Positions 1-64,000 of a stretch of 64,000 nt of DNA are shown here, piece after piece. The notes beneath the pieces are model-generated. The model was not told the DNA's origin and ran no database searches. It saw nothing but the letters and a program-made list of their open reading frames with translations. Source of the DNA: Prochlorococcus sp. HOT208_60m_808G21 (GTDB lineage Bacteria; Cyanobacteriota; Cyanobacteriia; PCC-6307; Cyanobiaceae). Position 1 is the first letter of the stretch. Every line of letters begins with the position of its first letter. Made by a program: the position numbers and the translations under genes. The DNA is taken from NCBI GenBank assembly GCA_002026015.1, contig MWOY01000126.1:1-64000 (forward strand), read 5' to 3'.

Positions 1-1
1 A

Positions 2-262
2 CTAGATTTAAATGTACCTATTGAAAAAATAATAATTTCTGGAAAAGAAATTTATAGCATAGGTTTAGGAGCTTTGATTGTTTGTTTTGATAAAGATCTT
101 TCATTGGAAATAGTAAATGCAATTGGTAAGTTAAAAGAAGATTTAAAACCAGAAATAATGCGGGTTGTTTTCAAAGATGATGGATTTAAAGACGATGTAA
201 TAAAAACAAATGCTTTGCAAGCTTTAAAGCTATTTGGCATTCAAGATATTAAAAGTATTTAA
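2..262 (+). CDS. mod: Type III restriction-modification methyltransferase (Mod), C-terminal fragment
   Basis: The reading frame is open from the window edge to the TAA at 260-262, so only the last ~86 residues are present. The end of the protein carries the VVFKDDGFKDDVIKTNALQ stretch followed by a short tail ending in DIKSI. This is the usual C-terminus of type III N6-adenine methyltransferases. In these systems Mod recognises the DNA site and methylates one strand; it also works with Res for cleavage. The catalytic and target-recognition parts lie outside the window. The res gene follows 11 bp downstream, which supports the call and implies one operon. Confidence 0.85.
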   Translation, partial: LDLNVPIEKIIISGKEIYSIGLGALIVCFDKDLSLEIVNAIGKLKEDLKPEIMRVVFKDDGFKDDVIKTNALQALKLFGIQDIKSI

Positions 263-273
263 TATATCTAAAA

Positions 274-3252
274 GTGAAATTTCAGTTTGATCCTAATCAG
301 AATCATCAGAGAATTGCTTGGGAATCAGCAATTGGGATTTTTGAAGGCCAGGAACTTAATAAAACTATTTTTTCAATGCCTAGTGTTCAATCTACAGGTC
401 AACTTAATTTGATGAGTGGAATTAAAGATATTGAAAAAGGATTTGGGAATCGATTAGTTCTTCTTAATGAAGATATTTTAGAAAATTTAAAGCATATTCA
501 ACTTAGTAATGGCCTTAAGCAATCAAAAGAATTAAAAAGCTATGATTTTACGATTGAAATGGAAACTGGAACTGGGAAAACTTATGTTTATCTCAGATCC
601 ATATTTGAAATGAATAAAAAATATGGTTTTACAAAATTTATCATTGTGGTCCCAAGTATTGCAATAAAAGAAGGTGTTTATAAATCACTTCAAACAATGG
701 AAAATCACTTCCAGGAACTATATGAAAATGTACCTTTTGATTATTTTGTTTATAACTCACGTAGATTAGAGCAAGTTCGTAGCTTTGCGAGTAATAATTA
801 TCTACAAATTATGATAATTAATATTGATGCATTTAGAAAAAGTTTTTCTGATCAAAGTAAAGAAAATAGTGCAAATATTATTAATCGTTGGAACGATAAG
901 ATGCAAGGAGTCCCAATTGACTTTATAAAATATACGAGGCCTATTCTGATAATAGATGAGCCTCAAAGTGTTGATACAACTGCTAAATCTAGGGAGGCAA
1001 TAAGTTCTTTAAACCCTCTATGTACATTTCGTTATTCAGCTACTCATATTGATAAATTCAATATGATCTATAAGCTAGATGCGGTTGATGCTTATGAACA
1101 GAAGTTGGTTAAGCAAATAGAGGTTGCCTCTCTGGAGGTTGAGGATGGTTACAATAAAGCGTTTATAAAGCTTTTAGAGGTTGATAACAAAAAGTTTCAT
1201 CGTGCTCGTATTGAGGTAGATATTCAACAAAAGTCAGGAATTAAAAGAAAAGCTTTATGGGTCAAGCAGGGAACTGATTTGTTCGAGGATATTACAAAAA
1301 GGAATATTTATGAAGGATTTATAATTAATGATATTCATTGTGAAAAAGGTAATGAGTATATTGACTTTCAAAGTAGAGATGAAATTTTAAGATTAAATAA
1401 TGTAATTGGTGATTTCAATACCGATGAATTTAAGAGATCGCAAATTCGCAAAACTATCGAGGAGCATCTTAATAAAGAGTTAAGACTGAATCCAATGGGA
1501 ATAAAAGTTTTGAGCTTAATATTTATTGATAAAGTTTCAAATTATAGAAACTATAATAATCAGGACGGTAAAGGTAAATACGCTAAAATTTTTGAGGAAG
1601 AATATTCTAAAGCCATCAAAAAGCCAAAATATAATAAATTATTTTTGAACTTTCAGAATAATAAAATCCCTGAAGATGCACATGAAGGTTATTTTTCAAA
1701 AGATAGAAAAGGAAGTTTTACTGATACAAAAGGAACAACTATTGCGGATGAAGATACTTTTAATTTGATAATGAAAGATAAAGAGAAGTTATTAGATTTC
1801 AACTCTAAGTTGAGGTTTATTTTTTCACACTCTGCATTAAAAGAGGGTTGGGACAATCCGAATGTTTTTCAAATTTGTACTTTAAATGATACAAAATCAA
1901 TTATCAAAAAACGCCAAGAAATTGGCAGAGGTTTAAGACTAGCTGTAAATCAAGAAGGCAAGCGCGTGAAAGGTTTTGATATAAATACTTTGACTGTTAT
2001 GGCAAATGAGTCTTATGAAGATTTTGTTGAGGGTTTGCAAAAAGAGATAGAAGAAGAGGAAGGAATTAAGTTTGGTGTAATTCAAGATAATAGTTTTTCT
2101 AACATAGTCATAGAAAAACAAAATGGTCAAAAATCTTATCTCGGTTTAGAAGCTTCAGAAAAGATATGGAATGCTCTAAAAAAAGATAAATATATTGAAG
2201 AGAATGGCAAAGTTAATGATTCGCTTAAAACTGACTTAAAAAATGAAACATTAATAATTTCAGAAGAATATGAAAAATATCGAAATGAAATAATAGCGAT
2301 ACTTAAGAAAGTAGCTGGCGGAATCAATATCAAAAATAATTCTGATAAGCGAGTTGTTAAATTAAATAAAAAAGTATTTAATAGTCCTGAATTTATTGAT
2401 TTATGGAATCGTATAAAAATTAAAACAAGTTATAGTGTGGATTTCAATCCAATAGAACTTATAAACAACTGTGCAGAAAAAATTAATAAAGATCTTATAG
2501 TAACTAAAACAAAGCTTAAATATAAAGTTGCAAAAACTGAATTAAGCCAAGCTGGTTTTGATGTAACTGTCACTAAAGAAAGTACTCAAATATATGATGG
2601 AGAAGATTCGCTTTTCATTCCTGATATACTAACCTACTTGCAAAATGAAACAAATTTAAAGAGAAAATCAGTTTTAGATATTTTGATTAAAAGTGGCCGC
2701 CTTAAAGATTTTAAAAATAATCCACAAAAATTTATTGATGAGGTAAAAAAAATTATAAATAGGGAAATGAGGAGTTTTATTGTCAATGGAATAAAATACC
2801 AAAAAATCAAAGGCAATCATTTCTTTCATCAAGAACTTTTCGAAAGTGAAGAATTAATAGGTTTTTTAAAAAAAAATATGGTTGAAGTAAAAAAATCTGT
2901 TTATGACCATGTTATTTATGATGCGGAAACAGAGTTTAATTTGATTTCATTTTTTGAAAATAATGATGAGATTAAACTTTATACTAAATTGCCAAAATGG
3001 TTTAAGATTGAAACTCCTTTGGGTACTTATAATCCAGATTGGGCAGTTTTATTTCAAATGGATGAAATGGAAAAACTTTATTTAGTCGCAGAAAGTAAGG
3101 GTAGTATTTTAAACGAAAATCTTCGAGGGATTGAAAATGATAAAATAGAGTGTGCTAAAAAGCATTTTAAGGCTTTAGGAGATGGGAGCCAATACATTCT
3201 TGCAAGCGATGATACAACTTTCTTAGATCAAGCAATAAATAAATATTCTTAA
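274..3252 (+). CDS. res: Type III restriction endonuclease subunit Res
   Basis: This is a 992-residue ATP-dependent translocase plus nuclease of a type III restriction system. Visible motifs are Walker A METGTGKT (about residues 96-103), Walker B IIDEPQ (D228-E229), a late helicase motif SHSALKEGWDNPNVFQ, and KKRQEIGRGLRL (motif VI type). The C-terminal PD-ExK nuclease has D922 in the NPDW stretch and E940-S-K942. All catalytic elements are intact and the length is normal for Res. The start is GTG, 11 bp after the mod stop, with an N-terminus that begins MKFQFDPNQ as in relatives. Such systems are rare in streamlined Prochlorococcus genomes, and this one sits at the head of an accessory region. 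Confidence 0.93.
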   Translation: MKFQFDPNQNHQRIAWESAIGIFEGQELNKTIFSMPSVQSTGQLNLMSGIKDIEKGFGNRLVLLNEDILENLKHIQLSNGLKQSKELKSYDFTIEMETGTGKTYVYLRSIFEMNKKYGFTKFIIVVPSIAIKEGVYKSLQTMENHFQELYENVPFDYFVYNSRRLEQVRSFASNNYLQIMIINIDAFRKSFSDQSKENSANIINRWNDKMQGVPIDFIKYTRPILIIDEPQSVDTTAKSREAISSLNPLCTFRYSATHIDKFNMIYKLDAVDAYEQKLVKQIEVASLEVEDGYNKAFIKLLEVDNKKFHRARIEVDIQQKSGIKRKALWVKQGTDLFEDITKRNIYEGFIINDIHCEKGNEYIDFQSRDEILRLNNVIGDFNTDEFKRSQIRKTIEEHLNKELRLNPMGIKVLSLIFIDKVSNYRNYNNQDGKGKYAKIFEEEYSKAIKKPKYNKLFLNFQNNKIPEDAHEGYFSKDRKGSFTDTKGTTIADEDTFNLIMKDKEKLLDFNSKLRFIFSHSALKEGWDNPNVFQICTLNDTKSIIKKRQEIGRGLRLAVNQEGKRVKGFDINTLTVMANESYEDFVEGLQKEIEEEEGIKFGVIQDNSFSNIVIEKQNGQKSYLGLEASEKIWNALKKDKYIEENGKVNDSLKTDLKNETLIISEEYEKYRNEIIAILKKVAGGINIKNNSDKRVVKLNKKVFNSPEFIDLWNRIKIKTSYSVDFNPIELINNCAEKINKDLIVTKTKLKYKVAKTELSQAGFDVTVTKESTQIYDGEDSLFIPDILTYLQNETNLKRKSVLDILIKSGRLKDFKNNPQKFIDEVKKIINREMRSFIVNGIKYQKIKGNHFFHQELFESEELIGFLKKNMVEVKKSVYDHVIYDAETEFNLISFFENNDEIKLYTKLPKWFKIETPLGTYNPDWAVLFQMDEMEKLYLVAESKGSILNENLRGIENDKIECAKKHFKALGDGSQYILASDDTTFLDQAINKYS

Positions 3253-3330
3253 ATTAAATGATAAAAGAATTGAAAATTTAGCAGGAGTTTTCCTTTTACA
3301 ATATTTGAGTATTTTTGAACAGAAGATTGA

Positions 3331-3591
3331 TTTGAACCAATAAATAGGAATAAAGATTTAATAAAATTAAACTCAAATTGGCTTGATGCTTATGTTGAAC
3401 TTCAACCATTTGAATTAAAGAAAAAGTTCCTTGAAAATTAATTAAAAGTTTTAGTTGGAGAAAACCAAGGTATAAAAGATATATGTTCTTGGAAAAGGGA
3501 AAAAAAGAAACAAATCAAAAAAAATTCTTTATTAAAATTTGATCATGAATTAGCAAATAAATATATATATCGATTTGCGAACTACAAATAA
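3331..3591 (+). pseudogene. Decayed ORF remnant downstream of res
   Basis: One frame reads as plausible protein (for example NSNWLDAYVELQPFELKKK, then a stop at 3439-3441, then LKVLVGENQGIKDICSWKRE). It ends at TAA 3589-3591. In-frame stops also lie just upstream at 3316-3318 and 3328-3330 and no start codon fits, so it looks like the tail of a broken gene. I do not recognise the family. The rest of the 576-bp gap between res and the SIMPL gene (3253-3330 and 3592-3828) shows no convincing gene. Confidence 0.35.
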
Positions 3592-3828
3592 GATTTAAGG
3601 TTAATGACTACAGACCTTATCACTTTAAATAATTATCGATAATACAAAATTACTTCTTGCAAAGAAGAATTTCTTTTGGCAATATTAGTAACCGACTTCA
3701 AAATTGGCACATCAAAATAGATGTTTCCCTTAATGGCCAAAAAGAACTGAAGGATTTGAGATCAGGGGATTTATTATTTTTCTTTCGGTTCAGCTGTTAA
3801 AAAGTTCCTACACACATACTCATAGAAA

Positions 3829-4611
3829 ATGAAAATTTTAAAAAATATAAGGTCGCTACCTGGCGATTCTCTGAGAGTTATTCGTCGTACTCCACCTCTT
3901 GTTTTTGCAATGGCTGTATTATCACTTGGTGGTTTTATTGGGGCATCAACAGTTCTCGTAAGAGGTTTTCGGATAGTTGAAAATTCAATCACTGTTACAG
4001 GTGCAAGTACCGAAAGTTTTGAAAGTGATATTGCAAAATGGTCCGTTCAGGTCAGGGCTACTGGTAAAACTCAAATTGACTCTTTTAACAATCACAAAGA
4101 GTCAATGGAAAAAACTATGAATTTCCTTAAAGATAATGGCATCGTAGATGGCATTAAACAAGAAGTTTATCTTGGACCAGCGAGCATAAAGGAATATGAA
4201 ACCAAGCATCCAAAGACAAATGAAATCATAAGAAGCGAATGGATTACTTATCAGAGTATTGAAATCCAGAGCAACGATGTGCACAGGATTCAAAAGACTC
4301 ACAGTAAGATAACTGGACTACTTGGTGAAGGTGTAATTGTTAGACCAAGTTCTCCTGAATTTACCTATTCAAAACTTGCTGATAAAAGAGTAGATATGCT
4401 CGCTAAGGCTGCAAAAGATGCACGCATTAGAGCTGAAGCTATTGCTCTTCAGGCAGGTTCAGAAGTGGGAGGTTTGAAGAAAGTAAACACTGGGGTATTT
4501 CAGATCACAGTTCCTAATTCCACTAGAGTAAGCAGTTGGGGATCTTATGATACTTCAACAATCAAGAAAGATATTACTGCTGTAATGGGAGTAACTTTCG
4601 CTGTTAAATAA
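3829..4611 (+). CDS. SIMPL-domain (DUF541) exported protein
   Basis: The 260-residue protein has an N-terminal hydrophobic segment (about residues 22-48) that should act as a signal anchor. A SIMPL/DUF541 domain follows, opening with ITVTGASTESFESDIAKWSV. Members of this family are envelope proteins of poorly defined function. The segment with many Arg and Ala residues near residue 190 (ARIRAEAIALQAGSEVG) also fits the family. The gene is convergent with the microprotein pair on the other strand, whose stop lies 5 bp past this one. ATG at 3829 is the first start that keeps the whole hydrophobic segment. Confidence 0.85.
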   Translation: MKILKNIRSLPGDSLRVIRRTPPLVFAMAVLSLGGFIGASTVLVRGFRIVENSITVTGASTESFESDIAKWSVQVRATGKTQIDSFNNHKESMEKTMNFLKDNGIVDGIKQEVYLGPASIKEYETKHPKTNEIIRSEWITYQSIEIQSNDVHRIQKTHSKITGLLGEGVIVRPSSPEFTYSKLADKRVDMLAKAAKDARIRAEAIALQAGSEVGGLKKVNTGVFQITVPNSTRVSSWGSYDTSTIKKDITAVMGVTFAVK

Positions 4612-4616
4612 TTGAC

Positions 4617-4712
4617 TTAGGGAGTCTTCTTTTTGCCTTTAAGGATCATCAATAAAGGTAATCCAATAAGCATTAAGCTCCCATCAATTAACAAAAAAGT
4701 GTTCAGATTCAT
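4617..4712 (-). CDS. 31-residue single-TM microprotein, copy 1 of a duplicated module
   Basis: This short frame encodes a protein starting MNLNTFLLIDGSLMLIGLPL, with one hydrophobic helix and a basic tail (KGKKKTP). Its ATG overlaps the TAA of the upstream 62-residue gene by one base (TAATG), which suggests translational coupling. A nearly identical partner lies at 9758-9844, again overlapping the end of a homologous upstream gene. Conservation of the peptide between the two copies, with mostly synonymous change, is the main evidence that it is real. Function is unknown. Confidence 0.7.
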   Translation of the reverse strand: MNLNTFLLIDGSLMLIGLPLLMILKGKKKTP

Positions 4713-4900
4713 TAATCCATTCCATTTGGGATATCCCATGTAAGAGGTACACCCTTCTTGACCTTGTCTTTCTTCATATCTTCCATCTCTTTTCTAATTT
4801 TATTGTAATAAGAAAGTTCTTCTGGATCATCTGAACCAAGACCATATCCCATGGTCGCTGCTAGATAAATCCTATACATTCTGTAAGTACTTAAAGTCAT
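4712..4900 (-). CDS. Small conserved protein, copy 1 of a duplicated module
   Basis: The 62-residue soluble protein starts MTLSTYRMYRIYLAATMGYG and has an acidic centre (SDDPEELSYYNKI), a Lys-rich segment and a WDIPNGMD tail. I do not recognise a family. The frameshifted homologue at 9569-9761 matches it along the full length, and both copies are followed by the same overlapping microprotein gene. The product is therefore a genuine small protein likely made together with a tiny membrane partner. Confidence 0.75.
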   Translation of the reverse strand: MTLSTYRMYRIYLAATMGYGLGSDDPEELSYYNKIRKEMEDMKKDKVKKGVPLTWDIPNGMD

Positions 4901-4964
4901 ACTTTGATCATAAACAACTAAATGTTAAATCAGGAAAAAAGTTATTTTTAAATCTTCTACCAAA

Positions 4965-5471
4965 ATGAAAAAATTATTTCTTCTATCACTATTAATAAGT
5001 TTAATTTCTCCAATTAAAACTTTTGCTGGTTTTCCAGAGGGAGAAAAAGGATTTGATCTTAAGAAAATTGAAGAGTCTTTTAAGTTGCCTTGCGATGAAA
5101 TAGGTAATGATGAATGTATAGCTAGAGCTTTTGGAGTAGGAGCTTGCACCTGGGTATTTGGAATTAAAAATGGTAGAGAATCAAAAGAAGCTTTAAGGAT
5201 TGCAGATGAAGTTTTAATAGCTCTTATGAAGGGAAATAATCTAGATATAAATTCTATTTTTGAGAAAGATGGTTCTATAAAGGAGGCTATAAAAAAAGAA
5301 GCAGTTTATAGAATCAATTTTTGCAAAGATGCTACAAAATTGGCTATTCCAAAATTAATAAAAAAACTTCCAGAAGGCATTGAATTAGATGAAGAAAGAA
5401 TCGAGAATTTCGCAAGCGTTTTCCCTCTCCAATATTTGATAATGTTTGAACAAATGAAAAAGGGTAATTAG
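4965..5471 (+). CDS. Secreted hypothetical protein
   Basis: The 168-residue protein has a clear signal peptide (MKKLFLLSLLISLISP, with cleavage likely after FAG) and a mature domain with four Cys residues (LPCDEIG, DECIA, GACTW, NFCKD). It is probably periplasmic. I do not recognise the family. The start is ATG with a Lys-Lys N-terminus. The small gene at 5481 follows after 9 bp and may be co-transcribed. Confidence 0.75.
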   Translation: MKKLFLLSLLISLISPIKTFAGFPEGEKGFDLKKIEESFKLPCDEIGNDECIARAFGVGACTWVFGIKNGRESKEALRIADEVLIALMKGNNLDINSIFEKDGSIKEAIKKEAVYRINFCKDATKLAIPKLIKKLPEGIELDEERIENFASVFPLQYLIMFEQMKKGN

Positions 5472-5480
5472 AGTTAAAGT

Positions 5481-5663
5481 ATGAAAAACTTATGGACCAA
5501 AAGAAACATTATGGACTATCTAAGCCACCCTGATGAGAGCTTGGATAAGAACTACAGCCCACTTAGACAGAAGTACAGAAAAGAACTTAGAAGGATGGAT
5601 GAAGAGACCAAAAAAGATGGAGGAGTTGTTGATTGGAACTATATATTGAACGATTTCATGTAA
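5481..5663 (+). CDS. Small charged hypothetical protein
   Basis: This 60-residue protein is strongly charged (Arg/Lys in QKYRKELRRMDEETKKDGG) with no membrane segment or signal. It lies 9 bp after the secreted-protein gene and ends 4 bp before a tRNA-like fragment. Its layout (short soluble protein, Tyr and Arg rich, ending in WNYILNDFM) recalls the other tiny accessory proteins here, but I see no family. Confidence 0.6.
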   Translation: MKNLWTKRNIMDYLSHPDESLDKNYSPLRQKYRKELRRMDEETKKDGGVVDWNYILNDFM

Positions 5664-5666
5664 TAG

Positions 5667-5716
5667 GTAGTGAGGATTCGAACCTGCTACCTAGTGCTCC
5701 CAAAGCGTCCCGCTCT
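5667..5716 (-). pseudogene. tRNA 3'-half fragment (Pro-like)
   Basis: Read on the minus strand this contains a TTTGGGA anticodon-loop-like heptamer, a variable region, and GGTTCGAATCC, the canonical T-loop, then a 3' tail. No complete 5' half exists and the anticodon and T stems are imperfect, so it is not a functional tRNA. Prolyl identity (UGG) is inferred only from the loop. Partial tRNA 3' halves are typical attachment-site scars of tRNA-targeting integrases. Confidence 0.5.
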
Positions 5717-6059
5717 AACTTTTTATTTTTGTATCTAAACCAATTAATTTCATAAGAACTTTTGCATTACTTGCAACAGCTGAATATTGTTTTTCTTGAA
5801 TTGCTCTAAACATTGCAGTTTCCAGAGTGCATACTAATTTTGCTGTCATTTCAGGGCGATTTAAGTCCCCTTCCTCAAGATCATCTTTCAGCAAAACATA
5901 AGCATTAGAAGTGATCTGCCTGGCTCTTCTTCTTGAGATTCCATATTTTGCGGCAACAAGGGAAGTAATAGATGAATAGGCTTGTCCTTCAGCAACTAAT
6001 CCAGCAGCATGTGCAACTCTTAACTCAGTTTCTTGCTTAGTTGCTCTTTTATGTATATA
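5715..6059 (-). pseudogene. Start-less terminase-small-subunit-like helix-turn-helix protein
   Basis: An uninterrupted 114-codon minus-strand frame runs from just after an in-frame TGA (6060-6062) to TAG at 5715-5717, but has no ATG, GTG or TTG near its beginning. The translation has the pattern of phage DNA-packaging small subunits. A helix-turn-helix comes first (VAAKYGISRRRARQITSNAY), then an acidic helix, then a helical tail ending AVASNAKVLMKLIGLD. The stop lies inside the tRNA-like fragment. I infer a 5'-truncated gene left from an integrated phage-satellite-type element. An unusual start codon cannot be excluded. Confidence 0.55.
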
Positions 6060-6081
6060 TCAAACTAATTAACCTTATTAT

Positions 6082-6398
6082 GCACTAATTTTTGCACTAA
6101 TTAAGTAATATTTAAGATATTAAGCTCTTTAAACTACTGCAAATACTTGCATTAATAAAGCATTTACTTCCCTTGGTAAGGGAGAGGTCTCGGGTTCAAG
6201 TCCAGACAAGGGCATGCCCAAAAGCACTGCAAAAAAACAAGTTACAAGAAATACGTGATGATAGACTAATAACTGTATTTATCTAGATATTTCGACAAAA
6301 TAGCAATTCTGCACAAAAATTTACACTTAATATACTTTTAAGATAATTAGTGCTTTCAGCACTTCTTGAGAAAAATAAAAAGAATATAGGCACTAATT
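6082..6398. repeat. Dispersed 9-bp repeat GCACTAATT
   Basis: GCACTAATT occurs at 6082-6090, 6094-6102 and 6390-6398, and as its reverse complement at 6345-6353. The copies lie on both sides of the tRNA-Thr fragment. The inverted copy runs into a further small palindrome (AGTGCTTTCAGCACT). Short direct and inverted repeats next to an attachment site are what recombinase arm-binding sites look like, but this role is only inferred. Confidence 0.4.
6166..6214 (+). pseudogene. tRNA-Thr(GGT) 3'-half fragment
   Basis: The sequence contains an anticodon stem-loop TTCCC-TTGGTAA-GGGAG (anticodon GGT), the AGGTC variable region, a T arm with GGGTTCAAGTCC, and an acceptor 3' strand ending AAGGGCA. No D arm or 5' acceptor strand precedes it, and one T-stem base pair is broken. 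It is a partial tRNA gene, not a working one. With the fragment at 5667-5716 it brackets the terminase-like frame. Confidence 0.6.
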
Positions 6399-6622
6399 TT
6401 GGTCGTGGATTAAGAGTGAATGACTAAAATATTGGTAGAACCAAACTTTTATATGTTAATAATAAAAACCACCTGATGGCCTAATATCACATACCTAATA
6501 GTTCGAAGAATGAAGTTTTGGAATTAGCCCTGAGAGTATTTATTAAAGATGCTCTGGGAACTTCTTGGCAAATAACTCATAATAAAATAGGGTAATTATT
6601 AGGATTCGATTCGCTAAGGGAA
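6215..6622. other. Decayed non-coding stretch after the tRNA-Thr fragment
   Basis: About 400 bp with no intact gene. A 14-codon frame beginning ATG at 6214 (MPKSTAKKQVTRNT) starts exactly at the tRNA end and then stops, as a ruined integrase start might. Near 6510-6594 a frame reads EVLELALRVFIKDALGTSW before stopping. Both look like gene debris. Confidence 0.35.
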
Positions 6623-6994
6623 ATGAAAAAATTTATCCTAACAATATTCCTTTTAATTCACAGTCCACTATATTCTGAAATTTTTAATTCAAAGCAAGAA
6701 GAAAAGATTCTTACTAATAAACTTACGGCTTCATACGCATATGCTTATATGAATTGCCAAATAAAACAAACTAATATAAAAAAAGAAATAAGAGATAAAG
6801 GCATAACAACTACCTATCAGGTTGTCGCAGAGATATTGAAAAATGACTATAAATTAGACCCTAATTTACTACAAAATGAAAAAGTCATGAAAACAGCTAA
6901 AGAAATAGAAAGACATATGGGAGAAAATTGCAAAAATAAAATATTCCTACAAAGTGAGGAAATTTTTATAGATTTAATTAATTCACTAAGATAA
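6623..6994 (+). CDS. Small secreted hypothetical protein
   Basis: The 123-residue protein has a signal peptide (MKKFILTIFLLIHSPLYSEI) and a Lys/Glu-rich helical mature part with two Cys residues (MNCQIKQ and GENCKNK). It is probably periplasmic. It opens a run of four secreted-protein genes. I do not recognise the family. Confidence 0.7.
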   Translation: MKKFILTIFLLIHSPLYSEIFNSKQEEKILTNKLTASYAYAYMNCQIKQTNIKKEIRDKGITTTYQVVAEILKNDYKLDPNLLQNEKVMKTAKEIERHMGENCKNKIFLQSEEIFIDLINSLR

Positions 6995-7081
6995 AAAAAT
7001 TGTATTTTTTTTATTAAATAAAATATAATTTGACTAAACAAATAAAATTAAATTATTTTTAAAAAAGAAGTTCAGATAATT

Positions 7082-7546
7082 ATGTTTAAATCAAATTTAC
7101 TTTCCAAAATCTGTTTTTGCTCAATTTCGATCATAAGTTTTGTGGGAACAATCCCTTCAAAGGCTGGAGGTCTTAAAGATTTGTATAAAACTTCTGTTCA
7201 AAGATCTTGCACTCTTGAATCTAGTTCTTACATGAGGATTGTGAATGAAAATGGCATAGATCAATTTAGGTATTGCATCATTTCTAATAATTTATATGAA
7301 CTTACTTTATGGAAAAGATCTTCAAAGGAACCAACTCTCAGAAATCTAGGAACATTAGGAAATATTGTAAATATTCAAGGTAAAGTTCATTCAAAAACTG
7401 GAAGATTAATGTCAGCAAATTTACAAAGGCAATATGAACTAGAGGAAGGTAATATAATTCTTTATCAATGTGAAATAAATGCCTGTAGAAAAAAAATTAT
7501 TGAAAGAAAAGTCGTAGCTTATCCACTAAAAAAAATTGATGATTAA
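7082..7546 (+). CDS. Secreted Cys-containing protein (paralogue of 8803-9246)
   Basis: This 154-residue protein has a signal peptide (cleavage near SKAGG) and a mature domain with CTLESS, FRYCIIS and a C-terminal YQCEINACRKKIIERK motif. The same order of cysteines (C-L-E, Y-C, then a CxnC pair before a basic strand) occurs in the minus-strand gene 8803-9246. The two therefore appear to be diverged paralogues. Disulfides in the periplasm are likely. Function is unknown. Confidence 0.72.
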   Translation: MFKSNLLSKICFCSISIISFVGTIPSKAGGLKDLYKTSVQRSCTLESSSYMRIVNENGIDQFRYCIISNNLYELTLWKRSSKEPTLRNLGTLGNIVNIQGKVHSKTGRLMSANLQRQYELEEGNIILYQCEINACRKKIIERKVVAYPLKKIDD

Positions 7547-7605
7547 TAAATTTCAAATTAATTTTTCTATTGAGTTAGTATATTTATATTAGGCAAATCG
7601 CGTAA

Positions 7606-8094
7606 ATGAAAAAATTTTTTTTTGGGGCGCTGTTTTTAAGTTTTTTAAACATAGGACCTTCTAATGCATCAGAAATTTTGATGTCCCTTAAGCCAATTTT
7701 TGATTTATATAGAAGTAATGAAATAGCAGCTTGGGATAGATACAATGGGAATGTTTTCCAAGTTGTAGGAAATGTTGGATTAATCGACCCTGATAATACC
7801 CGAATTATTGTAAAAACTGGTGAAAAAACATTGAACTGTTTTTACACACCTAGAGATCACCTTAACATTGTTGATTTACAAATAAATGGTCCGATTGCAG
7901 TCAAGGGGCCATTGCAACTCTCAAAAAACGGAAGAAACTTGTACTTAGAAATAAATAATTGCAGAGTTCTTGGAAGGCATGAATATAGAACAAAAGAAGA
8001 TATTTTTAACTATAAAAAATATAAAAGAAGCGAAATAGAAAAATTAAATGAAGAAAAAAGAATCCAGAATATTATAAATTCAGAGTATTATTAA
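7606..8094 (+). CDS. Secreted hypothetical protein
   Basis: The 162-residue protein has a signal peptide (MKKFFFGALFLSFLNIGPSN, cleavage after NAS). A beta-rich middle follows (NVFQVVGNVGLIDPDNTRII) with LNCFY and NNCRVLG cysteines, then a charged C-terminal helix. The middle resembles OB-fold-like exported domains that bind small ligands, but I cannot assign a family. It is convergent with the gene at 8099, with 4 bp between the stops. Confidence 0.7.
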   Translation: MKKFFFGALFLSFLNIGPSNASEILMSLKPIFDLYRSNEIAAWDRYNGNVFQVVGNVGLIDPDNTRIIVKTGEKTLNCFYTPRDHLNIVDLQINGPIAVKGPLQLSKNGRNLYLEINNCRVLGRHEYRTKEDIFNYKKYKRSEIEKLNEEKRIQNIINSEYY

Positions 8095-8098
8095 AACA

Positions 8099-8707
8099 CT
8101 ACCAAATCGGGCAATAATAACTTCCATCTGAAGATCTCTCCATATCTCTTCTATAAGCAGTTTTTTGTATTCCAACTTTTAACATAAACATACCAGACTT
8201 TAATATGATTCTTTCTTTCCTATTAGTTTCATCTATAATTTGATATTTGATAGGATTCAAGCCTTCTCTAACTATAAAATTGACTTTATTATGTTCAGAT
8301 CCCAACTTGAACTTAATCTTATCTGAAGCTCTTCCTGAATCATAATCTCTAACAGTGTAAGGAGGTTTTTGGGGTGATAATCCTCTAGCATAATTTTCTA
8401 ACTTAACAACTAGATTTGGAGCCACTGGAGTATTGTAGTCAACAAAATAGCCCTCGGTTTTTCCATTTCTTGCTCCTGGGCATTGACCGACATAAACTGT
8501 TCTTGGTATTGAAATATACTTCAAAGATTCTGAGTTAATTGTCTCAATGCCTAAAAAATCTTCAACCTTGTCCTCTTGAGATCCACTCTCTAATTCACTT
8601 GCTTTTATTGATTGAACCAAAGCAGTTTGGATAAGAGCAATTAAAGTTATAATAAACAAGTAAATATTTTTAGTGGAACTTATTTTTTTCAAAATTTTTA
8701 AAAACAT
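8099..8707 (-). CDS. Exported hypothetical protein
   Basis: The 202-residue protein has an N-terminal hydrophobic helix (IYLFIITLIALIQTALVQSI) that is a signal peptide or anchor. A mostly beta domain follows, containing GQCPGARNGKTEG and an ending with YYCPIW. The two cysteines could pair. I see no known family. It belongs to the cluster of envelope-directed proteins at 6.6-9.3 kb. Confidence 0.68.
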   Translation of the reverse strand: MFLKILKKISSTKNIYLFIITLIALIQTALVQSIKASELESGSQEDKVEDFLGIETINSESLKYISIPRTVYVGQCPGARNGKTEGYFVDYNTPVAPNLVVKLENYARGLSPQKPPYTVRDYDSGRASDKIKFKLGSEHNKVNFIVREGLNPIKYQIIDETNRKERIILKSGMFMLKVGIQKTAYRRDMERSSDGSYYCPIW

Positions 8708-8802
8708 TTAAGGATTATATTAGTATTTTTATGGATAAATGTAAATCATAGAAAAGGATTTATGAGTAGTTAAAATTATATGTATATCTTTTAAATTGTT
8801 TT

Positions 8803-9246
8803 TTATTTAAATTTTTTTCCAATTATTTTCCTCTGAATTTCTCCATTACATTCTGGAGAGCCATAGCAATAATACTCTATTAAATTATTATTCTCTATTG
8901 AATATTCAAACCTTTTTCCATCAACAAATTTTGTTTCATATAAGTTTCCTATCTTAAACTTTTGTTTTGAGTCAAATACTCCACTTTTACTTTTATAAAA
9001 GTTCAAAATTGTTCCATCTTTCAAAACACAATAATATTCATAATAATTAATTGGTGATTTATCTACCCCATATTGATAATTACCTGCGATAGAAATTTCA
9101 TTTATGAACTCCGCAGTTTCTAAATTACATGATTGATTCATATTTTTTTTCTTATTAAAGTCCTCTTTCATAGTTGCACTAATGTCAGATACAAAAAGAA
9201 TTTGAATTAAAAAAAATAAAAAAAACTTTACCTTCAAAAAAAACAT
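8803..9246 (-). CDS. Secreted Cys-containing protein (paralogue of 7082-7546)
   Basis: The 147-residue protein has a signal peptide (FLFFLIQILFVSDISA) and the same cysteine layout as the plus-strand gene at 7082: CNLETAE, YYCVLKDG, then YCYGSPECNGEIQRKII. Sequence identity looks low outside these positions, so the duplication is old or the fold is shared. It is probably a periplasmic disulfide-containing protein of unknown role. Confidence 0.68.
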   Translation of the reverse strand: MFFLKVKFFLFFLIQILFVSDISATMKEDFNKKKNMNQSCNLETAEFINEISIAGNYQYGVDKSPINYYEYYCVLKDGTILNFYKSKSGVFDSKQKFKIGNLYETKFVDGKRFEYSIENNNLIEYYCYGSPECNGEIQRKIIGKKFK

Positions 9247-9568
9247 ATACTAGGAATTTAAAAATATTAATCTTGAGTTTTATTATATTATGCGATTTTT
9301 AATTTGAATAATCTTACAAGCTTTTAATTCTCTGGCCACATATATAATAAAATATTCAAAATCTTAAAATTAATTTTAATATCCCTAAAAAATCCCGAAA
9401 AATATAAATGTTCTTAAAAATTACCTTTAAAACCAGTCTTAACGCTTCAAAACCAACCAATTCAACAATCGAAGAGGGCTCTTGAGCAAATGATTAATAT
9501 AAATGTGATCTAGTAGATCAGCATTTTAACTAGAATTCAAATATATTTAACATAGTTTGTATTTAGTA
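9247..9568. other. AT-rich gap with no gene
   Basis: About 320 bp between the start of the secreted-protein gene on the minus strand and copy 2 of the microprotein module on the plus strand. I see no frame with coding character and no clear hairpin terminator. Promoters for both flanking genes are expected here but no consensus boxes stand out. Confidence 0.4.
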
Positions 9569-9761
9569 ATGCCACTATCGTCATACCGGATGCACAGAAT
9601 TTATCTTGCAGCGACCATGAATTATGGTCTAGGTTCTGATGATCCAGAAGAGTTTTCCTACTACAACAAAATCAGAAAAAAGATGGCTGACATGAAAAAA
9701 AAAACCAGTTAAAAAAGGGATACCCCTTAATTGGGATACCCCCGAAGGATTGGATAAATGA
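9569..9761 (+). pseudogene. Copy 2 of the 62-residue module protein, frameshifted in an A tract
   Basis: The frame begins MPLSSYRMHRIYLAATMNYG, closely matching the protein at 4712-4900. It meets TAA at 9710-9712 because of a run of ten A (9695-9704). With nine A the frame would continue as PVKKGIPLNWDTPEGLDK to TGA at 9759-9761, matching copy 1. The downstream microprotein ATG overlaps this second stop (ATGA), so the ancestral full-length frame was coupled to it. It could be a decayed copy, a sequencing error, or a gene rescued by slippage. Confidence 0.7.
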
Positions 9762-9844
9762 ACCTGAATACTTTTTTATTAATTGATGGCAGTCTGATGT
9801 TTATTGGTCTGCCTTTACTAATGATTCTTAAAGGCAAAAATTGA
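9758..9844 (+). CDS. 28-residue single-TM microprotein, copy 2
   Basis: The peptide starts MNLNTFLLIDGSLMFIGLPL and ends KGKN. It is nearly identical to the 31-residue peptide at 4617-4712. The ATG overlaps the restored stop of the upstream frame by ATGA. Retention of this peptide next to a frameshifted partner suggests either a very recent frameshift or that the peptide has value on its own. Confidence 0.62.
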   Translation: MNLNTFLLIDGSLMFIGLPLLMILKGKN

Positions 9845-9986
9845 TCAAAATTTCATACATTTTACCCATATTTAAATTCAATTGTTGATCCTTTATCCGT
9901 ATATGAGAGTACCTCAAACCGTACATATTTATTAGTCGAATGGCCTCTCTAACTAGTTAGAACATAGATGTAGTCGTCATGAGCAA

Positions 9987-10124
9987 ATGTCTACGAAATC
10001 CAAACTAAAAGAAGATTATAAATCTGAGATTGAAGAAAGATCAGAAGAAGAACTTCTTGAGGAAGAAATCAGGAATCAGCAAACATTGGATAGCTTTGTT
10101 GAATCTGATAAAAACTGGAGTTGA
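9987..10124 (+). CDS. Acidic 45-residue microprotein
   Basis: ATG at 9987 opens a very acidic, probably helical peptide (MSTKSKLKEDYKSEIEERSE, then EEELLEEE) ending DKNWS. No signal or membrane segment is present. It sits 31 bp upstream of the 10156 gene in the same direction. The composition is non-random, but no family is recognised. Confidence 0.5.
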   Translation: MSTKSKLKEDYKSEIEERSEEELLEEEIRNQQTLDSFVESDKNWS

Positions 10125-10155
10125 TTAAATTTATTTATTTATTTAGGAGAAAGTT

Positions 10156-10341
10156 ATGAACTTAAAAAGATCACCATTCTCAATTCTGGACAAAGACAAA
10201 AGAGAAATGGACTATATCAAAGGAGTTTATAAGAGAAAAATTCAAGCTGAAATTGAATCTTATAGAGACCCCGAAGACGAAGATAAGAGAGATACAATCC
10301 AAGCTCAAGATATATTGATGCTTGATAGGATCTCAATTTAG
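10156..10341 (+). CDS. Small charged hypothetical protein
   Basis: The 61-residue protein (MNLKRSPFSILDKDKREMDY) is rich in Lys, Arg, Asp and Glu, with YRDPEDEDKRD in the middle. AGGAGAAAG lies just upstream of the ATG, one of the clearest ribosome-binding sites in this region. It is convergent with the gene at 10342, with no gap between the stops. Function is unknown. Confidence 0.65.
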   Translation: MNLKRSPFSILDKDKREMDYIKGVYKRKIQAEIESYRDPEDEDKRDTIQAQDILMLDRISI

Positions 10342-10638
10342 TTATTTTTTTTTCTTCTTCTTATCTTTCCTTTTCTTCTTTACCTTTTCATAAACCTCAT
10401 CAGCCTTCTGTTCAATACTGTCAAGCTTATTTGAGATTTCTTTTATAGCTTCTGCTTTTTCTTCTTTAACTAAAGTATTACTTAACTCAATAATTTTAAC
10501 TGGCTCTCCTTTAACTACAGTATCTTTTGTCTCTTCAGTTTTAATTCCAAACTTACCTTTTATAAAATTGGCTATAAATATAAGAACAGGTACATGGGCT
10601 AGACCACCTATTACTATTCTTGTTTCTGAATAAGCCAT
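10342..10638 (-). CDS. Small membrane-anchored protein with Lys-rich coiled coil
   Basis: The 98-residue protein has one hydrophobic N-terminal helix (IVIGGLAHVPVLIFIANFI). An acidic/basic helical tail follows (SNKLDSIEQKADEVYEKVKK) and ends in a run of Lys. This suggests a membrane anchor with a cytoplasmic coiled coil and a nucleic-acid- or lipid-binding tail. No named family is recognised. Confidence 0.68.
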   Translation of the reverse strand: MAYSETRIVIGGLAHVPVLIFIANFIKGKFGIKTEETKDTVVKGEPVKIIELSNTLVKEEKAEAIKEISNKLDSIEQKADEVYEKVKKKRKDKKKKKK

Positions 10639-10779
10639 TTAATAGTTATAAGAACTGAAATATTTAAGCATAAATTTAATTTTTAAATTCGTTTTATTAA
10701 GCCAATAAATATTAGTAATCATTTCTTGATTCGTAGATTAAAATTCTTGCTATTAATTAAGTAGAGACTTTTTTATTAA

Positions 10780-10869
10780 ATGCCATTAGACGTATTTCTA
10801 ATGAACATGTGTGTTGTAGTTATAGCATTGCTTATCAGAAGAGAAATCAAACTTAAGAAGGCAAGATAA
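10780..10869 (+). CDS. 29-residue single-TM microprotein (candidate)
   Basis: ATG at 10780 starts MPLDVFLMNMCVVVIALLIR and continues with a basic tail REIKLKKAR, a typical positive-inside single-helix peptide. It is followed 3 bp later by another tiny membrane ORF in the same direction, so a two-gene transcript is likely. No homologue is recognised. The call rests on composition and arrangement. Confidence 0.4.
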   Translation: MPLDVFLMNMCVVVIALLIRREIKLKKAR

Positions 10870-10872
10870 ATT

Positions 10873-10992
10873 ATGAAAACACAAATTTTAAAAGAGCATT
10901 ATATTCCAAATATCCATGCTATTACCATTTTACTAATGCTTCTTCTATGTCTATGGTTACCTCTAGCACTCAGATTCTTATTAATAATTTAA
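10873..10992 (+). CDS. 39-residue membrane microprotein (candidate)
   Basis: The peptide has a short polar N-terminus (MKTQILKEHYIPNIH) and a long hydrophobic helix rich in Leu (TILLMLLLCLWLPLALRFLL). It begins 3 bp after the previous micro-ORF stops. It is probably a membrane protein if translated. Confidence 0.4.
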   Translation: MKTQILKEHYIPNIHAITILLMLLLCLWLPLALRFLLII

Positions 10993-11115
10993 TCCAATTA
11001 ATTAGTTAATACGCTTATCCTAAAACTCTGCTATATCCATAATATTGTTTTAAAGATCTTATATGGAAATCCTGTTTCGAATTATTTGTATGGATTTAAA
11101 TAGTTAGTGTTTAGA

Positions 11116-11400
11116 CTACTCAGAAACCCAACTTGTGATTTTCGTTGTGCTATAAATATGCCCTCCAGATTCTATATTCTTGATGGTTTCTGGATCTGAA
11201 AAAACATGCTTAGCCACACCTTCTTCAGCTTGATGAATAACAATAACTTCTTTTGGATCAATTAAACTTTTGCCACGATATAGAGGAGTAAGTCCTACCG
11301 TTTTATGAAATTCATCTATTTCTGGACTATCAAACATTTTTACCCACTCCTCATATGTATTTGAAAGTTTAAAGGTGAAAACAGTAGTTTCAATAGTCAT
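11116..11400 (-). CDS. DUF3764-family protein
   Basis: The 94-residue protein starts MTIETTVFTFKLSNTYEEWV and contains TPLYRGKSLIDP, EVIVIHQAEEGVAKHVFSDP and the C-terminal IESGGHIYSTTKITSWVSE. This is the layout of the DUF3764 family common in marine picocyanobacteria. The predicted fold is a small alpha/beta dimer. It is first of three neighbouring minus-strand genes for similar-sized alpha/beta proteins. Function is unknown. Confidence 0.75.
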   Translation of the reverse strand: MTIETTVFTFKLSNTYEEWVKMFDSPEIDEFHKTVGLTPLYRGKSLIDPKEVIVIHQAEEGVAKHVFSDPETIKNIESGGHIYSTTKITSWVSE

Positions 11401-11428
11401 AAAAAAAAGCTAATTGCTATTTATTTTA

Positions 11429-11443
11429 GATCGACTGTCAATA
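11429..11443. repeat. 15-bp direct repeat after two neighbouring genes (with 11896-11910)
   Basis: GATCGACTGTCAATA is found here, 1 bp beyond the stop of the 11445-11792 gene. It recurs exactly at 11896-11910, 13 bp beyond the stop of the 11924-12277 gene. Both genes are on the minus strand, so the repeat lies in the 3' flank of each. It suggests that the region was tandemly duplicated or that the element has a regulatory or processing role. Confidence 0.6.
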
Positions 11444-11444
11444 A

Positions 11445-11792
11445 TCAAGAAAAAACTGGTGGATAAGGTGTTTGTCCATTCATTAATGATGTGTCAATTG
11501 GTTTACAGATATTCATCAGAGCATCTTGTCCAAAACCTGGACCAGAGGGGCCGTCTATAAACTCCTGAAAATCTTCAGCAGAAATACCCTCTTTTACTTC
11601 CCAAAAACAATATACAGGACCAGTTTTAGTTACGGCATTTGCAGAATGGTTAAAAAATCCTTTTTCTTTATTAGCTGCAACCGCATCATCCCATCCACCA
11701 CCTGGTGACATTGCCGCATAAGCTGTTTCCCACCATTTTTCAGCTTTTCCTGCCTTAAATTCATGATGAACAATATAAAAAGTTGATGCCAT
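11445..11792 (-). CDS. Conserved small alpha/beta protein
   Basis: The 115-residue protein opens MASTFYIVHHEFKAGKAEKW, with aromatic and Gly-rich segments (WWETAYAAMSPGGGWDD) and PVYCFWEVKEGISAEDFQEF. The beta-alpha-beta pattern (strand, helix containing KWW, strand with YCFWEV, helix) suggests a dimeric alpha/beta-barrel fold, as in the neighbouring genes. I do not assign an enzyme activity. Confidence 0.7.
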   Translation of the reverse strand: MASTFYIVHHEFKAGKAEKWWETAYAAMSPGGGWDDAVAANKEKGFFNHSANAVTKTGPVYCFWEVKEGISAEDFQEFIDGPSGPGFGQDALMNICKPIDTSLMNGQTPYPPVFS

Positions 11793-11867
11793 AAAAATAA
11801 TATTTGTATTGATAATAAAGCTACTTGATATAAGTAAAGGGATGATTAATTTATTTTGAATTCCTAA

Positions 11868-11891
11868 ATAAAAAAGGGGGCTAAAAGCCCC
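11868..11891 (-). terminator. Rho-independent terminator
   Basis: A GGGGCT/AGCCCC hairpin with an AAA loop (11877-11891) is followed on the minus strand by a T run. It lies 32 bp after the stop of the 11924-12277 gene and separates it from the 11445 gene. Confidence 0.7.
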
Positions 11892-11923
11892 TAGCGATCG
11901 ACTGTCAATATATACAATCTAAA

Positions 11924-12277
11924 TCAGAATCCAGATATTGCTTCATAGAAATCAGCGTCTGGGAGTATTTCCTTCAAGGGTTCGATCTCCTTAGCTGGGC
12001 CTTGGACCTGCACAGTAATATCTGACACTTCAAAAAGCTTAGGAATCATATGTCCCATATTTTTGAGATGAAATAAAGCAGCGGCACCATCTTTATATGC
12101 CTCTCTTACATAAGCCTTATCTGACCCGCATGTAGTGATATTAAAAAAAAGGCAGTCTGGTTCATTAGCTTTTGTTAGCGCCAAAATTTCTTCTAGAAGA
12201 GCTATGCACTGGTCCATCTTCCCATCCTTGATTGTGAAGTGGGGATGGATAGAAACCATGGATGTATCGAGAGACAT
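11924..12277 (-). CDS. ABM/DABB-fold small protein (putative monooxygenase-like)
   Basis: This 117-residue protein has the antibiotic-biosynthesis-monooxygenase type pattern: strand VSIHPHFTIKDG, helix DQCIALLEEILALTK, strand CLFFNITTC, then VREAYKDGAAALFHLKNMG. These proteins are dimeric alpha/beta barrels, and some oxidise quinols or degrade small molecules. The catalytic role here is not proven. A terminator follows the gene, so it is probably monocistronic. Confidence 0.65.
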   Translation of the reverse strand: MSLDTSMVSIHPHFTIKDGKMDQCIALLEEILALTKANEPDCLFFNITTCGSDKAYVREAYKDGAAALFHLKNMGHMIPKLFEVSDITVQVQGPAKEIEPLKEILPDADFYEAISGF

Positions 12278-12417
12278 TAATTTATAGATATTTCTCCTAT
12301 CTTTTTAGCAACTAATTTTAATAAACAAGTTAAAAATATAGATAATCTAAAAATTAAGAATTTTAATTTGGTATCGCATGTACCGTTTATACGTTTTTTG
12401 AAAGCTATTAATTGGAT

Positions 12418-12600
12418 ATGAGTTATTTTGCTGAACCAAACCATATTGAATATGATGCATGGTTCGATGAAAACATCGACCCAGTGGATCTTGTTAATTA
12501 CTCAGATGAAAAGGAGTTCAGTGATTCGGTACACTTTAAGTTCCATAAGATGTCCACTAGAAATTTAACGATTGGTTCTTCTGATAATTTTCACTGGTAA
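12418..12600 (+). CDS. Small hypothetical protein
   Basis: The acidic, aromatic-rich 60-residue protein starts MSYFAEPNHIEYDAWFDENI. A TTG six bases upstream (12412) would add two residues, but the ATG is preferred. No membrane segment is present. It lies alone between two minus-strand genes. No family is recognised. Confidence 0.55.
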   Translation: MSYFAEPNHIEYDAWFDENIDPVDLVNYSDEKEFSDSVHFKFHKMSTRNLTIGSSDNFHW

Positions 12601-12636
12601 GTAAAAGATTTTTCACTACATAGATAGTTGTGAATA

Positions 12637-13014
12637 TTACGCAGAATATGTTCCATCACTTTCTCTTCGTGCCTTAGCTAATACAATTTCATCTACAACT
12701 TTTTCAATCATGTAAGCACTCTTTTTACCAAAGCATTTTTCTTTTTTTATTCTCTCAAAATCATTTGGGATTAAAGTATTATTTTCACAACAATCGCATT
12801 TAATATCAATTTTCTTACCTCTGAGAACCTCCAAAGCTCTAGAAAAAATCCATTGCTGAACTGAAATACTTTCCCAACTATCAAAATTAGACCATTCATC
12901 AAAATCCCTATTAAGGATGCCTTTTAATCCATCAGCCTGATTTACATATACTAAGTTTGAATCTTTTCTTGGTTCATCATTAATACCAATTGTTTTGACA
13001 GAATTTTGATTCAT
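12637..13014 (-). CDS. Conserved hypothetical protein with a Cys cluster
   Basis: The 125-residue soluble protein has a DIKCDCCENNTLIP segment, which could bind a metal with CKKEKCF-like Cys nearby (KKEKCFGKKSAYM). The C-terminal half is a charged helix (EKVVDEIVLAKARRE). The function is not recognised. Confidence 0.65.
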   Translation of the reverse strand: MNQNSVKTIGINDEPRKDSNLVYVNQADGLKGILNRDFDEWSNFDSWESISVQQWIFSRALEVLRGKKIDIKCDCCENNTLIPNDFERIKKEKCFGKKSAYMIEKVVDEIVLAKARRESDGTYSA

Positions 13015-13084
13015 TAAATATAGATTGATTGAGTAGCCTTATTAATCTAGAGGATAATTCCAAAAATATAAACAAAAAAATGTC

Positions 13085-13552
13085 TCAAATAAGATCATTA
13101 ATTGCTTTATCCAATCTAGAAGTATGATTTGTATTTCTGAGTAATTCAAAATCTTTAAAATCAAAGCCAGGTCCAACACAACAACTCACTAAAGTAAATT
13201 CGCCTGTACTTTTTGCAGCTTGCCAATATCCAGATGGGATCATTTCTACTGGATTATTGGAATCTAAAATTAAATTTCTTATTAACTTATTATCATCATC
13301 TAGGCACCATAAATTCAGTGGATCGCCCCTTAAATAAATCCAAATTTCATCAGCATTTTTTACTCTGTGCCAAGCACTTTTTGCATCTCTCTCCAAAAGA
13401 TAATAAATTCCCGTGATAAAATTTCTACTTTGGCCATCTTCCCTTATTAGAGAATTCTCACTCCTAACTATCTCTCTAAACCATCCACCCTCAGGATGAG
13501 GAGATAAATTTAATTGTTTAATTATTTCTATGTTTTTTTTATTAGGATTCAC
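13085..13552 (-). CDS. Cupin (DUF985 family)
   Basis: The 155-residue protein matches the cupin_5/DUF985 pattern: a start with LNLSPHPEGGWFREIVRS, then the core FITGIYYLLERDAKSAWHRV, DEIWIYLRGDPLNL, and the C-terminal CCVGPGFDFKDFELL. Members are small beta-barrel proteins thought to bind a sugar or metal. HPEGGW and WHRV supply likely ligands. No operon partner is obvious. Confidence 0.88.
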   Translation of the reverse strand: MNPNKKNIEIIKQLNLSPHPEGGWFREIVRSENSLIREDGQSRNFITGIYYLLERDAKSAWHRVKNADEIWIYLRGDPLNLWCLDDDNKLIRNLILDSNNPVEMIPSGYWQAAKSTGEFTLVSCCVGPGFDFKDFELLRNTNHTSRLDKAINDLI

Positions 13553-13634
13553 ATCAAAAAAATATATTTTAAATTTCTCTTATACTTAAAAGCTAACTGA
13601 AAATAAATCAAAATAAACTATATTTTCTAAAAAA

Positions 13635-13778
13635 TTAAGCACAAATAACTGACAAATCTACAAAATTTTTATTTTCATCTGCCAGTTCAGTAATGATTCT
13701 ATTGAGCCATTCAGAGGTCGTTTCACAATAGCCTACATTTAAAATAGTTTTTTGCTTTGCTGTTTCTTCTTTATTCAT
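13635..13778 (-). CDS. 47-residue small protein
   Basis: ATG at 13778 gives MNKEETAKQKTILNVGYCET, then TSEWLNRIITELADENKN and a short tail with LSVIC. The composition is that of a folded helical protein. It is preceded by an AT-rich gap and lies convergent-free between the cupin gene and the plus-strand 13961 gene. Confidence 0.55.
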   Translation of the reverse strand: MNKEETAKQKTILNVGYCETTSEWLNRIITELADENKNFVDLSVICA

Positions 13779-13908
13779 AGTTAAAGTATTTTTTTATAAA
13801 TTAGTCTTAAATTAAATCTATGTGAATAAGTCTTAATTACTATCTATTTTAAAAAGTTGTATTTAATACATATTTAAGAACTGCTAGTAAACAAATAAAA
13901 TTAAATCG

Positions 13909-13936
13909 TTGACAAGAAAATGTATACAAGTAAGAG
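13909..13936 (+). promoter_or_regulatory. Candidate promoter for the 13961 gene
   Basis: A perfect TTGACA at 13909-13914 is followed after 16 bp by TAAGAG, a weak -10 match, 24 bp before the ATG at 13961. The -35 box is convincing, the -10 box is not. Confidence 0.35.
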
Positions 13937-13960
13937 TAGAAAAAATTTATTATTTAACCT

Positions 13961-14140
13961 ATGAATAAGATTGAGGAATTGATGAAAGCAAGGTTCGATG
14001 GTATTGCTAATAGAATTGGGCAATTAAGCAAAAGGGAAAGTGAGTCTTTATTACTTGAGCATCTTGAGTGGTTGGAGGGAGGATGGGAGACTGAAGAAAT
14101 CTTATTTTTAAAAAAGCCCTACAGAAAATGGTGGTTCTAA
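13961..14140 (+). CDS. 59-residue small helical protein
   Basis: The protein starts MNKIEELMKARFDGIANRIG and continues with SKRESESLLLEHLEWLEGG, ending KPYRKWWF. It is strongly helical with an aromatic basic tail. The stop lies 18 bp from the convergent end of thiD. I have no functional assignment, but the regular amphipathic pattern and upstream TTGACA support a real gene. Confidence 0.62.
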   Translation: MNKIEELMKARFDGIANRIGQLSKRESESLLLEHLEWLEGGWETEEILFLKKPYRKWWF

Positions 14141-14158
14141 CTCCACTTCTATAAATAA

Positions 14159-14938
14159 TTAATGATGGCCTAAGGGACCAGGGCCAGAGCCTATTTTATA
14201 AGATTTATCTAAAGATTTCTCAACAAATAATTTCGCTTTTTGTATGGAATCTAATAGATCAAAACCTAAAGCCTTGTAACCACAAATAGCAGCACTCAAA
14301 GTACAGCCGCTACCGTGGGTATTTTTTGTATTTATAAAATTATTAAAAAGCCACTCTTTTCTACCATTTAAGTCAAGGAAAAAATCCTTCCCTTTCATAT
14401 CTTTTAAACCGCCACCTTTTATAAGTACCGCTTTAGCTCCAAGACTAATAATTTTTTTTGCTGAATTTTCAATATCTTCTTTACTCCTTATTTCTAAACC
14501 AGAAAGAAGATTTGCTTCATAAATATTTGGAGTTACCAAATCAGCAATTGGTAATAAGAGTTTTTTATAAGCATTAATAGCAGAATCTTCCAGTAATTTA
14601 GAACCAGTTCTTGTAACCATTACTGGGTCAATAATTTTTGTTATTTTGTATGTATTTAATTTTGAAGCAGTATCATTAATTATCCTTTCATTTAATAACA
14701 TTCCAGTTTTTAAGGCATCAATAGCAAAATCAGTAAATAAAGTATCTAACTGATTTAATAAAGTATTCTTCTCTACTGGTTGAACGCATGTAACCTCTAT
14801 ACTATTTTGTGCGGTAATACATGTAATAACAGAACATCCATGTACTTTAAGGGCCATGAAAGTTCTCAAGTCAGCCTGTATTCCTGCTCCACCCCCAGAG
14901 TCACTACCGCCTATTGAAAGTGCAATTTTAGAATACAT
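14159..14938 (-). CDS. thiD: Hydroxymethylpyrimidine/phosphomethylpyrimidine kinase
   Basis: ThiD phosphorylates HMP and HMP-phosphate to give HMP-PP for thiamin synthesis in the cytoplasm. The 259-residue protein has the ribokinase-fold start [15 protein letters not shown] (residues 9-23), a KTGML segment and the anion-hole [10 protein letters not shown] near residue 210 with its catalytic base region. The length is normal. tenA lies 49 bp upstream on the same strand, so the two probably form a pyrimidine-salvage operon. Confidence 0.95.
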
Positions 14939-14987
14939 AATTTATTAACTCGTTTTTGAAAGTACTATAAATAAATTTTAATTTAAA

Positions 14988-15611
14988 TCAAAAATCTGAA
15001 TATGCATTAAAAAAATCTAACTCCAATTCCATAGCTCTTCTGTATAAATATTTGGCCTGATTAATATCATATGTTTCTTTATTTGCCTCAATAAGATTTT
15101 CAAGTGAATCTGCTAGCTTTTCAAAGCTCTCATCAGAATAAGTAATTATCCATTCTTTATATTTAATGTCAAAATCCTCCTTATACAATCTTTTTCCTAT
15201 CCAAGAATAAAGTCGCATACATGGAGTCATTGCAAACATTATTTCAACAGAGCTAAGTCTTTTGGAAGTATCATCAAGAAAATCTGTATAATTTTTAGTT
15301 ACTTTTTTTATATAGTTATTAGACAAATCGATATCCCATTCTTTTGCATACGTTTCATGAAGTATTAACTCCTCTGAAACGCCCATTAACAGTTCACTTA
15401 ACTTCCTTATTGAGTACTTATCTTTTGATTTGGAAACAGCAAGACCATAAGCCTTAGCAAAAGTCTCTAAAAAGAAATAATCTTGAGCTAAATATTCTTG
15501 AAATATATTTTTAGGGAGACTTCCATTCTTTAAACCTTGAACAAATTTTGTATTTAAACTTAGTAAAGCAATCTCATAATTATCCTCCCAAAGTTTTTTT
15601 GTTATTTTCAT
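14988..15611 (-). CDS. tenA: TenA-family aminopyrimidine aminohydrolase
   Basis: The 207-residue all-helical protein is of the TenA/thiaminase II family, which hydrolyses aminomethyl pyrimidine from degraded thiamin so that it can re-enter the pathway through ThiD. The expected landmarks are present: AQDYFFLE with D44, the nucleophile-type cysteine C131 in AMTPCMRLYSWIG, and a Glu-rich C-terminal helix (AMELELDFF). It lies directly upstream of thiD and is divergent from phr across 86 bp. No TPP riboswitch is visible in that gap. Confidence 0.92.
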   Translation of the reverse strand: MKITKKLWEDNYEIALLSLNTKFVQGLKNGSLPKNIFQEYLAQDYFFLETFAKAYGLAVSKSKDKYSIRKLSELLMGVSEELILHETYAKEWDIDLSNNYIKKVTKNYTDFLDDTSKRLSSVEIMFAMTPCMRLYSWIGKRLYKEDFDIKYKEWIITYSDESFEKLADSLENLIEANKETYDINQAKYLYRRAMELELDFFNAYSDF

Positions 15612-15697
15612 TTTTTTGATTTTTAGTTATTCTAAAATTTTTTATATTTTTTAACTACAAACTTAATCTTATTTTTCTAGGATTAAAAGAAAAAATT

Positions 15698-17194
15698 ATG
15701 AAAGAAATAAATATCTTATGGTTTAAGAAAGATTTAAGAGTTTTTGATAACGAAGCTCTCTGTGAGTCTATAAAAGACAATGATATTTTACCTATTTATA
15801 TTATTGAGTTAGATATTTGGAGACAAAATACTCATTCAGATAGACAATGGCAATTTTGCAAAGAAAGTTTAATAGATTTAAGAAATGCACTTGCTGAGAT
15901 TGGACAACCATTAATTATTAGGACTGGGAATGTTATTAATATATTTAATGAAATTAGTTCAAAATTTAAAATCAAAGGTATATATAGCCATCAAGAAACC
16001 GGAGATTGGCTTACTTATAAAAGAGATCAAAAAGTAAGAGAATGGGCTTTAAGCAAAAATATTATTTGGAAGGAATTTCTACAATTTTCAGTTTTTAGAG
16101 GAAATTTAGATAGGAATAATTGGTCTAAAAAGTGGCAAAAAAATTCCGAAAAAAACTTACTTAAAGCTCCATTAAGAATTAATCCTATTAACTTTAATAT
16201 TGGAGAAATACCCTCAGACGAGATTTTTTCCTTTAAAAATGAAAAGTGTCCAGGAAGAATGCAAGGCGGAAGAAAGAAAGGTTTAGAGAGAATGCAATAC
16301 TTCTTTAGTAATAAATTAGATTCTTATTCAAAAGATATATCTAGCCCAGAAAAATCATTTGATAGTTGTACAAGACTATCCCCATATATTTGTTGGGGAT
16401 GCATTTCATTAAAAGAAATTTTTAAAAAGGCAAATATAACAAAAAACAATAATTCTACGATGTTAAAAAGCAGATTAACTTGGCATTGTCATTTTATTCA
16501 GAAACTTGAAAGTGAACCAGAACTAGAGTTTAGGGAATACCATCCTTTTTTTAAAAATATTAGAGAAAAAAATAATGAATTACTTTATTCATGGAGTTCA
16601 GGTAATACGGGCTTTCCTTTTATAGATGCATGTATGCGTTCATTAAATTTCAATGGATGGATTAACTTCAGGATGCGAGCTATGTTAATGTCTTTTGCTA
16701 GCTATAATTTATGGCTACCATGGCAAGATTCAGGTTCTGAATTAGCAAATAAATTTGTAGATTATGAGCCTGGAATACATTGGAACCAATGCCAAATGCA
16801 ATCTGGAACTACGTCAATAAATACGAATAGAATTTATAATCCTATTAAGCAGGGAAAAGATCATGATCCTCAAGGTAAATTTATAAAAAAATGGATACCA
16901 GAATTAAAAGATATATCACTTAATTTCATTCATGAACCATGGCTACTATCTAGATTTAATCAAGAAGAATATGAACAAATTAATTACATAAGACCAATAA
17001 TTGACATTCCAATTAGCACTAAAACTGCAAAGAAGAAAATTCAGGAAATCACTAAAAAGGATGGATATTGGGATATCTCAAAAGAAATTTATTTAAAGCA
17101 TGGCTCTAGAAAAAGGCCTAGAAAAAACATAAATAATAAAAAAAATGTTTCTAAGGAAAAGGAAAAACAATACGAACTGAAATTAGATTTCTAA
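15698..17194 (+). CDS. phr: Photolyase/cryptochrome-family protein
   Basis: The 498-residue protein has the N-terminal Rossmann antenna domain (INILWFKKDLRVFDNEAL). The C-terminal FAD domain includes RLSPYICWGCISLKEI, the SRLTWHCHFIQKLE segment, and GFPFIDACMRSLNFNGWINF. It binds FAD and would repair UV pyrimidine dimers with blue light or act as a cryptochrome. The arrangement resembles the photolyase groups found in marine picocyanobacteria. The C-terminus has a basic tail. Whether it repairs cyclobutane dimers or acts on single strands cannot be read from the motifs alone. Confidence 0.9.
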   Translation: MKEINILWFKKDLRVFDNEALCESIKDNDILPIYIIELDIWRQNTHSDRQWQFCKESLIDLRNALAEIGQPLIIRTGNVINIFNEISSKFKIKGIYSHQETGDWLTYKRDQKVREWALSKNIIWKEFLQFSVFRGNLDRNNWSKKWQKNSEKNLLKAPLRINPINFNIGEIPSDEIFSFKNEKCPGRMQGGRKKGLERMQYFFSNKLDSYSKDISSPEKSFDSCTRLSPYICWGCISLKEIFKKANITKNNNSTMLKSRLTWHCHFIQKLESEPELEFREYHPFFKNIREKNNELLYSWSSGNTGFPFIDACMRSLNFNGWINFRMRAMLMSFASYNLWLPWQDSGSELANKFVDYEPGIHWNQCQMQSGTTSINTNRIYNPIKQGKDHDPQGKFIKKWIPELKDISLNFIHEPWLLSRFNQEEYEQINYIRPIIDIPISTKTAKKKIQEITKKDGYWDISKEIYLKHGSRKRPRKNINNKKNVSKEKEKQYELKLDF

Positions 17195-17319
17195 ATTTAT
17201 TTTCAGAAATTTACAGATTCCTTTTAGCGCCTAGGAAAGTTTTTAAATTTTGAAATTAAATAAATAATTCCACGATGAACTAATGCAAGCTTTAATGTAT
17301 TTATTAGATTTAATTAATC

Positions 17320-17493
17320 ATGTCTGAAAGATTTCAATGGGACGATACCAATAGTTCTGGTATATGGTGGAGTACTAATGTAAGTATTAGAGACGAGTGC
17401 ATTTTGCTCAAAGAAGATACTCAATGCGAAGATTCCGATATCGTCGAACTTCTTAGGAGTATTGCACAAAATATTGAAGATAATGGCCTTTAA
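17320..17493 (+). CDS. 57-residue small acidic protein
   Basis: ATG at 17320 opens MSERFQWDDTNSSGIWWSTN and continues with acidic residues to the end at 17491-17493. Two cysteines (DECILL, TQCEDS) are present. It lies between phr and the convergent proline iminopeptidase gene. It is probably a real small conserved protein. No function is known to me. Confidence 0.6.
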   Translation: MSERFQWDDTNSSGIWWSTNVSIRDECILLKEDTQCEDSDIVELLRSIAQNIEDNGL

Positions 17494-17516
17494 TTTTTAA
17501 AGGAATATTCTCTCTT

Positions 17517-18467
17517 TTAGAGATTTTGAATTCCTTTTACAGCTTTTATTAATTCTTTAGTAATGCCCTTTTCACTCATTGAATGACCAGCATCATTAAC
17601 AATAATTAATTCAGAATTCTTTAATTTCTTATTTAGATCCCAAGCGCTTCTAACAGGACAAACAACGTCATACCTACCTTGAATTATTTTTGTTGGAATC
17701 GACTCTATTGTGTTTATATTTTTCAAAATAAAATCATCTTCTAAGAAAATATTATTAATAAAATAATGACACTCGATCCTTGCAAAGGCATCTGAAAAAG
17801 AATTAACTTCAGACTTATCAAAATCAAATTTTTTATTTATTAAATGACTTGTTGAGAGTTCCCATTTTGTCCAAGCAGCTGCTGCTTTTGATCTAAGATT
17901 CGCATCTGAAGATGTTAGATATTTATAAAAAGAACTTATTAAATCATTTCTTTCTTCTTTTGGTATTACTGAAATATATTCTTCAAATTCATCGGGGAAT
18001 ATCTCACTTGCACCATATTGATAGAACCATAACAATTCAAACTTTCTACATAAAAATATTCCTCGCAAAGTTAAGCTGATAACTCTTGAGGGATTTTTAA
18101 TCGCATATATAAGTGAAAGTGTTGAGCCCCAAGATCCACCAAACAAATGCCAAGTATCTATTTCTAAAAGAATCCTTAATTTCTCAATATCATCAACTAA
18201 ATGATTGGTCGTATTTTCTTTTAATTCGGAGAAAGGAGTTGAAGAACCGCACCCTCTTTGGTCAAATTGAATAATATCGAATTTATCTGGGTCAAAGTAT
18301 CTTCTATATCTTGGTTGACTTCCTCCTCCTGGACCTCCATGAATAACAAGAATTTTTTTGCCATTTGGATTACCAGATCTTTCCCAATAAATAGTATGAA
18401 TATCACTTACTTGTAAAAAACCCTTTTCACGTACTTCTATTTTTGGAAACAAGACTTGATCTTTCAT
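17517..18467 (-). CDS. pip: Proline iminopeptidase (alpha/beta-hydrolase, peptidase S33)
   Basis: The 316-residue cytoplasmic enzyme releases N-terminal proline from peptides. Motifs are HGGPGGGSQPRYR (oxyanion region), FDQRGCGSSTPF, the nucleophile elbow LFGGSWGSTL with the catalytic Ser, the acid in QGRYDVVCP and the His in DAGHSMSE. The length is normal. The gene stands alone and is followed by the convergent small gene at 17320. Confidence 0.95.
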   Translation of the reverse strand: MKDQVLFPKIEVREKGFLQVSDIHTIYWERSGNPNGKKILVIHGGPGGGSQPRYRRYFDPDKFDIIQFDQRGCGSSTPFSELKENTTNHLVDDIEKLRILLEIDTWHLFGGSWGSTLSLIYAIKNPSRVISLTLRGIFLCRKFELLWFYQYGASEIFPDEFEEYISVIPKEERNDLISSFYKYLTSSDANLRSKAAAAWTKWELSTSHLINKKFDFDKSEVNSFSDAFARIECHYFINNIFLEDDFILKNINTIESIPTKIIQGRYDVVCPVRSAWDLNKKLKNSELIIVNDAGHSMSEKGITKELIKAVKGIQNL

Positions 18468-18540
18468 TTTAAATATTTTTAATCACTTTATTAGTCCATA
18501 ATATCCAAAAAGAAGTCTAGTTTAGAAGAAATTTGTTAAA

Positions 18541-18568
18541 AAAAAGGACTGCTTGTACAGTCCTTTTT
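18541..18568. terminator. Bidirectional hairpin terminator
   Basis: AAAAAGGACTG, a 6-nt loop, then CAGTCCTTTTT. The T run follows the hairpin on both strands. It sits 74 bp upstream of the pip start, so it probably ends transcription from the non-coding region to its right or insulates it. Confidence 0.65.
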
Positions 18569-18599
18569 AATATTTGATTTCCTTCTTACAGGATATAAA

Positions 18600-18900
18600 A
18601 TTACATATTTTAAAGTCTATTTACTCATAAACCTAGAATACGTGAATTCGGGGATTTCTCTCGATAATTTCAGTCCCTATTGTCGCTAGTAATTATAAAG
18701 CGAAGTCTTATCAGACTAATTGATTGAACTTTAATTTTCGAATAATCCCATTCTCAGGAATACGCTTCCTATATTTTGGAATTTGCTAAATTTCAGGCGG
18801 ACTATCAATCATTTAGATTGCCTCCGAACTCAACATTTATAAATTACTCCTTTTTATATTTTCAGTAAATCCGTAAATATGCTGATTTACTTTTTTCCTA
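18600..18900. ncRNA. Candidate structured RNA in a 500-bp gene-free gap
   Basis: The gap from 18468 to 18972 has no frame with coding character, but its GC content is higher than in neighbouring spacers and it holds several short perfect hairpins. These are CGCT/AGCG at about 18684-18703, AGTCT-TATC-AGACT near 18705-18718, AGGAA-TACGC-TTCCT near 18757-18771, and CAATC-ATTTA-GATTG near 18806-18820. It ends beside a terminator. None of the standard RNAs (tmRNA, RNase P, SRP or a Yfr1 core) can be recognised. It may be an undescribed RNA or the remains of a gene. Confidence 0.3.
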
Positions 18901-18972
18901 ATTTGTAAGAGGATTTTAATGATCCTTTGTTTTTTATAGATAAATATAAAATTAAAGTCTATAATCCCTTAT

Positions 18973-19155
18973 TTATACAGATTCATAGAGCAAAATAGAT
19001 TCAATTATTCTTTTATCACTATCAGAAAGTTTATAGTCTTCTAATTTCCACTGAACAAATTTTACACACTCATCAATAGAAGGATTCTTATCCCGGCACT
19101 TACGCCACTCTCTAATCCAATCTGCCAAGGCAAAAGTTATTTTTGTAGTAAGCAT
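18973..19155 (-). CDS. 60-residue small protein
   Basis: Starting at ATG 19155 (a TTG nine bases further upstream is in frame but would overlap the preceding gene), the protein reads MLTTKITFALADWIREWRKC, with CRDKNPSIDECVKF and a helical tail. Two or three cysteines and an amphipathic helix are seen. It lies 2 bp after the stop of the next small gene on the same strand, so the two are an operon. No function is recognised. Confidence 0.6.
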   Translation of the reverse strand: MLTTKITFALADWIREWRKCRDKNPSIDECVKFVQWKLEDYKLSDSDKRIIESILLYESV

Positions 19156-19157
19156 AT

Positions 19158-19298
19158 TTACCAATCAGGGTAATTAAAATCTCCTCCAATAGGTTCTTCA
19201 TAAAATTCCCCTTCTTTTATACCTTTATCATATTTTTCAATTATCTTTTTATAAGAAGCTATTGAGGGAACTAAATCTCCTATATATATGGGTTCCAT
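19158..19298 (-). CDS. 46-residue small protein
   Basis: The protein starts MEPIYIGDLVPSIASYKKII and ends with EEPIGGDFNYPDW. The aromatic acidic tail and close spacing (2 bp) to the downstream 60-residue gene support a real two-gene unit. It is probably soluble. No function is recognised. Confidence 0.55.
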   Translation of the reverse strand: MEPIYIGDLVPSIASYKKIIEKYDKGIKEGEFYEEPIGGDFNYPDW

Positions 19299-19372
19299 TG
19301 TAATTGTTATAATAGTTTCAATTATTTATTATTTTATATAAGAATTTAATAAAAAGATTATTAAATTGCATT

Positions 19373-19468
19373 ATGGATTTCATCAAAAAGAACAAAATAT
19401 TAACACTAATGGCTGTAATTGCAGTTTTATCATTTGCATTAGAAAAAGTAGGCATAATACACCCTTAA
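19373..19468 (+). CDS. 31-residue single-TM microprotein (candidate)
   Basis: The peptide has a basic start (MDFIKKNKIL) and one hydrophobic helix (TLMAVIAVLSFALEKVGII). The charge pattern fits the positive-inside rule. It lies in the intergenic region divergent from the 19158 gene. No family is recognised. Confidence 0.45.
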   Translation: MDFIKKNKILTLMAVIAVLSFALEKVGIIHP

Positions 19469-19496
19469 ATTAATTAAGTTTATTTGTAAATACTTC

Positions 19497-19586
19497 CTAA
19501 TGAAATAAGTAAACCGATACTATTACTGCAAAAATAAGCAATGGAGATAATAATGTAAAAACTAAAGTTGAAAGATTAATCAGCAT
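19497..19586 (-). CDS. 29-residue hydrophobic microprotein (candidate)
   Basis: ATG at 19586 gives MLINLSTLVFTLLSPLLIFA and a further short hydrophobic stretch ending FH. The peptide is almost entirely membrane helix, like the smallest photosystem or cytochrome subunits. It does not match any I can recall. The call rests on composition only. Confidence 0.35.
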   Translation of the reverse strand: MLINLSTLVFTLLSPLLIFAVIVSVYLFH

Positions 19587-19675
19587 AAATTTTAAATAAA
19601 TACACAAATTTAATAAACATCACTTTTAAGCATTTGCAATAAGTAAAATTTAAATTATTACGATATAAAAAAAAT

Positions 19676-19873
19676 TTGAATAAAGAAAGATATAAAGAAG
19701 AATATGAAGAGGGCTCAGACTTACTATGGCCTAGTGATAAAGAAGATAAAATAACTCGGCAATTTTATAAAGATTTATCTAATCTTTCAAAAAACATAAA
19801 TTATAGTAAAAAGAAAAAGCTAAAGATTTTTGAACAAGTAGTTAGAATAATAAAAGGCAAAGGCTGGGATTAA
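19676..19873 (+). CDS. Small charged protein upstream of the CPBP gene
   Basis: The 65-residue protein begins at TTG (MNKERYKEEYEEGSDLLWPS) and ends KGKGWD, with a Lys-rich centre (YSKKKKLKIFEQVV). It is soluble and lies 17 bp before the CPBP protease gene in the same direction, so the two are probably co-transcribed. No ATG is available in frame. No family is recognised. Confidence 0.6.
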   Translation: MNKERYKEEYEEGSDLLWPSDKEDKITRQFYKDLSNLSKNINYSKKKKLKIFEQVVRIIKGKGWD

Positions 19874-19890
19874 TTAATATTCAAACTAAA

Positions 19891-20751
19891 ATGAAAAATT
19901 TAATGATACTAATTAGAAGTTTTTTTCTTTTAAGACCAAGATTTTTATCCACTATATTTTTTATTCCTATTCTTTATGGTATTGGCTGGGCTTTATCTCA
20001 GCCACTTTTATTGTTTAATTTTGAAAAAGATAATTTATCCTTAATTGGAACTATTATTACTTTCTTACTTTTTATCTTTTTACTCCCATATTGGTTTCAT
20101 ATCAAACGAAATAAATCAAGTGCTTGGAAAATTATTGGGATAACAAAAGACAAATTCTTGAAAAACTTTTTCCATTTTTCTCAAGGTATTTTATTTGCTT
20201 TGGTTTTAATAATTCTAATTCTGGTACCACTATTGCAAAAAAATTATATTTCTTGGATAGGTGAATTCTCTCCAATAATATTGTTAAATTCTATTTTACT
20301 GGGATTAGGTGTTGGATTCGCAGAGGAAATAATTTTTAGAGGCTGGTTACTAGAAGAATTAAAATTTGAATATGGTACAAAAATATCAATAGCTTTACAA
20401 GCTATAATTTTTAGCTTTGTACATAATTTATCAAATGAGCTCTTTTGGAACATAGTAGGATTACGATTGGGATTAATTTTACTTGGGATATTTCTATCAA
20501 TAGTAAAAATTAGAGATAAAGGTTCTTTATGGAATTGCATAGGAATTCATGGAGGACTAGTGGGTATTTGGTTTTTATTAAATAACGGATTAATAGAATT
20601 CAAAGAAAATACACCTTCTTTTTTAGCAGGGCCTTTTACACAAAATATTCCAAACCCAATCGGAAGCTTTAGTGCAATTTTAATATTACTTTTATTATGT
20701 ATTTTTTATACCGTACAATCAAAAAAGATTTTTACTAAACGTATTAATTAG
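19891..20751 (+). CDS. CPBP-family intramembrane metalloprotease
   Basis: The 286-residue polytopic membrane protein carries the CPBP/Abi signature: EEIIFRGWLLEEL in a membrane helix, FSFVHN with its His, and a late HGGLVGIWF. These EExxxR and two His motifs bind zinc in the Rce1-type fold. Roles in the family include CAAX-type processing and bacteriocin immunity, and cannot be chosen here. About seven hydrophobic helices are visible. The small 19676 gene precedes it closely. Confidence 0.85.
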   Translation: MKNLMILIRSFFLLRPRFLSTIFFIPILYGIGWALSQPLLLFNFEKDNLSLIGTIITFLLFIFLLPYWFHIKRNKSSAWKIIGITKDKFLKNFFHFSQGILFALVLIILILVPLLQKNYISWIGEFSPIILLNSILLGLGVGFAEEIIFRGWLLEELKFEYGTKISIALQAIIFSFVHNLSNELFWNIVGLRLGLILLGIFLSIVKIRDKGSLWNCIGIHGGLVGIWFLLNNGLIEFKENTPSFLAGPFTQNIPNPIGSFSAILILLLLCIFYTVQSKKIFTKRIN

Positions 20752-20813
20752 ATATAAATACCGATTGATTTTTGATTAGTATTTGTCAGATTAAAATAAA
20801 GCTTAATATTCAT

Positions 20814-20978
20814 ATGAACTTTGATGCAGGAATAAGATTTATTGTGTTTTTAATATTTTTTGGAGTTACAAACTATCTAATGATGTTGAGAAGATATGAA
20901 AACGACATCAAAAAAAAGAAATATTTGCAACAGGAAAAAATTTCCAAGTTATACCCTAAAGGTTCATTTATTTTCTGA
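20814..20978 (+). CDS. 54-residue single-TM protein
   Basis: The ATG at 20814 gives MNFDAGIRFIVFLIFFGVTN and a basic tail (DIKKKKYLQQEK). A TTG start at 20772 is in frame, but the ATG directly before the hydrophobic helix is more likely. It is a small membrane protein with a cytoplasmic basic domain. No family is recognised. Confidence 0.6.
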   Translation: MNFDAGIRFIVFLIFFGVTNYLMMLRRYENDIKKKKYLQQEKISKLYPKGSFIF

Positions 20979-21007
20979 AATTAAAAAAGGTTTTTTGTAG
21001 AATTTGC

Positions 21008-21256
21008 TCACCATTTTTTATTAGTTTTTTGCCAACCTTCATTTAACAATTTTTGCCATAATAATCTTGCTTCTTCAATAACAATTTTTTTTCTAGTTTT
21101 CATTAATGGAGGATTTTCACCATGAATTCCCATAATAATTCCTTCTTCAATAAACATATAATCAATAGATTTATCAGAATTATCTCTATCTTTGTAGAAA
21201 CGCATCACCCCTACAAAATTAGAGTCAATTAACCAGAAATCATTAGATGTATTCAA
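21008..21256 (-). CDS. DUF1651-like small protein
   Basis: The 82-residue protein contains FWLIDSNFVGVMRFYKDRD, EGIIMGIHGENPP, RKKIVIEEARLLWQKLLNEG and a C-terminal GWQKT. This order (opening WLIDS, then a Gly-Ile-His turn and a helical EEARxLW end) is typical of the DUF1651 proteins of marine Synechococcus and Prochlorococcus. Function is unknown. Confidence 0.65.
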   Translation of the reverse strand: MNTSNDFWLIDSNFVGVMRFYKDRDNSDKSIDYMFIEEGIIMGIHGENPPLMKTRKKIVIEEARLLWQKLLNEGWQKTNKKW

Positions 21257-21328
21257 AAATCCAAAATTAAATTAAATTTATAATATGCTTTCATTTAAAT
21301 TTGCGAGGGAAATATTTATTTAGTTTAT

Positions 21329-21757
21329 TCAAATTTGATATGTTTTTTCTTTTTGTCTACTTTTTTTCAATTCGCCACGTTTTTTCTTAACCTCAACTCT
21401 TTTCTTTTGTGATGCTTTAGTGGGTTGTGTATATTTTCTTAATTTAAAAGGTTTATTTAAAGCATTTTTTATTATTGAACTAAATTTCATTAAAGCTAGC
21501 TGCCTATTTAATAATTGATTTCTGTGTTCTTGAACCGCTAAACGTAAGCTATTATTCACTAATTTATTTTTCAAGTTTATCTTAAGAATTTCTTTCTGAT
21601 AATCATTTAATACTTTGGAATCTTCTAAATTAAAAATAATCTCTACTCTGCTTTCAATTTTATTTACATTTTGTCCTCCAGGACCGGAGGATCTGGAAAA
21701 TCGCCACTTAATTTCGTTGGATGGGATTACTAATTTTTTAGTAATTTTTAAATCCAT
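21329..21757 (-). CDS. arfB: ArfB-type peptidyl-tRNA hydrolase (release-factor-like)
   Basis: The 142-residue protein is a short class-I release-factor relative that rescues stalled ribosomes by hydrolysing peptidyl-tRNA. The catalytic GGQ (residues 27-29) is in SRSSGPGGQNVNKIESRVEI. The C-terminal tail is very basic (KKRVEVKKKRGELKKSRQKE), as needed for insertion into the ribosomal mRNA channel. It lacks the stop-codon recognition domain. The length is normal. Confidence 0.9.
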   Translation of the reverse strand: MDLKITKKLVIPSNEIKWRFSRSSGPGGQNVNKIESRVEIIFNLEDSKVLNDYQKEILKINLKNKLVNNSLRLAVQEHRNQLLNRQLALMKFSSIIKNALNKPFKLRKYTQPTKASQKKRVEVKKKRGELKKSRQKEKTYQI

Positions 21758-21823
21758 TTTTAGTTCTTTTTGATTCAGATCTTTAGAATCATCTCCTTAA
21801 TACTTTAAAACATACCTTAAAAT

Positions 21824-22198
21824 TTGATCGGTAAATACTGGGCGGTTAAGTTAGGTAAACCGAAATTCGGTGTATTTGCCGTATCAATATCTTCGGTATT
21901 TATCCTTTCATATTTCAAAGAATTATCAGATATTGAATTTGTACTAATTCAAAGGTCACTTATGTATTCAATGTTTGATCTTCTTTTTGAAACACCTTCA
22001 TATCGCCCTGTATATGTTATTTCCGATAGTGAAATGAAGGAGTTAAAGAAAAACCAACATCAAGAAGAGCTTGATGAAATTACAACACAAAAAGTAAGAC
22101 TTGAAGATGCTTTTAAAGCTCAACTAAAACATCTTGAAGAGAGAGAAAAAGAAGTAAAAAAAGAACTTAAAGTACTCTCAGCCTCAAAAGATAAATAA
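21824..22198 (+). CDS. Membrane-anchored protein with coiled coil
   Basis: The 124-residue protein starts at TTG (MIGKYWAVKLGKPKFGVFAV), with a hydrophobic segment near residues 15-32 and a charged coiled-coil tail (KVRLEDAFKAQLKHLEEREK). A hairpin terminator follows. It is probably anchored in a membrane with a cytoplasmic helix. No ATG is in frame until later (after position 21960), so TTG is used. No function is recognised. Confidence 0.62.
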   Translation: MIGKYWAVKLGKPKFGVFAVSISSVFILSYFKELSDIEFVLIQRSLMYSMFDLLFETPSYRPVYVISDSEMKELKKNQHQEELDEITTQKVRLEDAFKAQLKHLEEREKEVKKELKVLSASKDK

Positions 22199-22225
22199 TT
22201 TATTTTTAGAGAAATTACTTTTTCC

Positions 22226-22252
22226 AAAGACGGTTAAAAACCGTCTTTTTTA
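22226..22252 (+). terminator. Rho-independent terminator
   Basis: AAAGACGGTT, a 3-nt loop, and AACCGTCTTT followed by more T, 27 bp after the stop of the 21824 gene. The stem is perfect. Confidence 0.85.
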
Positions 22253-22317
22253 ATTCTTATAGTTTTAAGGGATATATTAAATCCACAGATTTTAAAAATA
22301 TTTTCCATAATAAAAAA

Positions 22318-22422
22318 ATGAACAACAATAAAGAAAGAATAAGAATGTTCTTACCCTTTAGTTGGGTAATCTGTGCAGTAATATCTTTTGCTTATATAAA
22401 TTCGCATTTAATAAATACCTAA
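22318..22422 (+). CDS. 34-residue single-TM protein (candidate)
   Basis: The peptide has a polar basic start (MNNNKERIRM) and one hydrophobic helix (FLPFSWVICAVISFAYINSH). It stops 5 bp before the 22428 gene begins in the same direction, suggesting one transcript. Confidence 0.45.
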   Translation: MNNNKERIRMFLPFSWVICAVISFAYINSHLINT

Positions 22423-22427
22423 TATAA

Positions 22428-22772
22428 ATGTCTTATCCCTCAAGAGATGAAATACTTGCATCTTCAAAAGGGTGGGTAGCATCTTTTTTAAATTTTCTTC
22501 CTGGTTTAGGATCGGGTTACTTATATCAAAGAAGATGGAAACCCTATTTTCTTACCCTCACTGCTAGTACTGCTTGGTTCGCTTTAGGTATTTTTTTACA
22601 AGGTGATTCAGAGCCTTCTCAAAATGAACAAATAATTGGAATTTCTGGTCTTTTTTTCATATCAATAGTTACAGTTATAGAAGCCAACTTGGCTTTCAAA
22701 AAAGCAAGTAATAAAACAAAAGCTGAAAAAGAGAAAATAATATCCACTACCAAAAAAGGATGGTTTAAATAA
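22428..22772 (+). CDS. Conserved cyanobacterial membrane protein
   Basis: The 114-residue protein has a short N-terminal amphipathic start and about three hydrophobic segments. One is near residues 16-33 (WVASFLNFLPGLGSGYLYQ), one at 39-56 and one at 68-86, and a Lys-rich tail follows. The Gly-rich first segment and small size are reminiscent of TM2-type proteins. I do not assign a function. Confidence 0.7.
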   Translation: MSYPSRDEILASSKGWVASFLNFLPGLGSGYLYQRRWKPYFLTLTASTAWFALGIFLQGDSEPSQNEQIIGISGLFFISIVTVIEANLAFKKASNKTKAEKEKIISTTKKGWFK

Positions 22773-22871
22773 TTCAAAAAAATAGATCTAAAAAATATTT
22801 TATTAGTTCTAAGTTTTTTAATTTAAGTAAAAAATTCCCATATATAATTTTTAAGATAATTTAAAATTTTT

Positions 22872-23144
22872 TTAGTTATAAAAAAATAAAATTTCCTTTT
22901 CTTTGAGACCTTCCCACCCCGAGTCTATTAATAATTGATTCAATGTTTCTTTATCAAAATGCTTAGAACCCGTTTTGACGCATCTATTTCTCATTGATTT
23001 TTTAACACCACTTCTTTGTCTTTTATTCTCCTCATCCATAATTCTGTTGTATAGATCTAGCATTTTTTGAGGGATTGGAGTACCGTCAAGATCCACTCCA
23101 TTTTGAATAGCAAGATCAACAGCCTGCATTCCCATTTTCTCCAT
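22872..23144 (-). CDS. Conserved hypothetical protein
   Basis: The 90-residue soluble protein has MQAVDLAIQNGVDLDGTPIP, a basic centre (KRQRSGVKKSMRNRC) and a helical tail. No signal or membrane segment is seen, and no family is recognised. The gene stands alone. Confidence 0.68.
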   Translation of the reverse strand: MEKMGMQAVDLAIQNGVDLDGTPIPQKMLDLYNRIMDEENKRQRSGVKKSMRNRCVKTGSKHFDKETLNQLLIDSGWEGLKEKEILFFYN

Positions 23145-23210
23145 ATATTAAAAAAAGCTGAAACTATAATAAAACAAAACTTATTAATCTAAAATTCTTT
23201 GAATAATAAT

Positions 23211-23660
23211 TTATTGATTTTGAATTTCCTTAAGTACTCTAATAGCCTCTTTAATATGTTCAGGACCATTCAATAAATCTCTAAAAATATGCCTAACTGT
23301 TCCTTTGCGATCAATAACGTAAGTTACCCTACCATCCATGAAACCTAATACTTTAGGAACTTTAAAAGTTTTCCTTAGAGAGTCATTCGTATCACAAAGT
23401 AGTGGATATTGTAATTTATTTTTATTAGCAAATGCCAAATGACTTGAGGTACTTCCATTACTTACTCCCCAAACTTGTGCTCCTAATACTTTAAATAAGT
23501 CATATTTATCTCTAAATCCGCAAACTTCTATAGTGCAACCAGGAGTATCATCTTTTGGATAAAAAAACAAAACAAGGGGGGTTTTTAAACCCTTATTTGA
23601 TCTTTTAACTCCATTTTGATCCAGTAAAGAAAATTCTGGAATTTTATCTCCAACCTGCAC
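23211..23660 (-). CDS. bcp: Peroxiredoxin Q (BCP)
   Basis: The 149-residue thiol peroxidase reduces hydroperoxides using thioredoxin. The active-site stretch FFYPKDDTPGCTIEVCGFRD carries the peroxidatic C42 and a resolving C47 five residues later, the PrxQ pattern. The C-terminus with KGTVRHIFRD fits. It is probably cytoplasmic and protects against photo-oxidative stress. Monocistronic. Confidence 0.95.
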   Translation of the reverse strand: MQVGDKIPEFSLLDQNGVKRSNKGLKTPLVLFFYPKDDTPGCTIEVCGFRDKYDLFKVLGAQVWGVSNGSTSSHLAFANKNKLQYPLLCDTNDSLRKTFKVPKVLGFMDGRVTYVIDRKGTVRHIFRDLLNGPEHIKEAIRVLKEIQNQ

Positions 23661-23824
23661 AATGATTCTTATAAAATCCCATATTAGAGGTTAATATGTT
23701 TTTATTGTGGCCTTAAAGTAAATAAATGATATTAAAGTCAGTTTTTTTGTTTTATAAGATACTAAAAAATTATTGAAATAAACTAGGGTGGATTTAACTA
23801 TGGTAAATTTATTAATTCAATAAT

Positions 23825-23959
23825 ATGGAATTAATAATTTATATTTTTTTATTTCTAATTCTTTTTTTGGGAGTTATTTTTAACTTAAAAATAACTAATT
23901 TTAAAAAAATTAAAGAAATACGAAACAAAGCCAAAGATTATTCAAAAAAGAATAATTAA
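23825..23959 (+). CDS. 44-residue single-TM protein
   Basis: The protein is MELIIYIFLFLILFLGVIFN with a basic tail (KITNFKKIKEIRNKAKDYSK), so one membrane helix and a cytoplasmic tail. No SD-like site is obvious. It lies before a convergent secreted-protein gene. No family is recognised. Confidence 0.5.
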   Translation: MELIIYIFLFLILFLGVIFNLKITNFKKIKEIRNKAKDYSKKNN

Positions 23960-23975
23960 TTAAGTATTGCTAAGA

Positions 23976-24215
23976 TTAAAATTCAATTTTTTCATTTGGA
24001 GTAAATACTGAGCAATATTTTTTTACAAGGTCCTTTGGCTGAATAGTGGAAGGATTCGTTAATTTTAATTTTAGTTTTTCTATAGCCTCATTAGCATTAA
24101 TCTCACCGAGTCGATATCTTGCACACGTATCCAATACTTTAAACATTTTTGTGGTAACGGCTTCAGCTGGATAAATTAGAAAGAATAGATAAAAAACAAC
24201 AAATAAGTACTTCAT
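23976..24215 (-). CDS. Small secreted protein
   Basis: The 79-residue protein has a signal peptide (MKYLFVVFYLFFLIYPAEAV, cleavage after AEA). Its mature part has two cysteines (DTCARYRLGEI and KKYCSVF) about 36 residues apart. The layout is like the small secreted protein at 59787, although I see little direct identity. It is probably periplasmic. Confidence 0.66.
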   Translation of the reverse strand: MKYLFVVFYLFFLIYPAEAVTTKMFKVLDTCARYRLGEINANEAIEKLKLKLTNPSTIQPKDLVKKYCSVFTPNEKIEF

Positions 24216-24376
24216 TTTTTTAAGAAGGTAGATATTTAGCGAATAGTTTCAATAATTTAGAAAAGATTAAAATCTAATAGAATAATCCATTATTGATTGA
24301 ATGTAGGATTTCTATAAAATAATAATAAAAGAAATTAAGATAAAATAAGTGATAGTAATAAATTATCTCGGTGAAA

Positions 24377-24514
24377 ATGAGAAAATTAATAGACAAACAT
24401 AAAACTCTTATAAATTGGTACCAAAAAAAATTCAAATTGAGTGATTATCAATTACTTTGGTTAGTTTTCTTTAAAGGAGTATTAATAACAATAATATTTT
24501 TCAAAATTTTTTAA
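24377..24514 (+). CDS. 45-residue single-TM protein
   Basis: The peptide begins MRKLIDKHKTLINWYQKKFK and ends with a hydrophobic helix (LLWLVFFKGVLITIIFFKI). This basic-then-hydrophobic order is that of a tail-anchored microprotein. It lies 90 bp before tatA on the same strand. Confidence 0.5.
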   Translation: MRKLIDKHKTLINWYQKKFKLSDYQLLWLVFFKGVLITIIFFKIF

Positions 24515-24604
24515 TATTAAAAAAGCTCTTCCGAGAATGAAATTTTCACATGATTTGACTATATTTAATAGTAGATTTCCTAATTAGTTAAATAGTTATC
24601 AGTT

Positions 24605-24865
24605 ATGAATATTTTTGGTGTAGGTTTGCCTGAAGTTACTGTAATACTTATCTTAGCTCTTTTAATTTTTGGTCCAAAAAAGCTTCCAGAATTAGGGAAA
24701 CAGCTTGGTAAAACTTTGAAAAGTCTTAAAAAAGCATCGAATGAATTTCAAAATGAAATCGACCAAGTTATGAACGAAGAAGATGAATCTCCTAAATCTA
24801 TAGAAAGCAATCAAACCAACGAAATTAATCAAGAAAAAATAGATTCAGAAAACAGCAAAAAATAA
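24605..24865 (+). CDS. tatA: Sec-independent translocase subunit TatA
   Basis: The 86-residue protein has the TatA/B architecture: short N-terminus (MNIFGVGLPEVTVILILALL), one membrane helix, the conserved FGPKKLPELGKQLG hinge, an amphipathic helix, and an acidic, poorly ordered tail. It forms the protein-conducting pore of the twin-arginine system in the thylakoid or plasma membrane. The next gene begins 4 bp later and may be co-translated. Confidence 0.95.
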   Translation: MNIFGVGLPEVTVILILALLIFGPKKLPELGKQLGKTLKSLKKASNEFQNEIDQVMNEEDESPKSIESNQTNEINQEKIDSENSKK

Positions 24866-24869
24866 TATC

Positions 24870-25262
24870 TTGGATAGGCCCATAACCCCCATAGACGAAT
24901 TTGAAAGAGCATTAGATAAAGCAGCTCTTACTAAAGAAGAATATGAATTGATAGACTACATCCGCTATACAAGTGTTTTTACACAACCTAGTCTAGTTAA
25001 AGATCTAAAAAGGCCATCAAAACCTCCTCTTTTGTCAGTTCTATGTCAAATTTGCAGAAAAATTGGTCCGGAAATGCCAGATCATTTCAAAAAAGTAATT
25101 GAGTGGTCAATTGAAATAAGTGATCACAATACAAAATGGGATGCTCATTTAATTTGCGCAGAAGCATTGAATATAGACAAAATCCCATTAAGTCCTATCC
25201 ATGGAACAACTTTATTTGATGTTCTTGTTGTACACAAAGAATTATTTCTTGGATTTGATTAA
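24870..25262 (+). CDS. Conserved cyanobacterial protein downstream of tatA
   Basis: The 130-residue soluble protein starts at TTG (MDRPITPIDEFERALDKAAL), 4 bp after the tatA stop, so translational coupling is likely. It is helical, with CQICRKIGPEMPDHF in the middle and a C-terminal VLVVHKELF. It is a widespread small protein of marine cyanobacteria to judge from its composition. No function is assigned. Confidence 0.72.
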   Translation: MDRPITPIDEFERALDKAALTKEEYELIDYIRYTSVFTQPSLVKDLKRPSKPPLLSVLCQICRKIGPEMPDHFKKVIEWSIEISDHNTKWDAHLICAEALNIDKIPLSPIHGTTLFDVLVVHKELFLGFD

Positions 25263-25263
25263 A

Positions 25264-25581
25264 TTAATCATCTAAAGGCACAGAATCAGTTTCTATAACT
25301 TCCGAATCATCATACTTATTTATTTTATTTTCAATCCAGTTATTTATATAACTAACTAAAGGTAATGAACCTCTAAAAATAAAAATAGAGGTAGGCAAAG
25401 CGCTTAATAAACCGACTAAAGGACTTTTAAAAAGTAATCTTCCTGCTTTTATGTTAAATAAAATAATAAGCGCTGAGGGGACTATAACTTTAACTACTGT
25501 TTTGAGCGCCTCAAGCCAACCTACACGATATGTCCACCATATTAAAATTATGCCAACTATGTAGAGGAATAAGTAAGTCAT
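25264..25581 (-). CDS. Membrane protein with two to three helices
   Basis: The 105-residue protein has hydrophobic segments near residues 1-17 (MTYLFLYIVGIILIWWTYRV), 27-44 and 55-75, and an acidic C-terminal tail (YDDSEVIETDSVPLDD). The stop faces the preceding gene's stop with 1 bp between. No family is recognised. Confidence 0.68.
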   Translation of the reverse strand: MTYLFLYIVGIILIWWTYRVGWLEALKTVVKVIVPSALIILFNIKAGRLLFKSPLVGLLSALPTSIFIFRGSLPLVSYINNWIENKINKYDDSEVIETDSVPLDD

Positions 25582-25672
25582 AAAAATAGTATAATAATTA
25601 TCTATTTATCTTGTTCTTGCTAAGAAAAAGATTTTATAAATTTCTTTAACATCAATCAATCAAATTCTAATA

Positions 25673-25888
25673 ATGAGTTTTTCTGAAATAAGAAAATTTT
25701 TAATTAAGATGCAATCTGATGAAGAATTAAAAAAGCAGGTTATGTCATCCTCTACGGCAGATGATGTTGCCCTAATAGGTCAAAGCTTAGGTTATGACTT
25801 TTCCGGAGATGATCTCTTAAGATTTAATGGACAAAAAGTTGATAAAGTTACCGTAAGAAAGGTAGATCATCCAGGTGAATACCACTAA
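25673..25888 (+). CDS. Nif11-like leader-type peptide (orphan)
   Basis: The 71-residue protein matches the Nif11 domain: MSFSEIRKFLIKMQSDEELK, then ADDVALIGQSLGYDFSGDDLL. In prochlorosin systems this domain is the leader of lanthipeptide precursors. Here no double-Gly cleavage motif and no Cys-rich core follow; the C-terminus is VRKVDHPGEYH with no cysteine. No lanthipeptide synthetase or peptidase-transporter gene is in the window. It is therefore an orphan Nif11 protein, possibly regulatory. Confidence 0.75.
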   Translation: MSFSEIRKFLIKMQSDEELKKQVMSSSTADDVALIGQSLGYDFSGDDLLRFNGQKVDKVTVRKVDHPGEYH

Positions 25889-25889
25889 A

Positions 25890-26399
25890 TTAAGACTTAA
25901 CCCATATTGCAAGCCCTCCGCCCCTGCCTCGAGCACATAACCAATTATCTTTAGTGCTAATTCCTACAAGTGAGAAAAAAGGCATTTTTTTATCTTCTGG
26001 TTTTTTTAATTCCTTATTAAATATAGGAAAACTACTAATACTAATTTTCAATTCTTCAAAATAGAAAGCCAATAAAGGTCTAATCCCCTTTAATTCTGCG
26101 CTGCCTATAAAAGTAATATTTAATAATCCGAAATTAATTGAATTTTTTATTTCATAATTTATTTGATCCTCTTTATTTTTACTTTTCAATTCGAGTCTTG
26201 CCGACAATACTTGGAGAATCGAACTGGGTATATTTTTGATTTCATCTGACTCCTTTCCCCATACATACTTAAACTTCCATATTCCTAACAGTTCCTCATA
26301 TACAATTCCACTACCATTTTTTTGGGAATTTTTTTCTAATAGTTTTATCTCATTAATATCAGGAAAGTGTTTCATAATAGATTTTAATCTAAAAATCAA
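25890..26399 (-). CDS. Conserved protein, possibly fibrillin (PAP)-like
   Basis: The 169-residue protein has a pattern of beta strands with LLGIWKFKYVWGKESDEI and the C-terminal FFSLVGISTKDNWLCARGRG-type end. This recalls plastid-lipid-associated (fibrillin) proteins that open with a G-x-W strand. The match is weak and no lipid-binding role should be assumed. It is convergent with the Nif11 gene, with 1 bp between the stops. Confidence 0.6.
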   Translation of the reverse strand: MIFRLKSIMKHFPDINEIKLLEKNSQKNGSGIVYEELLGIWKFKYVWGKESDEIKNIPSSILQVLSARLELKSKNKEDQINYEIKNSINFGLLNITFIGSAELKGIRPLLAFYFEELKISISSFPIFNKELKKPEDKKMPFFSLVGISTKDNWLCARGRGGGLAIWVKS

Positions 26400-26548
26400 A
26401 TACTAAGATAACTTCATAAAAAATGTTCTTAGTTAAAAAATCTTTCCAAAAAGATTTCTTTGTTTCAATATATTTCCAAAAAAATAATTTTTTGGCACAC
26501 ATAAGGAACAAGAACTCGTTAATATATTTACATAAAGTAACTAAATTA

Positions 26549-26659
26549 ATGGATTTTATCTCGAAAAGCCAAGGATACATTCCTCTAAAAGCGGTCCCTT
26601 ACATATTTTTCCTTGCTGTTGTTTTAAGTATTACAACCTCAACTAATACGTTTGTATAA
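26549..26659 (+). CDS. 36-residue single-TM protein (candidate)
   Basis: ATG at 26549 gives MDFISKSQGYIPLKAVPYIF and a hydrophobic helix FFLAVVLSITTSTNTFV. Longer in-frame starts exist upstream (26423), but that part is low-complexity and overlaps nothing conserved. The short form has a sound membrane profile. It lies 39 bp before the CrtH-like gene. Confidence 0.45.
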   Translation: MDFISKSQGYIPLKAVPYIFFLAVVLSITTSTNTFV

Positions 26660-26698
26660 AGCAAATTAGTTTTACGAAAAGAGTAAAGTAAATATTTA

Positions 26699-28229
26699 AT
26701 GAATAAGTACGATGTTGTAATAGTCGGTAGTGGCATAGGTGGTTTATGCTGTGGTTCGATTTTAGCTTTATCAGGCAAAACAGTACTTATCTGTGAAGCA
26801 CATACCCAGCCTGGAGGGGTTGCTCACAGTTTCAAAAGAAAAGGTTACACTTTCGAATCAGGACCTTCATTGTGGAGTGGAATAGGTAAATGGCCGACAA
26901 CTAATCCCCTAGGGCAAATTCTTAAATTACTTGATGAAGAAGTTGAATTATATCAATACAAAGGTTGGCAAGTAATTGTCCCAGAAGGCAATTTTAATCT
27001 TGATGTGGGGGAAGAACCTTTTAAACAAACAATTAAAACTTTAAGAGGTGAGAAATCTGTTAAAGAATGGGAATCATTTATTTCCGGAATAAAACCTCTT
27101 AGCCAAATAATAAATGAAATACCTTTACTCTCATTTTCTCCCGAATCAATCAATTTCTTGGATCTAATAAATTTAACTTCAAAATTTTTACCAAATATCA
27201 ACCAAATACCAAAAATTAACAAAGGCTTTGGGAATTTAGTAAATAATCATCTAGAGGATCCTTTTCTGAGAAATTGGGTTGATTTATTGAGCTTTTTGAT
27301 AAGTGGTATGTCAATGCATGATACCAATACAGCTGCGATGGCTACTTTATTTAACGAATGGTTTGAACCAAATTCATACCTTGAATACCCCAAAGGAGGT
27401 AGTGAATCTATCGTAAAAGCCTTAATTAATGGATTTAAAAAAAATGGAGGAGAATTAATTCTTTCTTCGAGAGTAAAGACAATTAACTTCAATAAAAATT
27501 TAGCCACAGGTATAACTCTTAATAATGGTTCTAGTTATAGTTGTGAATCTGTTGTTACGAATACTGATATATGGAATTTAAAAAAGTTAATTCCAAATGA
27601 AATTTCAAAAAGATGGAATACAAAAGTTTTGAACCCTAATAAATGTGCTTCTTTCCTTCATATACATCTAGGTTTTGATGCTGATGGTCTTGAAGATTTG
27701 CCAATACATTCGATACATGTTGATGAGTGGGAAAAAGGTATAACCGCAGAAAGAAATATAGCTGTATTTTCAATCCCATCTGTTTTAGATAAAAATATGG
27801 CCCCTAAAGGGAAACATGTTCTTCATGGATATACTCCCGCAAATGAACCTTGGGAAATTTGGGAAAACCTAAATCCAAAGGACTTAGAATATAAAATTTT
27901 GAAAGAAGAAAGATGTTCAATATTCCTTAATGCAGTGCGAAAATTCATCCCTGACATAGATGAAAGGATTGATTTAAAGATGCTAGGCACCCCAATCACT
28001 CATAAAAAATTCACCAATACCTATTGCGGTAGTTACGGCCCTGCATTATCCGCAGCAAAAGGTCTTTTCCCAGGCTGCAAAACTCCAGTAAAAAAATTTA
28101 TTTACTTGTGGTGCAAGTACATTTCCAGGTATTGGAATTCCTGCTGTTTCAGCAAGTGGTGCTTACGCAGCTGAAAAAATTATTGGTAAAAAAGAATTTA
28201 AAACTCTACTCAAGAAAATAAATTTATGA
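26699..28229 (+). pseudogene. CrtH-like FAD-dependent oxidoreductase with C-terminal frameshift
   Basis: The protein has an N-terminal Rossmann FAD site VVIVGSGIGGLCCGSILALS and E-A-H-T-Q-P-G-G-V. The dehydrogenase-like core (PKGGSESIVKALINGFKKNG) is as in carotenoid isomerase/phytoene-desaturase relatives. At 28090-28096 a run of seven A shifts the frame, so it ends early at 28174. With six A it would continue LFTCGASTFPGIGIPAVSAS to TGA at 28227-28229, the typical GG(S)TFPGxGIP end. Because only one base is involved, sequencing error or slippage are as likely as loss of function. The substrate is unknown. Confidence 0.82.
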
Positions 28230-28346
28230 ATCAAGTTCTTTTTTAAAACTCTACAAATACTTAGTTAAGAAATAAGAATAAAGAAGGCAAAAACGTTTAA
28301 TAATGATAATCTTTATCTGAATATAAACTTAACTTATAGCTCTTAT

Positions 28347-28550
28347 ATGTTTTTCTTATCAGTTCCTCAAGCCTGGCATTTAGTTGGCACTTGGTCAGAA
28401 CAACTTCCAAGCGAGTCAAACCTCATAGGAATGGGTCAAACAGAATTAATGATGACTTTACATTCAATATTTGTTCCTCTACTACTTGTAATTTCATATT
28501 ACCTATTCAATAGACTTAATAAAAACGAATCAAAGAAAATTAAAGGATAA
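28347..28550 (+). CDS. Small membrane protein
   Basis: The 67-residue protein starts MFFLSVPQAWHLVGTWSEQL and has one long hydrophobic helix (SIFVPLLLVISYYLFNRL) and a basic tail. It is probably a thylakoid or plasma membrane protein. It is convergent with the gene at 28562, with 11 bp between the stops. No family is recognised. Confidence 0.66.
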   Translation: MFFLSVPQAWHLVGTWSEQLPSESNLIGMGQTELMMTLHSIFVPLLLVISYYLFNRLNKNESKKIKG

Positions 28551-28561
28551 TCGTTTAAGGT

Positions 28562-28852
28562 TTATTTAGCTGAACTTCTTCTAACTACTTTTCTACCTGT
28601 AGAAGTATCAACTCCGCTTGAATCTTTAGTTTCTGAATTAGTTTCAACATTATCAACATCACTCTTATCCATTTCTGCGCAAACACCTACTACCATGGCA
28701 GCTTGCATTTGATCTGGTAAATCTCCAATAGTTAATAAGGCCTTTAAAACTAATTGAAGTCGAGTTTGTCGATCTATTTCAGGTCTTAGTTTTTTTACGG
28801 TATTCCAAAGTTCTTGGGTGACTTCCTTTAAAAGTTCTCGATCTACAGCCAA
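28562..28852 (-). CDS. Conserved small helical protein
   Basis: The 96-residue protein begins at TTG (MAVDRELLKEVTQELWNTVK), with AAGAAGGA seven bases upstream on that strand. It contains RQTRLQLVLKALLTIGDLPD and an acidic, then Ser-rich basic tail (GRKVVRRSSAK). It is helical and soluble. No assignment. Confidence 0.68.
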   Translation of the reverse strand: MAVDRELLKEVTQELWNTVKKLRPEIDRQTRLQLVLKALLTIGDLPDQMQAAMVVGVCAEMDKSDVDNVETNSETKDSSGVDTSTGRKVVRRSSAK

Positions 28853-28942
28853 ATTAAATCCTTCTTGTATTTCTTCTAATCTAACAAAAAATTGGATCTC
28901 GTAAAATAATATTCAATAAAAAGATTGTTAGTTAATATTTTT

Positions 28943-29149
28943 CTATCCAAATACAAGTTGCATTTGTTGGTGCAATGCATTCTTCTCTTGCAAAAGTTTA
29001 TCTTTTTCAATCTTTTTTAGAATAAAAGTTCTATAAAATTTTTTTTGAATCTTTATTGGAGTATTTTCAAACTTTACATTTTTGCTTATTAGAGAATTCC
29101 ACTCTTTTGAATTAAAAGGGGCATAAGGAGAAGATGAAATCACTTTCAT
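28943..29149 (-). CDS. 68-residue basic protein
   Basis: The protein (MKVISSSPYAPFNSKEWNSL) has a helical Lys-rich middle (LKKIEKDKLLQEKNALHQQM). A 24-bp palindrome lies 14 bp upstream of the ATG and probably controls it. No family is recognised. Confidence 0.6.
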   Translation of the reverse strand: MKVISSSPYAPFNSKEWNSLISKNVKFENTPIKIQKKFYRTFILKKIEKDKLLQEKNALHQQMQLVFG

Positions 29150-29162
29150 GTCTTAACAATAC

Positions 29163-29186
29163 ATCTGTACTAATAATAGTACAGAT
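29163..29186. promoter_or_regulatory. 24-bp inverted repeat, candidate operator
   Basis: ATCTGTACTA is followed after ATAA by TAGTACAGAT, a perfect 10-bp arm palindrome 14 bp upstream of the minus-strand gene at 28943. Its core resembles the AGTAC-type half-sites of cyanobacterial LexA boxes. No T run follows, so a terminator is unlikely. Another TAGTA-type palindrome precedes the DUF3104 gene (32201-32218). Confidence 0.5.
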
Positions 29187-29413
29187 TTACTATTATGCAA
29201 CAACTGAATCGACTTTTCTTAAATTTTAAAATGTCTTTGAGAATAGATTGATTTTTTTTATCTGATTTGTGGGAATTATAAGTTTGATAAATGAATAAAA
29301 GTATCATAAGTAACTTATTGATCCCTTTTTTTAGTGTCTTAAGACTTTTATTGCTTAAAAACCTCTTAAAGTAGTTAATTTGTTGAAATTAACATTGACA
29401 AGATATATTTAGT

Positions 29414-29434
29414 AATCCTTCCTATAAAAGGATT
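29414..29434 (+). promoter_or_regulatory. 5' UTR stem-loop before the 29451 gene
   Basis: AATCCTT, a 7-nt loop, and AAGGATT form a 7-bp hairpin ending 16 bp before the ATG at 29451. The TTGACA-like promoter element at 29395-29400 lies upstream. It could affect translation or mRNA stability. The role is inferred. Confidence 0.4.
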
Positions 29435-29450
29435 ATGAATTGATCGCAAA

Positions 29451-29759
29451 ATGCTTCTTAGTAATTCAAAAAGACTAAAAATCCAAGGAATAATTAAAAG
29501 AATTGCTCAAGATAAATCAATTACATTAGAAGAAAGAATATATGTCGAGAAATTTGCGCACCATAACTCTACAATTTCTCTTTGGCTGAAAAAAGCTAAC
29601 AGTTTTAGAAGGAATGGTACGAAAAATGATGGGGGGATTGATAACCTCCTACAATCATTTGGAATAGATGGACTAGATAAAGAAAATCATTTCAACCCTA
29701 ATGAAGATGATATATCGGATTGGTTTGGCGGTGCTCCTGGTTGGCTAAGGAGAAGCTAG
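29451..29759 (+). CDS. Conserved small soluble protein
   Basis: The 102-residue protein (MLLSNSKRLKIQGIIKRIAQ) has a helical first half (ITLEERIYVEKFAHHNSTI), an internal Gly-rich linker, and the C-terminal FNPNEDDISDWFGGAPGWLR. A frame beginning at 29720 overlaps its end and is dismissed. No function is recognised. Confidence 0.68.
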   Translation: MLLSNSKRLKIQGIIKRIAQDKSITLEERIYVEKFAHHNSTISLWLKKANSFRRNGTKNDGGIDNLLQSFGIDGLDKENHFNPNEDDISDWFGGAPGWLRRS

Positions 29760-30032
29760 ATCCATTAATTATTCAATTTACCCAGGCTATTTTACACAAA
29801 TATAAACTCATAAAAGATATAAATACCCAAAAAAACCAGGGTATAAATTTAATCGGAACTAAATATTTTTTTGAAAAGGTTTTCATATTTATTTTTCTTT
29901 TAGATTATTTCTTCCTTACAGTTTTTGAAAATAGGTTTAATTGCTCTATTTATAAATTAAACAATATTCGAAACCTCAAAGATATTAAATCACTTTAAGT
30001 AGATAAACTTAATTAGCCTTAATCTTCACAAT

Positions 30033-30173
30033 CTAAGCAACTTTATTTTCAATGTTCTTTGAAAAATTTACTATTTTTGCCTCATCATGGTCTGAATCAT
30101 TCCAAAATTTTATAAGTCTTTCTAATTCATCAATCCTTTTTTTGGCATTTGCAATTTTTTCAGTAGTTGTCAT
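30033..30173 (-). CDS. 46-residue small helical protein
   Basis: ATG at 30173 gives MTTTEKIANAKKRIDELERL and IKFWNDSDHDEAKIVNFSKN. It is an amphipathic helical protein with a clear start and stop. It lies alone in the 29760-30328 gap, which otherwise shows nothing but AT-rich spacer and the PTOX promoter region. Confidence 0.52.
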   Translation of the reverse strand: MTTTEKIANAKKRIDELERLIKFWNDSDHDEAKIVNFSKNIENKVA

Positions 30174-30328
30174 ATAAAATTTTTATCTATCCAATTAATG
30201 CATGAAAAAAAAATATTTCAATGGAAGTAACAATTTTTAGACTATAAATATTAATTTTTGGTTAATTACTTCAATAAATCATAGTCCTCGAGCGGCTGAG
30301 TAATTATACTTAAAGAAAAACTAAATCT

Positions 30329-30838
30329 ATGAAGAAATTAAATTCTTTGATTTTGAATAGCACAGTTAACTTCTTAGACTTCATATACTCTGGTAGATCT
30401 TTACAAAGATTTTGGGTTTTAGAAGTTATAGCTAGATCACCTTATTTTGCATTTCTTTCAGTTCTTCATTTTAAGGAATCTCTAGGAATTAAAAATGAGA
30501 AAACAATGATTTTAATGAAAGAACATTTTTATCAAGCTATTAACGAAACTGAGCATCTTAAAGAAATGGAGAAAAGAGGAGGAGATAGGTTCTGGATTGA
30601 TAGATTTTTTGCGAGACACCTTGTTCTTGTGTATTACTGGATAATGGTTTTTTATTATTTCCTCTCTCCAGCTAATGCTTATGATGTCAACATAAAAATC
30701 GAAGAACATGCATTTGAAACTTATTCCAAATATTTAATAGATAATCCAAATGATCAAAAAATAAAAGAAATTGCTCAAGATGAATTAAATCATGTCCAAG
30801 AACTTAACGAAGCTTTGTCAATGATTACAACAGTTTAG
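30329..30838 (+). CDS. ptox: Plastid terminal oxidase (alternative-oxidase family)
   Basis: The 169-residue diiron quinol oxidase passes electrons from plastoquinol to oxygen, relieving pressure on the photosynthetic chain. The ligand motifs are in place: E32 in LEVIARSPYFAF, NETEH (E73/E75 and H76), EEHAFETY (E125/E126), and DELNH (E152, H155). The protein is membrane-associated. It is found in high-light Prochlorococcus, matching the window's other features. The gene's last four bases overlap the end of the convergent membrane protein gene. Confidence 0.93.
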   Translation: MKKLNSLILNSTVNFLDFIYSGRSLQRFWVLEVIARSPYFAFLSVLHFKESLGIKNEKTMILMKEHFYQAINETEHLKEMEKRGGDRFWIDRFFARHLVLVYYWIMVFYYFLSPANAYDVNIKIEEHAFETYSKYLIDNPNDQKIKEIAQDELNHVQELNEALSMITTV

Positions 30839-31269
30839 ATTAGTGCTGAGAAATCTATTAGCAATATTGAGAGTATCACCGAAGAAGAAATTAATCCTAG
30901 GCTGATCATTAATGAGACATAACCTTTTTTTCTAGGCAATTTATAAAAAGATATTCCAATAATTAATATCATTACTAATGAGAAAAAAATTATAATTTTT
31001 TCATTTACTAAATTGAGATGTATAACTAAATTTTTTTCTTCAAAAAATTTGAGAAATTCAGATAAAACTAGTTCTTCTTCTATTTTCTTAAAATAGTCAA
31101 ATAAGCTTATAAAAGCAGAACTTAATAAAGATAATGCAACCAATGCAGTAACTGGTTTTGTTAACCTGTTAAGTGTTCTGTTAAAACTTGCCAATAAAAT
31201 AAGAATAAAAAAAGAGGTTACTAAAGGTATTAAAGGTATAAGAGTTGTTGAATTTATGAAATTTCCCAC
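30835..31269 (-). CDS. Four-helix membrane protein, resembling an NDH subunit N-terminus
   Basis: The 144-residue protein has hydrophobic segments at about residues 8-28 (LIPLIPLVTSFFILILLASF), 36-55, 85-105 and 115-138, with a polar loop between the second and third. The opening LIPLIPL is like the first helix of NdhF/NuoL-type proteins, but the length is far too short for such a subunit. Function is unknown. It ends within the PTOX stop region. Confidence 0.6.
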   Translation of the reverse strand: MGNFINSTTLIPLIPLVTSFFILILLASFNRTLNRLTKPVTALVALSLLSSAFISLFDYFKKIEEELVLSEFLKFFEEKNLVIHLNLVNEKIIIFFSLVMILIIGISFYKLPRKKGYVSLMISLGLISSSVILSILLIDFSALI

Positions 31270-31417
31270 GGAAAAAAAATATGTATCTAACTTAAAATTT
31301 TATATTATTTCGACGCGTTATTTTATTAAATAAGATTTTTTAAAATCTAAAATGTAATTAGTACCTATTGCATTCTGTGTAAATTGATACCAAAATTAAA
31401 TTAGTATTGAAAAAAAA

Positions 31418-31519
31418 ATGTTAGCCATTTCTGAAATTATTATTGCAAGTGCTATCTTCCTAGGAGTTGTATATTGGGAAGTCAAATTCCTATATACCAA
31501 AACTACTGTAGCGAAATAA
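31418..31519 (+). CDS. 33-residue single-TM protein (candidate)
   Basis: The peptide is MLAISEIIIASAIFLGVVYW, then EVKFLYTKTTVAK. One membrane helix and a basic C-terminus suggest a small membrane protein. Evidence is composition only. Confidence 0.45.
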   Translation: MLAISEIIIASAIFLGVVYWEVKFLYTKTTVAK

Positions 31520-31580
31520 ATTCACTCAAAACAGGAAAATTAAAAGCGTAGAAAATTTAAATAAAATTTAAGAATTTAAG

Positions 31581-31612
31581 TTGACAAAAAAAGCTCTAAA
31601 TATGAGAGAATA
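31581..31612 (+). promoter_or_regulatory. Candidate promoter for the 31636 micro-ORF
   Basis: A perfect TTGACA at 31581-31586 is followed by an AT-rich -10 area (TATGAGAGAATA) 24 bp before the ATG at 31636. The -10 hexamer cannot be fixed uniquely. Confidence 0.4.
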
Positions 31613-31635
31613 AACACAAATATTCAGCCTTTCTA

Positions 31636-31773
31636 ATGAGCGAAGTCCAAAATCCTAATACTAACTCAACTCAGCAGCAACAGCAGCAACAGCAGCAATC
31701 CTATTCAGACAGCAAAATTAACTCTGCTGAGAGCGAGAGACTTTATCTTGAGATGAAAGAAGCTTGGCTTTAA
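31636..31773 (+). CDS. 45-residue microprotein with a nine-Gln tract
   Basis: The peptide is MSEVQNPNTNST, nine Gln in a row (codons CAG/CAA mixed), then SYSDSKINSAESERLYLEMK and EAWL. The preceding TTGACA promoter supports expression. The Gln codons are mixed, so the tract is not a simple slippage expansion. The C-terminal EMKEAWL is like the region just before the helix of high-light-inducible proteins, but there is no helix after it. No assignment. Confidence 0.5.
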   Translation: MSEVQNPNTNSTQQQQQQQQQSYSDSKINSAESERLYLEMKEAWL

Positions 31774-31863
31774 ATTTAATTCGTGTTTGAAATAATATTT
31801 CTATAAATTTTTTTTTTATTTTGAAGTAACCAATACTTTTTTATTTTCTTTACCCTTTAAATT

Positions 31864-32019
31864 TTGTTTAACCACAAGATTAATTTGTTGAGAAAACTTA
31901 AGCAGTTAGAGAAAATTAACGGAAGGCTCGCAATGGGAGGGTTGATATATTTAGTTTTTACAAAACTAGTTTCCAGCCGTGCCGACATATTAGACCAGCT
32001 TAAATCTTATTTAATTTAA
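31864..32019 (+). CDS. High-light-inducible-protein-like small protein
   Basis: The frame contains EKINGRLAMGGLIYLVFTKL, with the ExxNGRxAMxG chlorophyll-binding signature of Hlip/Scp proteins and one membrane helix. It ends DQLKSYLI. There is no ATG; TTG at 31864 is used here, with further TTG codons at 31885 and 31888. No clear ribosome site is visible. It may be a working short Hlip with an unusual start or a remnant whose 5' end has decayed. Confidence 0.6.
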   Translation: MFNHKINLLRKLKQLEKINGRLAMGGLIYLVFTKLVSSRADILDQLKSYLI

Positions 32020-32040
32020 GAAATGAATTAGAAGTATTTA

Positions 32041-32133
32041 TTATCCAGGAATATTTCGTTCTATATAAGCGTCAGTTAAAGCTAAAATTAACCCCAATAA
32101 TGTTGAAAATATAGCAATTTCAATTGATTCCAT
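32041..32133 (-). CDS. 30-residue single-TM protein (candidate)
   Basis: The peptide is MESIEIAIFSTLLGLILALT, then DAYIERNIPG. A short acidic N-terminus, one helix and a polar C-terminus fit a photosystem- or cytochrome-type small subunit, but none that I recognise. Confidence 0.45.
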   Translation of the reverse strand: MESIEIAIFSTLLGLILALTDAYIERNIPG

Positions 32134-32200
32134 TTTATTTTTGAATTACCCCTAGTTTGCTAAATAATTCAAAGTTCAGCAACAAAACCAATAACTTACT

Positions 32201-32218
32201 ATAGTACGTATATACTAT
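32201..32218. promoter_or_regulatory. 18-bp palindrome upstream of the DUF3104 gene
   Basis: ATAGTA and TACTAT arms flank the six-base centre CGTATA, 12 bp before the GTG start at 32231. Position and symmetry suggest an operator. Its half-site recalls the palindrome at 29163-29186. Confidence 0.4.
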
Positions 32219-32230
32219 TAGTTATTTATT

Positions 32231-32479
32231 GTGAGCTCAGCAACTCCTGAGTTTCTTTTCGTTAGGCCTGGTGATTATGTCGCAATTAAAAAAGAAAATT
32301 GCGAAGATACTAAGGAAAAGAATGAAAATTATTGGATCGGTCAAGTTATCGACTGTATTGGAGGAGCTAGAAATCCAAATTCATGGACCTTGTTTCAAGT
32401 TGCCAATATTGACAATGGAGAGATCACTATAATCAACGCCGATATTGTAGAAAAAATTTTGAAACCTTCTGGAAGTTAA
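32231..32479 (+). CDS. DUF3104-family protein
   Basis: The 82-residue protein begins at GTG (MSSATPEFLFVRPGDYVAIK) and has YWIGQVIDCIGGARNPNSWT, LFQVANIDNGEITIINADIV. This is the SH3-like layout of DUF3104 proteins of marine picocyanobacteria. Function is unknown. Confidence 0.78.
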   Translation: MSSATPEFLFVRPGDYVAIKKENCEDTKEKNENYWIGQVIDCIGGARNPNSWTLFQVANIDNGEITIINADIVEKILKPSGS

Positions 32480-32545
32480 TCTTAATCAAACAAACTTCTT
32501 TAAGTATTACAGAAGCAAAGGGGGAAATGAACGTTTTAAAGGAAA

Positions 32546-33436
32546 TCATCCCAGTTCCAAGCAGGCAAGTCCATATACTTGATTCATAGGGCAGGGAGGT
32601 TGAATACCTTTATACATTCTGTAAGTTTTTGATATTTCCTCAAATCCCAAACTTGATAAAAGATAATTTGCATAAGGGTTCAGATTAGAGCAATCCAATA
32701 AGATTTGAGCATCTAAATCACCAACTAACTCCCTTATTAATAATTCAGCAAGTGGTGGAGTATCCGCTAATAGTGGGCCAATTCTCCAGCCTTGCTCATT
32801 ATCCTCCAATACACAAGGTCTTATCCTGCCAAATCCATGGCACATCCCATTATTATCGACAATTGCACTGACATTACCATGAGAATTTTTCAACCAGTCA
32901 TTAAGAAAATGTGGTCTGGGACTAGGTTCTCTTTGATCATCATAAATTAAGACTGCTTCAGAAGAAATTTTATTACCCGGGACAACTTTAAAAGAATGAA
33001 ATTGATCTTTATAGAAATTTCTCAATGGCAAATCTTGCGAACCATTTAATTTCCATCGATTTGTAATGGAAGATTTTCTAAACCCCCACTTTGCGTAATC
33101 ATTTAATCTATCTGGGGCAGCCTCAAGACCAATACAATCAACATTTTTCAAATATTCGAGGGCATGTTTCCATAATCTCACTCCATATCCATTATTCCGG
33201 AATTCTTTTTTAACGATAAATAAACCTATAAAACTATAAGAGGAATTATATTTTATGCACGCAATAGAGCCTATAGGATTATTGTCTAGACAAGCTACCC
33301 ATACCCCTTGTTTATCTGTATTTCTATAAATTGATAAATCATCCATTCCGGGTGAAAATCCTTCTAACCTTGCCCAGTTTGTGACTTCTGGTATTTCATT
33401 TATAGATATCAATCTAATTGAAAAATTTTCCCTCAT
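32546..33436 (-). CDS. GNAT acetyltransferase with two domains
   Basis: The 296-residue protein starts with a GNAT domain (EGFSPGMDDLSIYRNTDKQG, IGLFIVKKEFRNNGYGVRLW). The second half (GFGRIRPC, WRIGPLLADTPPLAELLIRE) matches the C-terminal acetyltransferase domain of YitH-type proteins. It should transfer an acetyl group to an amine. The substrate cannot be read. Monocistronic. Confidence 0.85.
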   Translation of the reverse strand: MRENFSIRLISINEIPEVTNWARLEGFSPGMDDLSIYRNTDKQGVWVACLDNNPIGSIACIKYNSSYSFIGLFIVKKEFRNNGYGVRLWKHALEYLKNVDCIGLEAAPDRLNDYAKWGFRKSSITNRWKLNGSQDLPLRNFYKDQFHSFKVVPGNKISSEAVLIYDDQREPSPRPHFLNDWLKNSHGNVSAIVDNNGMCHGFGRIRPCVLEDNEQGWRIGPLLADTPPLAELLIRELVGDLDAQILLDCSNLNPYANYLLSSLGFEEISKTYRMYKGIQPPCPMNQVYGLACLELG

Positions 33437-33593
33437 AGAAATATACTAACCAAGAAAAATTTGAATTTTTAATAGCAATATTAATAAATTTGATTATTTC
33501 TCATAAAATCATTCGCTTTGATTGAACTGTCTAAAAACCTTAGTTTTTTACAATTTATCCTCTGATATATTTAATACTATTCAAAGGTAAAAA

Positions 33594-34985
33594 ATGAAAA
33601 TTTCTGATAAATTTCATTTAGAAGACATCTATAAATTAAAAAAAACAGTTCTCACTGGTAAAACTGAAGATATAAAATGGCGGATCCATCATATCAATAT
33701 AATTTCTAAACTTTTGGATGAAAATAAAAAAGAGATAATTAAATCACTTTTTGTTGATCTCGGCAAATCTGAAATTGAAGGACTTTCAGAAATACTTTTA
33801 GTGAAAGAAGAAATTTCACTTATAAAAAAGAAACTCAATTCTTGGATGCGACCAAAAAAGATTGATACACCTTTTTATCTTTTTCCATCATCCTCCAAAG
33901 TTATTTATGAACCTCTTGGGTGTGTCTTAATTCTTGGTCCTTATAATTATCCATTACTTTATATTTTAAAGCCATTGGTAAATATTTTCTCAGCAGGAAA
34001 TACTGCAGTTATAAAACCATCAGAGAAATGTCCTGCGACCTCAAAACTTATTAAAAAGCTTACTTCCAAATATTTCCGTAAAGATGTCCTAATGACAGTA
34101 GAGGGTGATAATAAACAATCCATAAAATTAATTGAACAAAATTTTGACCACATTTTTTTTACTGGAAGTACTGAAACTGGAAAATCTATAATGAAATTAG
34201 CTTCAAAAAACTTAACTCCATTAACTCTTGAGTTAAGCGGGACAAATCCTGTAATTGTTTTCAAGAATGCAAATTTAGAAGTGGCTGCAAAAAGAATTGT
34301 TTGGGGTAAATTTTTTAATTCTGGTCAATCCTGCATGGCTCCGAATCATATCTTTGTAGATAAAGAAATTGAAAATATTTTTATAGAAAAATTAAAAAAA
34401 TACATAGTAAGTTTTTACGGAGATAATCCAATTATTTCCGAAAACCTATCAAAATTGGAGAAAAAACAATTTATATCAACTGTAGAAATTCTTAAACAAT
34501 ATGAAAAAGAAAAAAGAATTTTATTTGGGGGGACTTTTAGTAAAAAAAAGTTGAAAATATCTCCTACAATTTTGAGAACTAAAATAAATGAAACAGATAT
34601 TTTGCAGAAAGAATTATTCAGTTCACTACTTCCTGTAGTTGGAATTAATGATAAAGAATCAGCTTTAAAACAGATTAGTCAAACATCAAAACCCTTAGCA
34701 ATCTACTTATTTGGAGGCAATAAAAAAATCCATAATCATATTTCAAAAGTAACCAGCTCTGGAACAATTTGTATAAATGATGTTATGTTGCCAGTCCTTA
34801 TTCCAAATTTACCCTTTGGAGGGGTTGGGCAAAGTGGTATTGGTAAATTTCATGGAGAAGAAGGTTTTCGAAATTTTTCAAATCAAAAATCTATTACTTT
34901 TAAAGGTTTTTTATTTGATTCAAATCTGCGGTATCCCCCCTATGAAAGAGTAAAGAAATTTTTAAAGTTTATTTTTCAGGTTTAA
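33594..34985 (+). CDS. Aldehyde dehydrogenase (class 3-like)
   Basis: The 463-residue NAD(P)-dependent enzyme has LGPYNYPLLYILKPLVNIFS, the GSTETGK cofactor loop, catalytic Glu E213 in LELSGTNPVIV and the nucleophile C247 in NSGQSCMAPNHIF. The size and the C-terminal membrane-like tail (GFLFDSNLRYPP) fit class-3 fatty-aldehyde dehydrogenases. A role in fatty-aldehyde or lipid-peroxide clearance is possible. The LysM gene follows. Confidence 0.93.
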   Translation: MKISDKFHLEDIYKLKKTVLTGKTEDIKWRIHHINIISKLLDENKKEIIKSLFVDLGKSEIEGLSEILLVKEEISLIKKKLNSWMRPKKIDTPFYLFPSSSKVIYEPLGCVLILGPYNYPLLYILKPLVNIFSAGNTAVIKPSEKCPATSKLIKKLTSKYFRKDVLMTVEGDNKQSIKLIEQNFDHIFFTGSTETGKSIMKLASKNLTPLTLELSGTNPVIVFKNANLEVAAKRIVWGKFFNSGQSCMAPNHIFVDKEIENIFIEKLKKYIVSFYGDNPIISENLSKLEKKQFISTVEILKQYEKEKRILFGGTFSKKKLKISPTILRTKINETDILQKELFSSLLPVVGINDKESALKQISQTSKPLAIYLFGGNKKIHNHISKVTSSGTICINDVMLPVLIPNLPFGGVGQSGIGKFHGEEGFRNFSNQKSITFKGFLFDSNLRYPPYERVKKFLKFIFQV

Positions 34986-35048
34986 ATTACTTAAATTGTT
35001 TTCAAAAACCTAGCGATTTTTAATTTAAAGATTATCTTTAAATAAATA

Positions 35049-35819
35049 GTGAGTTTTATGAAATTTGCATTTTTAGTAATTGCCATATTTATTAATTTTT
35101 TTAATCAAACATTGATAAAATCAGAAGAAAAAATATTTTCATCAAAAAACACAATTGAGAATATTGCTAGAAAAGAATCAATTACTGAAGAAAAAACTGA
35201 AATAAAAAAAATTCATATTGTAAAAAGTGGAGATACAATATCAAGTATTTCAAAATTCTATTCAATTGATAAAGATTTAATTATTAAATTGAATAACTTA
35301 AAAGATGAAAATTATATCTTTGTTGGCCAAAATCTTATTATCTCCGAATCTTCTGAAAATCTTACAAAACAATCACATTTAATTAAAAATTATCATATTG
35401 TTCAAACTGGTGAAAATCTTACTGACATATCGAACAAATATAATTTAAAAGTAAAAGAACTTATAGAGATTAATAATATTAATAATGCTGATTCAATAAA
35501 AATTGGTCAAAAGCTCACAATAAGAAAAAAGAACACAATTAATTCAGAAAAATATGAAACAACTGAAAATAAAAAAAATAATGATTTAATTGAGTTAGAT
35601 AAAAAAATTTACGGTCCTATAATTATCCAAAGTAAAACTTATAAAGATATTAAAGGTAGAAAAGTTTTAAACGTTATAAATCAAGAAAATAAAAAACTGA
35701 TTATTTCAATCAATTGTGATAAAAACGAATTAGATGTAAGAATACCTGGCAGGAAATGGATGGGAAGTAAGCGTGCTAAAGAAGAATTCGAAAATAATTT
35801 AATAAATGATTTTTGTTAA
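35049..35819 (+). CDS. LysM-domain envelope protein
   Basis: The 256-residue protein has an N-terminal signal peptide. Two LysM peptidoglycan-binding domains follow (about residues 57-98, beginning HIVKSGDTISSISKFYSIDK, and 115-159, beginning YHIVQTGENLTDISNKYNLK), then a C-terminal domain of unknown function. It probably binds the cell wall. The start may be GTG at 35049 or ATG at 35058 (MKFAFLVIAIF). Confidence 0.9.
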   Translation: MSFMKFAFLVIAIFINFFNQTLIKSEEKIFSSKNTIENIARKESITEEKTEIKKIHIVKSGDTISSISKFYSIDKDLIIKLNNLKDENYIFVGQNLIISESSENLTKQSHLIKNYHIVQTGENLTDISNKYNLKVKELIEINNINNADSIKIGQKLTIRKKNTINSEKYETTENKKNNDLIELDKKIYGPIIIQSKTYKDIKGRKVLNVINQENKKLIISINCDKNELDVRIPGRKWMGSKRAKEEFENNLINDFC

Positions 35820-35898
35820 AACTTTAATTAATATGTGTGAATAATTTGTCTAAGAATATTAATGATGAGTTATCCTACAAAAAGTTAAATTATTAGTA

Positions 35899-36108
35899 AT
35901 GGCTATTTCAAGAGGAGATCTCGTAAGAGTAAAAAGACCAGAATCATATTGGTATAATGAAATCGGTAAAGTTGCTTCAGTTGATACCTCAGGCATTAAA
36001 TATAACTGTGTAGTCAGATTCGATAAAGTAAATTACGCTGGTATAAGCGGAACTGATGGTGGAGCAAATACAAATAATTTCGCTGAAAGTGAATTAGAGA
36101 AAGCTTAA
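35899..36108 (+). CDS. psaE: Photosystem I subunit IV
   Basis: The 69-residue stromal/cytoplasmic PSI subunit has the SH3-like fold: [52 protein letters not shown]. PsaE helps ferredoxin docking and cyclic electron flow. mutM follows 4 bp later on the same strand and is probably co-transcribed. Confidence 0.97.
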
Positions 36109-36112
36109 ATAA

Positions 36113-36991
36113 TTGCCTGAATTACCAGAAGTAGAGACAGTTCGCAGAGGTTTAGAGCAAAAACTTAATAACTTTATTATTAAAAAAGTAGAAGTCTGTA
36201 GGGATTCAACTGTTGCATTTCCAATCAACAAAGAAGAATTTATTAAAGGACTTCTGAACTCACTTATTTATAAATGGGATAGAAGAGGAAAATATTTAAT
36301 AGCTCAATTAAAAGAAGTTCAAAATGAGAATGCCCAATTTCTTGTAGAAAATTCAAAAAATAACGGATTTCTTGTAGTTCATCTAAGAATGACTGGATAT
36401 TTTAAATTTATTGAAAACTCAAGTCATCCTTGTAAACATACAAGAATAAGATTTTTCGATAAAAATAATAATGAGCTTAGGTATATTGACGTAAGAAGTT
36501 TTGGGCAAATGTGGTGGATTAATAAAGGTCTATCGCCTAACAAAATAATTAAAGGATTAGGTTCATTAGGACCAGAACCATTTTCTAAAGAGTTTGATGC
36601 TAATTATCTTAAGAAAGTTATTTCAAAACGATCAAAATCTATAAAAGCTATTTTATTAGATCAAACAATAGTGGCAGGTATAGGAAATATTTATGCTGAT
36701 GAAAGTTTATACTCCGCTGGTATCTCACCTTTTAGGGAAGCTCGAACAATAAAGAATTATGAGTTTATCAAGCTCAAGGAATCAATTGTAACTGTATTAA
36801 AAAAAAGTATAGGTTCTGGGGGTACTACATTTAGTGATTTTAGGGACTTGGAAGGAGAAAATGGGAATTTTGGTTTACAGACAAATGTCTATAGAAGAAC
36901 TGGAAAAGAATGTCGTAAATGTGGGAATTTAATTGAGAGACAAAAAATTACTGGAAGAAGTACCCATTGGTGTCCAAAATGCCAAAAATAA
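36113..36991 (+). CDS. mutM: Formamidopyrimidine-DNA glycosylase
   Basis: The 292-residue base-excision repair enzyme removes oxidised purines such as 8-oxoguanine. The start is TTG, giving [13 protein letters not shown] with the catalytic Pro2 and Glu3 after Met removal. The H2TH segment ([20 protein letters not shown]) and the zinc finger with four Cys (ECRKCGN and HWCPKCQ) close the protein. It is complete. Coupling to psaE makes sense for oxidative damage in a photosynthetic cell. Confidence 0.95.
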
Positions 36992-37024
36992 AAAAGGGTT
37001 TACTCTTGATGAGTAAGCCCTTTT
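36992..37024 (+). terminator. Hairpin terminator
   Basis: The sequence AAAAGGGTTTACTC-TTGAT-GAGTAAGCCCTTTT (one G-T wobble) follows the mutM stop directly. It separates psaE-mutM from the convergent rRNA operon, whose 5S gene ends 10 bp away. Confidence 0.8.
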
Positions 37025-37033
37025 AAATATTTT

Positions 37034-37152
37034 TACCTGGCATTGAGCTATTTTCTCAAGGGGCTACCCCCTAAATATTTTCGCCGCTGATGCGTTTCAC
37101 AACCGAGTTCGAGATGGATCGGAGTGGTTCCACATCGCCATGAACACCAGGA
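37034..37152 (-). rRNA. rrf: 5S ribosomal RNA
   Basis: The minus-strand sequence begins TCCTGGTGTTCATGGCGATG and ends with the complementary ATGCCAGGTA, forming the closing helix. The usual loop GAACTCGGTTGTGAAACGC is present. The length is 119. It is the last gene of the rRNA operon. Confidence 0.95.
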
Positions 37153-37216
37153 TAGTATGAACCTTGAGAACTGCATAGAAAATTATATATTTAAAAACAA
37201 TAAATTAAGTTTATTT

Positions 37217-40090
<2,874 letters not shown>

Positions 40091-40347
40091 AATAACTTCA
40101 AAAATTGAAGCATCAGCTTAATAGAATTGTTATTAATGCATTCGCACAAATAATAAATCTGCATCATTAAAGATGCTTATTGTCTTTAAAAAAATCTATG
40201 CAGTTGTCAAGGTTCTCTGAAAACAATGAAATTAATTCAATGAGTCCAGCATCTTAATGATTTCATTAGGAAGCTAGATTCGTTCAGAATAATGATCACA
40301 ACTCAAAACATTTCCTTTCTACCGGTTATGGAAGAGGTGGTAATCAG

Positions 40348-40420
40348 TGGAGGTAAGCGGACTCGAACCGCTGACATCCTGCTTGCAAAGCAGGCGCTCT
40401 ACCAACTGAGCTATACCCCC
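40348..40420 (-). tRNA. tRNA-Ala(TGC), rRNA spacer
   Basis: It is a 73-nt cloverleaf reading GGGGGTATAGCTCAGTTGG, anticodon loop TTTGCAA (anticodon TGC), and T-loop GGTTCGAGTCC. It lies between 23S and tRNA-Ile as in other cyanobacterial operons. Confidence 0.97.
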
Positions 40421-40432
40421 AACATAGAGATA

Positions 40433-40506
<74 letters not shown>

Positions 40507-40631
40507 AGGAAAAATAATGGGTGTGACCTAGAAAAACTTAGGAAATGAAATTCTTAACAAATTAAGAACGTGAGATACCGATCGACCTAAGGTGACAAAA
40601 TAATAATATTAAACATTTTGTTGTCTCCCTG

Positions 40632-42117
<1,486 letters not shown>

Positions 42118-42713
42118 TTCAAATCCTTTTGTAGATAAATCTACTCAAATTGAATTGCTTTACCCAAATAAAAAATTGCTTTATTTAGTTTTAGCCTCCT
42201 TAAATTTTAAGGATTACATTGAGTGCACATTAAAAATATTTCTAAAGTGACTTTCCAAGATCTCAGATCCGTTTGCACCAAAGCCAAAAGTTAGCAATTG
42301 ATGACATTTTTTTATATTCTTGACGGGACCTCACACCTTTATTGCATATTCATCTCGAAATAACCAACAAAAATTAGTTATTCTTGACGCAATAAAAGCA
42401 TCAGTTCCTAAGTTTTTAAATTTTCTAGGTGCAGAGTTAAACAACTTGTGAATAACTCAATCAGAAGGGAAAAACCCTTCCTCTGGCTGAAAATAATGAT
42501 CGAAATCAAATCTCCAGAAAATTCAATTATTTACCAAAAATCAGATTTAAGGTATTTGCTTGAATGATGCAAAAAGAATATTTCTGCCCAGAAGAAAATA
42601 CTAAACCATCCAACCGTAATTGTGCAACCTTTTATACAAAAATTTTTTATTAATTTTTTATTTGTTCAAAGTCTCTCTAAACAACTAGGCTTAAATAAAG
42701 GGATATAAATGAA
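42118..42713. promoter_or_regulatory. rRNA operon leader and promoter region
   Basis: Nearly 600 bp upstream of 16S with no gene. It holds a GAAGGG-AAAAA-CCCTTC hairpin at about 42464-42480 and two plus-strand TTGACG boxes (near 42321 and 42384). The minus-strand rRNA promoter must lie here, but no consensus pair stands out. The plus-strand side should contain the promoter of the GH100 invertase. Confidence 0.5.
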
Positions 42714-44153
42714 ATGGCAGAAAGATTTAGTCAAAAAAATCTAAGAGTAAGACCAAGTTCCGATGAAGAGAAAATTGTAACAAATGCAAAAAAACACTTC
42801 GAGAAAACTTTGGTTGAGATATCAGGCGAGTTAGTGGGTAGCGTTGCGGCACTGGAACACCCAACAAAAAATAAAAAATTAAATTATGGAGAAATTTTTT
42901 TAAGAGACAACGTTCCTGTAATGATTTACCTCATTACCCAAAAAAGGTACGAAATTGTCAAAAAGTTTCTAAGTGTATGCCTTGAGTTACAAAGCTCCAA
43001 TTACCAAACACGTGGCGTATTTCCTACAAGTTTCGTTGAAGAGAATGGAAAGCTCATTGGAGACTATGGTCAGAGATCAATAGGGAGGATTACCTCAGCA
43101 GATGCAAGTTTATGGTGGCCCATTTTATGTTGGTATTATGTCAACAAAAGCGGCGATTATGCCTTTGGAAAAAGTCAAAGCGTTCAAAGAGGTATTCAAC
43201 TACTACTAGATCTAGTTCTACATCCAACCTTTGAGGGTACTCCAGTACTTTTTGTTCCAGACTGCGCATTTATGATTGATAGACCCATGGATGTATGGGG
43301 AGCACCTTTAGAAGTTGAAGTTTTACTTCATGGATGTTTAAAAAGTTGTATAAGGTTAATGGAATTAAGCAGAGCAGATCACGTTAGTAGACTTTTAGAC
43401 CAAAGACTTATTCTTACAAATCAATGGGTTAAGGATTTAGGAAGTTTTCTTTTAAAGCACTATTGGGTTACCAGCCAAACAATGCAAATCCTTAGAAGGA
43501 GGCCAACTGAGCAGTATGGTGATGATCAACACTTCAATGAATTTAACGTTCAACCTCAAGTTGTACCCTCATGGCTACAAGATTGGTTAGAAAATAGAGG
43601 TGGTTACTTAATAGGAAATATTAGGACAGGAAGACCTGACTTTCGATTTTACAGTTTAGGTAATTCTCTTGCATGTATGTTCGGAGTACTGCCTCCTGAA
43701 GAACAAAGAGCTTTATTTAGATTAGTTTTACATAACAGACAGCATTTGATGGCTCAAATGCCCATGAGAATTTGTCATCCTCATATGGATGTCGAAGAAT
43801 GGCAAAATAAAACTGGATCGGATCCAAAGAATTGGCCTTGGAGTTACCACAACGGTGGTCATTGGCCAAGTTTACTTTGGTTCTTTGGTGCAGCCGTTCT
43901 ATTGCATCAAAAAAATTACGGTTCTGATGATGTGATTCTCATGGAAGAGATGAAATCTTTAATAGAGGAATCGTATTGGTGTCAGCTAAATCAATTACCT
44001 AAGCAAGAATGGGCAGAATATTTTGATGGACCTACAGGTACTTGGGTTGGTCAACAATCCAGAACTTATCAAACCTGGACAATTGTTGGATTTTTATTGA
44101 TGAATCATTTTCTAAGGAATAAGTATAACGATCTAGATATGTTTAAAATATAA
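42714..44153 (+). CDS. Alkaline/neutral invertase (glycoside hydrolase family 100)
   Basis: The 479-residue cytoplasmic enzyme hydrolyses sucrose to glucose and fructose at neutral pH. The (alpha/alpha)6 fold is shown by LRDNVPVMIYLI (catalytic Asp region), QSSNYQTRGVFPTSFVEENG, TSADASLWWPILCWYYV, and the aromatic end WPWSYHNGGHWPSLLWFFGA. The length is normal. Sucrose and glucosylglycerate metabolism are known in this genus, so a role in sugar turnover fits. No sugar gene is adjacent. Confidence 0.92.
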   Translation: MAERFSQKNLRVRPSSDEEKIVTNAKKHFEKTLVEISGELVGSVAALEHPTKNKKLNYGEIFLRDNVPVMIYLITQKRYEIVKKFLSVCLELQSSNYQTRGVFPTSFVEENGKLIGDYGQRSIGRITSADASLWWPILCWYYVNKSGDYAFGKSQSVQRGIQLLLDLVLHPTFEGTPVLFVPDCAFMIDRPMDVWGAPLEVEVLLHGCLKSCIRLMELSRADHVSRLLDQRLILTNQWVKDLGSFLLKHYWVTSQTMQILRRRPTEQYGDDQHFNEFNVQPQVVPSWLQDWLENRGGYLIGNIRTGRPDFRFYSLGNSLACMFGVLPPEEQRALFRLVLHNRQHLMAQMPMRICHPHMDVEEWQNKTGSDPKNWPWSYHNGGHWPSLLWFFGAAVLLHQKNYGSDDVILMEEMKSLIEESYWCQLNQLPKQEWAEYFDGPTGTWVGQQSRTYQTWTIVGFLLMNHFLRNKYNDLDMFKI

Positions 44154-44156
44154 AGC

Positions 44157-44639
44157 TTAAAATAAACCTAGGGTTAGTGATTTATCAATTGGCAAACATG
44201 CCCCAATACCAAGGTATATTGTTAGAAAAGTTCCGAATAAGAAAACTGACATTGCTATTGGTCTTCTAAATGGGTTTGAAAATTTATTAACATTCTCGAT
44301 AAAGGGAAGAATCATTAAACCAAGTGGAATCAATGTTTGAAGTGCGATGCCCAAAAGTTTATTGGGAACTACCCTAAGTATTTGAAAAACAGGGTATAAG
44401 TACCACTCAGGGAGTATTTCCAGGGGTGTGGCGAAGGGATTAGCTTTATCTCCCAACATTGCAGGATCGAGAACTGCTAGTCCAACTACGCAAGCAATAG
44501 TTCCTAAGATAACTACCGGAAAAATATACAGTAAATCATTTGGCCAAGCAGGTTCACCATAATAATTATGGCCCATACCTTTTGCTAACTTTGCTCTTAA
44601 TTTTGGGTCAGATAGATCTGGTTTTTTTAACGTTGACAT
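44157..44639 (-). CDS. petD: Cytochrome b6-f complex subunit IV
   Basis: The 160-residue protein is the C-terminal half equivalent of cytochrome b and has three membrane helices. Landmarks are [20 protein letters not shown], the PEWYLYP motif of the Qo site ([19 protein letters not shown]) and [14 protein letters not shown]. It lies 34 bp after petB and shares its transcript. Confidence 0.98.
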
Positions 44640-44673
44640 ATGAAAAAACTAATAATGGTTTAAGTATAAGAGT

Positions 44674-45330
44674 TTATAAAGGACCTGAAATACCCTGTTT
44701 ACGAATCATTAAAAAGTGCATCAACATGAAAACTGCTAATGACCATGGCAATACAAAAGTATGAAGACTGTAAAATCTGGTTAAAGTAGATTGCCCAACA
44801 CTTTCACCGCCTCTAAGTAATTCAACCATAAAGTCACCAATTACTGGTATGGCAGCGGGAACCCCCGAAACAATTTTAACTGCCCAATAACCTACCTGAT
44901 CCCAAGGTAGAGAATATCCAGTAACTCCAAAAGCAACAGTAATAACTGCCATTACAACGCCTGTAACCCAAGTTAATTCTCTTGGCCTTTTAAAACCTCC
45001 GGTAAGATAAACCCTAAAGACATGAAGGATTAACATCAAAACCATCATTGATGCACTCCATCTATGCACAGATCTTATTAACCATCCAAAACTTACATCG
45101 GTCATTAAATAACTGACTGAACTATAAGCTTGTGTAACTGTTGGCTTATAGTAAAAAGTCATTGCAAAACCTGTTGCAAATTGAATTAAGAAGCATACTA
45201 AAGTTATGCCTCCCAAACAATAAAATATATTTACGTGAGGGGGTACGTACTTGGAAGTTACGTCGTCAGTTATGTCTTGGATTTCAAGCCTTTCTTGAAA
45301 CCAATCATAAACAGATGAGGAATTCGCCAT
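44674..45330 (-). CDS. petB: Cytochrome b6
   Basis: The 218-residue membrane protein has four helices and the four haem-ligating histidines: H in [12 protein letters not shown] in [12 protein letters not shown], and H's in the later helices ([22 protein letters not shown]). It also has the covalent-haem cysteine near [10 protein letters not shown]. It is the core of the b6-f complex that transfers electrons between the photosystems. It is divergent from ctpA. Confidence 0.98.
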
Positions 45331-45400
45331 CCAAAAAAATTTAGCTTTGATATAAAGAGCTTACTTAAAATTCTTATACTTGGTGTTAACACTTAACCCA

Positions 45401-46687
45401 ATGAATTCATCTTTTAACAAACTTTTAACATTCAAAACTGTGATCACTGCATCAATGATCATAGTTTTTTCCTTCAATCTTTTATTGATTGAAAGGGTGG
45501 ATGCTCTTAGTGATAGCAGGCAATTAGTACTTGACGCTTGGACCTTGGTAAACGAAGGTTTTTATGATCCAGAAAAGTTTGATGAAATCCAATGGAAAAG
45601 AATTAGACAAAAAACATTACAGAAACAAATTGAAACAAGTGAAGAGGCTTATTCCGCAATTGAAGACATGTTAAGACCTCTAGATGATCCCTACACGAGA
45701 GTTTTACGCCCAAAAGATTATGAACTACTGAAATCAAGTAATTTTGGTAGTGAGATTAATGGTGTTGGGCTCCAATTAGGTGAAGATGATGACAATAAAG
45801 TTAAAGTTATCTCTACTCTTGGGGGTTCGCCAGCTGAAGAAGCTGGAATAGTAAGCGGGGACTTGATAGAGACAGTGGACGGAATCTCTGCAGAAAAATT
45901 AGGGCTTGCAAGTACTGCCTCTAAGTTAAGAGGTGAATCAGGCACAAAAGTTTTAGTTGAAGTATCTTCGAAATCAGGAGAAATTAGGGAAGTCGATCTA
46001 GAGAGGAGATCAGTAGATCTAAGACCAGTTAGAACGAAAAGATTAAGAGACGATTCCCATACAATAGGGTATTTGAGGATAACTCAATTCAGCGAAAGCG
46101 TTCCCAAAAAAGTTGAAGAGGCATTACAAGAGTTAAAAGAAAAAGAGGTTGAGGGCTTGATCTTGGATCTTAGAAATAATTCAGGGGGACTAGTAAGCTC
46201 AGGAATAGCAGTTGCAGACTCATTATTGAGTGAGAAACCTGTAGTTGAGACAAAAGATAGAAATGGAATCAAAGATGCAATTATTTCTCAAAAAGAGACA
46301 TCTTTTGATGGACCAATGGTGACTTTAGTAAATAAAGGTACTGCAAGTGCCAGTGAAATACTTGCAGGTTCATTACAAGATAATGAGAGATCTATTCTTA
46401 TGGGGGAACAAACTTATGGGAAAGGTTTAATTCAATCCCTAAAAAGTTTGGGAGAAGATAGTGGTATTGCTATAACAGTAGCTAGTTACTTAACCCCCAA
46501 AGGTAATAATATTCAAGGCCAGGGTATGACTCCAGACAAATTACTTGATCTACCGGAGGCAAGTGATTATGGAAGTACTGACGATAAATGGTTGAAAAAT
46601 GCAGAATTATTTCTAGGTTCGCTTCTAGAAAAAGAAGACGTTTCAGTTCAAACAATTGAATTAAACAATGAAGAAATAAATCTTTAA
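45401..46687 (+). CDS. ctpA: Carboxyl-terminal processing protease
   Basis: The 428-residue serine protease has a signal peptide, a PDZ domain (SPAEEAGIVSGDLIETVDGI) and the Ser-Lys catalytic dyad: S316 in GTASASE and K341 in TYGKG, 25 residues apart. CtpA matures PSII D1 in the lumen and other lumenal or periplasmic proteins. ATG 45401 is preferred over the TTG at 45380 because it opens the signal peptide directly. Its position divergent from petBD is fitting. Confidence 0.95.
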   Translation: MNSSFNKLLTFKTVITASMIIVFSFNLLLIERVDALSDSRQLVLDAWTLVNEGFYDPEKFDEIQWKRIRQKTLQKQIETSEEAYSAIEDMLRPLDDPYTRVLRPKDYELLKSSNFGSEINGVGLQLGEDDDNKVKVISTLGGSPAEEAGIVSGDLIETVDGISAEKLGLASTASKLRGESGTKVLVEVSSKSGEIREVDLERRSVDLRPVRTKRLRDDSHTIGYLRITQFSESVPKKVEEALQELKEKEVEGLILDLRNNSGGLVSSGIAVADSLLSEKPVVETKDRNGIKDAIISQKETSFDGPMVTLVNKGTASASEILAGSLQDNERSILMGEQTYGKGLIQSLKSLGEDSGIAITVASYLTPKGNNIQGQGMTPDKLLDLPEASDYGSTDDKWLKNAELFLGSLLEKEDVSVQTIELNNEEINL

Positions 46688-46722
46688 ATGACTAAAGATT
46701 GAAAATAAAAAATCTTAAAAAT

Positions 46723-47979
46723 ATGAGTATTAAAAGAATTTTTCATGACCCAATTCATAAAGAAATAGTATTTGATGCAGGAAAGCCAGAAGAATTAATG
46801 ATTATGGAATTAATTGATACAGTTGCTTTTCAAAGATTAAGAAGAATAAAACAACTTGGAGCGGCATCTTTACTTTTTCATGGTGCAGAGTCGAGTAGAT
46901 TTACGCACTCAATTGGTGTTTTTTGTATAGCTAGAAAAATTTATAAGAGATTAATTGAAAGTAAATCTTCATTTTGTGAAAATAAATTTGTTCTATATGG
47001 AGCGGCTTTACTACATGATTTAGGTCATGGACCTTTAAGTCATACCAGTGAAACAATATTCAATCATAATCACGAACAATGGTCAGAAAAATTAGTTAGA
47101 AATTATTCTCCAATAAATACAATTCTCAAAAAGTACGACAACGAATTACCAAGAAAAATTAGTGAATTATTTCAGTCAAAGCAACTATTCTCACAACCTT
47201 TAAAAACATTAATTAGCAGTGAGATAGATTGCGATCGTCTCGATTATCTTTTACGTGATAGTTACAATACCGGCACTAACTATGGCTTGGTTGATTTAGA
47301 AAGAATTATTTCAGCTCTTACTTTTTCGCCAGATGGAAATATCGGAATCAAACCAAAAGGAGTTATCGCTATTGAACATTTCCTCGTATTAAGAAACTTG
47401 ATGTATAGAACAATCTATAATCACAGAATAAACGAAATATCAACATGGATTCTGGAAAAAATAATTTATACAATAAAAAATAATTTTGAAAAGAAAATTT
47501 TCATAGATAATTCTCTACATAAATGGATATTTTCCCCAGAAAACGTTGATTTTGATGATTTCATAAAAAATGATGATGTAACTTTTTACTATCATTTGAT
47601 GAGATGGAAAGATGAATCTTTTGAGCCACTCTCTACACTATGCAAAATGTTTATTGACAGAGATTTGTTAAAAGCATCCGATATAAGTTTTTTAAGTAAA
47701 ATAAATAGACTAAAAATCCTTGCCTTTGCTAGAAAATTATGTGAAAAAAATGGTTACAATTCAGAAATTTTTTGTGGAATTAAGGAAAGGTCTTTTAAAG
47801 GTTTTGAATCTAACAATGCACTTAAAATATGGGACGGCACTTTTCAAAGCTCATTAGAAAGTAGTTCTGCATTAATAAAAACTTTAATGAGATCTGTGGA
47901 AAGTTCTTTGATTATTTATCCCGGTATGATCAAAACTGAAATTAAAAATGAAATTTCATTATTAAAAAATAATTCCTAG
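46723..47979 (+). CDS. HD-domain phosphohydrolase (dGTPase-like)
   Basis: The 418-residue protein has a metal-binding HD signature (LLHDLGHGPLSHTSE, H98-D99) and an upstream QRLRRIKQLGAASLLFHGAE. A later DCDRLDYLLRDSYNTGTNYG supplies the last ligands. Related enzymes hydrolyse dNTPs. A TTG at 46699 would add eight residues, but the ATG before SIKRIFHDPIH is preferred. The minC gene follows 12 bp later on the same strand. Confidence 0.9.
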   Translation: MSIKRIFHDPIHKEIVFDAGKPEELMIMELIDTVAFQRLRRIKQLGAASLLFHGAESSRFTHSIGVFCIARKIYKRLIESKSSFCENKFVLYGAALLHDLGHGPLSHTSETIFNHNHEQWSEKLVRNYSPINTILKKYDNELPRKISELFQSKQLFSQPLKTLISSEIDCDRLDYLLRDSYNTGTNYGLVDLERIISALTFSPDGNIGIKPKGVIAIEHFLVLRNLMYRTIYNHRINEISTWILEKIIYTIKNNFEKKIFIDNSLHKWIFSPENVDFDDFIKNDDVTFYYHLMRWKDESFEPLSTLCKMFIDRDLLKASDISFLSKINRLKILAFARKLCEKNGYNSEIFCGIKERSFKGFESNNALKIWDGTFQSSLESSSALIKTLMRSVESSLIIYPGMIKTEIKNEISLLKNNS

Positions 47980-47991
47980 ATTTAATTTCCC

Positions 47992-48654
47992 ATGGAAATC
48001 ATTTTAAGTAGCACTAAAGGTAAATATTTAGAAATTTGTTCTATGTTTGATTTAGATAATATCCATGAAACTTTCAAACAGTTTTCTTCCATAAAGGAAC
48101 CACTGGAAGCAAAAATTTTCGCAATCAATGAGTCAATAAGTTCTCATCAATTATCAAAATTAAAAAATCATCTTGACAAAATTAACATTAACTCTTTAGT
48201 TATATACTCCAATAATAGAGATACGATATTAAGTGGAAAGTCTTTAAAAATAGATTCAACTTTTTATAAAGAGCGAGAGATTAAAAATAAGCTACTTTTA
48301 TTTAAGTCAAAAGACAAAGACGATGTTCTTTACAAAGGTACAGTTCGATCGGGAGACAGAATATCTTCAAATGGCAACCTATGCATTATTGGAGACGTTA
48401 ATCCAGGGGCAATAGTTTCCGCAAAAAAAAACATATACGTTTGGGGCAAATTACTAGGGATCGCATTCGCCGGAAAAACTGGAAATAAAAATGCCTCTAT
48501 TGCATCACTTTACTTAAAGCCTTTACAATTACGAATTGCAGATGTAATAGCTATTGGACCAAAGGATAAGCCCAACAATTATTACCCAGAAATTGCGGTC
48601 TTAGATAAACAAACGATAATAATCAAACCACACTTAATCGAAAATAAAAATTAA
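47992..48654 (+). CDS. minC: Septum-site determining protein MinC
   Basis: The 220-residue inhibitor of FtsZ polymerisation has a C-terminal beta-helix (VLYKGTVRSGDRISSNGNLC, GDVNPGAIVSAKKNIYVWGK) that binds MinD and an N-terminal domain that acts on FtsZ. It is 111 bp before minD in the usual cyanobacterial minCDE order. The N-terminal half is less conserved than the C-terminal beta-helix. Confidence 0.95.
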   Translation: MEIILSSTKGKYLEICSMFDLDNIHETFKQFSSIKEPLEAKIFAINESISSHQLSKLKNHLDKININSLVIYSNNRDTILSGKSLKIDSTFYKEREIKNKLLLFKSKDKDDVLYKGTVRSGDRISSNGNLCIIGDVNPGAIVSAKKNIYVWGKLLGIAFAGKTGNKNASIASLYLKPLQLRIADVIAIGPKDKPNNYYPEIAVLDKQTIIIKPHLIENKN

Positions 48655-48765
48655 TCAATGATTTGCAATAAATTAATTCAAACTTGATAAATTTAAGAAT
48701 TACTTAATCTTTAAAATATTTAACTTTCTGCAAGTGGCTTTATTATTTGGAAAATCCTTAAAAAC

Positions 48766-49581
48766 GTGGGGAAAAATACTCGCACAATATTAATTTGTTC
48801 AGGTAAAGGAGGAGTTGGTAAAACCACTTTAACTGCAAACCTAGGCATAGCACTTGCCAATAGCGGAGCAACAACTGCTGTATTAGATGCCGATTTTGGC
48901 TTAAGAAATTTAGATCTTCTTCTAGGATTAGAAAATCGCATCATCTATACGGCTCAAGATGTTCTAGACAAGAATTGTCGTCTTGACCAAGCATTGGTTA
49001 GACATAAAAAGGAACCTAATCTTGCTCTTTTACCTGCTGGAGATCCAAGGATGTTGGATTGGATGAAGCCCGAAGATATGAAAAAAATTAGTGAGCTCCT
49101 TAGTGAGAAATTTGATTTTGTCTTAGTAGATTGTCCTGCTGGTGTAGAAGATGGCTTTAAAAATGCTCTTGCAGCGTGCAAAGAAGCTATCGTTGTTACT
49201 AACCCAGAATTATCCGCAGTGCGGGATGCAGATAGAGTAATTGGGATTCTTAATACTTCAGATATTGAGCCTATACAACTTGTGATCAATAGAGTTCGCC
49301 CTAACATGATGGCTAGTCAAGAAATGTTATCTATCGAAGATGTTCAAGGGATCCTTTCTTTGCCTTTATTAGGTATTGTTTTAGAAGATGAACAGGTAAT
49401 AATTAGTACAAATAGAGGAGAGCCACTGACACTTTCAGATGGTAGATCTCCTGCAAAAAAATGTTATCTGAATGTTTCTCAAAGACTTACAAATAAAGAT
49501 GTACCAATTATCGATCCCAAAAAAGAAGGTAAAAGTCTTAAAGATAAATTCATGAGATTAATGCAAACAAAGGTTTTTTAA
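48766..49581 (+). CDS. minD: Septum-site determining ATPase MinD
   Basis: The 271-residue membrane-associated ATPase has the deviant Walker A GKGGVGKT (residues 13-20), [12 protein letters not shown], and the C-terminal amphipathic end ([12 protein letters not shown]) that attaches to the membrane. The start is GTG. minE begins one base after the stop codon, so the two are tightly coupled. Confidence 0.97.
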
Positions 49582-49582
49582 A

Positions 49583-49918
49583 ATGATGACTCTCAGAGAT
49601 CTTATAAATAAATTACTAGGCAGAGAAACGTCTAGTGCAAATACAGCTAGAGAAAGATTACAACTTGTACTTGCTCATGACAGAGTTGATATGAGTTCCT
49701 TAACAACTGATCTTTTAGATAAAATGAGGAAAGAAATACTCGATGTTGTTGCTAAATATGTTGAGATTGACTTTGAAGAAGTGGCAGTAAGTTTAGAGAC
49801 GGAAGACAGAATGACTGCTCTAGTAGCAAATTTACCAATCAAAAGAACTATTTCAGGAGAATTAAAGTTTAAAAAAGACGATAAGAATGATAAAACTCAA
49901 AAAGATGCCAAAAAGTAA
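49583..49918 (+). CDS. minE: Cell-division topological specificity factor MinE
   Basis: The 111-residue protein has an N-terminal MinD-binding part ([20 protein letters not shown]) and a C-terminal dimerisation domain. Its second codon is also ATG, so the start may be 49583 or 49586. The C-terminal tail is unusually Lys/Asp-rich ([15 protein letters not shown]). It drives MinCD oscillation. Confidence 0.96.
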
Positions 49919-49983
49919 TAAATTTTAAAAACCCCAAAAAAAATACTAAGATTGAACGTCCTTAACTGTAAGATAGTGTTTAT

Positions 49984-50055
49984 GCCGGCTTAGCTCAGTG
50001 GTAGAGCAGCGCTTTTGTAAAGCGAAGGTCATCAGTTCAAATCTGTTAGCCGGCA
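49984..50055 (+). tRNA. tRNA-Thr(TGT)
   Basis: A complete 72-nt cloverleaf: GCCGGCTTAGCTCAGTGG, anticodon loop TTTGTAA (anticodon TGT), T-loop AGTTCAAATCT, and a 3' end matching the acceptor (AGCCGGCA). The minus-strand membrane-protein gene ends 3 bp beyond it. Confidence 0.97.
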
Positions 50056-50057
50056 TT

Positions 50058-50234
50058 TTAATTTATTTCATTCTGTTCAATATTCTTTGCTGAAAATAAA
50101 AAGATCAAACCTAAGAGAGCAGCAATAGGAAACAATCTTATTTCGAGAACGTACTCAAAAAAAGATGCAAGGGGTTCAAATATCCAATAAGTAAAGAATT
50201 GAATTAATAAAACAAAAAATAATAAAAAAACCAT
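50058..50234 (-). CDS. 58-residue two-helix membrane protein
   Basis: ATG at 50234 gives MVFLLFFVLLIQFFTYWIFE, a short polar loop and a second helix (LFPIAALLGLIFLFSAKNI). The ATG lies 2 bp beyond the tsaC stop, so it is part of the psbM-prmC-tsaC transcript. Function is unknown. It is adjacent to but not overlapping tRNA-Thr. Confidence 0.62.
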   Translation of the reverse strand: MVFLLFFVLLIQFFTYWIFEPLASFFEYVLEIRLFPIAALLGLIFLFSAKNIEQNEIN

Positions 50235-50236
50235 TA

Positions 50237-50815
50237 CTACAATTCCCTCACTAATACTTCTCCTTCTCTAATCAACCTCCAATTTCCACGTTTTTCCCAA
50301 TATATAATAGTACTAGCTTTTCCACTACTTTTTTCCCAGGGTATAGGGCCCAATATTTTTAAATAAGGAAAGTCTAGAGCAATACCTTCAGCAGTAATTG
50401 ATCCTTTAAAACCTGAAATATTCGCACTTGAAGTTAACAATGGGCCAGTTTCTCTCAAAAGAGATTGTGCGATATTTGAATTTGGAATTCTCAACCCAAT
50501 AGTCAGATCATTGCTGGTGAGGTTTGCGGTCTGCTTTGCTGAAGCAGGAATAACAATTGTCAGAGCTCCAGGCCAATATTTTGAGGCTAAATTTTCGTAA
50601 TCTTCTTTAGCTGATTCGTGAACATAATCAATTAAATGTTTATGTTCTGATCCCATAAGAATTAAGGGTTTGTTTCTATCTCTTTTTTTAAACTCATAAA
50701 TAATATTGGGGAATTTTGGTAAGCATCCAATTGCAGGTAAAGTATCTGTTGGGAAAATTATAGGCAAACCACTTTTAAGAGTCTTCAAGGCAGTTTTGCA
50801 GTTTACTAAATTCAT
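50237..50815 (-). CDS. tsaC: Threonylcarbamoyl-AMP synthase (Sua5/YrdC)
   Basis: The 192-residue enzyme makes threonylcarbamoyl-AMP for the t6A37 tRNA modification. Motifs are the N-terminal LPIIFPTDTLPAIGCLP, FKKRDRNKPLILMG, and YWPGALTIVIPA with SANISG. It lies 23 bp after prmC on the same strand. Confidence 0.93.
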   Translation of the reverse strand: MNLVNCKTALKTLKSGLPIIFPTDTLPAIGCLPKFPNIIYEFKKRDRNKPLILMGSEHKHLIDYVHESAKEDYENLASKYWPGALTIVIPASAKQTANLTSNDLTIGLRIPNSNIAQSLLRETGPLLTSSANISGFKGSITAEGIALDFPYLKILGPIPWEKSSGKASTIIYWEKRGNWRLIREGEVLVREL

Positions 50816-50838
50816 TTAAATTATGAACTTATAATAAT

Positions 50839-51708
50839 TTATTTATATCTTCCAATTGTAAACCTACCAATACCTGAAAGATCTTTCACAATCTCAATTG
50901 ATGAAAATTTATTTTTAATAAATAGTTGTTTTACTTTTTCACTTTGATCAAAATGATTCTCTAAAATTAGCCAACCGTTCTCTTTTAAATATAATGGTGC
51001 TTTTTCTATTATTTCTCTAATATGTTTTAAACCATCTTCGCCACCTAATAAAGCGACTTTAGGTTCGAAATTCTTAACTTCTTTGGGTAATTTTTCATAA
51101 GTATCTCTGGGAATATATGGCGGGTTTGAAATAGCGAGGTCTAATTTTCCTTTAAAACTTTCAAGAGGTGACCACCAATTTCCACAATAAAATTTCAAAT
51201 TTGATTGTTTAGAAGAATTTATAAAATTTTTATTGGCTATTTCTAATGCGTCTTGTTCTATGTCAGTTGCTAATCCGTTACTCAATGGATAAGCCAATGC
51301 CAAAGCAATACTAATTGCACCTGATCCAGTTCCTAATTCAGCAAAAAATAATTTTTCTGATTTCTTTCGAAATATATTAAAGACGATATCAACTATGAGC
51401 TCTGTTTCTGGTCTTGGAATGAGTACTTTGTTTGTAACTATTAATTTTAAGTCTCTCCAAAAAGTTATTCCACAAAGATATTGTATCGGGCAAGACCTTA
51501 GTAAATGATCCTCCCAAACGGACTCTAAAAATTCTAAATTTTTTTTTAGGTGTAATTTCCCCTTAGGATTTATACATTTCAAGTTTAGATCACTAGTCGA
51601 TATACCCCCTATACAATCAAGTAAAACAGCAAAAGATAATTTGTCGCCGCCTTTAGAAAGTTGCTTTTTTTTCCAAAATAAAAATTCTTCTACAGAAATG
51701 CAGAGCAT
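50839..51708 (-). CDS. prmC: Release-factor glutamine methyltransferase
   Basis: The 289-residue enzyme methylates the GGQ glutamine of peptide release factors using SAM. It has a helical N-terminal domain, the SAM motif LGTGSGAISIALALAYP and the NPPY catalytic motif in LAISNPPYIPRDTYE. psbM lies 11 bp upstream, and tsaC follows, so translation-quality genes share a transcript with a photosystem subunit gene. Confidence 0.95.
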   Translation of the reverse strand: MLCISVEEFLFWKKKQLSKGGDKLSFAVLLDCIGGISTSDLNLKCINPKGKLHLKKNLEFLESVWEDHLLRSCPIQYLCGITFWRDLKLIVTNKVLIPRPETELIVDIVFNIFRKKSEKLFFAELGTGSGAISIALALAYPLSNGLATDIEQDALEIANKNFINSSKQSNLKFYCGNWWSPLESFKGKLDLAISNPPYIPRDTYEKLPKEVKNFEPKVALLGGEDGLKHIREIIEKAPLYLKENGWLILENHFDQSEKVKQLFIKNKFSSIEIVKDLSGIGRFTIGRYK

Positions 51709-51719
51709 TTATAAAAGCA

Positions 51720-51872
51720 TTAACGTTTTGGCCCAAGCCTACCTTTACTAGAGTCAGAGTAGAAGCTTGATTTTTCACCATCTTGTGTAGAAATAAATAA
51801 ACCTATTAGGAATATTGTTGGCACCCCTACAAATAAAAGGCTAGCTACAAATCCAAAGTTAGTTGTTTCCAT
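51720..51872 (-). CDS. psbM: Photosystem II reaction centre protein M
   Basis: The 50-residue protein starts METTNFGFVASLLFVGVPTI with one membrane helix, then a longer-than-usual C-terminal extension (GEKSSFYSDSSKGRLGPKR) as in Prochlorococcus. PsbM stabilises the PSII dimer. It is on the minus strand and is followed 11 bp later by prmC. Confidence 0.93.
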   Translation of the reverse strand: METTNFGFVASLLFVGVPTIFLIGLFISTQDGEKSSFYSDSSKGRLGPKR

Positions 51873-51976
51873 TTAATTGGTAGTTCTATATAAGGTATTA
51901 AGACTATAGACATATAACTTGGAATAAAGTGGAAAAATAAACAAATTTTATAAACTGATTAACAGTATTAAACAAT

Positions 51977-52339
51977 TTATCGCGGTAATTTTTTATTTTC
52001 ACTAATTTTTTTTAGTTCTTCCAAATTTGAAGGCGGAGATTGTGGTTTTGTTAAAATTACGGCAGATGATTTTATCAATGTTTGACATGCAAGGCGCCAA
52101 TTTTCTGGTCTATTTTTAAGTTTTTCTTCTTCAACAGATGTAAGAGGACTCAAAGAATTTTTATTTCCACCTTCAACTGAAATAAAACAAGTACTGCATT
52201 GTCCCGCTCCTCCACAATTTCCTAAAATACCTTTTAATCCATAAAGCTGTAAATTCTCTTTCATTACAAGTTCCCTTAAATTTTCACCCGGATTACATTG
52301 GACTTCTAAATCCTCACGAATAAATCTGATAGTTGCCAT
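51977..52339 (-). CDS. 2Fe-2S ferredoxin-like protein
   Basis: The 120-residue protein has the plant-type cluster loop CxxxxxxCxxC in GNCGGAGQCSTCFISVEG and a further Cys in ACQTLIKS. This gives four Cys with the normal spacing pattern. The C-terminus is longer than in the main photosynthetic ferredoxin (KNKLPR-type basic tail). It probably carries single electrons to a specific partner. It is divergent from psbB. Confidence 0.85.
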   Translation of the reverse strand: MATIRFIREDLEVQCNPGENLRELVMKENLQLYGLKGILGNCGGAGQCSTCFISVEGGNKNSLSPLTSVEEEKLKNRPENWRLACQTLIKSSAVILTKPQSPPSNLEELKKISENKKLPR

Positions 52340-52561
52340 TTTTTTAGTTATTTTTCTTATTTTGGCGTTTTACTTTGAGAATTGTGACCAAAATATTAAC
52401 AGTTTTTAGCCAAAAATTCCTTATAAATCAAGTCATGCTAATTGATTTACCCAATTTTTGCAAGAAAATAAATTTATTTACAAAAATCCCTCAAAGACTA
52501 AAAAACCCTTACTATCGTGATGTTTAGCTGTTCATACAGCATAGTTACTAGAAATTAACCG

Positions 52562-54085
52562 ATGGGATTGCCTTGGTATCGAGTTCACACAGTAGTTATT
52601 AATGACCCAGGTCGACTACTCGCTGTGCATCTTATGCATACTGCATTATTAGCCGGCTGGGCCGGTTCAATGGCTCTTTATGAATTAGCCATTTTTGATC
52701 CTTCTGATGCCGTTCTCAATCCAATGTGGAGACAGGGGATGTACGTAATGCCTTTTATGGCAAGACTAGGTATCACAAGTAGTTGGAACGGATGGGATAT
52801 TACAGGTGCTACTGGAGTTGATCCTGGATTCTGGAGTTTCGAAGGGGTTGCAGCAGCTCACATAGTATTTAGTGGTTTACTTATGTTGGCCTCTATTTGG
52901 CACTGGACTTACTGGGACTTAGATTTATGGGAAGATTCAAGAACTGGTGAGCCTGCTCTTGATTTACCAAGAATTTTCGGGATTCACCTTCTTTTAGCCG
53001 GACTTACTTGTTTTGGTTTTGGAGCTTTTCATTGCGCAAATGTTGGTATTTGGGTTTCTGACCCTTATGGCTTAACTGGTCATGTAGAACCTGTAGCTCC
53101 TTCCTGGGGAGTAGAAGGATTTAATCCCTTTAATCCGGGAGGTATTGTAGCGAATCATATTGCGGCAGGACTTATGGGTATTATTGGAGGTATTTTTCAC
53201 ATCACCAATAGACCTGGAGAAAGACTTTATAGAGCACTAAAACTTGGAAGTCTTGAGGGAGTCTTAGCTAGTGCTTTAGCCGCAGTATTATTTGTATCTT
53301 TCGTTGTTTCCGGAACGATGTGGTACGGTTCAGCAACAACCCCAGTCGAGCTTTTTGGTCCTACCAGATATCAATGGGATTCAGGCTATTTCAAAACTGA
53401 AATTAATAGAAGAGTACAAGCAGCTATTGATAATGGTGCCACTAAATCAGAAGCATATGCATCGATTCCAGAAAAACTAGCCTTCTACGATTATGTTGGG
53501 AATAGTCCAGCGAAAGGAGGACTTTTTAGAGTTGGAGCTCTTGTAAATGGTGATGGATTACCAACTGGTTGGCAAGGTCACATTGCTTTTCAAGACAAGG
53601 AAGGTAACGAATTAGAAGTTAGAAGAATTCCTAATTTCTTTGAAAACTTCCCTGTCATTCTTGAAGACAAAGAAGGTAATGTAAGGGCAGATATTCCATT
53701 TAGAAGAGCTGAAGCAAAGTATTCATTTGAACAGACTGGTATCACTGCAACTATCTATGGAGGAGACCTAGATGGACAAACATTTACAGATCCTGCAGTA
53801 GTTAAAAGATTAGCTAGAAAGGCTCAACTTGGAGAAGCCTTCAAGTTTGACAGAGAGACATATAAATCTGACGGTGTATTCCGAAGCTCACCAAGAGCAT
53901 GGTTTACATATGCACATCTATGTTTCGGATTGCTATTCCTGTTTGGCCACTGGTGGCACGCTTCAAGAACTCTTTACAGAAATTCCTTTGCTGGTATTGA
54001 TGCTGAGATTGGAGACCAAGTTGAATTTGGTTTATTCAAGAAACTTGGTGACGAAACCACAAGAAGAATCCCAGGAAGGGTTTAA
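52562..54085 (+). CDS. psbB: Photosystem II CP47 chlorophyll apoprotein
   Basis: The 507-residue protein has six membrane helices and the large lumenal loop between helices 5 and 6 (residues about 260-450). The start [20 protein letters not shown] and the end with the chlorophyll-binding histidines ([20 protein letters not shown]) are typical. It is the inner antenna of PSII. psbT follows 23 bp later. Confidence 0.99.
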
Positions 54086-54108
54086 ACTAAACTTATTTAC
54101 TTAATCTT

Positions 54109-54207
54109 ATGGAAGCTTTTGCTTACGTTCTTATTCTAACTCTCGCAGTTGTTACCTTATTCTTTGCTGTCGCCTTTAGAGACCCCCCTAAATTCGATAG
54201 AAAATGA
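54109..54207 (+). CDS. psbT: Photosystem II protein T
   Basis: The 32-residue subunit ([20 protein letters not shown], ending PPKFDRK) has one helix and is too short for automatic frames. It follows psbB directly and precedes a strong terminator, so psbB-psbT is one transcript. Confidence 0.96.
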
Positions 54208-54211
54208 ATTC

Positions 54212-54245
54212 AGTAAAAAACCTCTTTAACAAGAGGTTTTTTACT
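54212..54245 (+). terminator. Strong hairpin terminator after psbT
   Basis: AGTAAAAAACCTCTT, the loop TAAC and AAGAGGTTTTTTACT form a 15-bp perfect stem with a T run inside its descending arm, 4 bp after the psbT stop. Confidence 0.85.
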
Positions 54246-54302
54246 TTTCATAATTAAAATATTACCCTACTATTAGAGTTGTAGTGCAGCTTATTTCACC
54301 AC

Positions 54303-54782
54303 ATGCAGTGTCCAACTTGTCAAAACACAGATAGTAGAGTTTTGGAATCAAGATCTGCTGATAGTGGTAAAAGTGTTCGAAGAAGAAGAGAGTGCTTAAA
54401 TTGCAGCTTTAGATTTACAACTTATGAAAGAGTAGAAACAATGCCAGTTTCAGTAATAAAGAAAGACGGTGGCAGAGAATTATTTGATAAACAAAAATTA
54501 TTTACTGGAATATCAAGGGCATGCGAAAAAACTAACTTCAGTAGTGAGGCAATTATTAATTTCGTAGATGGAATTGAATCACAAATCGTTCAAGACTCTA
54601 ATAAAGATATTAAATCTTCACAAATCGGAGAGTTAATACTTAAAAATCTTAGGAAAGAAAACGAAGTCGCCTATATAAGATACGCCTCAGTTTACAGAAA
54701 ATTTAATGGGGTAAAAGATTTTATTTCAACTCTTGAATCTCTAAAGGGAAGTTCAAAAAACCAATTAGCTTCAATATCATAA
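54303..54782 (+). CDS. nrdR: Transcriptional repressor NrdR
   Basis: The 159-residue regulator of ribonucleotide reductase genes has an N-terminal zinc ribbon ([14 protein letters not shown], then [15 protein letters not shown]) and an ATP-cone domain ([16 protein letters not shown]). It senses (d)ATP to repress nrd genes. rpsA follows 108 bp later. Confidence 0.96.
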
Positions 54783-54890
54783 AATTCAGCATCTTAAAGT
54801 GTAGAATACATAACACAAATGTTTTTGCTATTGGTTTGCAGGCTAATAGCATTCCTTTCTAACTACCTTAGGTAGTCTGCGATACAAAAA

Positions 54891-55982
54891 ATGAACGAAA
54901 ATTCTTCCCAAACCATTAAAGAACTTTCTGAGGATCAAGAAATTAAAAATTCGTCTGAGTTAGATAATGATTCAGCATCTCAAAATAAGGAAGATTTATC
55001 ATTCGAGAAGAGCGATATACCTTCAGCAGATTCTTCCTCTAGCAGAAAAAATACGGATTTTGACAACGTAGGATTCACACAAGAAGAATTTGCATCACTT
55101 TTGGGTAAGTATGACTATAATTTCAAGCCTGGCGATCTAGTTAAAGGTACCGTTTTTGCTTTAGAGCCCAAAGGGGCAATGATAGATATAGGAGCAAAAA
55201 CAGCTGCTTTTATGCCTGTTCAGGAGGTTTCGATAAATAGAGTTGAAGGACTTAATGATGTTTTACAACCTTCAGAAAGTAGAGAATTTTTCATAATGAG
55301 CGAAGAAAATGAAGATGGCCAATTAGCCCTCTCAATTAGAAGAATTGAATATCAAAGAGCATGGGAAAGGGTTAGACAACTCCAAAAAGAAGATGCAACT
55401 ATATATTCTGAAGTTTTCGCAACAAATAGAGGAGGAGCTCTTGTCAGGGTAGAAGGCTTAAGAGGTTTTATTCCAGGCTCTCATATAAGTGCTCGAAAAA
55501 TTAAAGATGACTTAGAAGGTGAATATTTGCCTTTAAAATTTCTTGAAGTTGATGAAGAGAGAAATAGATTAGTACTAAGCCATAGAAGAGCTTTGGTTGA
55601 GAAAAAAATGAACCGACTTGAGGTAGGCGAAGTTGTTGTTGGTTCTGTAAAAGGAATTAAACCTTATGGAGCCTTTATTGATATTGGTGGAGTTAGTGGT
55701 CTATTGCATATTTCTGAGATTAGTCATGAACATATTGAGACTCCTCATAATGTTTTAAATGTGAATGACCAAATGAAAGTTATGATAATTGACCTTGATT
55801 CGGAAAGGGGGCGAATTTCGTTATCTACTAAAGCACTTGAACCTGAACCAGGAGATATGCTAACTGACCCTCAAAAAGTTTTTAGCAAAGCTGAAGAAAT
55901 GGCTGCGAAATATAAACAAATGTTATTTGAACAAACTGACGATAACGCAGAGATCTCCGCAGCTTCAGCTGAAACAGTATAA
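54891..55982 (+). CDS. rpsA: 30S ribosomal protein S1
   Basis: The 363-residue protein has an acidic N-terminal extension (residues 1-70, rich in Ser, Glu and Asp) and three S1 RNA-binding domains. They are at about residues 80-145 (GDLVKGTVFALEPKGAMIDI), 160-225, and 240-310 (GEVVVGSVKGIKPYGAFIDI). Cyanobacterial S1 is shorter than the six-domain E. coli form, so this length is normal. Confidence 0.96.
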   Translation: MNENSSQTIKELSEDQEIKNSSELDNDSASQNKEDLSFEKSDIPSADSSSSRKNTDFDNVGFTQEEFASLLGKYDYNFKPGDLVKGTVFALEPKGAMIDIGAKTAAFMPVQEVSINRVEGLNDVLQPSESREFFIMSEENEDGQLALSIRRIEYQRAWERVRQLQKEDATIYSEVFATNRGGALVRVEGLRGFIPGSHISARKIKDDLEGEYLPLKFLEVDEERNRLVLSHRRALVEKKMNRLEVGEVVVGSVKGIKPYGAFIDIGGVSGLLHISEISHEHIETPHNVLNVNDQMKVMIIDLDSERGRISLSTKALEPEPGDMLTDPQKVFSKAEEMAAKYKQMLFEQTDDNAEISAASAETV

Positions 55983-56119
55983 CTTCACTTATTTATTTTG
56001 TGAACGAATATCTGCAATTAAGCCTCATTATTCTTGTACAAATATTTTTTAATTTACAATAATTGATTTGTAACGATAATTTAATTTAGGATATTCCCTA
56101 ATTCCAAAATTATTTGTAA

Positions 56120-57358
56120 ATGAGTGATTTTATTTTCACTTCAGAATCAGTAACTGAAGGTCATCCTGACAAGATATGTGATCAAATTAGTGACGCTGTT
56201 TTAGATGCTTTATTGACAGAAGATCCAGAAAGCAGAGTTGCATGCGAAACTGTTGTTAATACCGGTCTTTGCTTACTTACTGGAGAAATAACTTCAAAAG
56301 CAAAAGTCGATTATATAAAACTTGTTAGAAATGTAATTAAAGAAATTGGATATGAAGGCTATAGAGCAGGTGGTTTTGATGCAAATAGTTGTGCAGTTTT
56401 AGTAGCACTTGACGAGCAATCACCAGATATTTCTCAAGGAGTAAACGAAGCAGATGATGTTAACGATGATTTGGAAGATAATACAGGAGCTGGCGACCAA
56501 GGCATAATGTTCGGCTACGCCTGCGATGAGACCCCTGAATTAATGCCCTTACCGATTAGCTTAGCTCATAGATTAGCCATTCAACTTGCTAAGGTGAGGC
56601 ATGAAAACGTTCTTAATTATCTACTCCCTGATGGTAAAACTCAAGTAAGCATTGATTACGAAAAAGGTTTACCAGTCTCTATTAATACAATCTTAATTTC
56701 AACTCAACATAATCCTGAGATAGATGGAATAACGAATGAAGAAGAAATTCGTCAAAGAATAAAAGAAGATTTATGGAAGCATGTTGTAATTCCTGCCACT
56801 GAAGATTTAAAAATCAAACCAAGCATTAGCCAAACAAGATTTCTAGTAAACCCCACGGGAAAATTTGTCGTAGGGGGGCCCCAAGGAGATGCGGGGCTAA
56901 CTGGCAGAAAAATTATTGTAGATACTTATGGTGGATATGCAAGACACGGAGGAGGGGCATTTTCTGGTAAAGATCCCACAAAAGTAGATAGATCAGCTGC
57001 TTATGCAGCACGTTATGTAGCTAAAAGCATAGTTAAGGCGAAATTGGCAAAAAAAGCAGAAGTACAGTTAAGTTATGCAATTGGAGTAGCGAAACCAATT
57101 TCCATTCTCGTGGAAACTTTTGATACAGGTGTTATTTCACAAGCTAATTTGACTGAGCTAATTAAAGAGCACTTTGATTTAAGACCCGCAGCAATAATAA
57201 AAGAATTTAACTTAAGAAATCTACCCAAAAAAATGGGAGGCAAATTTTTTAGAAAGACTGCATCCTATGGACATTTTGGCAGAAGAGATCTTGAGCTTCC
57301 ATGGGAAAATGTAGAAGAAAAAGCAGCCCAATTAGCAGAGGCTTCCAAGATTTTTTAA
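56120..57358 (+). CDS. metK: S-adenosylmethionine synthase
   Basis: The 412-residue enzyme makes SAM from methionine and ATP. The opening [20 protein letters not shown], the [12 protein letters not shown] motif and the [20 protein letters not shown] segment are all present. The length is normal. The kinase gene follows 15 bp after the stop. Confidence 0.98.
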
Positions 57359-57373
57359 TAAAATATTTTTTCT

Positions 57374-58603
57374 ATGCCTGAAAATTTTTATGGAGGGTTA
57401 GATTTTGGAACCAGTGGTGCAAGAATATCAATAATTAATTTTCATAAGAAATTAGTATATTCAAATTCAGTTCCTTATTCATTCAGCTTTAAAAATCCAA
57501 ATTCTTGGATCAATTCTTGTGAGAATCTCTTAGCTAGTTTACCCATTGAGGTGAAAATTAACCTTAAAAAATTGGCTATCTCGGGCACCTCTGGAACTTT
57601 AACAGCATCAAATTTGCAAGGAGAGTCGTTAGGAGAAGCAATACCTTATTACCAAGCATGTAGCGAAAATAAAATCCTTCTTGAATCACTAACTCCTGAA
57701 GAAGATTATCTGCGAACTCCATATAGTAGTCTTGCTAAAGCATTAAAATTAGTAGATAAATATGGGGAAAATATACTTTTACGACATCAATCTGATTGGA
57801 TCACTGGTTGGTTATTAAAAGATTGGACTTATGGAGAAGAAGGTAATAATCTAAAACTTGGTTGGGATCTAAAAAAAGAATCATGGCCAAAAAGCTATCT
57901 CAATGCTTCATGGCAAAAATGCCTACCTCAAATAATAAAAAGTGGGGAAATAATTGGAGAAGTGAATTGTGATTTAGCAGAGAGATTTAACTTGAATAAG
58001 AAATTAATATTAATCTCAGGCACCACTGACTCTAATGCAAGTGTAATAGCTGCAGGTTTAGGTAAAGAAGATGGTCTCACAGTTTTAGGAACAACTCTTG
58101 TAGTTAAGAAAATTATTGATAACCCTATAAAAACACAAGGAATTACAAACCATAGAGTCAACGGCGATTGGATATGTGGAGGGGCATCAAACGCGGGATG
58201 TGGTATCTTATCTCAATTCTTCTCTGATTTAGAAATAAAGGAGCTCAGTCGACAAATAAATCCATCGAAAAACACTTCTTTAAATCTTTTGCCTCTTAAT
58301 AGTAAAGGAGAGAGATTTCCTGTTAATAATTCTAATTTAGAGCCAATACTTGGTCCAAGGCCAGTAAGCGACTCACTTTATTTACATGCATTATTCGAGG
58401 GGCTAGCTAAAATCGAATTGAAAGGATGGGAAAAGCTAAGCGAACTAACAGGTTCACTTCCAAAAAAAATTATTACTATTGGTGGAGGTTCAAAAAACCC
58501 GCAGTGGAGAAAAATAAGAGAAAAAATTATTAATATACCCATAGTTTCATGCAAAAAAACCACTTCATTTGGTACTGCCTTGTTAGCGATTAATTCAAAA
58601 TAA
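57374..58603 (+). CDS. FGGY-family sugar kinase
   Basis: The 409-residue kinase has the N-terminal phosphate loop GGLDFGTSGARISIINFH and a central GTTDSNASVIAAGLG. The C-terminal adenosine motif is ITIGGGSKNPQWRKI. The family transfers phosphate from ATP to sugars such as xylulose, ribulose or glycerol; cyanobacterial relatives act on D-ribulose or xylulose. The exact sugar is not read here. Confidence 0.88.
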   Translation: MPENFYGGLDFGTSGARISIINFHKKLVYSNSVPYSFSFKNPNSWINSCENLLASLPIEVKINLKKLAISGTSGTLTASNLQGESLGEAIPYYQACSENKILLESLTPEEDYLRTPYSSLAKALKLVDKYGENILLRHQSDWITGWLLKDWTYGEEGNNLKLGWDLKKESWPKSYLNASWQKCLPQIIKSGEIIGEVNCDLAERFNLNKKLILISGTTDSNASVIAAGLGKEDGLTVLGTTLVVKKIIDNPIKTQGITNHRVNGDWICGGASNAGCGILSQFFSDLEIKELSRQINPSKNTSLNLLPLNSKGERFPVNNSNLEPILGPRPVSDSLYLHALFEGLAKIELKGWEKLSELTGSLPKKIITIGGGSKNPQWRKIREKIINIPIVSCKKTTSFGTALLAINSK

Positions 58604-58694
58604 AAGTTTTTTAGAATATTTGATTAAGATATAAAATTTTTAATTAAAAGAGTTTCACAAACTACACATCTTAATTTAGAGTATATAGGTTAGA

Positions 58695-58767
58695 GCCGGG
58701 ATAGCTCAGTTGGTAGAGCAGGCGACTGAAAATCGCCGTGTCCCCAGTTCAAATCTGGGTCCTGGCA
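58695..58767 (+). tRNA. tRNA-Phe(GAA)
   Basis: The 73-nt cloverleaf begins GCCGGGATAGCTCAGTTGG, with anticodon loop CTGAAAA (anticodon GAA) and T-loop AGTTCAAATCTGG. Its 3' part and downstream hairpin recur at 60191-60241, making this gene the likely attachment site of a small element. Confidence 0.97.
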
Positions 58768-58800
58768 CCTTTAAACCCCGTCCTTGACAGGGTTTTAAAT
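58748..58800. repeat. Direct repeat of the tRNA-Phe 3' end (partner at 60191-60241)
   Basis: The segment starts exactly at the T-loop (TTCAAATCTGGGTCCTGG) and runs through the tRNA end, ACCTTTAAA and the downstream hairpin area TCCTTGACAGGG. The second copy at 60191-60241 shares 18 identical bases, one C-to-T change, nine identical bases, and the last TCCTTGACAGGG. The sequences to the left differ completely. Such a repeat is the hallmark of tRNA-directed integration. It encloses 1.4 kb. In this first copy AAACCC/GGGTTT arms may form a terminator. Confidence 0.8.
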
Positions 58801-58918
58801 TTTTTAAGGATAGAATACAGATGTAGTACATTTGAGATCTCTGAGGAATAGCGCCTTTTAAATTGTTAGTTGATCTATATCCAAATTTCTTCTTTTCATT
58901 AAAAATTAATTACCTAAT

Positions 58919-58954
58919 CTTTTCGAATTTCTTTTCGAATTTCTTATCAAATTC
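58919..58954. repeat. Short 12-bp tandem repeat
   Basis: CTTTTCGAATTT occurs twice in tandem (58919-58942) and a third degenerate unit (CTTATCAAATTC) follows. It is in the gap just after tRNA-Phe and lies inside the tRNA-bounded segment. Confidence 0.6.
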
Positions 58955-58982
58955 TATTTTAAAAACTTAAACGATAATTAAT

Positions 58983-59558
58983 TTAAATTTTTTTAGAGTA
59001 CCTGTCACTCGTTACCCAGTACATAATAATCAACCATGGCAATCCGAAACCTCCTCCGAAAAGGTTTATTAATAAAATCAACCCCTTATCAGGATGCTGT
59101 TGCATATGTGCCATATTGGAAGGCAAAAGAAATATCTGCAAAAGTAAAAAAACAACTAAAGAACCAAAAACTCCAAAACCTAGAATAGTTAGCAATTGGT
59201 CAAAAAATGAAAATTGACTTCCGACTATTACTCCAAAAGCAACAGATATAAATATTGAAAAAAAGAACTGACCTCTGACAACTTTCCAATAACCCTTAAT
59301 TTTGCCATTTGCTTCAGCATTTTTTAGCAAAAAAGATCTACGCGTTTCATAATCAAATAATTCCTTAAAGAGTAATGATTTTTCATTCTTCTCTTTGTAA
59401 TTATTTTCTTTAAATTTTTTCAGAATTAATTGATAGTAATTTTTATCATCTTTATCATTTTTTAACTTAATAAGTTTTAAGATAATTTCTTCAATATCTT
59501 CATTTTTTAAGAAGATAAATTCATCTTCTGAATATGAATAAATTGATTTAATAGGCAC
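58983..59558 (-). CDS. Membrane protein with superinfection-immunity-like C-terminus
   Basis: The 191-residue protein has a charged N-terminal half (YYQLILKKFKENNYKEK) and two or three membrane helices (about residues 100-118, 124-145 and 160-180). Its end, AHMQQHPDKGLILLINLFGG followed by FGLPWLIIMYWVTS, has the H-P...LN...G...PW...W pattern of the superinfection immunity (Imm-type) family. The match is suggestive, not certain. The gene is inside the segment flanked by the tRNA-Phe repeat. Confidence 0.62.
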   Translation of the reverse strand: MPIKSIYSYSEDEFIFLKNEDIEEIILKLIKLKNDKDDKNYYQLILKKFKENNYKEKNEKSLLFKELFDYETRRSFLLKNAEANGKIKGYWKVVRGQFFFSIFISVAFGVIVGSQFSFFDQLLTILGFGVFGSLVVFLLLQIFLLPSNMAHMQQHPDKGLILLINLFGGGFGLPWLIIMYWVTSDRYSKKI

Positions 59559-59786
59559 AGTATTTGTTAATAAAGAAAATAATTATTTTGTAATTGAAAT
59601 ATAAAATTTTTAAAAAGTCAAATTCATTAGTAGCTCTTTAAAAAATTAGTCTCAGATCATTTTTAAAGAAAGGTACTCTTCAAAAATGCGTTTAAATCCT
59701 TATCATTCATAAATCATATTTCTCCAATTAAAAATTTTTTGTTTAAATTTACTCCTCCTCTAAAATAAATGCATTAATTGAATTTA

Positions 59787-60050
59787 ATGATCTCAAAAAG
59801 AATCTTCATTATTCTTTTTTTGACAATTGCTAATCCTTTATATGCAGTTGCTACAAAACTGACGGAAGAGAAAACATACTGCTTGAGATGGGCAGATAGA
59901 TTCTTATCTATCAAAGATGGTGCAAATTACAGAGAAAATAAAATATCTTCTGCAAAGTTCCCAATGTATGTTGATCTTTGCTTAAAGCATTACGAAGAAC
60001 TAAGAAATATGTATAAAAAAAAGAATCAAGGTGAGTTAAAAAATTACTAA
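59787..60050 (+). CDS. Small secreted protein in the tRNA-Phe segment
   Basis: Starting at ATG 59787 (a TTG at 59778 would add three residues), this is an 87-residue protein with a signal peptide (MISKRIFIILFLTIANPLYA). Its mature part has two cysteines (TYCLRWADRF and DLCLKHYEEL) and a charged tail. It resembles the general type of small periplasmic proteins elsewhere in the window. It lies between the tRNA-Phe repeats. Confidence 0.68.
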   Translation: MISKRIFIILFLTIANPLYAVATKLTEEKTYCLRWADRFLSIKDGANYRENKISSAKFPMYVDLCLKHYEELRNMYKKKNQGELKNY

Positions 60051-60190
60051 TTAAATCTGATGTGATAGAAAGTATCAAATGCACTTTAAAAATCTCATAT
60101 TAATTACAACTGTGTTCACATATTTTCGTACACAATATTCAAATCTTAAATATCCTGCTATAACTAAATACTAACTCCTTAAAAACCTAA

Positions 60191-60241
60191 TTCAAATCTG
60201 GGTCCTGGTACCTTTAAAACCTTCTCCTTGACAGGGCTTTA
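60191..60241. repeat. Second copy of the tRNA-Phe 3' repeat
   Basis: It begins at the T-loop sequence and includes tRNA-Phe bases through the acceptor end and the downstream TCCTTGACAGGG. It lacks any 5' tRNA half, so it is a fragment. One change falls in the acceptor stem (C to T). It closes the 1,443-bp unit begun at 58748. Confidence 0.78.
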
Positions 60242-60297
60242 TACTTTCAAAGCATTGAGGACTCGTTATTTTTCGTATTTTTCATAAATTAAAATTT

Positions 60298-60688
60298 TTA
60301 GTTTTCGACTCTGCAGACTTGACCAATAACACCCAAAATCAGTTTATCTCCATTTGGATCTTCCCAATTAGCTAAATCATTGAAATTACTATTTGCTTCA
60401 TCTATTGAGACATCAACATCTCTAAATGATTTTTCAAAACAATTTATATCCATTGTATAGAGAATATCCTTAGTAATTTCACTTTTTGTTTTTGGAATAA
60501 ATTTACTCAATACTCTTACAGAACCATCCTCATTCCTATTTATACTTTGCCTATCCCATAACTGCTCTCCGTATTCACTTTTAGGGACTCCAACCCATTC
60601 ATGAGGCAAAGCTTCTGATTTTTTTTATTGAAATACAAAAGAAAACGATAATCGAAAGGACTAAATGAATGATATTTCTAAAATACAT
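60298..60688 (-). pseudogene. Secreted protein interrupted by an A-tract frameshift
   Basis: The frame 60298-60609 encodes WVGVPKSEYGEQLWDRQSIN and INCFEKSFRDVDV, a domain of the type seen in secreted surface-adhesin-like small proteins. A signal peptide (MYFRNIIHLVLSIIVFFCIS, from 60688) is encoded just upstream in another frame. It would join through SIKKSEALPHEW if a run of eight A (plus-strand T, 60619-60626) were seven. So the gene is shifted by one base. It may be an error, slippage or decay. Confidence 0.65.
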
Positions 60689-60864
60689 TGAATTTACTTT
60701 ATTTTTATAATTAATCATGGCTACTTATGAAATACAAAAATTTTTATTAGAAGGAAATATAAGAATAAAAATTTGTAAAAATTTTTATTGATTAGTATTT
60801 CTATTATAGATAGAATCAAACATTAAATTAAGAATTTACTTCCAATAAATTTATTAGAAAAATA

Positions 60865-61500
60865 ATGAATAAAATACAGAAATTTCTCTCAGTAGTTTTT
60901 TTTATAGCAATATTTGTAGTGTTGATTTATTTAATCCAAAATTATGGGATTGAACCTCTAAGGAACAAAATAGAAAGTATGGGGATTTGGGCTCCTTTTG
61001 GAATATTCATACTCAGAGGAGTAAGTATTATTTTACCTGCCCTTCCAAGTTCAGCTTATTCTCTGCTAGCGGGTTCATTACTAGGATTTCAAAAAGGTTA
61101 CATGACAATAATCTTTTCTGATATCGTTTTTTGCCAAGCTGCTTTCTTTATCGCAAGAAATTATGGTCGGGTTCCTGTACGTAATTTAGTAGGCCCGAAA
61201 GCAATGCAAAAGATTGAAAGTTTTAATCAAAACCAGCTAGAAGAAAATTTCTTTCTTATGACAGGTTTACTAATGACTGGCCTTTTTGATTTTCTAAGCT
61301 ATGCAATTGGTATTGGAGGAACTCGCTGGAAAATATTTACACCTGCATTATTAATAAGTCTTCTAATCAGTGACTCTATACTAGTAGCAGTAGGCGCTGG
61401 AGTTAGCCAGGGAGCAGGATTATTTCTAGGGATTGCTCTACTGGGAATGTTTGCTTTAGCGACTATTTCAGGATTGGCAAAAAATAAAATGCCTAAATAA
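60865..61500 (+). CDS. TVP38/TMEM64-family membrane protein
   Basis: The 211-residue protein has about five membrane segments and the SNARE-associated (DedA-like) signature: LPSSAYSLLAGSLLGFQKGY, then ARNYGRVPVRNLVG and GLFDFLSYAIGIGGTRW. The family acts in lipid transport or membrane homeostasis. No partner gene is close. Confidence 0.88.
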   Translation: MNKIQKFLSVVFFIAIFVVLIYLIQNYGIEPLRNKIESMGIWAPFGIFILRGVSIILPALPSSAYSLLAGSLLGFQKGYMTIIFSDIVFCQAAFFIARNYGRVPVRNLVGPKAMQKIESFNQNQLEENFFLMTGLLMTGLFDFLSYAIGIGGTRWKIFTPALLISLLISDSILVAVGAGVSQGAGLFLGIALLGMFALATISGLAKNKMPK

Positions 61501-61617
61501 CAAAACAATTGATAATTCTGTAATCAAATAAGAAAGATATGACATTTTCGCAAACAATAACTATATATATATTGATTCATGCAAGAATAGAAATCGATTA
61601 ATTTTTAAAGTTATTAG

Positions 61618-61797
61618 ATGACTCCATTTAGACCAACTTCATATGATCGCCCTGGAGAACAAATATCAACTACTCCTTCTGGATTAAAAGTAACTTCTGC
61701 AAAGAGATTAATGGTGGATTCAATGGTAAGAATGATACAAAAAGCAGAAAATCATTCCGTAGAAGATAAACTTGAAGAAGAATCTAACAATAATTAA
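61618..61797 (+). CDS. 59-residue small protein upstream of cpeS
   Basis: The protein starts [20 protein letters not shown] and ends with an acidic helical tail ([17 protein letters not shown]). It overlaps the start of cpeS by 26 bp in another frame, so the two are probably translated together. It is likely part of the phycoerythrin gene cluster. I cannot name it. Confidence 0.62.
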
Positions 61798-62323
61798 TCA
61801 ATTCATTGATAAAAGTATAGGAGAGTGGAAATCTATTAGAAGTACTCACACTTTAGCTTTTCAGGAATTTGAAAACTCAACTAGTAAAATATTTATAAAA
61901 CATATCAACAAAAAAAATAAAAAAGTCGTTGAAATTTTTAAAAATTATAAATTCAGTTTAAACCTCGAGAGCATAGCCATTTCTATAAACTGGCAAGCTA
62001 TTAGTGATTGGGATAATGATGATATCAGTGAGGAAGATGAAACTATTCTGATTTTTTTACCCAAAGATGAAAATTCAGGAATTGTTTTAAGAAATAAAGG
62101 CTATACAGAATCATTTATTTCATCATCCAATTATTTTGTTGATGAACAAAATAATTTACACATTAAAACTATTTATAAATCAACAGTTTCCGAAGAAAGA
62201 ATTTCCTTTTTATCCACTCATGTAAGATCCAGATTTTCTACTATTAGAAATCTGGAAAATAACTCAGTTATACAGACTTCACATACTTCAGAGATAAGAA
62301 ATTTAGCTAGTTTAAAAGATTAA
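61772..62323 (+). CDS. cpeS: Phycobiliprotein chromophore lyase, CpcS/CpeS type
   Basis: The 183-residue protein has the CpcS/CpeS lyase layout: [32 protein letters not shown], the beta-barrel strands and the C-terminal [20 protein letters not shown]. It attaches phycoerythrobilin to a Cys of the phycoerythrin beta subunit, encoded convergently. The start is TTG. Its stop overlaps the 3' end of cpeB by 17 bp on the other strand. Confidence 0.88.
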
Positions 62324-62819
62324 TTATCCTTTCAAATTGAAACTCTGTTTCAGATATTAATTTAGGAAGAAAGCCTTTTTTTCCGGGCATATTATTAACT
62401 GTTGAATTCAAATCAGAGATAGTTGCATCTCGCATTAATTGAAAAACCCTTCTTGCATTTCTTAAGGGTACCCCAAGAGCAAGATAAGTATTTTTAAGAT
62501 CCTTCAAACAACTTTTTTCTAAAACTGATTCGTCATTAGAAATTAAAAGATAAGCAACAATCCTTAGGATTATTTCTCCATCTCTTAAACAGACGGACAT
62601 CTTATTAGTTGTATTTAAAGATATTTTTGAATTAAGTGAATCTTGATTTTCACAAATCATTGCTGTTACAGCGTCTGCCGCGATTGCATGTGAATTATTA
62701 GTTATTGAGGTTATTGCATCTAATCTTGAGTTTGCACTATTAATAAATTCTTTTATATTGCTTAAATCATTTAATTTCTTATCGGCTGAAAATAGTTGAT
62801 TATTCTTTGAAACTGACAT
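62307..62819 (-). CDS. cpeB: Degenerate phycoerythrin beta subunit
   Basis: The 170-residue globin-like protein keeps [20 protein letters not shown] and the central chromophore Cys in [20 protein letters not shown]. It lacks the extra Cys sites near residues 50-60 and 160 of normal phycoerythrin beta, and has drifted along its length. High-light Prochlorococcus keep this one-pigment subunit and lack cpeA. It is probably not a light-harvesting complex but a photoreceptor-like protein. Confidence 0.93.
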
Positions 62820-62997
62820 TCCTGAAGTAAAAATTTAAATACCGTTCTTAAGAATAATACAAAGCTAGTAAAAACAATACAATTTCAAACTTAACGCAAC
62901 GCTTCTTAATTAATAACTTCATTCCAAAGTGATAGTTGAAATAATTCAAATAAAAAATTTTTTTCCGCTAATATAAAATTATATTTTTAGTAAAGTT

Positions 62998-63204
62998 TTG
63001 GATCAACAAGATTTAAAATTATCAAAGAAACTTATTTCCTCATATAAAAAGAGATTGGAAAAAGAAATTTTAGACAGAAGTATGAAATTAAAGATGCCTC
63101 AAAATAAATTTGAAGAAATAATTAATAACAATAATGAACTTATAAATTTAAAAAAAGCGTTAGAAGATCTAGAAACGGAATCTGAATCTCATAGTAAAGT
63201 CTGA
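62998..63204 (+). CDS. Small coiled-coil protein upstream of uvrD
   Basis: The 68-residue protein begins at TTG (MDQQDLKLSKKLISSYKKRL) and is almost fully helical and charged. The likely start of the helicase gene is 23 bp downstream. No function is known. Confidence 0.6.
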   Translation: MDQQDLKLSKKLISSYKKRLEKEILDRSMKLKMPQNKFEEIINNNNELINLKKALEDLETESESHSKV

Positions 63205-63226
63205 TTTTTGAAAAACCCTTCTAAAA

Positions 63227-64000
63227 GTGCCTCAAAACAACAATTTCCTTTTTAAGTCCCTAAACAATCAACAACTTCAAGCAGTAAAACATGTTTATGG
63301 ACCACTATTAGTTGTAGCAGGTGCAGGTAGCGGAAAAACTAAGGCTCTTACTCACAGAATTGCAAACCTTATTGAGGGTAACTCTATAGATCCCTACAAC
63401 ATTCTCGCGGTCACTTTCACTAACAAAGCTGCTAAAGAAATGAAAGCAAGATTAGAGGTTCTTCTAGCCCAAGAATTAGCTTTTAATCAATTTGGTCAGC
63501 CTTGGACAACTCTCAAAGAAATTGATCAAAATCAATTAAGAACAAACGTTCACCAAGAGAGGCTTCAGAACCTTTGGATCGGTACTTTCCATTCCTTATT
63601 TTCAAGACTTCTGAGATACGATATTGAAAAATATAATGATCCAGAAGGCCTAAAATGGACAAGACAATTTTCAATATATGATGAAACAGATTCTCAAACA
63701 TTAGTAAAAGAAATTATCAGTCAAGATATGAATCTTGACCCAAAAAGATATGATCCCAAAAAGATTAAAAGATTAATAAGTAATGCTAAAAATCAATGCT
63801 TAACTTCTAACGATCTTTTAGAAAAAGCAGATAATAATTTTGATAAAACAGTTGCAGAAGCCTACAAGAGATATAGGATTGCGCTCTCAAAAAATAATTC
63901 TTTAGACTTTGATGATCTTCTACTTTTGCCTGTTTTCTTATTGAGGCAAAATGATATTGTAAGAGATTACTGGCACAAAAGATTTAAACATATTTTAGTT
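63227..64000 (+). CDS. uvrD: UvrD/PcrA-type ATP-dependent DNA helicase, 5' part
   Basis: The frame starts at GTG 63227 (MPQNNNFLFKSLNNQQLQAV) and stays open to the window edge. It has the Q motif, Walker A AGAGSGKT (residues 31-38), motif Ia VTFTNKAAKEM, the GTFHSLFSRLLR motif and DFDDLL. It is an SF1A helicase of DNA repair and replication. About 258 of an expected ~800 residues are here; nothing seems missing. Confidence 0.95.
   Translation, partial: MPQNNNFLFKSLNNQQLQAVKHVYGPLLVVAGAGSGKTKALTHRIANLIEGNSIDPYNILAVTFTNKAAKEMKARLEVLLAQELAFNQFGQPWTTLKEIDQNQLRTNVHQERLQNLWIGTFHSLFSRLLRYDIEKYNDPEGLKWTRQFSIYDETDSQTLVKEIISQDMNLDPKRYDPKKIKRLISNAKNQCLTSNDLLEKADNNFDKTVAEAYKRYRIALSKNNSLDFDDLLLLPVFLLRQNDIVRDYWHKRFKHILV

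Follow-up and report, generated by a model that had tools for sequence, protein, structure and literature searches.

A recombinase-less 1.4-kb unit at a tRNA-Phe gene of Prochlorococcus, most likely a fossil non-autonomous integrative cassette

Introduction

Prochlorococcus combines a very small genome with a huge gene pool, and its tycheposons are tRNA-targeting cargo elements that bear a tyrosine recombinase. The stretch of DNA studied here (the window; 64,000 nucleotides from contig C31 of the draft genome G000) contains a tRNA-Phe gene whose 3' end recurs a short distance downstream, enclosing a small unit that encodes no such enzyme. How did a unit of this kind come to stand at a tRNA gene? 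The window unit is quite probably a non-autonomous integrative cassette of the tycheposon type. In its present state it is most likely a fossil of such a cassette among tycheposon-like elements, comparable to CIMEs and microCIMEs.

Results

The tRNA-Phe locus and the inserted unit

The initial annotation had claimed that the 3' end of tRNA-Phe, from the T-loop on, and the following hairpin reappear 1,443 bp downstream, which was borne out for the last 22 nt of the tRNA and for the hairpin. A direct repeat with 89% identity and a spacing of 1443 (D4, 58743-58778 versus 60186-60221) is extended through the hairpin by a second one with 76% identity (D1, 58770-58814 versus 60214-60258). The core common to both copies, TTCAAATCTGGGTCCTGG[C/T]ACC, begins in the T-loop, and a genome-wide BLAST search recovered the second copy and its hairpin with E = 3.5e-12. 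Measured from start to start, the unit comprises 1,443 bp and, as is typical of tycheposons, is integrated in a tRNA gene of which a part is repeated at its far end (Table 1).

Table 1. Features of the unit at tRNA-Phe (positions in the window)
Feature	Position	Strand	Remarks
tRNA-Phe(GAA)	58695..58769	+	integration target; 3' end now supplied by the inserted unit
att core, left copy, 22 nt, T-loop to acceptor end	58748..58769	+	
terminator-like hairpin, left end of the unit, in place of that of the host	58770..58799	+	-9.3 kcal/mol versus -16.5 at a typical empty site
putative left arm pair, family A, decayed (ATAGAATACAG, ATGTAGTACAT)	58810..58831	+	offsets +41/+52
frame-broken 3' scar of a 287-aa gene, 111 bp	58870..58980	-	75-76% DNA identity
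191-aa membrane protein with C-terminal Imm_superinfect domain	58983..59558	-	PF14373, E 1.9e-7
87-aa predicted secreted protein	59787..60050	+	signal-peptide-like N-terminus by eye
putative right arm pair, remnant	60109..60133	+	offsets -82/-68; 4 of 11 positions mismatched in each arm
family-A right end	60128..60190	+	including core copy, identity to L137 86%, L123 80%, L034 78%
attR core, displaced host tRNA 3' end	60191..60212	+	one change in the acceptor part
displaced host terminator, decayed	60213..60240	+	-3.3 kcal/mol; 97/200 shuffles fold as well

The locus was compared with 75 tRNA-Phe regions (74 fetched ones, among which are L104 from the window itself and two G053 contigs, plus L015). 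When the window's flanks were joined without the unit, they aligned unbroken over ~1,670 bp to 42 of these 75 Prochlorococcus regions (88.8-96.2% identity). There, a single hairpin lies behind tRNA-Phe, and the same gene stands ~90 bp further downstream. The empty sites include L035 (genome G033), the sister of the window on the tree. A second core copy within 9 kb was found in 14 of the 75 regions, window included; the remaining 19 are split contigs, more divergent sites, or regions in which no second copy could be recognised. The search with the tRNA-Phe query covered two further genome sets, outside which G309-G323 lie; the query matched in 66/80 and 64/80 genomes, and 12 and 8 genomes gave a row for a second copy, in G191 as the sole row. 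Of those 160 genomes, 27 (G251 included) were fetched at tRNA-Phe, mostly because they appeared to be occupied.

Since empty sites are common, the window segment is an insertion. The comparison of strains for an empty site, proposed in the initial annotation, thus yielded single-repeat sites, and the observation that would have spoken against its interpretation (the same content between the two repeats everywhere, with no empty site) is the reverse of what was found, as occupied sites differ in content. That the repeat is a chance similarity or a duplicated tRNA fragment around ancestral content is hardly credible in view of the empty sites, the differing content of the occupied ones, and the replaced terminator.

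Behind the right copy of the core the native sequence continues, and the hairpin behind the left copy is specific to the unit; it can thus be concluded that the unit supplied a new tRNA end and terminator and displaced those of the host. The hairpin brought by the unit folds less stably than that of a typical empty site, and the displaced one folds less stably still (Table 1). The latter folds no better than shuffled sequences, and the acceptor part of the displaced core has one change; the insertion is therefore not recent. The conserved gene to the right of the unit (60298-60720, minus strand) reads as a 103-aa ORF here and as 141 aa in L123; an apparent frame break lies at an A-run in its signal-peptide region and could reflect either genuine sequence change or faulty assembly.

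Diversity of units at the same site

In other species, units of 0.12-8 kb with differing cargo occupy tRNA-Phe. The contents, as named by eye, include TPR proteins, small secreted proteins, a DNA methylase with a helicase, and GSCFA-like genes. Units without any gene were also observed (L034 with 124 bp, L142 with 120 bp, and the 140-bp inner unit of L138), and several sites hold units in tandem (L138 with 1036 + 140 bp, L155, L097, and L100), L097 consisting of a recombinase element followed by a family-B-like end (see below). The 124-bp L034 (tRNA end to +147) looks like a deletion between left and right arm repeats. Reading of the ORFs in the related units (an inspection, as distinct from a profile search) revealed no recognisable conjugation gene.

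Paired repeats at the unit ends

Near both ends, many units carry two ~10-bp repeats separated by 10-14 bp, with the same motif at either end. We infer that these pairs are arm sites of a recombinase, whose binding is putative. Their motifs fall into families A (ATGGAGTACAC), B (TGGAATGTTAG), C (GGTATGGAAG), D (TGCAGTACA), and E (GGTATGGAAC), and further motifs exist. Like those of integrase arm sites, the offsets are near-constant: about +41/+52 and -85/-71 in families A and D, +41/+52 and -90/-79 in family C, and about +131 to +144 and -102 to -122 in families B, E, and the related L074 and L140.

Matched arm pairs at both ends, defined as three or fewer mismatches among the four copies and taken as the mark of the proposed cassettes, were found in 22 of 31 delimited units versus 3 of 1,500 core windows, with settings that had been chosen after seeing the data. 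When ends were swapped between classes as a control, 39/674 combinations passed, the motifs of C and E being alike. The nine units that failed are that of the window, which retains only decayed remnants, as well as L073, L090, L143, L149, L152, L034, L142, and L085 (score 4). Two earlier tests had preceded this one: the first used short windows; the second accepted only motifs made up of four letters, missed those without C, and detected 11/31 units (core control 6/866, shuffled control 0/864). Of 266 genomes, 5 contain an exact family-A arm pair, and all 6 sites in them are at the ends of tRNA-Phe units; the reversed control gave 0.

These data also bear on transport in cis, in which the unit would have travelled as the tandem neighbour of a complete element that has since departed. 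Tandem units do exist at the site, and parts of PMC7563491 describe CIMEs as moving in this manner; however, no second unit was seen in the six family-A loci and the arm pairs match within single units, which makes such accretion improbable for the window unit.

Decay of the window's unit

The ends of the window unit are common to L031, L034, L123, L137, and L139, which are recombinase-less units in five other genomes. Identity to family-A L137 is 81% over the left 64 bp of the unit and 86% over the right 86 bp, which include the core copy; with the core left out, both ends together reach 82% over 129 bp. The left arms differ from ATGGAGTACAC at 3 and 2 of 11 positions, a clear match equalled at 1 of 19,000 window positions. 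The right arms, whose offsets differ by 2 bp from those in L123, L137, and L139 (about -84/-70), are a modest match, equalled at 35 of 19,000 positions in a test that was re-centred on the offsets of the intact members after the first one. With the narrower right offsets first used, all four arms together gave P of about 0.01, with 20 mismatches in the window unit versus 1-2 in intact members. The generic arm test found no matched pairs in its unit.

The initial annotation had listed a superinfection-immunity-like membrane gene and a small secreted-protein gene with no recombinase. ORFs and searches agree with this inventory, which had, however, overlooked a gene scar at 58870-58980. The corresponding gene is intact elsewhere in the same genome (G000:C87:2139-2999); as protein the scar gave only a weak match (13 aa, E 0.044), and its recognition relies on the DNA match. 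From the 111-bp scar and the degraded arm pairs it follows that cargo was lost from the unit and that its sites decayed, and the window copy is probably fixed and immobile now.

Cargo genes

In addition to its Pfam domain, the 191-aa protein matches phrog_1039 ('immunity to superinfection', E 8.5e-6). It has no close relative in 266 genomes, and distant matches in 10 others mainly cover the C-terminal domain. The 87-aa protein showed no Pfam family at E <= 1 and a weak match to phrog_592 (E 0.006), and relatives were found in 3 other genomes of the 266. The homologue in G046 (72% identity) shares 4 nt with the end of a recombinase gene; the one in G274 (76%; 88% DNA identity over 190 bp) lies 29 nt behind an unrelated recombinase gene accompanied by an AlpA-like gene; and a weak one in G251 (34%) is located inside a 7.6-kb family-A unit. 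For three close copies of the gene, dN/dS is 0.14-0.20. As the G046 and G274 homologues stand directly behind recombinase genes, the 87-aa gene travels with recombinases. The two recombinase genes in front of this family (L121 7958-9795 and L122 160-1742) are unrelated to each other. Their arrangement suggests an element-linked function of the 87-aa family, and that the two cargo genes exclude phages would be a guess from the domain name. No PADLOC match was obtained, and the structures obtained in the analysis were weak.

Related recombinases

Searches with eight recombinase queries (tblastn) and a recombinase profile found no recombinase in the window unit. A weak alignment of the L097 recombinase with the N-terminus of the 191-aa protein (23% over 90 aa, E 2.4e-4 in an uncorrected search) was taken as compositional. 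With the same queries and profile, recombinase sequence was detected in 3/31 units, namely L097 (open), L032 (broken), and L083 (fragment); given the 22 arm-matched units, 19 units thus combine matched repeats with the absence of a recombinase. None of the six family-A units has its own recombinase, and the cognate enzyme of the family can therefore only be deduced from a related family.

L097-type recombinases occur in 9/266 genomes at E <= 1e-10, and five of these nine (in G021, G053, G083, G047, and G171) adjoin a displaced tRNA-Phe core. The enzyme of G021 (L097) is open and divergent and belongs to an element delimited at tRNA-Phe, while the frame of that in G171 (L188) is open for 500 codons in an element split over two contigs. 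The 5' part of the G171 gene extends to a right arm pair, TGTAGTACG...TGTAGTACG, with 14-bp spacing and the layout of families A and D. The broken recombinase of L032, a unit with family-D arms, is 44% identical to the G171 enzyme over 404 aa. The right arm pair of the window unit is similar to those of the recombinase loci L188 and L032 and has the same spacing, but belongs to a different sequence family. For the recombinases of L189, L192, and L193 the core is a different one, TTCGAATCTGGGTGCCGCC, and these loci have their own 11-bp pairs; L191 has none. Arm pairs are thus usual beside these recombinase genes, and those of the recombinase-less units are similar to them. By eye, TTCGAATCTGGGTGCCGCC resembles the 3' end of another tRNA, and there is no tRNA gene in those 4-kb loci; cassettes may exist at this core too.

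The recombinase set shares a conserved R / RHT / Y pattern, which we take to be the tyrosine recombinase motif, and aligns with int121 (a Pfam integrase) at 36.5% over 52 aa; on these two grounds its members are called tyrosine recombinases here. L186, L188, L189, and L192 had no Pfam match, L193 had only weak unrelated ones, and a profile of these recombinases matched no PDB chain. A Phage_integrase-domain gene at G000:C11:58101-58523, with an open frame of 386-404 aa in 11/15 genomes tested, is perhaps a host recombinase.

Movement between lineages

Five family-B units (L090, L093, L144, L135, and L100) have one small gene in common and no recombinase. In 7 pairs (L135 and L100 versus L090, L093, and L144, and versus each other), the units are 83.1-91.2% identical over 454-938 bp versus 67.0-72.7% for the neighbouring FGGY genes; examples are L135-L144 (88.8% over 938 bp versus 71.5%), L100-L144 (88.2% over 728 bp versus 67.7%), and the weakest pair, L093-L100 (83.1% over 620 bp versus 67.0%). 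Among close relatives, the difference between unit and FGGY identity is small or negative. Because the identity of the unit exceeds that of the adjacent gene across deep lineages, the family-B unit must have moved without a recombinase of its own. In family A only the pairs with L139 exceed the FGGY gene (L123-L139, 85.5 versus 80.1% over 1,595 bp), while the end identities of the other pairs fall below it, and the argument for horizontal transfer therefore rests on family B.

On an FGGY tree with 98 rows, the six family-A units, on six separate tips, need six changes (six forced), and eleven family-B units need eleven (at least 7 forced). This tree oversamples occupied sites, as later regions were fetched for occupancy, and contains long branches (L142, L135, and L100); shuffles on it show only a lack of label clustering.

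The initial annotation had left two explanations side by side, mobilisation in trans and stripping after integration. In its full form the latter means that a complete tycheposon integrated here with its own recombinase and was reduced by deletion to two cargo genes and both ends. The gene scar, the broken or truncated recombinases at the tRNA-Phe site in G083 and G047, and the ends-only L034 (124 bp) and L142 (120 bp), which look like internal deletions, are consistent with such a history, and the 87-aa homologues behind recombinases in G046 and G274 imply that one may have stood beside the gene here. Yet the window unit holds no recombinase remnant, six recombinase-less family-A units out of six would need six separate losses, and the common family-B unit moved without a recombinase, and we therefore regard this full form of stripping as unlikely. 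Mobilisation in trans, by comparison, is well supported for the class at the level of sequence by matched arms without a recombinase and by a unit common to deep lineages, and is putative for this copy; that this copy was stripped of cargo and sites is in turn supported by its scar and decayed arms. Both processes may thus apply to it, and the minimal tRNA-borne cargo of the initial annotation was largely the right interpretation.

Search in viral sequences

A search for the att core in viral sequences, likewise suggested at the outset, found no exact core in IMG/VR contigs, a set from which records very near the window's genome were possibly left out. No relative of the 191-aa or the 87-aa protein was found in viral contigs or phage records, and the unit DNA had no match in phages. 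The family-A arm pattern matched two viral contigs, both of which were dismissed: the match in L197 is a tandem repeat, and that in L196 lies between terminase- and portal-like genes (by eye) and adjoins a small HTH gene, with no match to the tRNA-Phe core. With these negative results and the Imm_superinfect domain as the only phage-linked match, the unit is not classified as a prophage or phage satellite.

Discussion

In the mechanism that we propose, a tyrosine recombinase made elsewhere would join a circular cassette to the tRNA-Phe gene. The cassette would bear a copy of the tRNA-Phe 3' end as well as arm-type binding sites on both sides, so that its integration would restore the 3' end of the tRNA, bring a new terminator hairpin, and shift the host's 3' end and terminator 1.44 kb downstream. 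The circular form and the action of the recombinase in trans are the steps that we infer.

More tentatively, the tRNA-Phe gene of Prochlorococcus may be seen as a docking platform for families of recombinase-less cassettes with arm-site codes of their own, which exchange cargo and use foreign recombinases in trans, the 1.4-kb unit being a fixed phage-exclusion cassette. If true, this platform would be a site-specific counterpart of integron cassettes. Cassettes of one or two genes and no enzyme would be a cheap means of gene transfer between such cells, and since an arm-site code predicts which recombinase pairs with which cassette, the spread of recombinase-less islands becomes testable.

Comparison with known systems

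Among titles and abstract openings, a set outside which the original tycheposon paper lies, nothing concerned arm sites of recombinase-less Prochlorococcus units. Parts of PMC10872708 describe tycheposons as recombinase-bearing elements of 4-200 kbp. The window unit resembles them in genus and in the tRNA 3' end as target, and open recombinases are present at the site in G021 and G171; it differs in having no recombinase and a size of 1,443 bp, and on both counts it is not assigned to the tycheposons.

The same sections of PMC10872708 report that in Methylopumilus fGI-2 the final 20 nt of a tRNA are repeated and that the islands span 330 bp-42 kb with 1-63 genes; the target there is tRNA-Lys, and these sections give neither arm sites nor an empty-site analysis. 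In Dehalococcoides, the ssrA islands (PMC3146451, in part) have ~20-bp repeats of an RNA-gene 3' end, a tandem layout, and in some cases no integration module. They are alike in repeats and tandem arrangement and differ in using a serine recombinase and a tmRNA target. A Prochlorococcus phage and tRNA-Met provide further background (PMC2784084, in part).

A further parallel is offered by CIMEs and microCIMEs, which according to parts of PMC7563491 retain att sites, lack recombination genes, and measure 1.2-13 kb with cargo and 130-220 bp without genes. The units described here (0.2-8 kb and 120-140 bp) are of similar size, likewise keep their att sites, in most cases have no recombinase, and form tandem arrays, and the window unit itself combines att sites with the absence of recombination genes. 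CIMEs, however, derive from conjugative or mobilizable elements, whereas no conjugation gene was recognised here, and solo movement in trans is proposed instead of accretion. As descent from a conjugative element would be conjecture, the window unit is not filed as a CIME; it works like one, as a decayed, non-autonomous, tRNA-integrated cassette.
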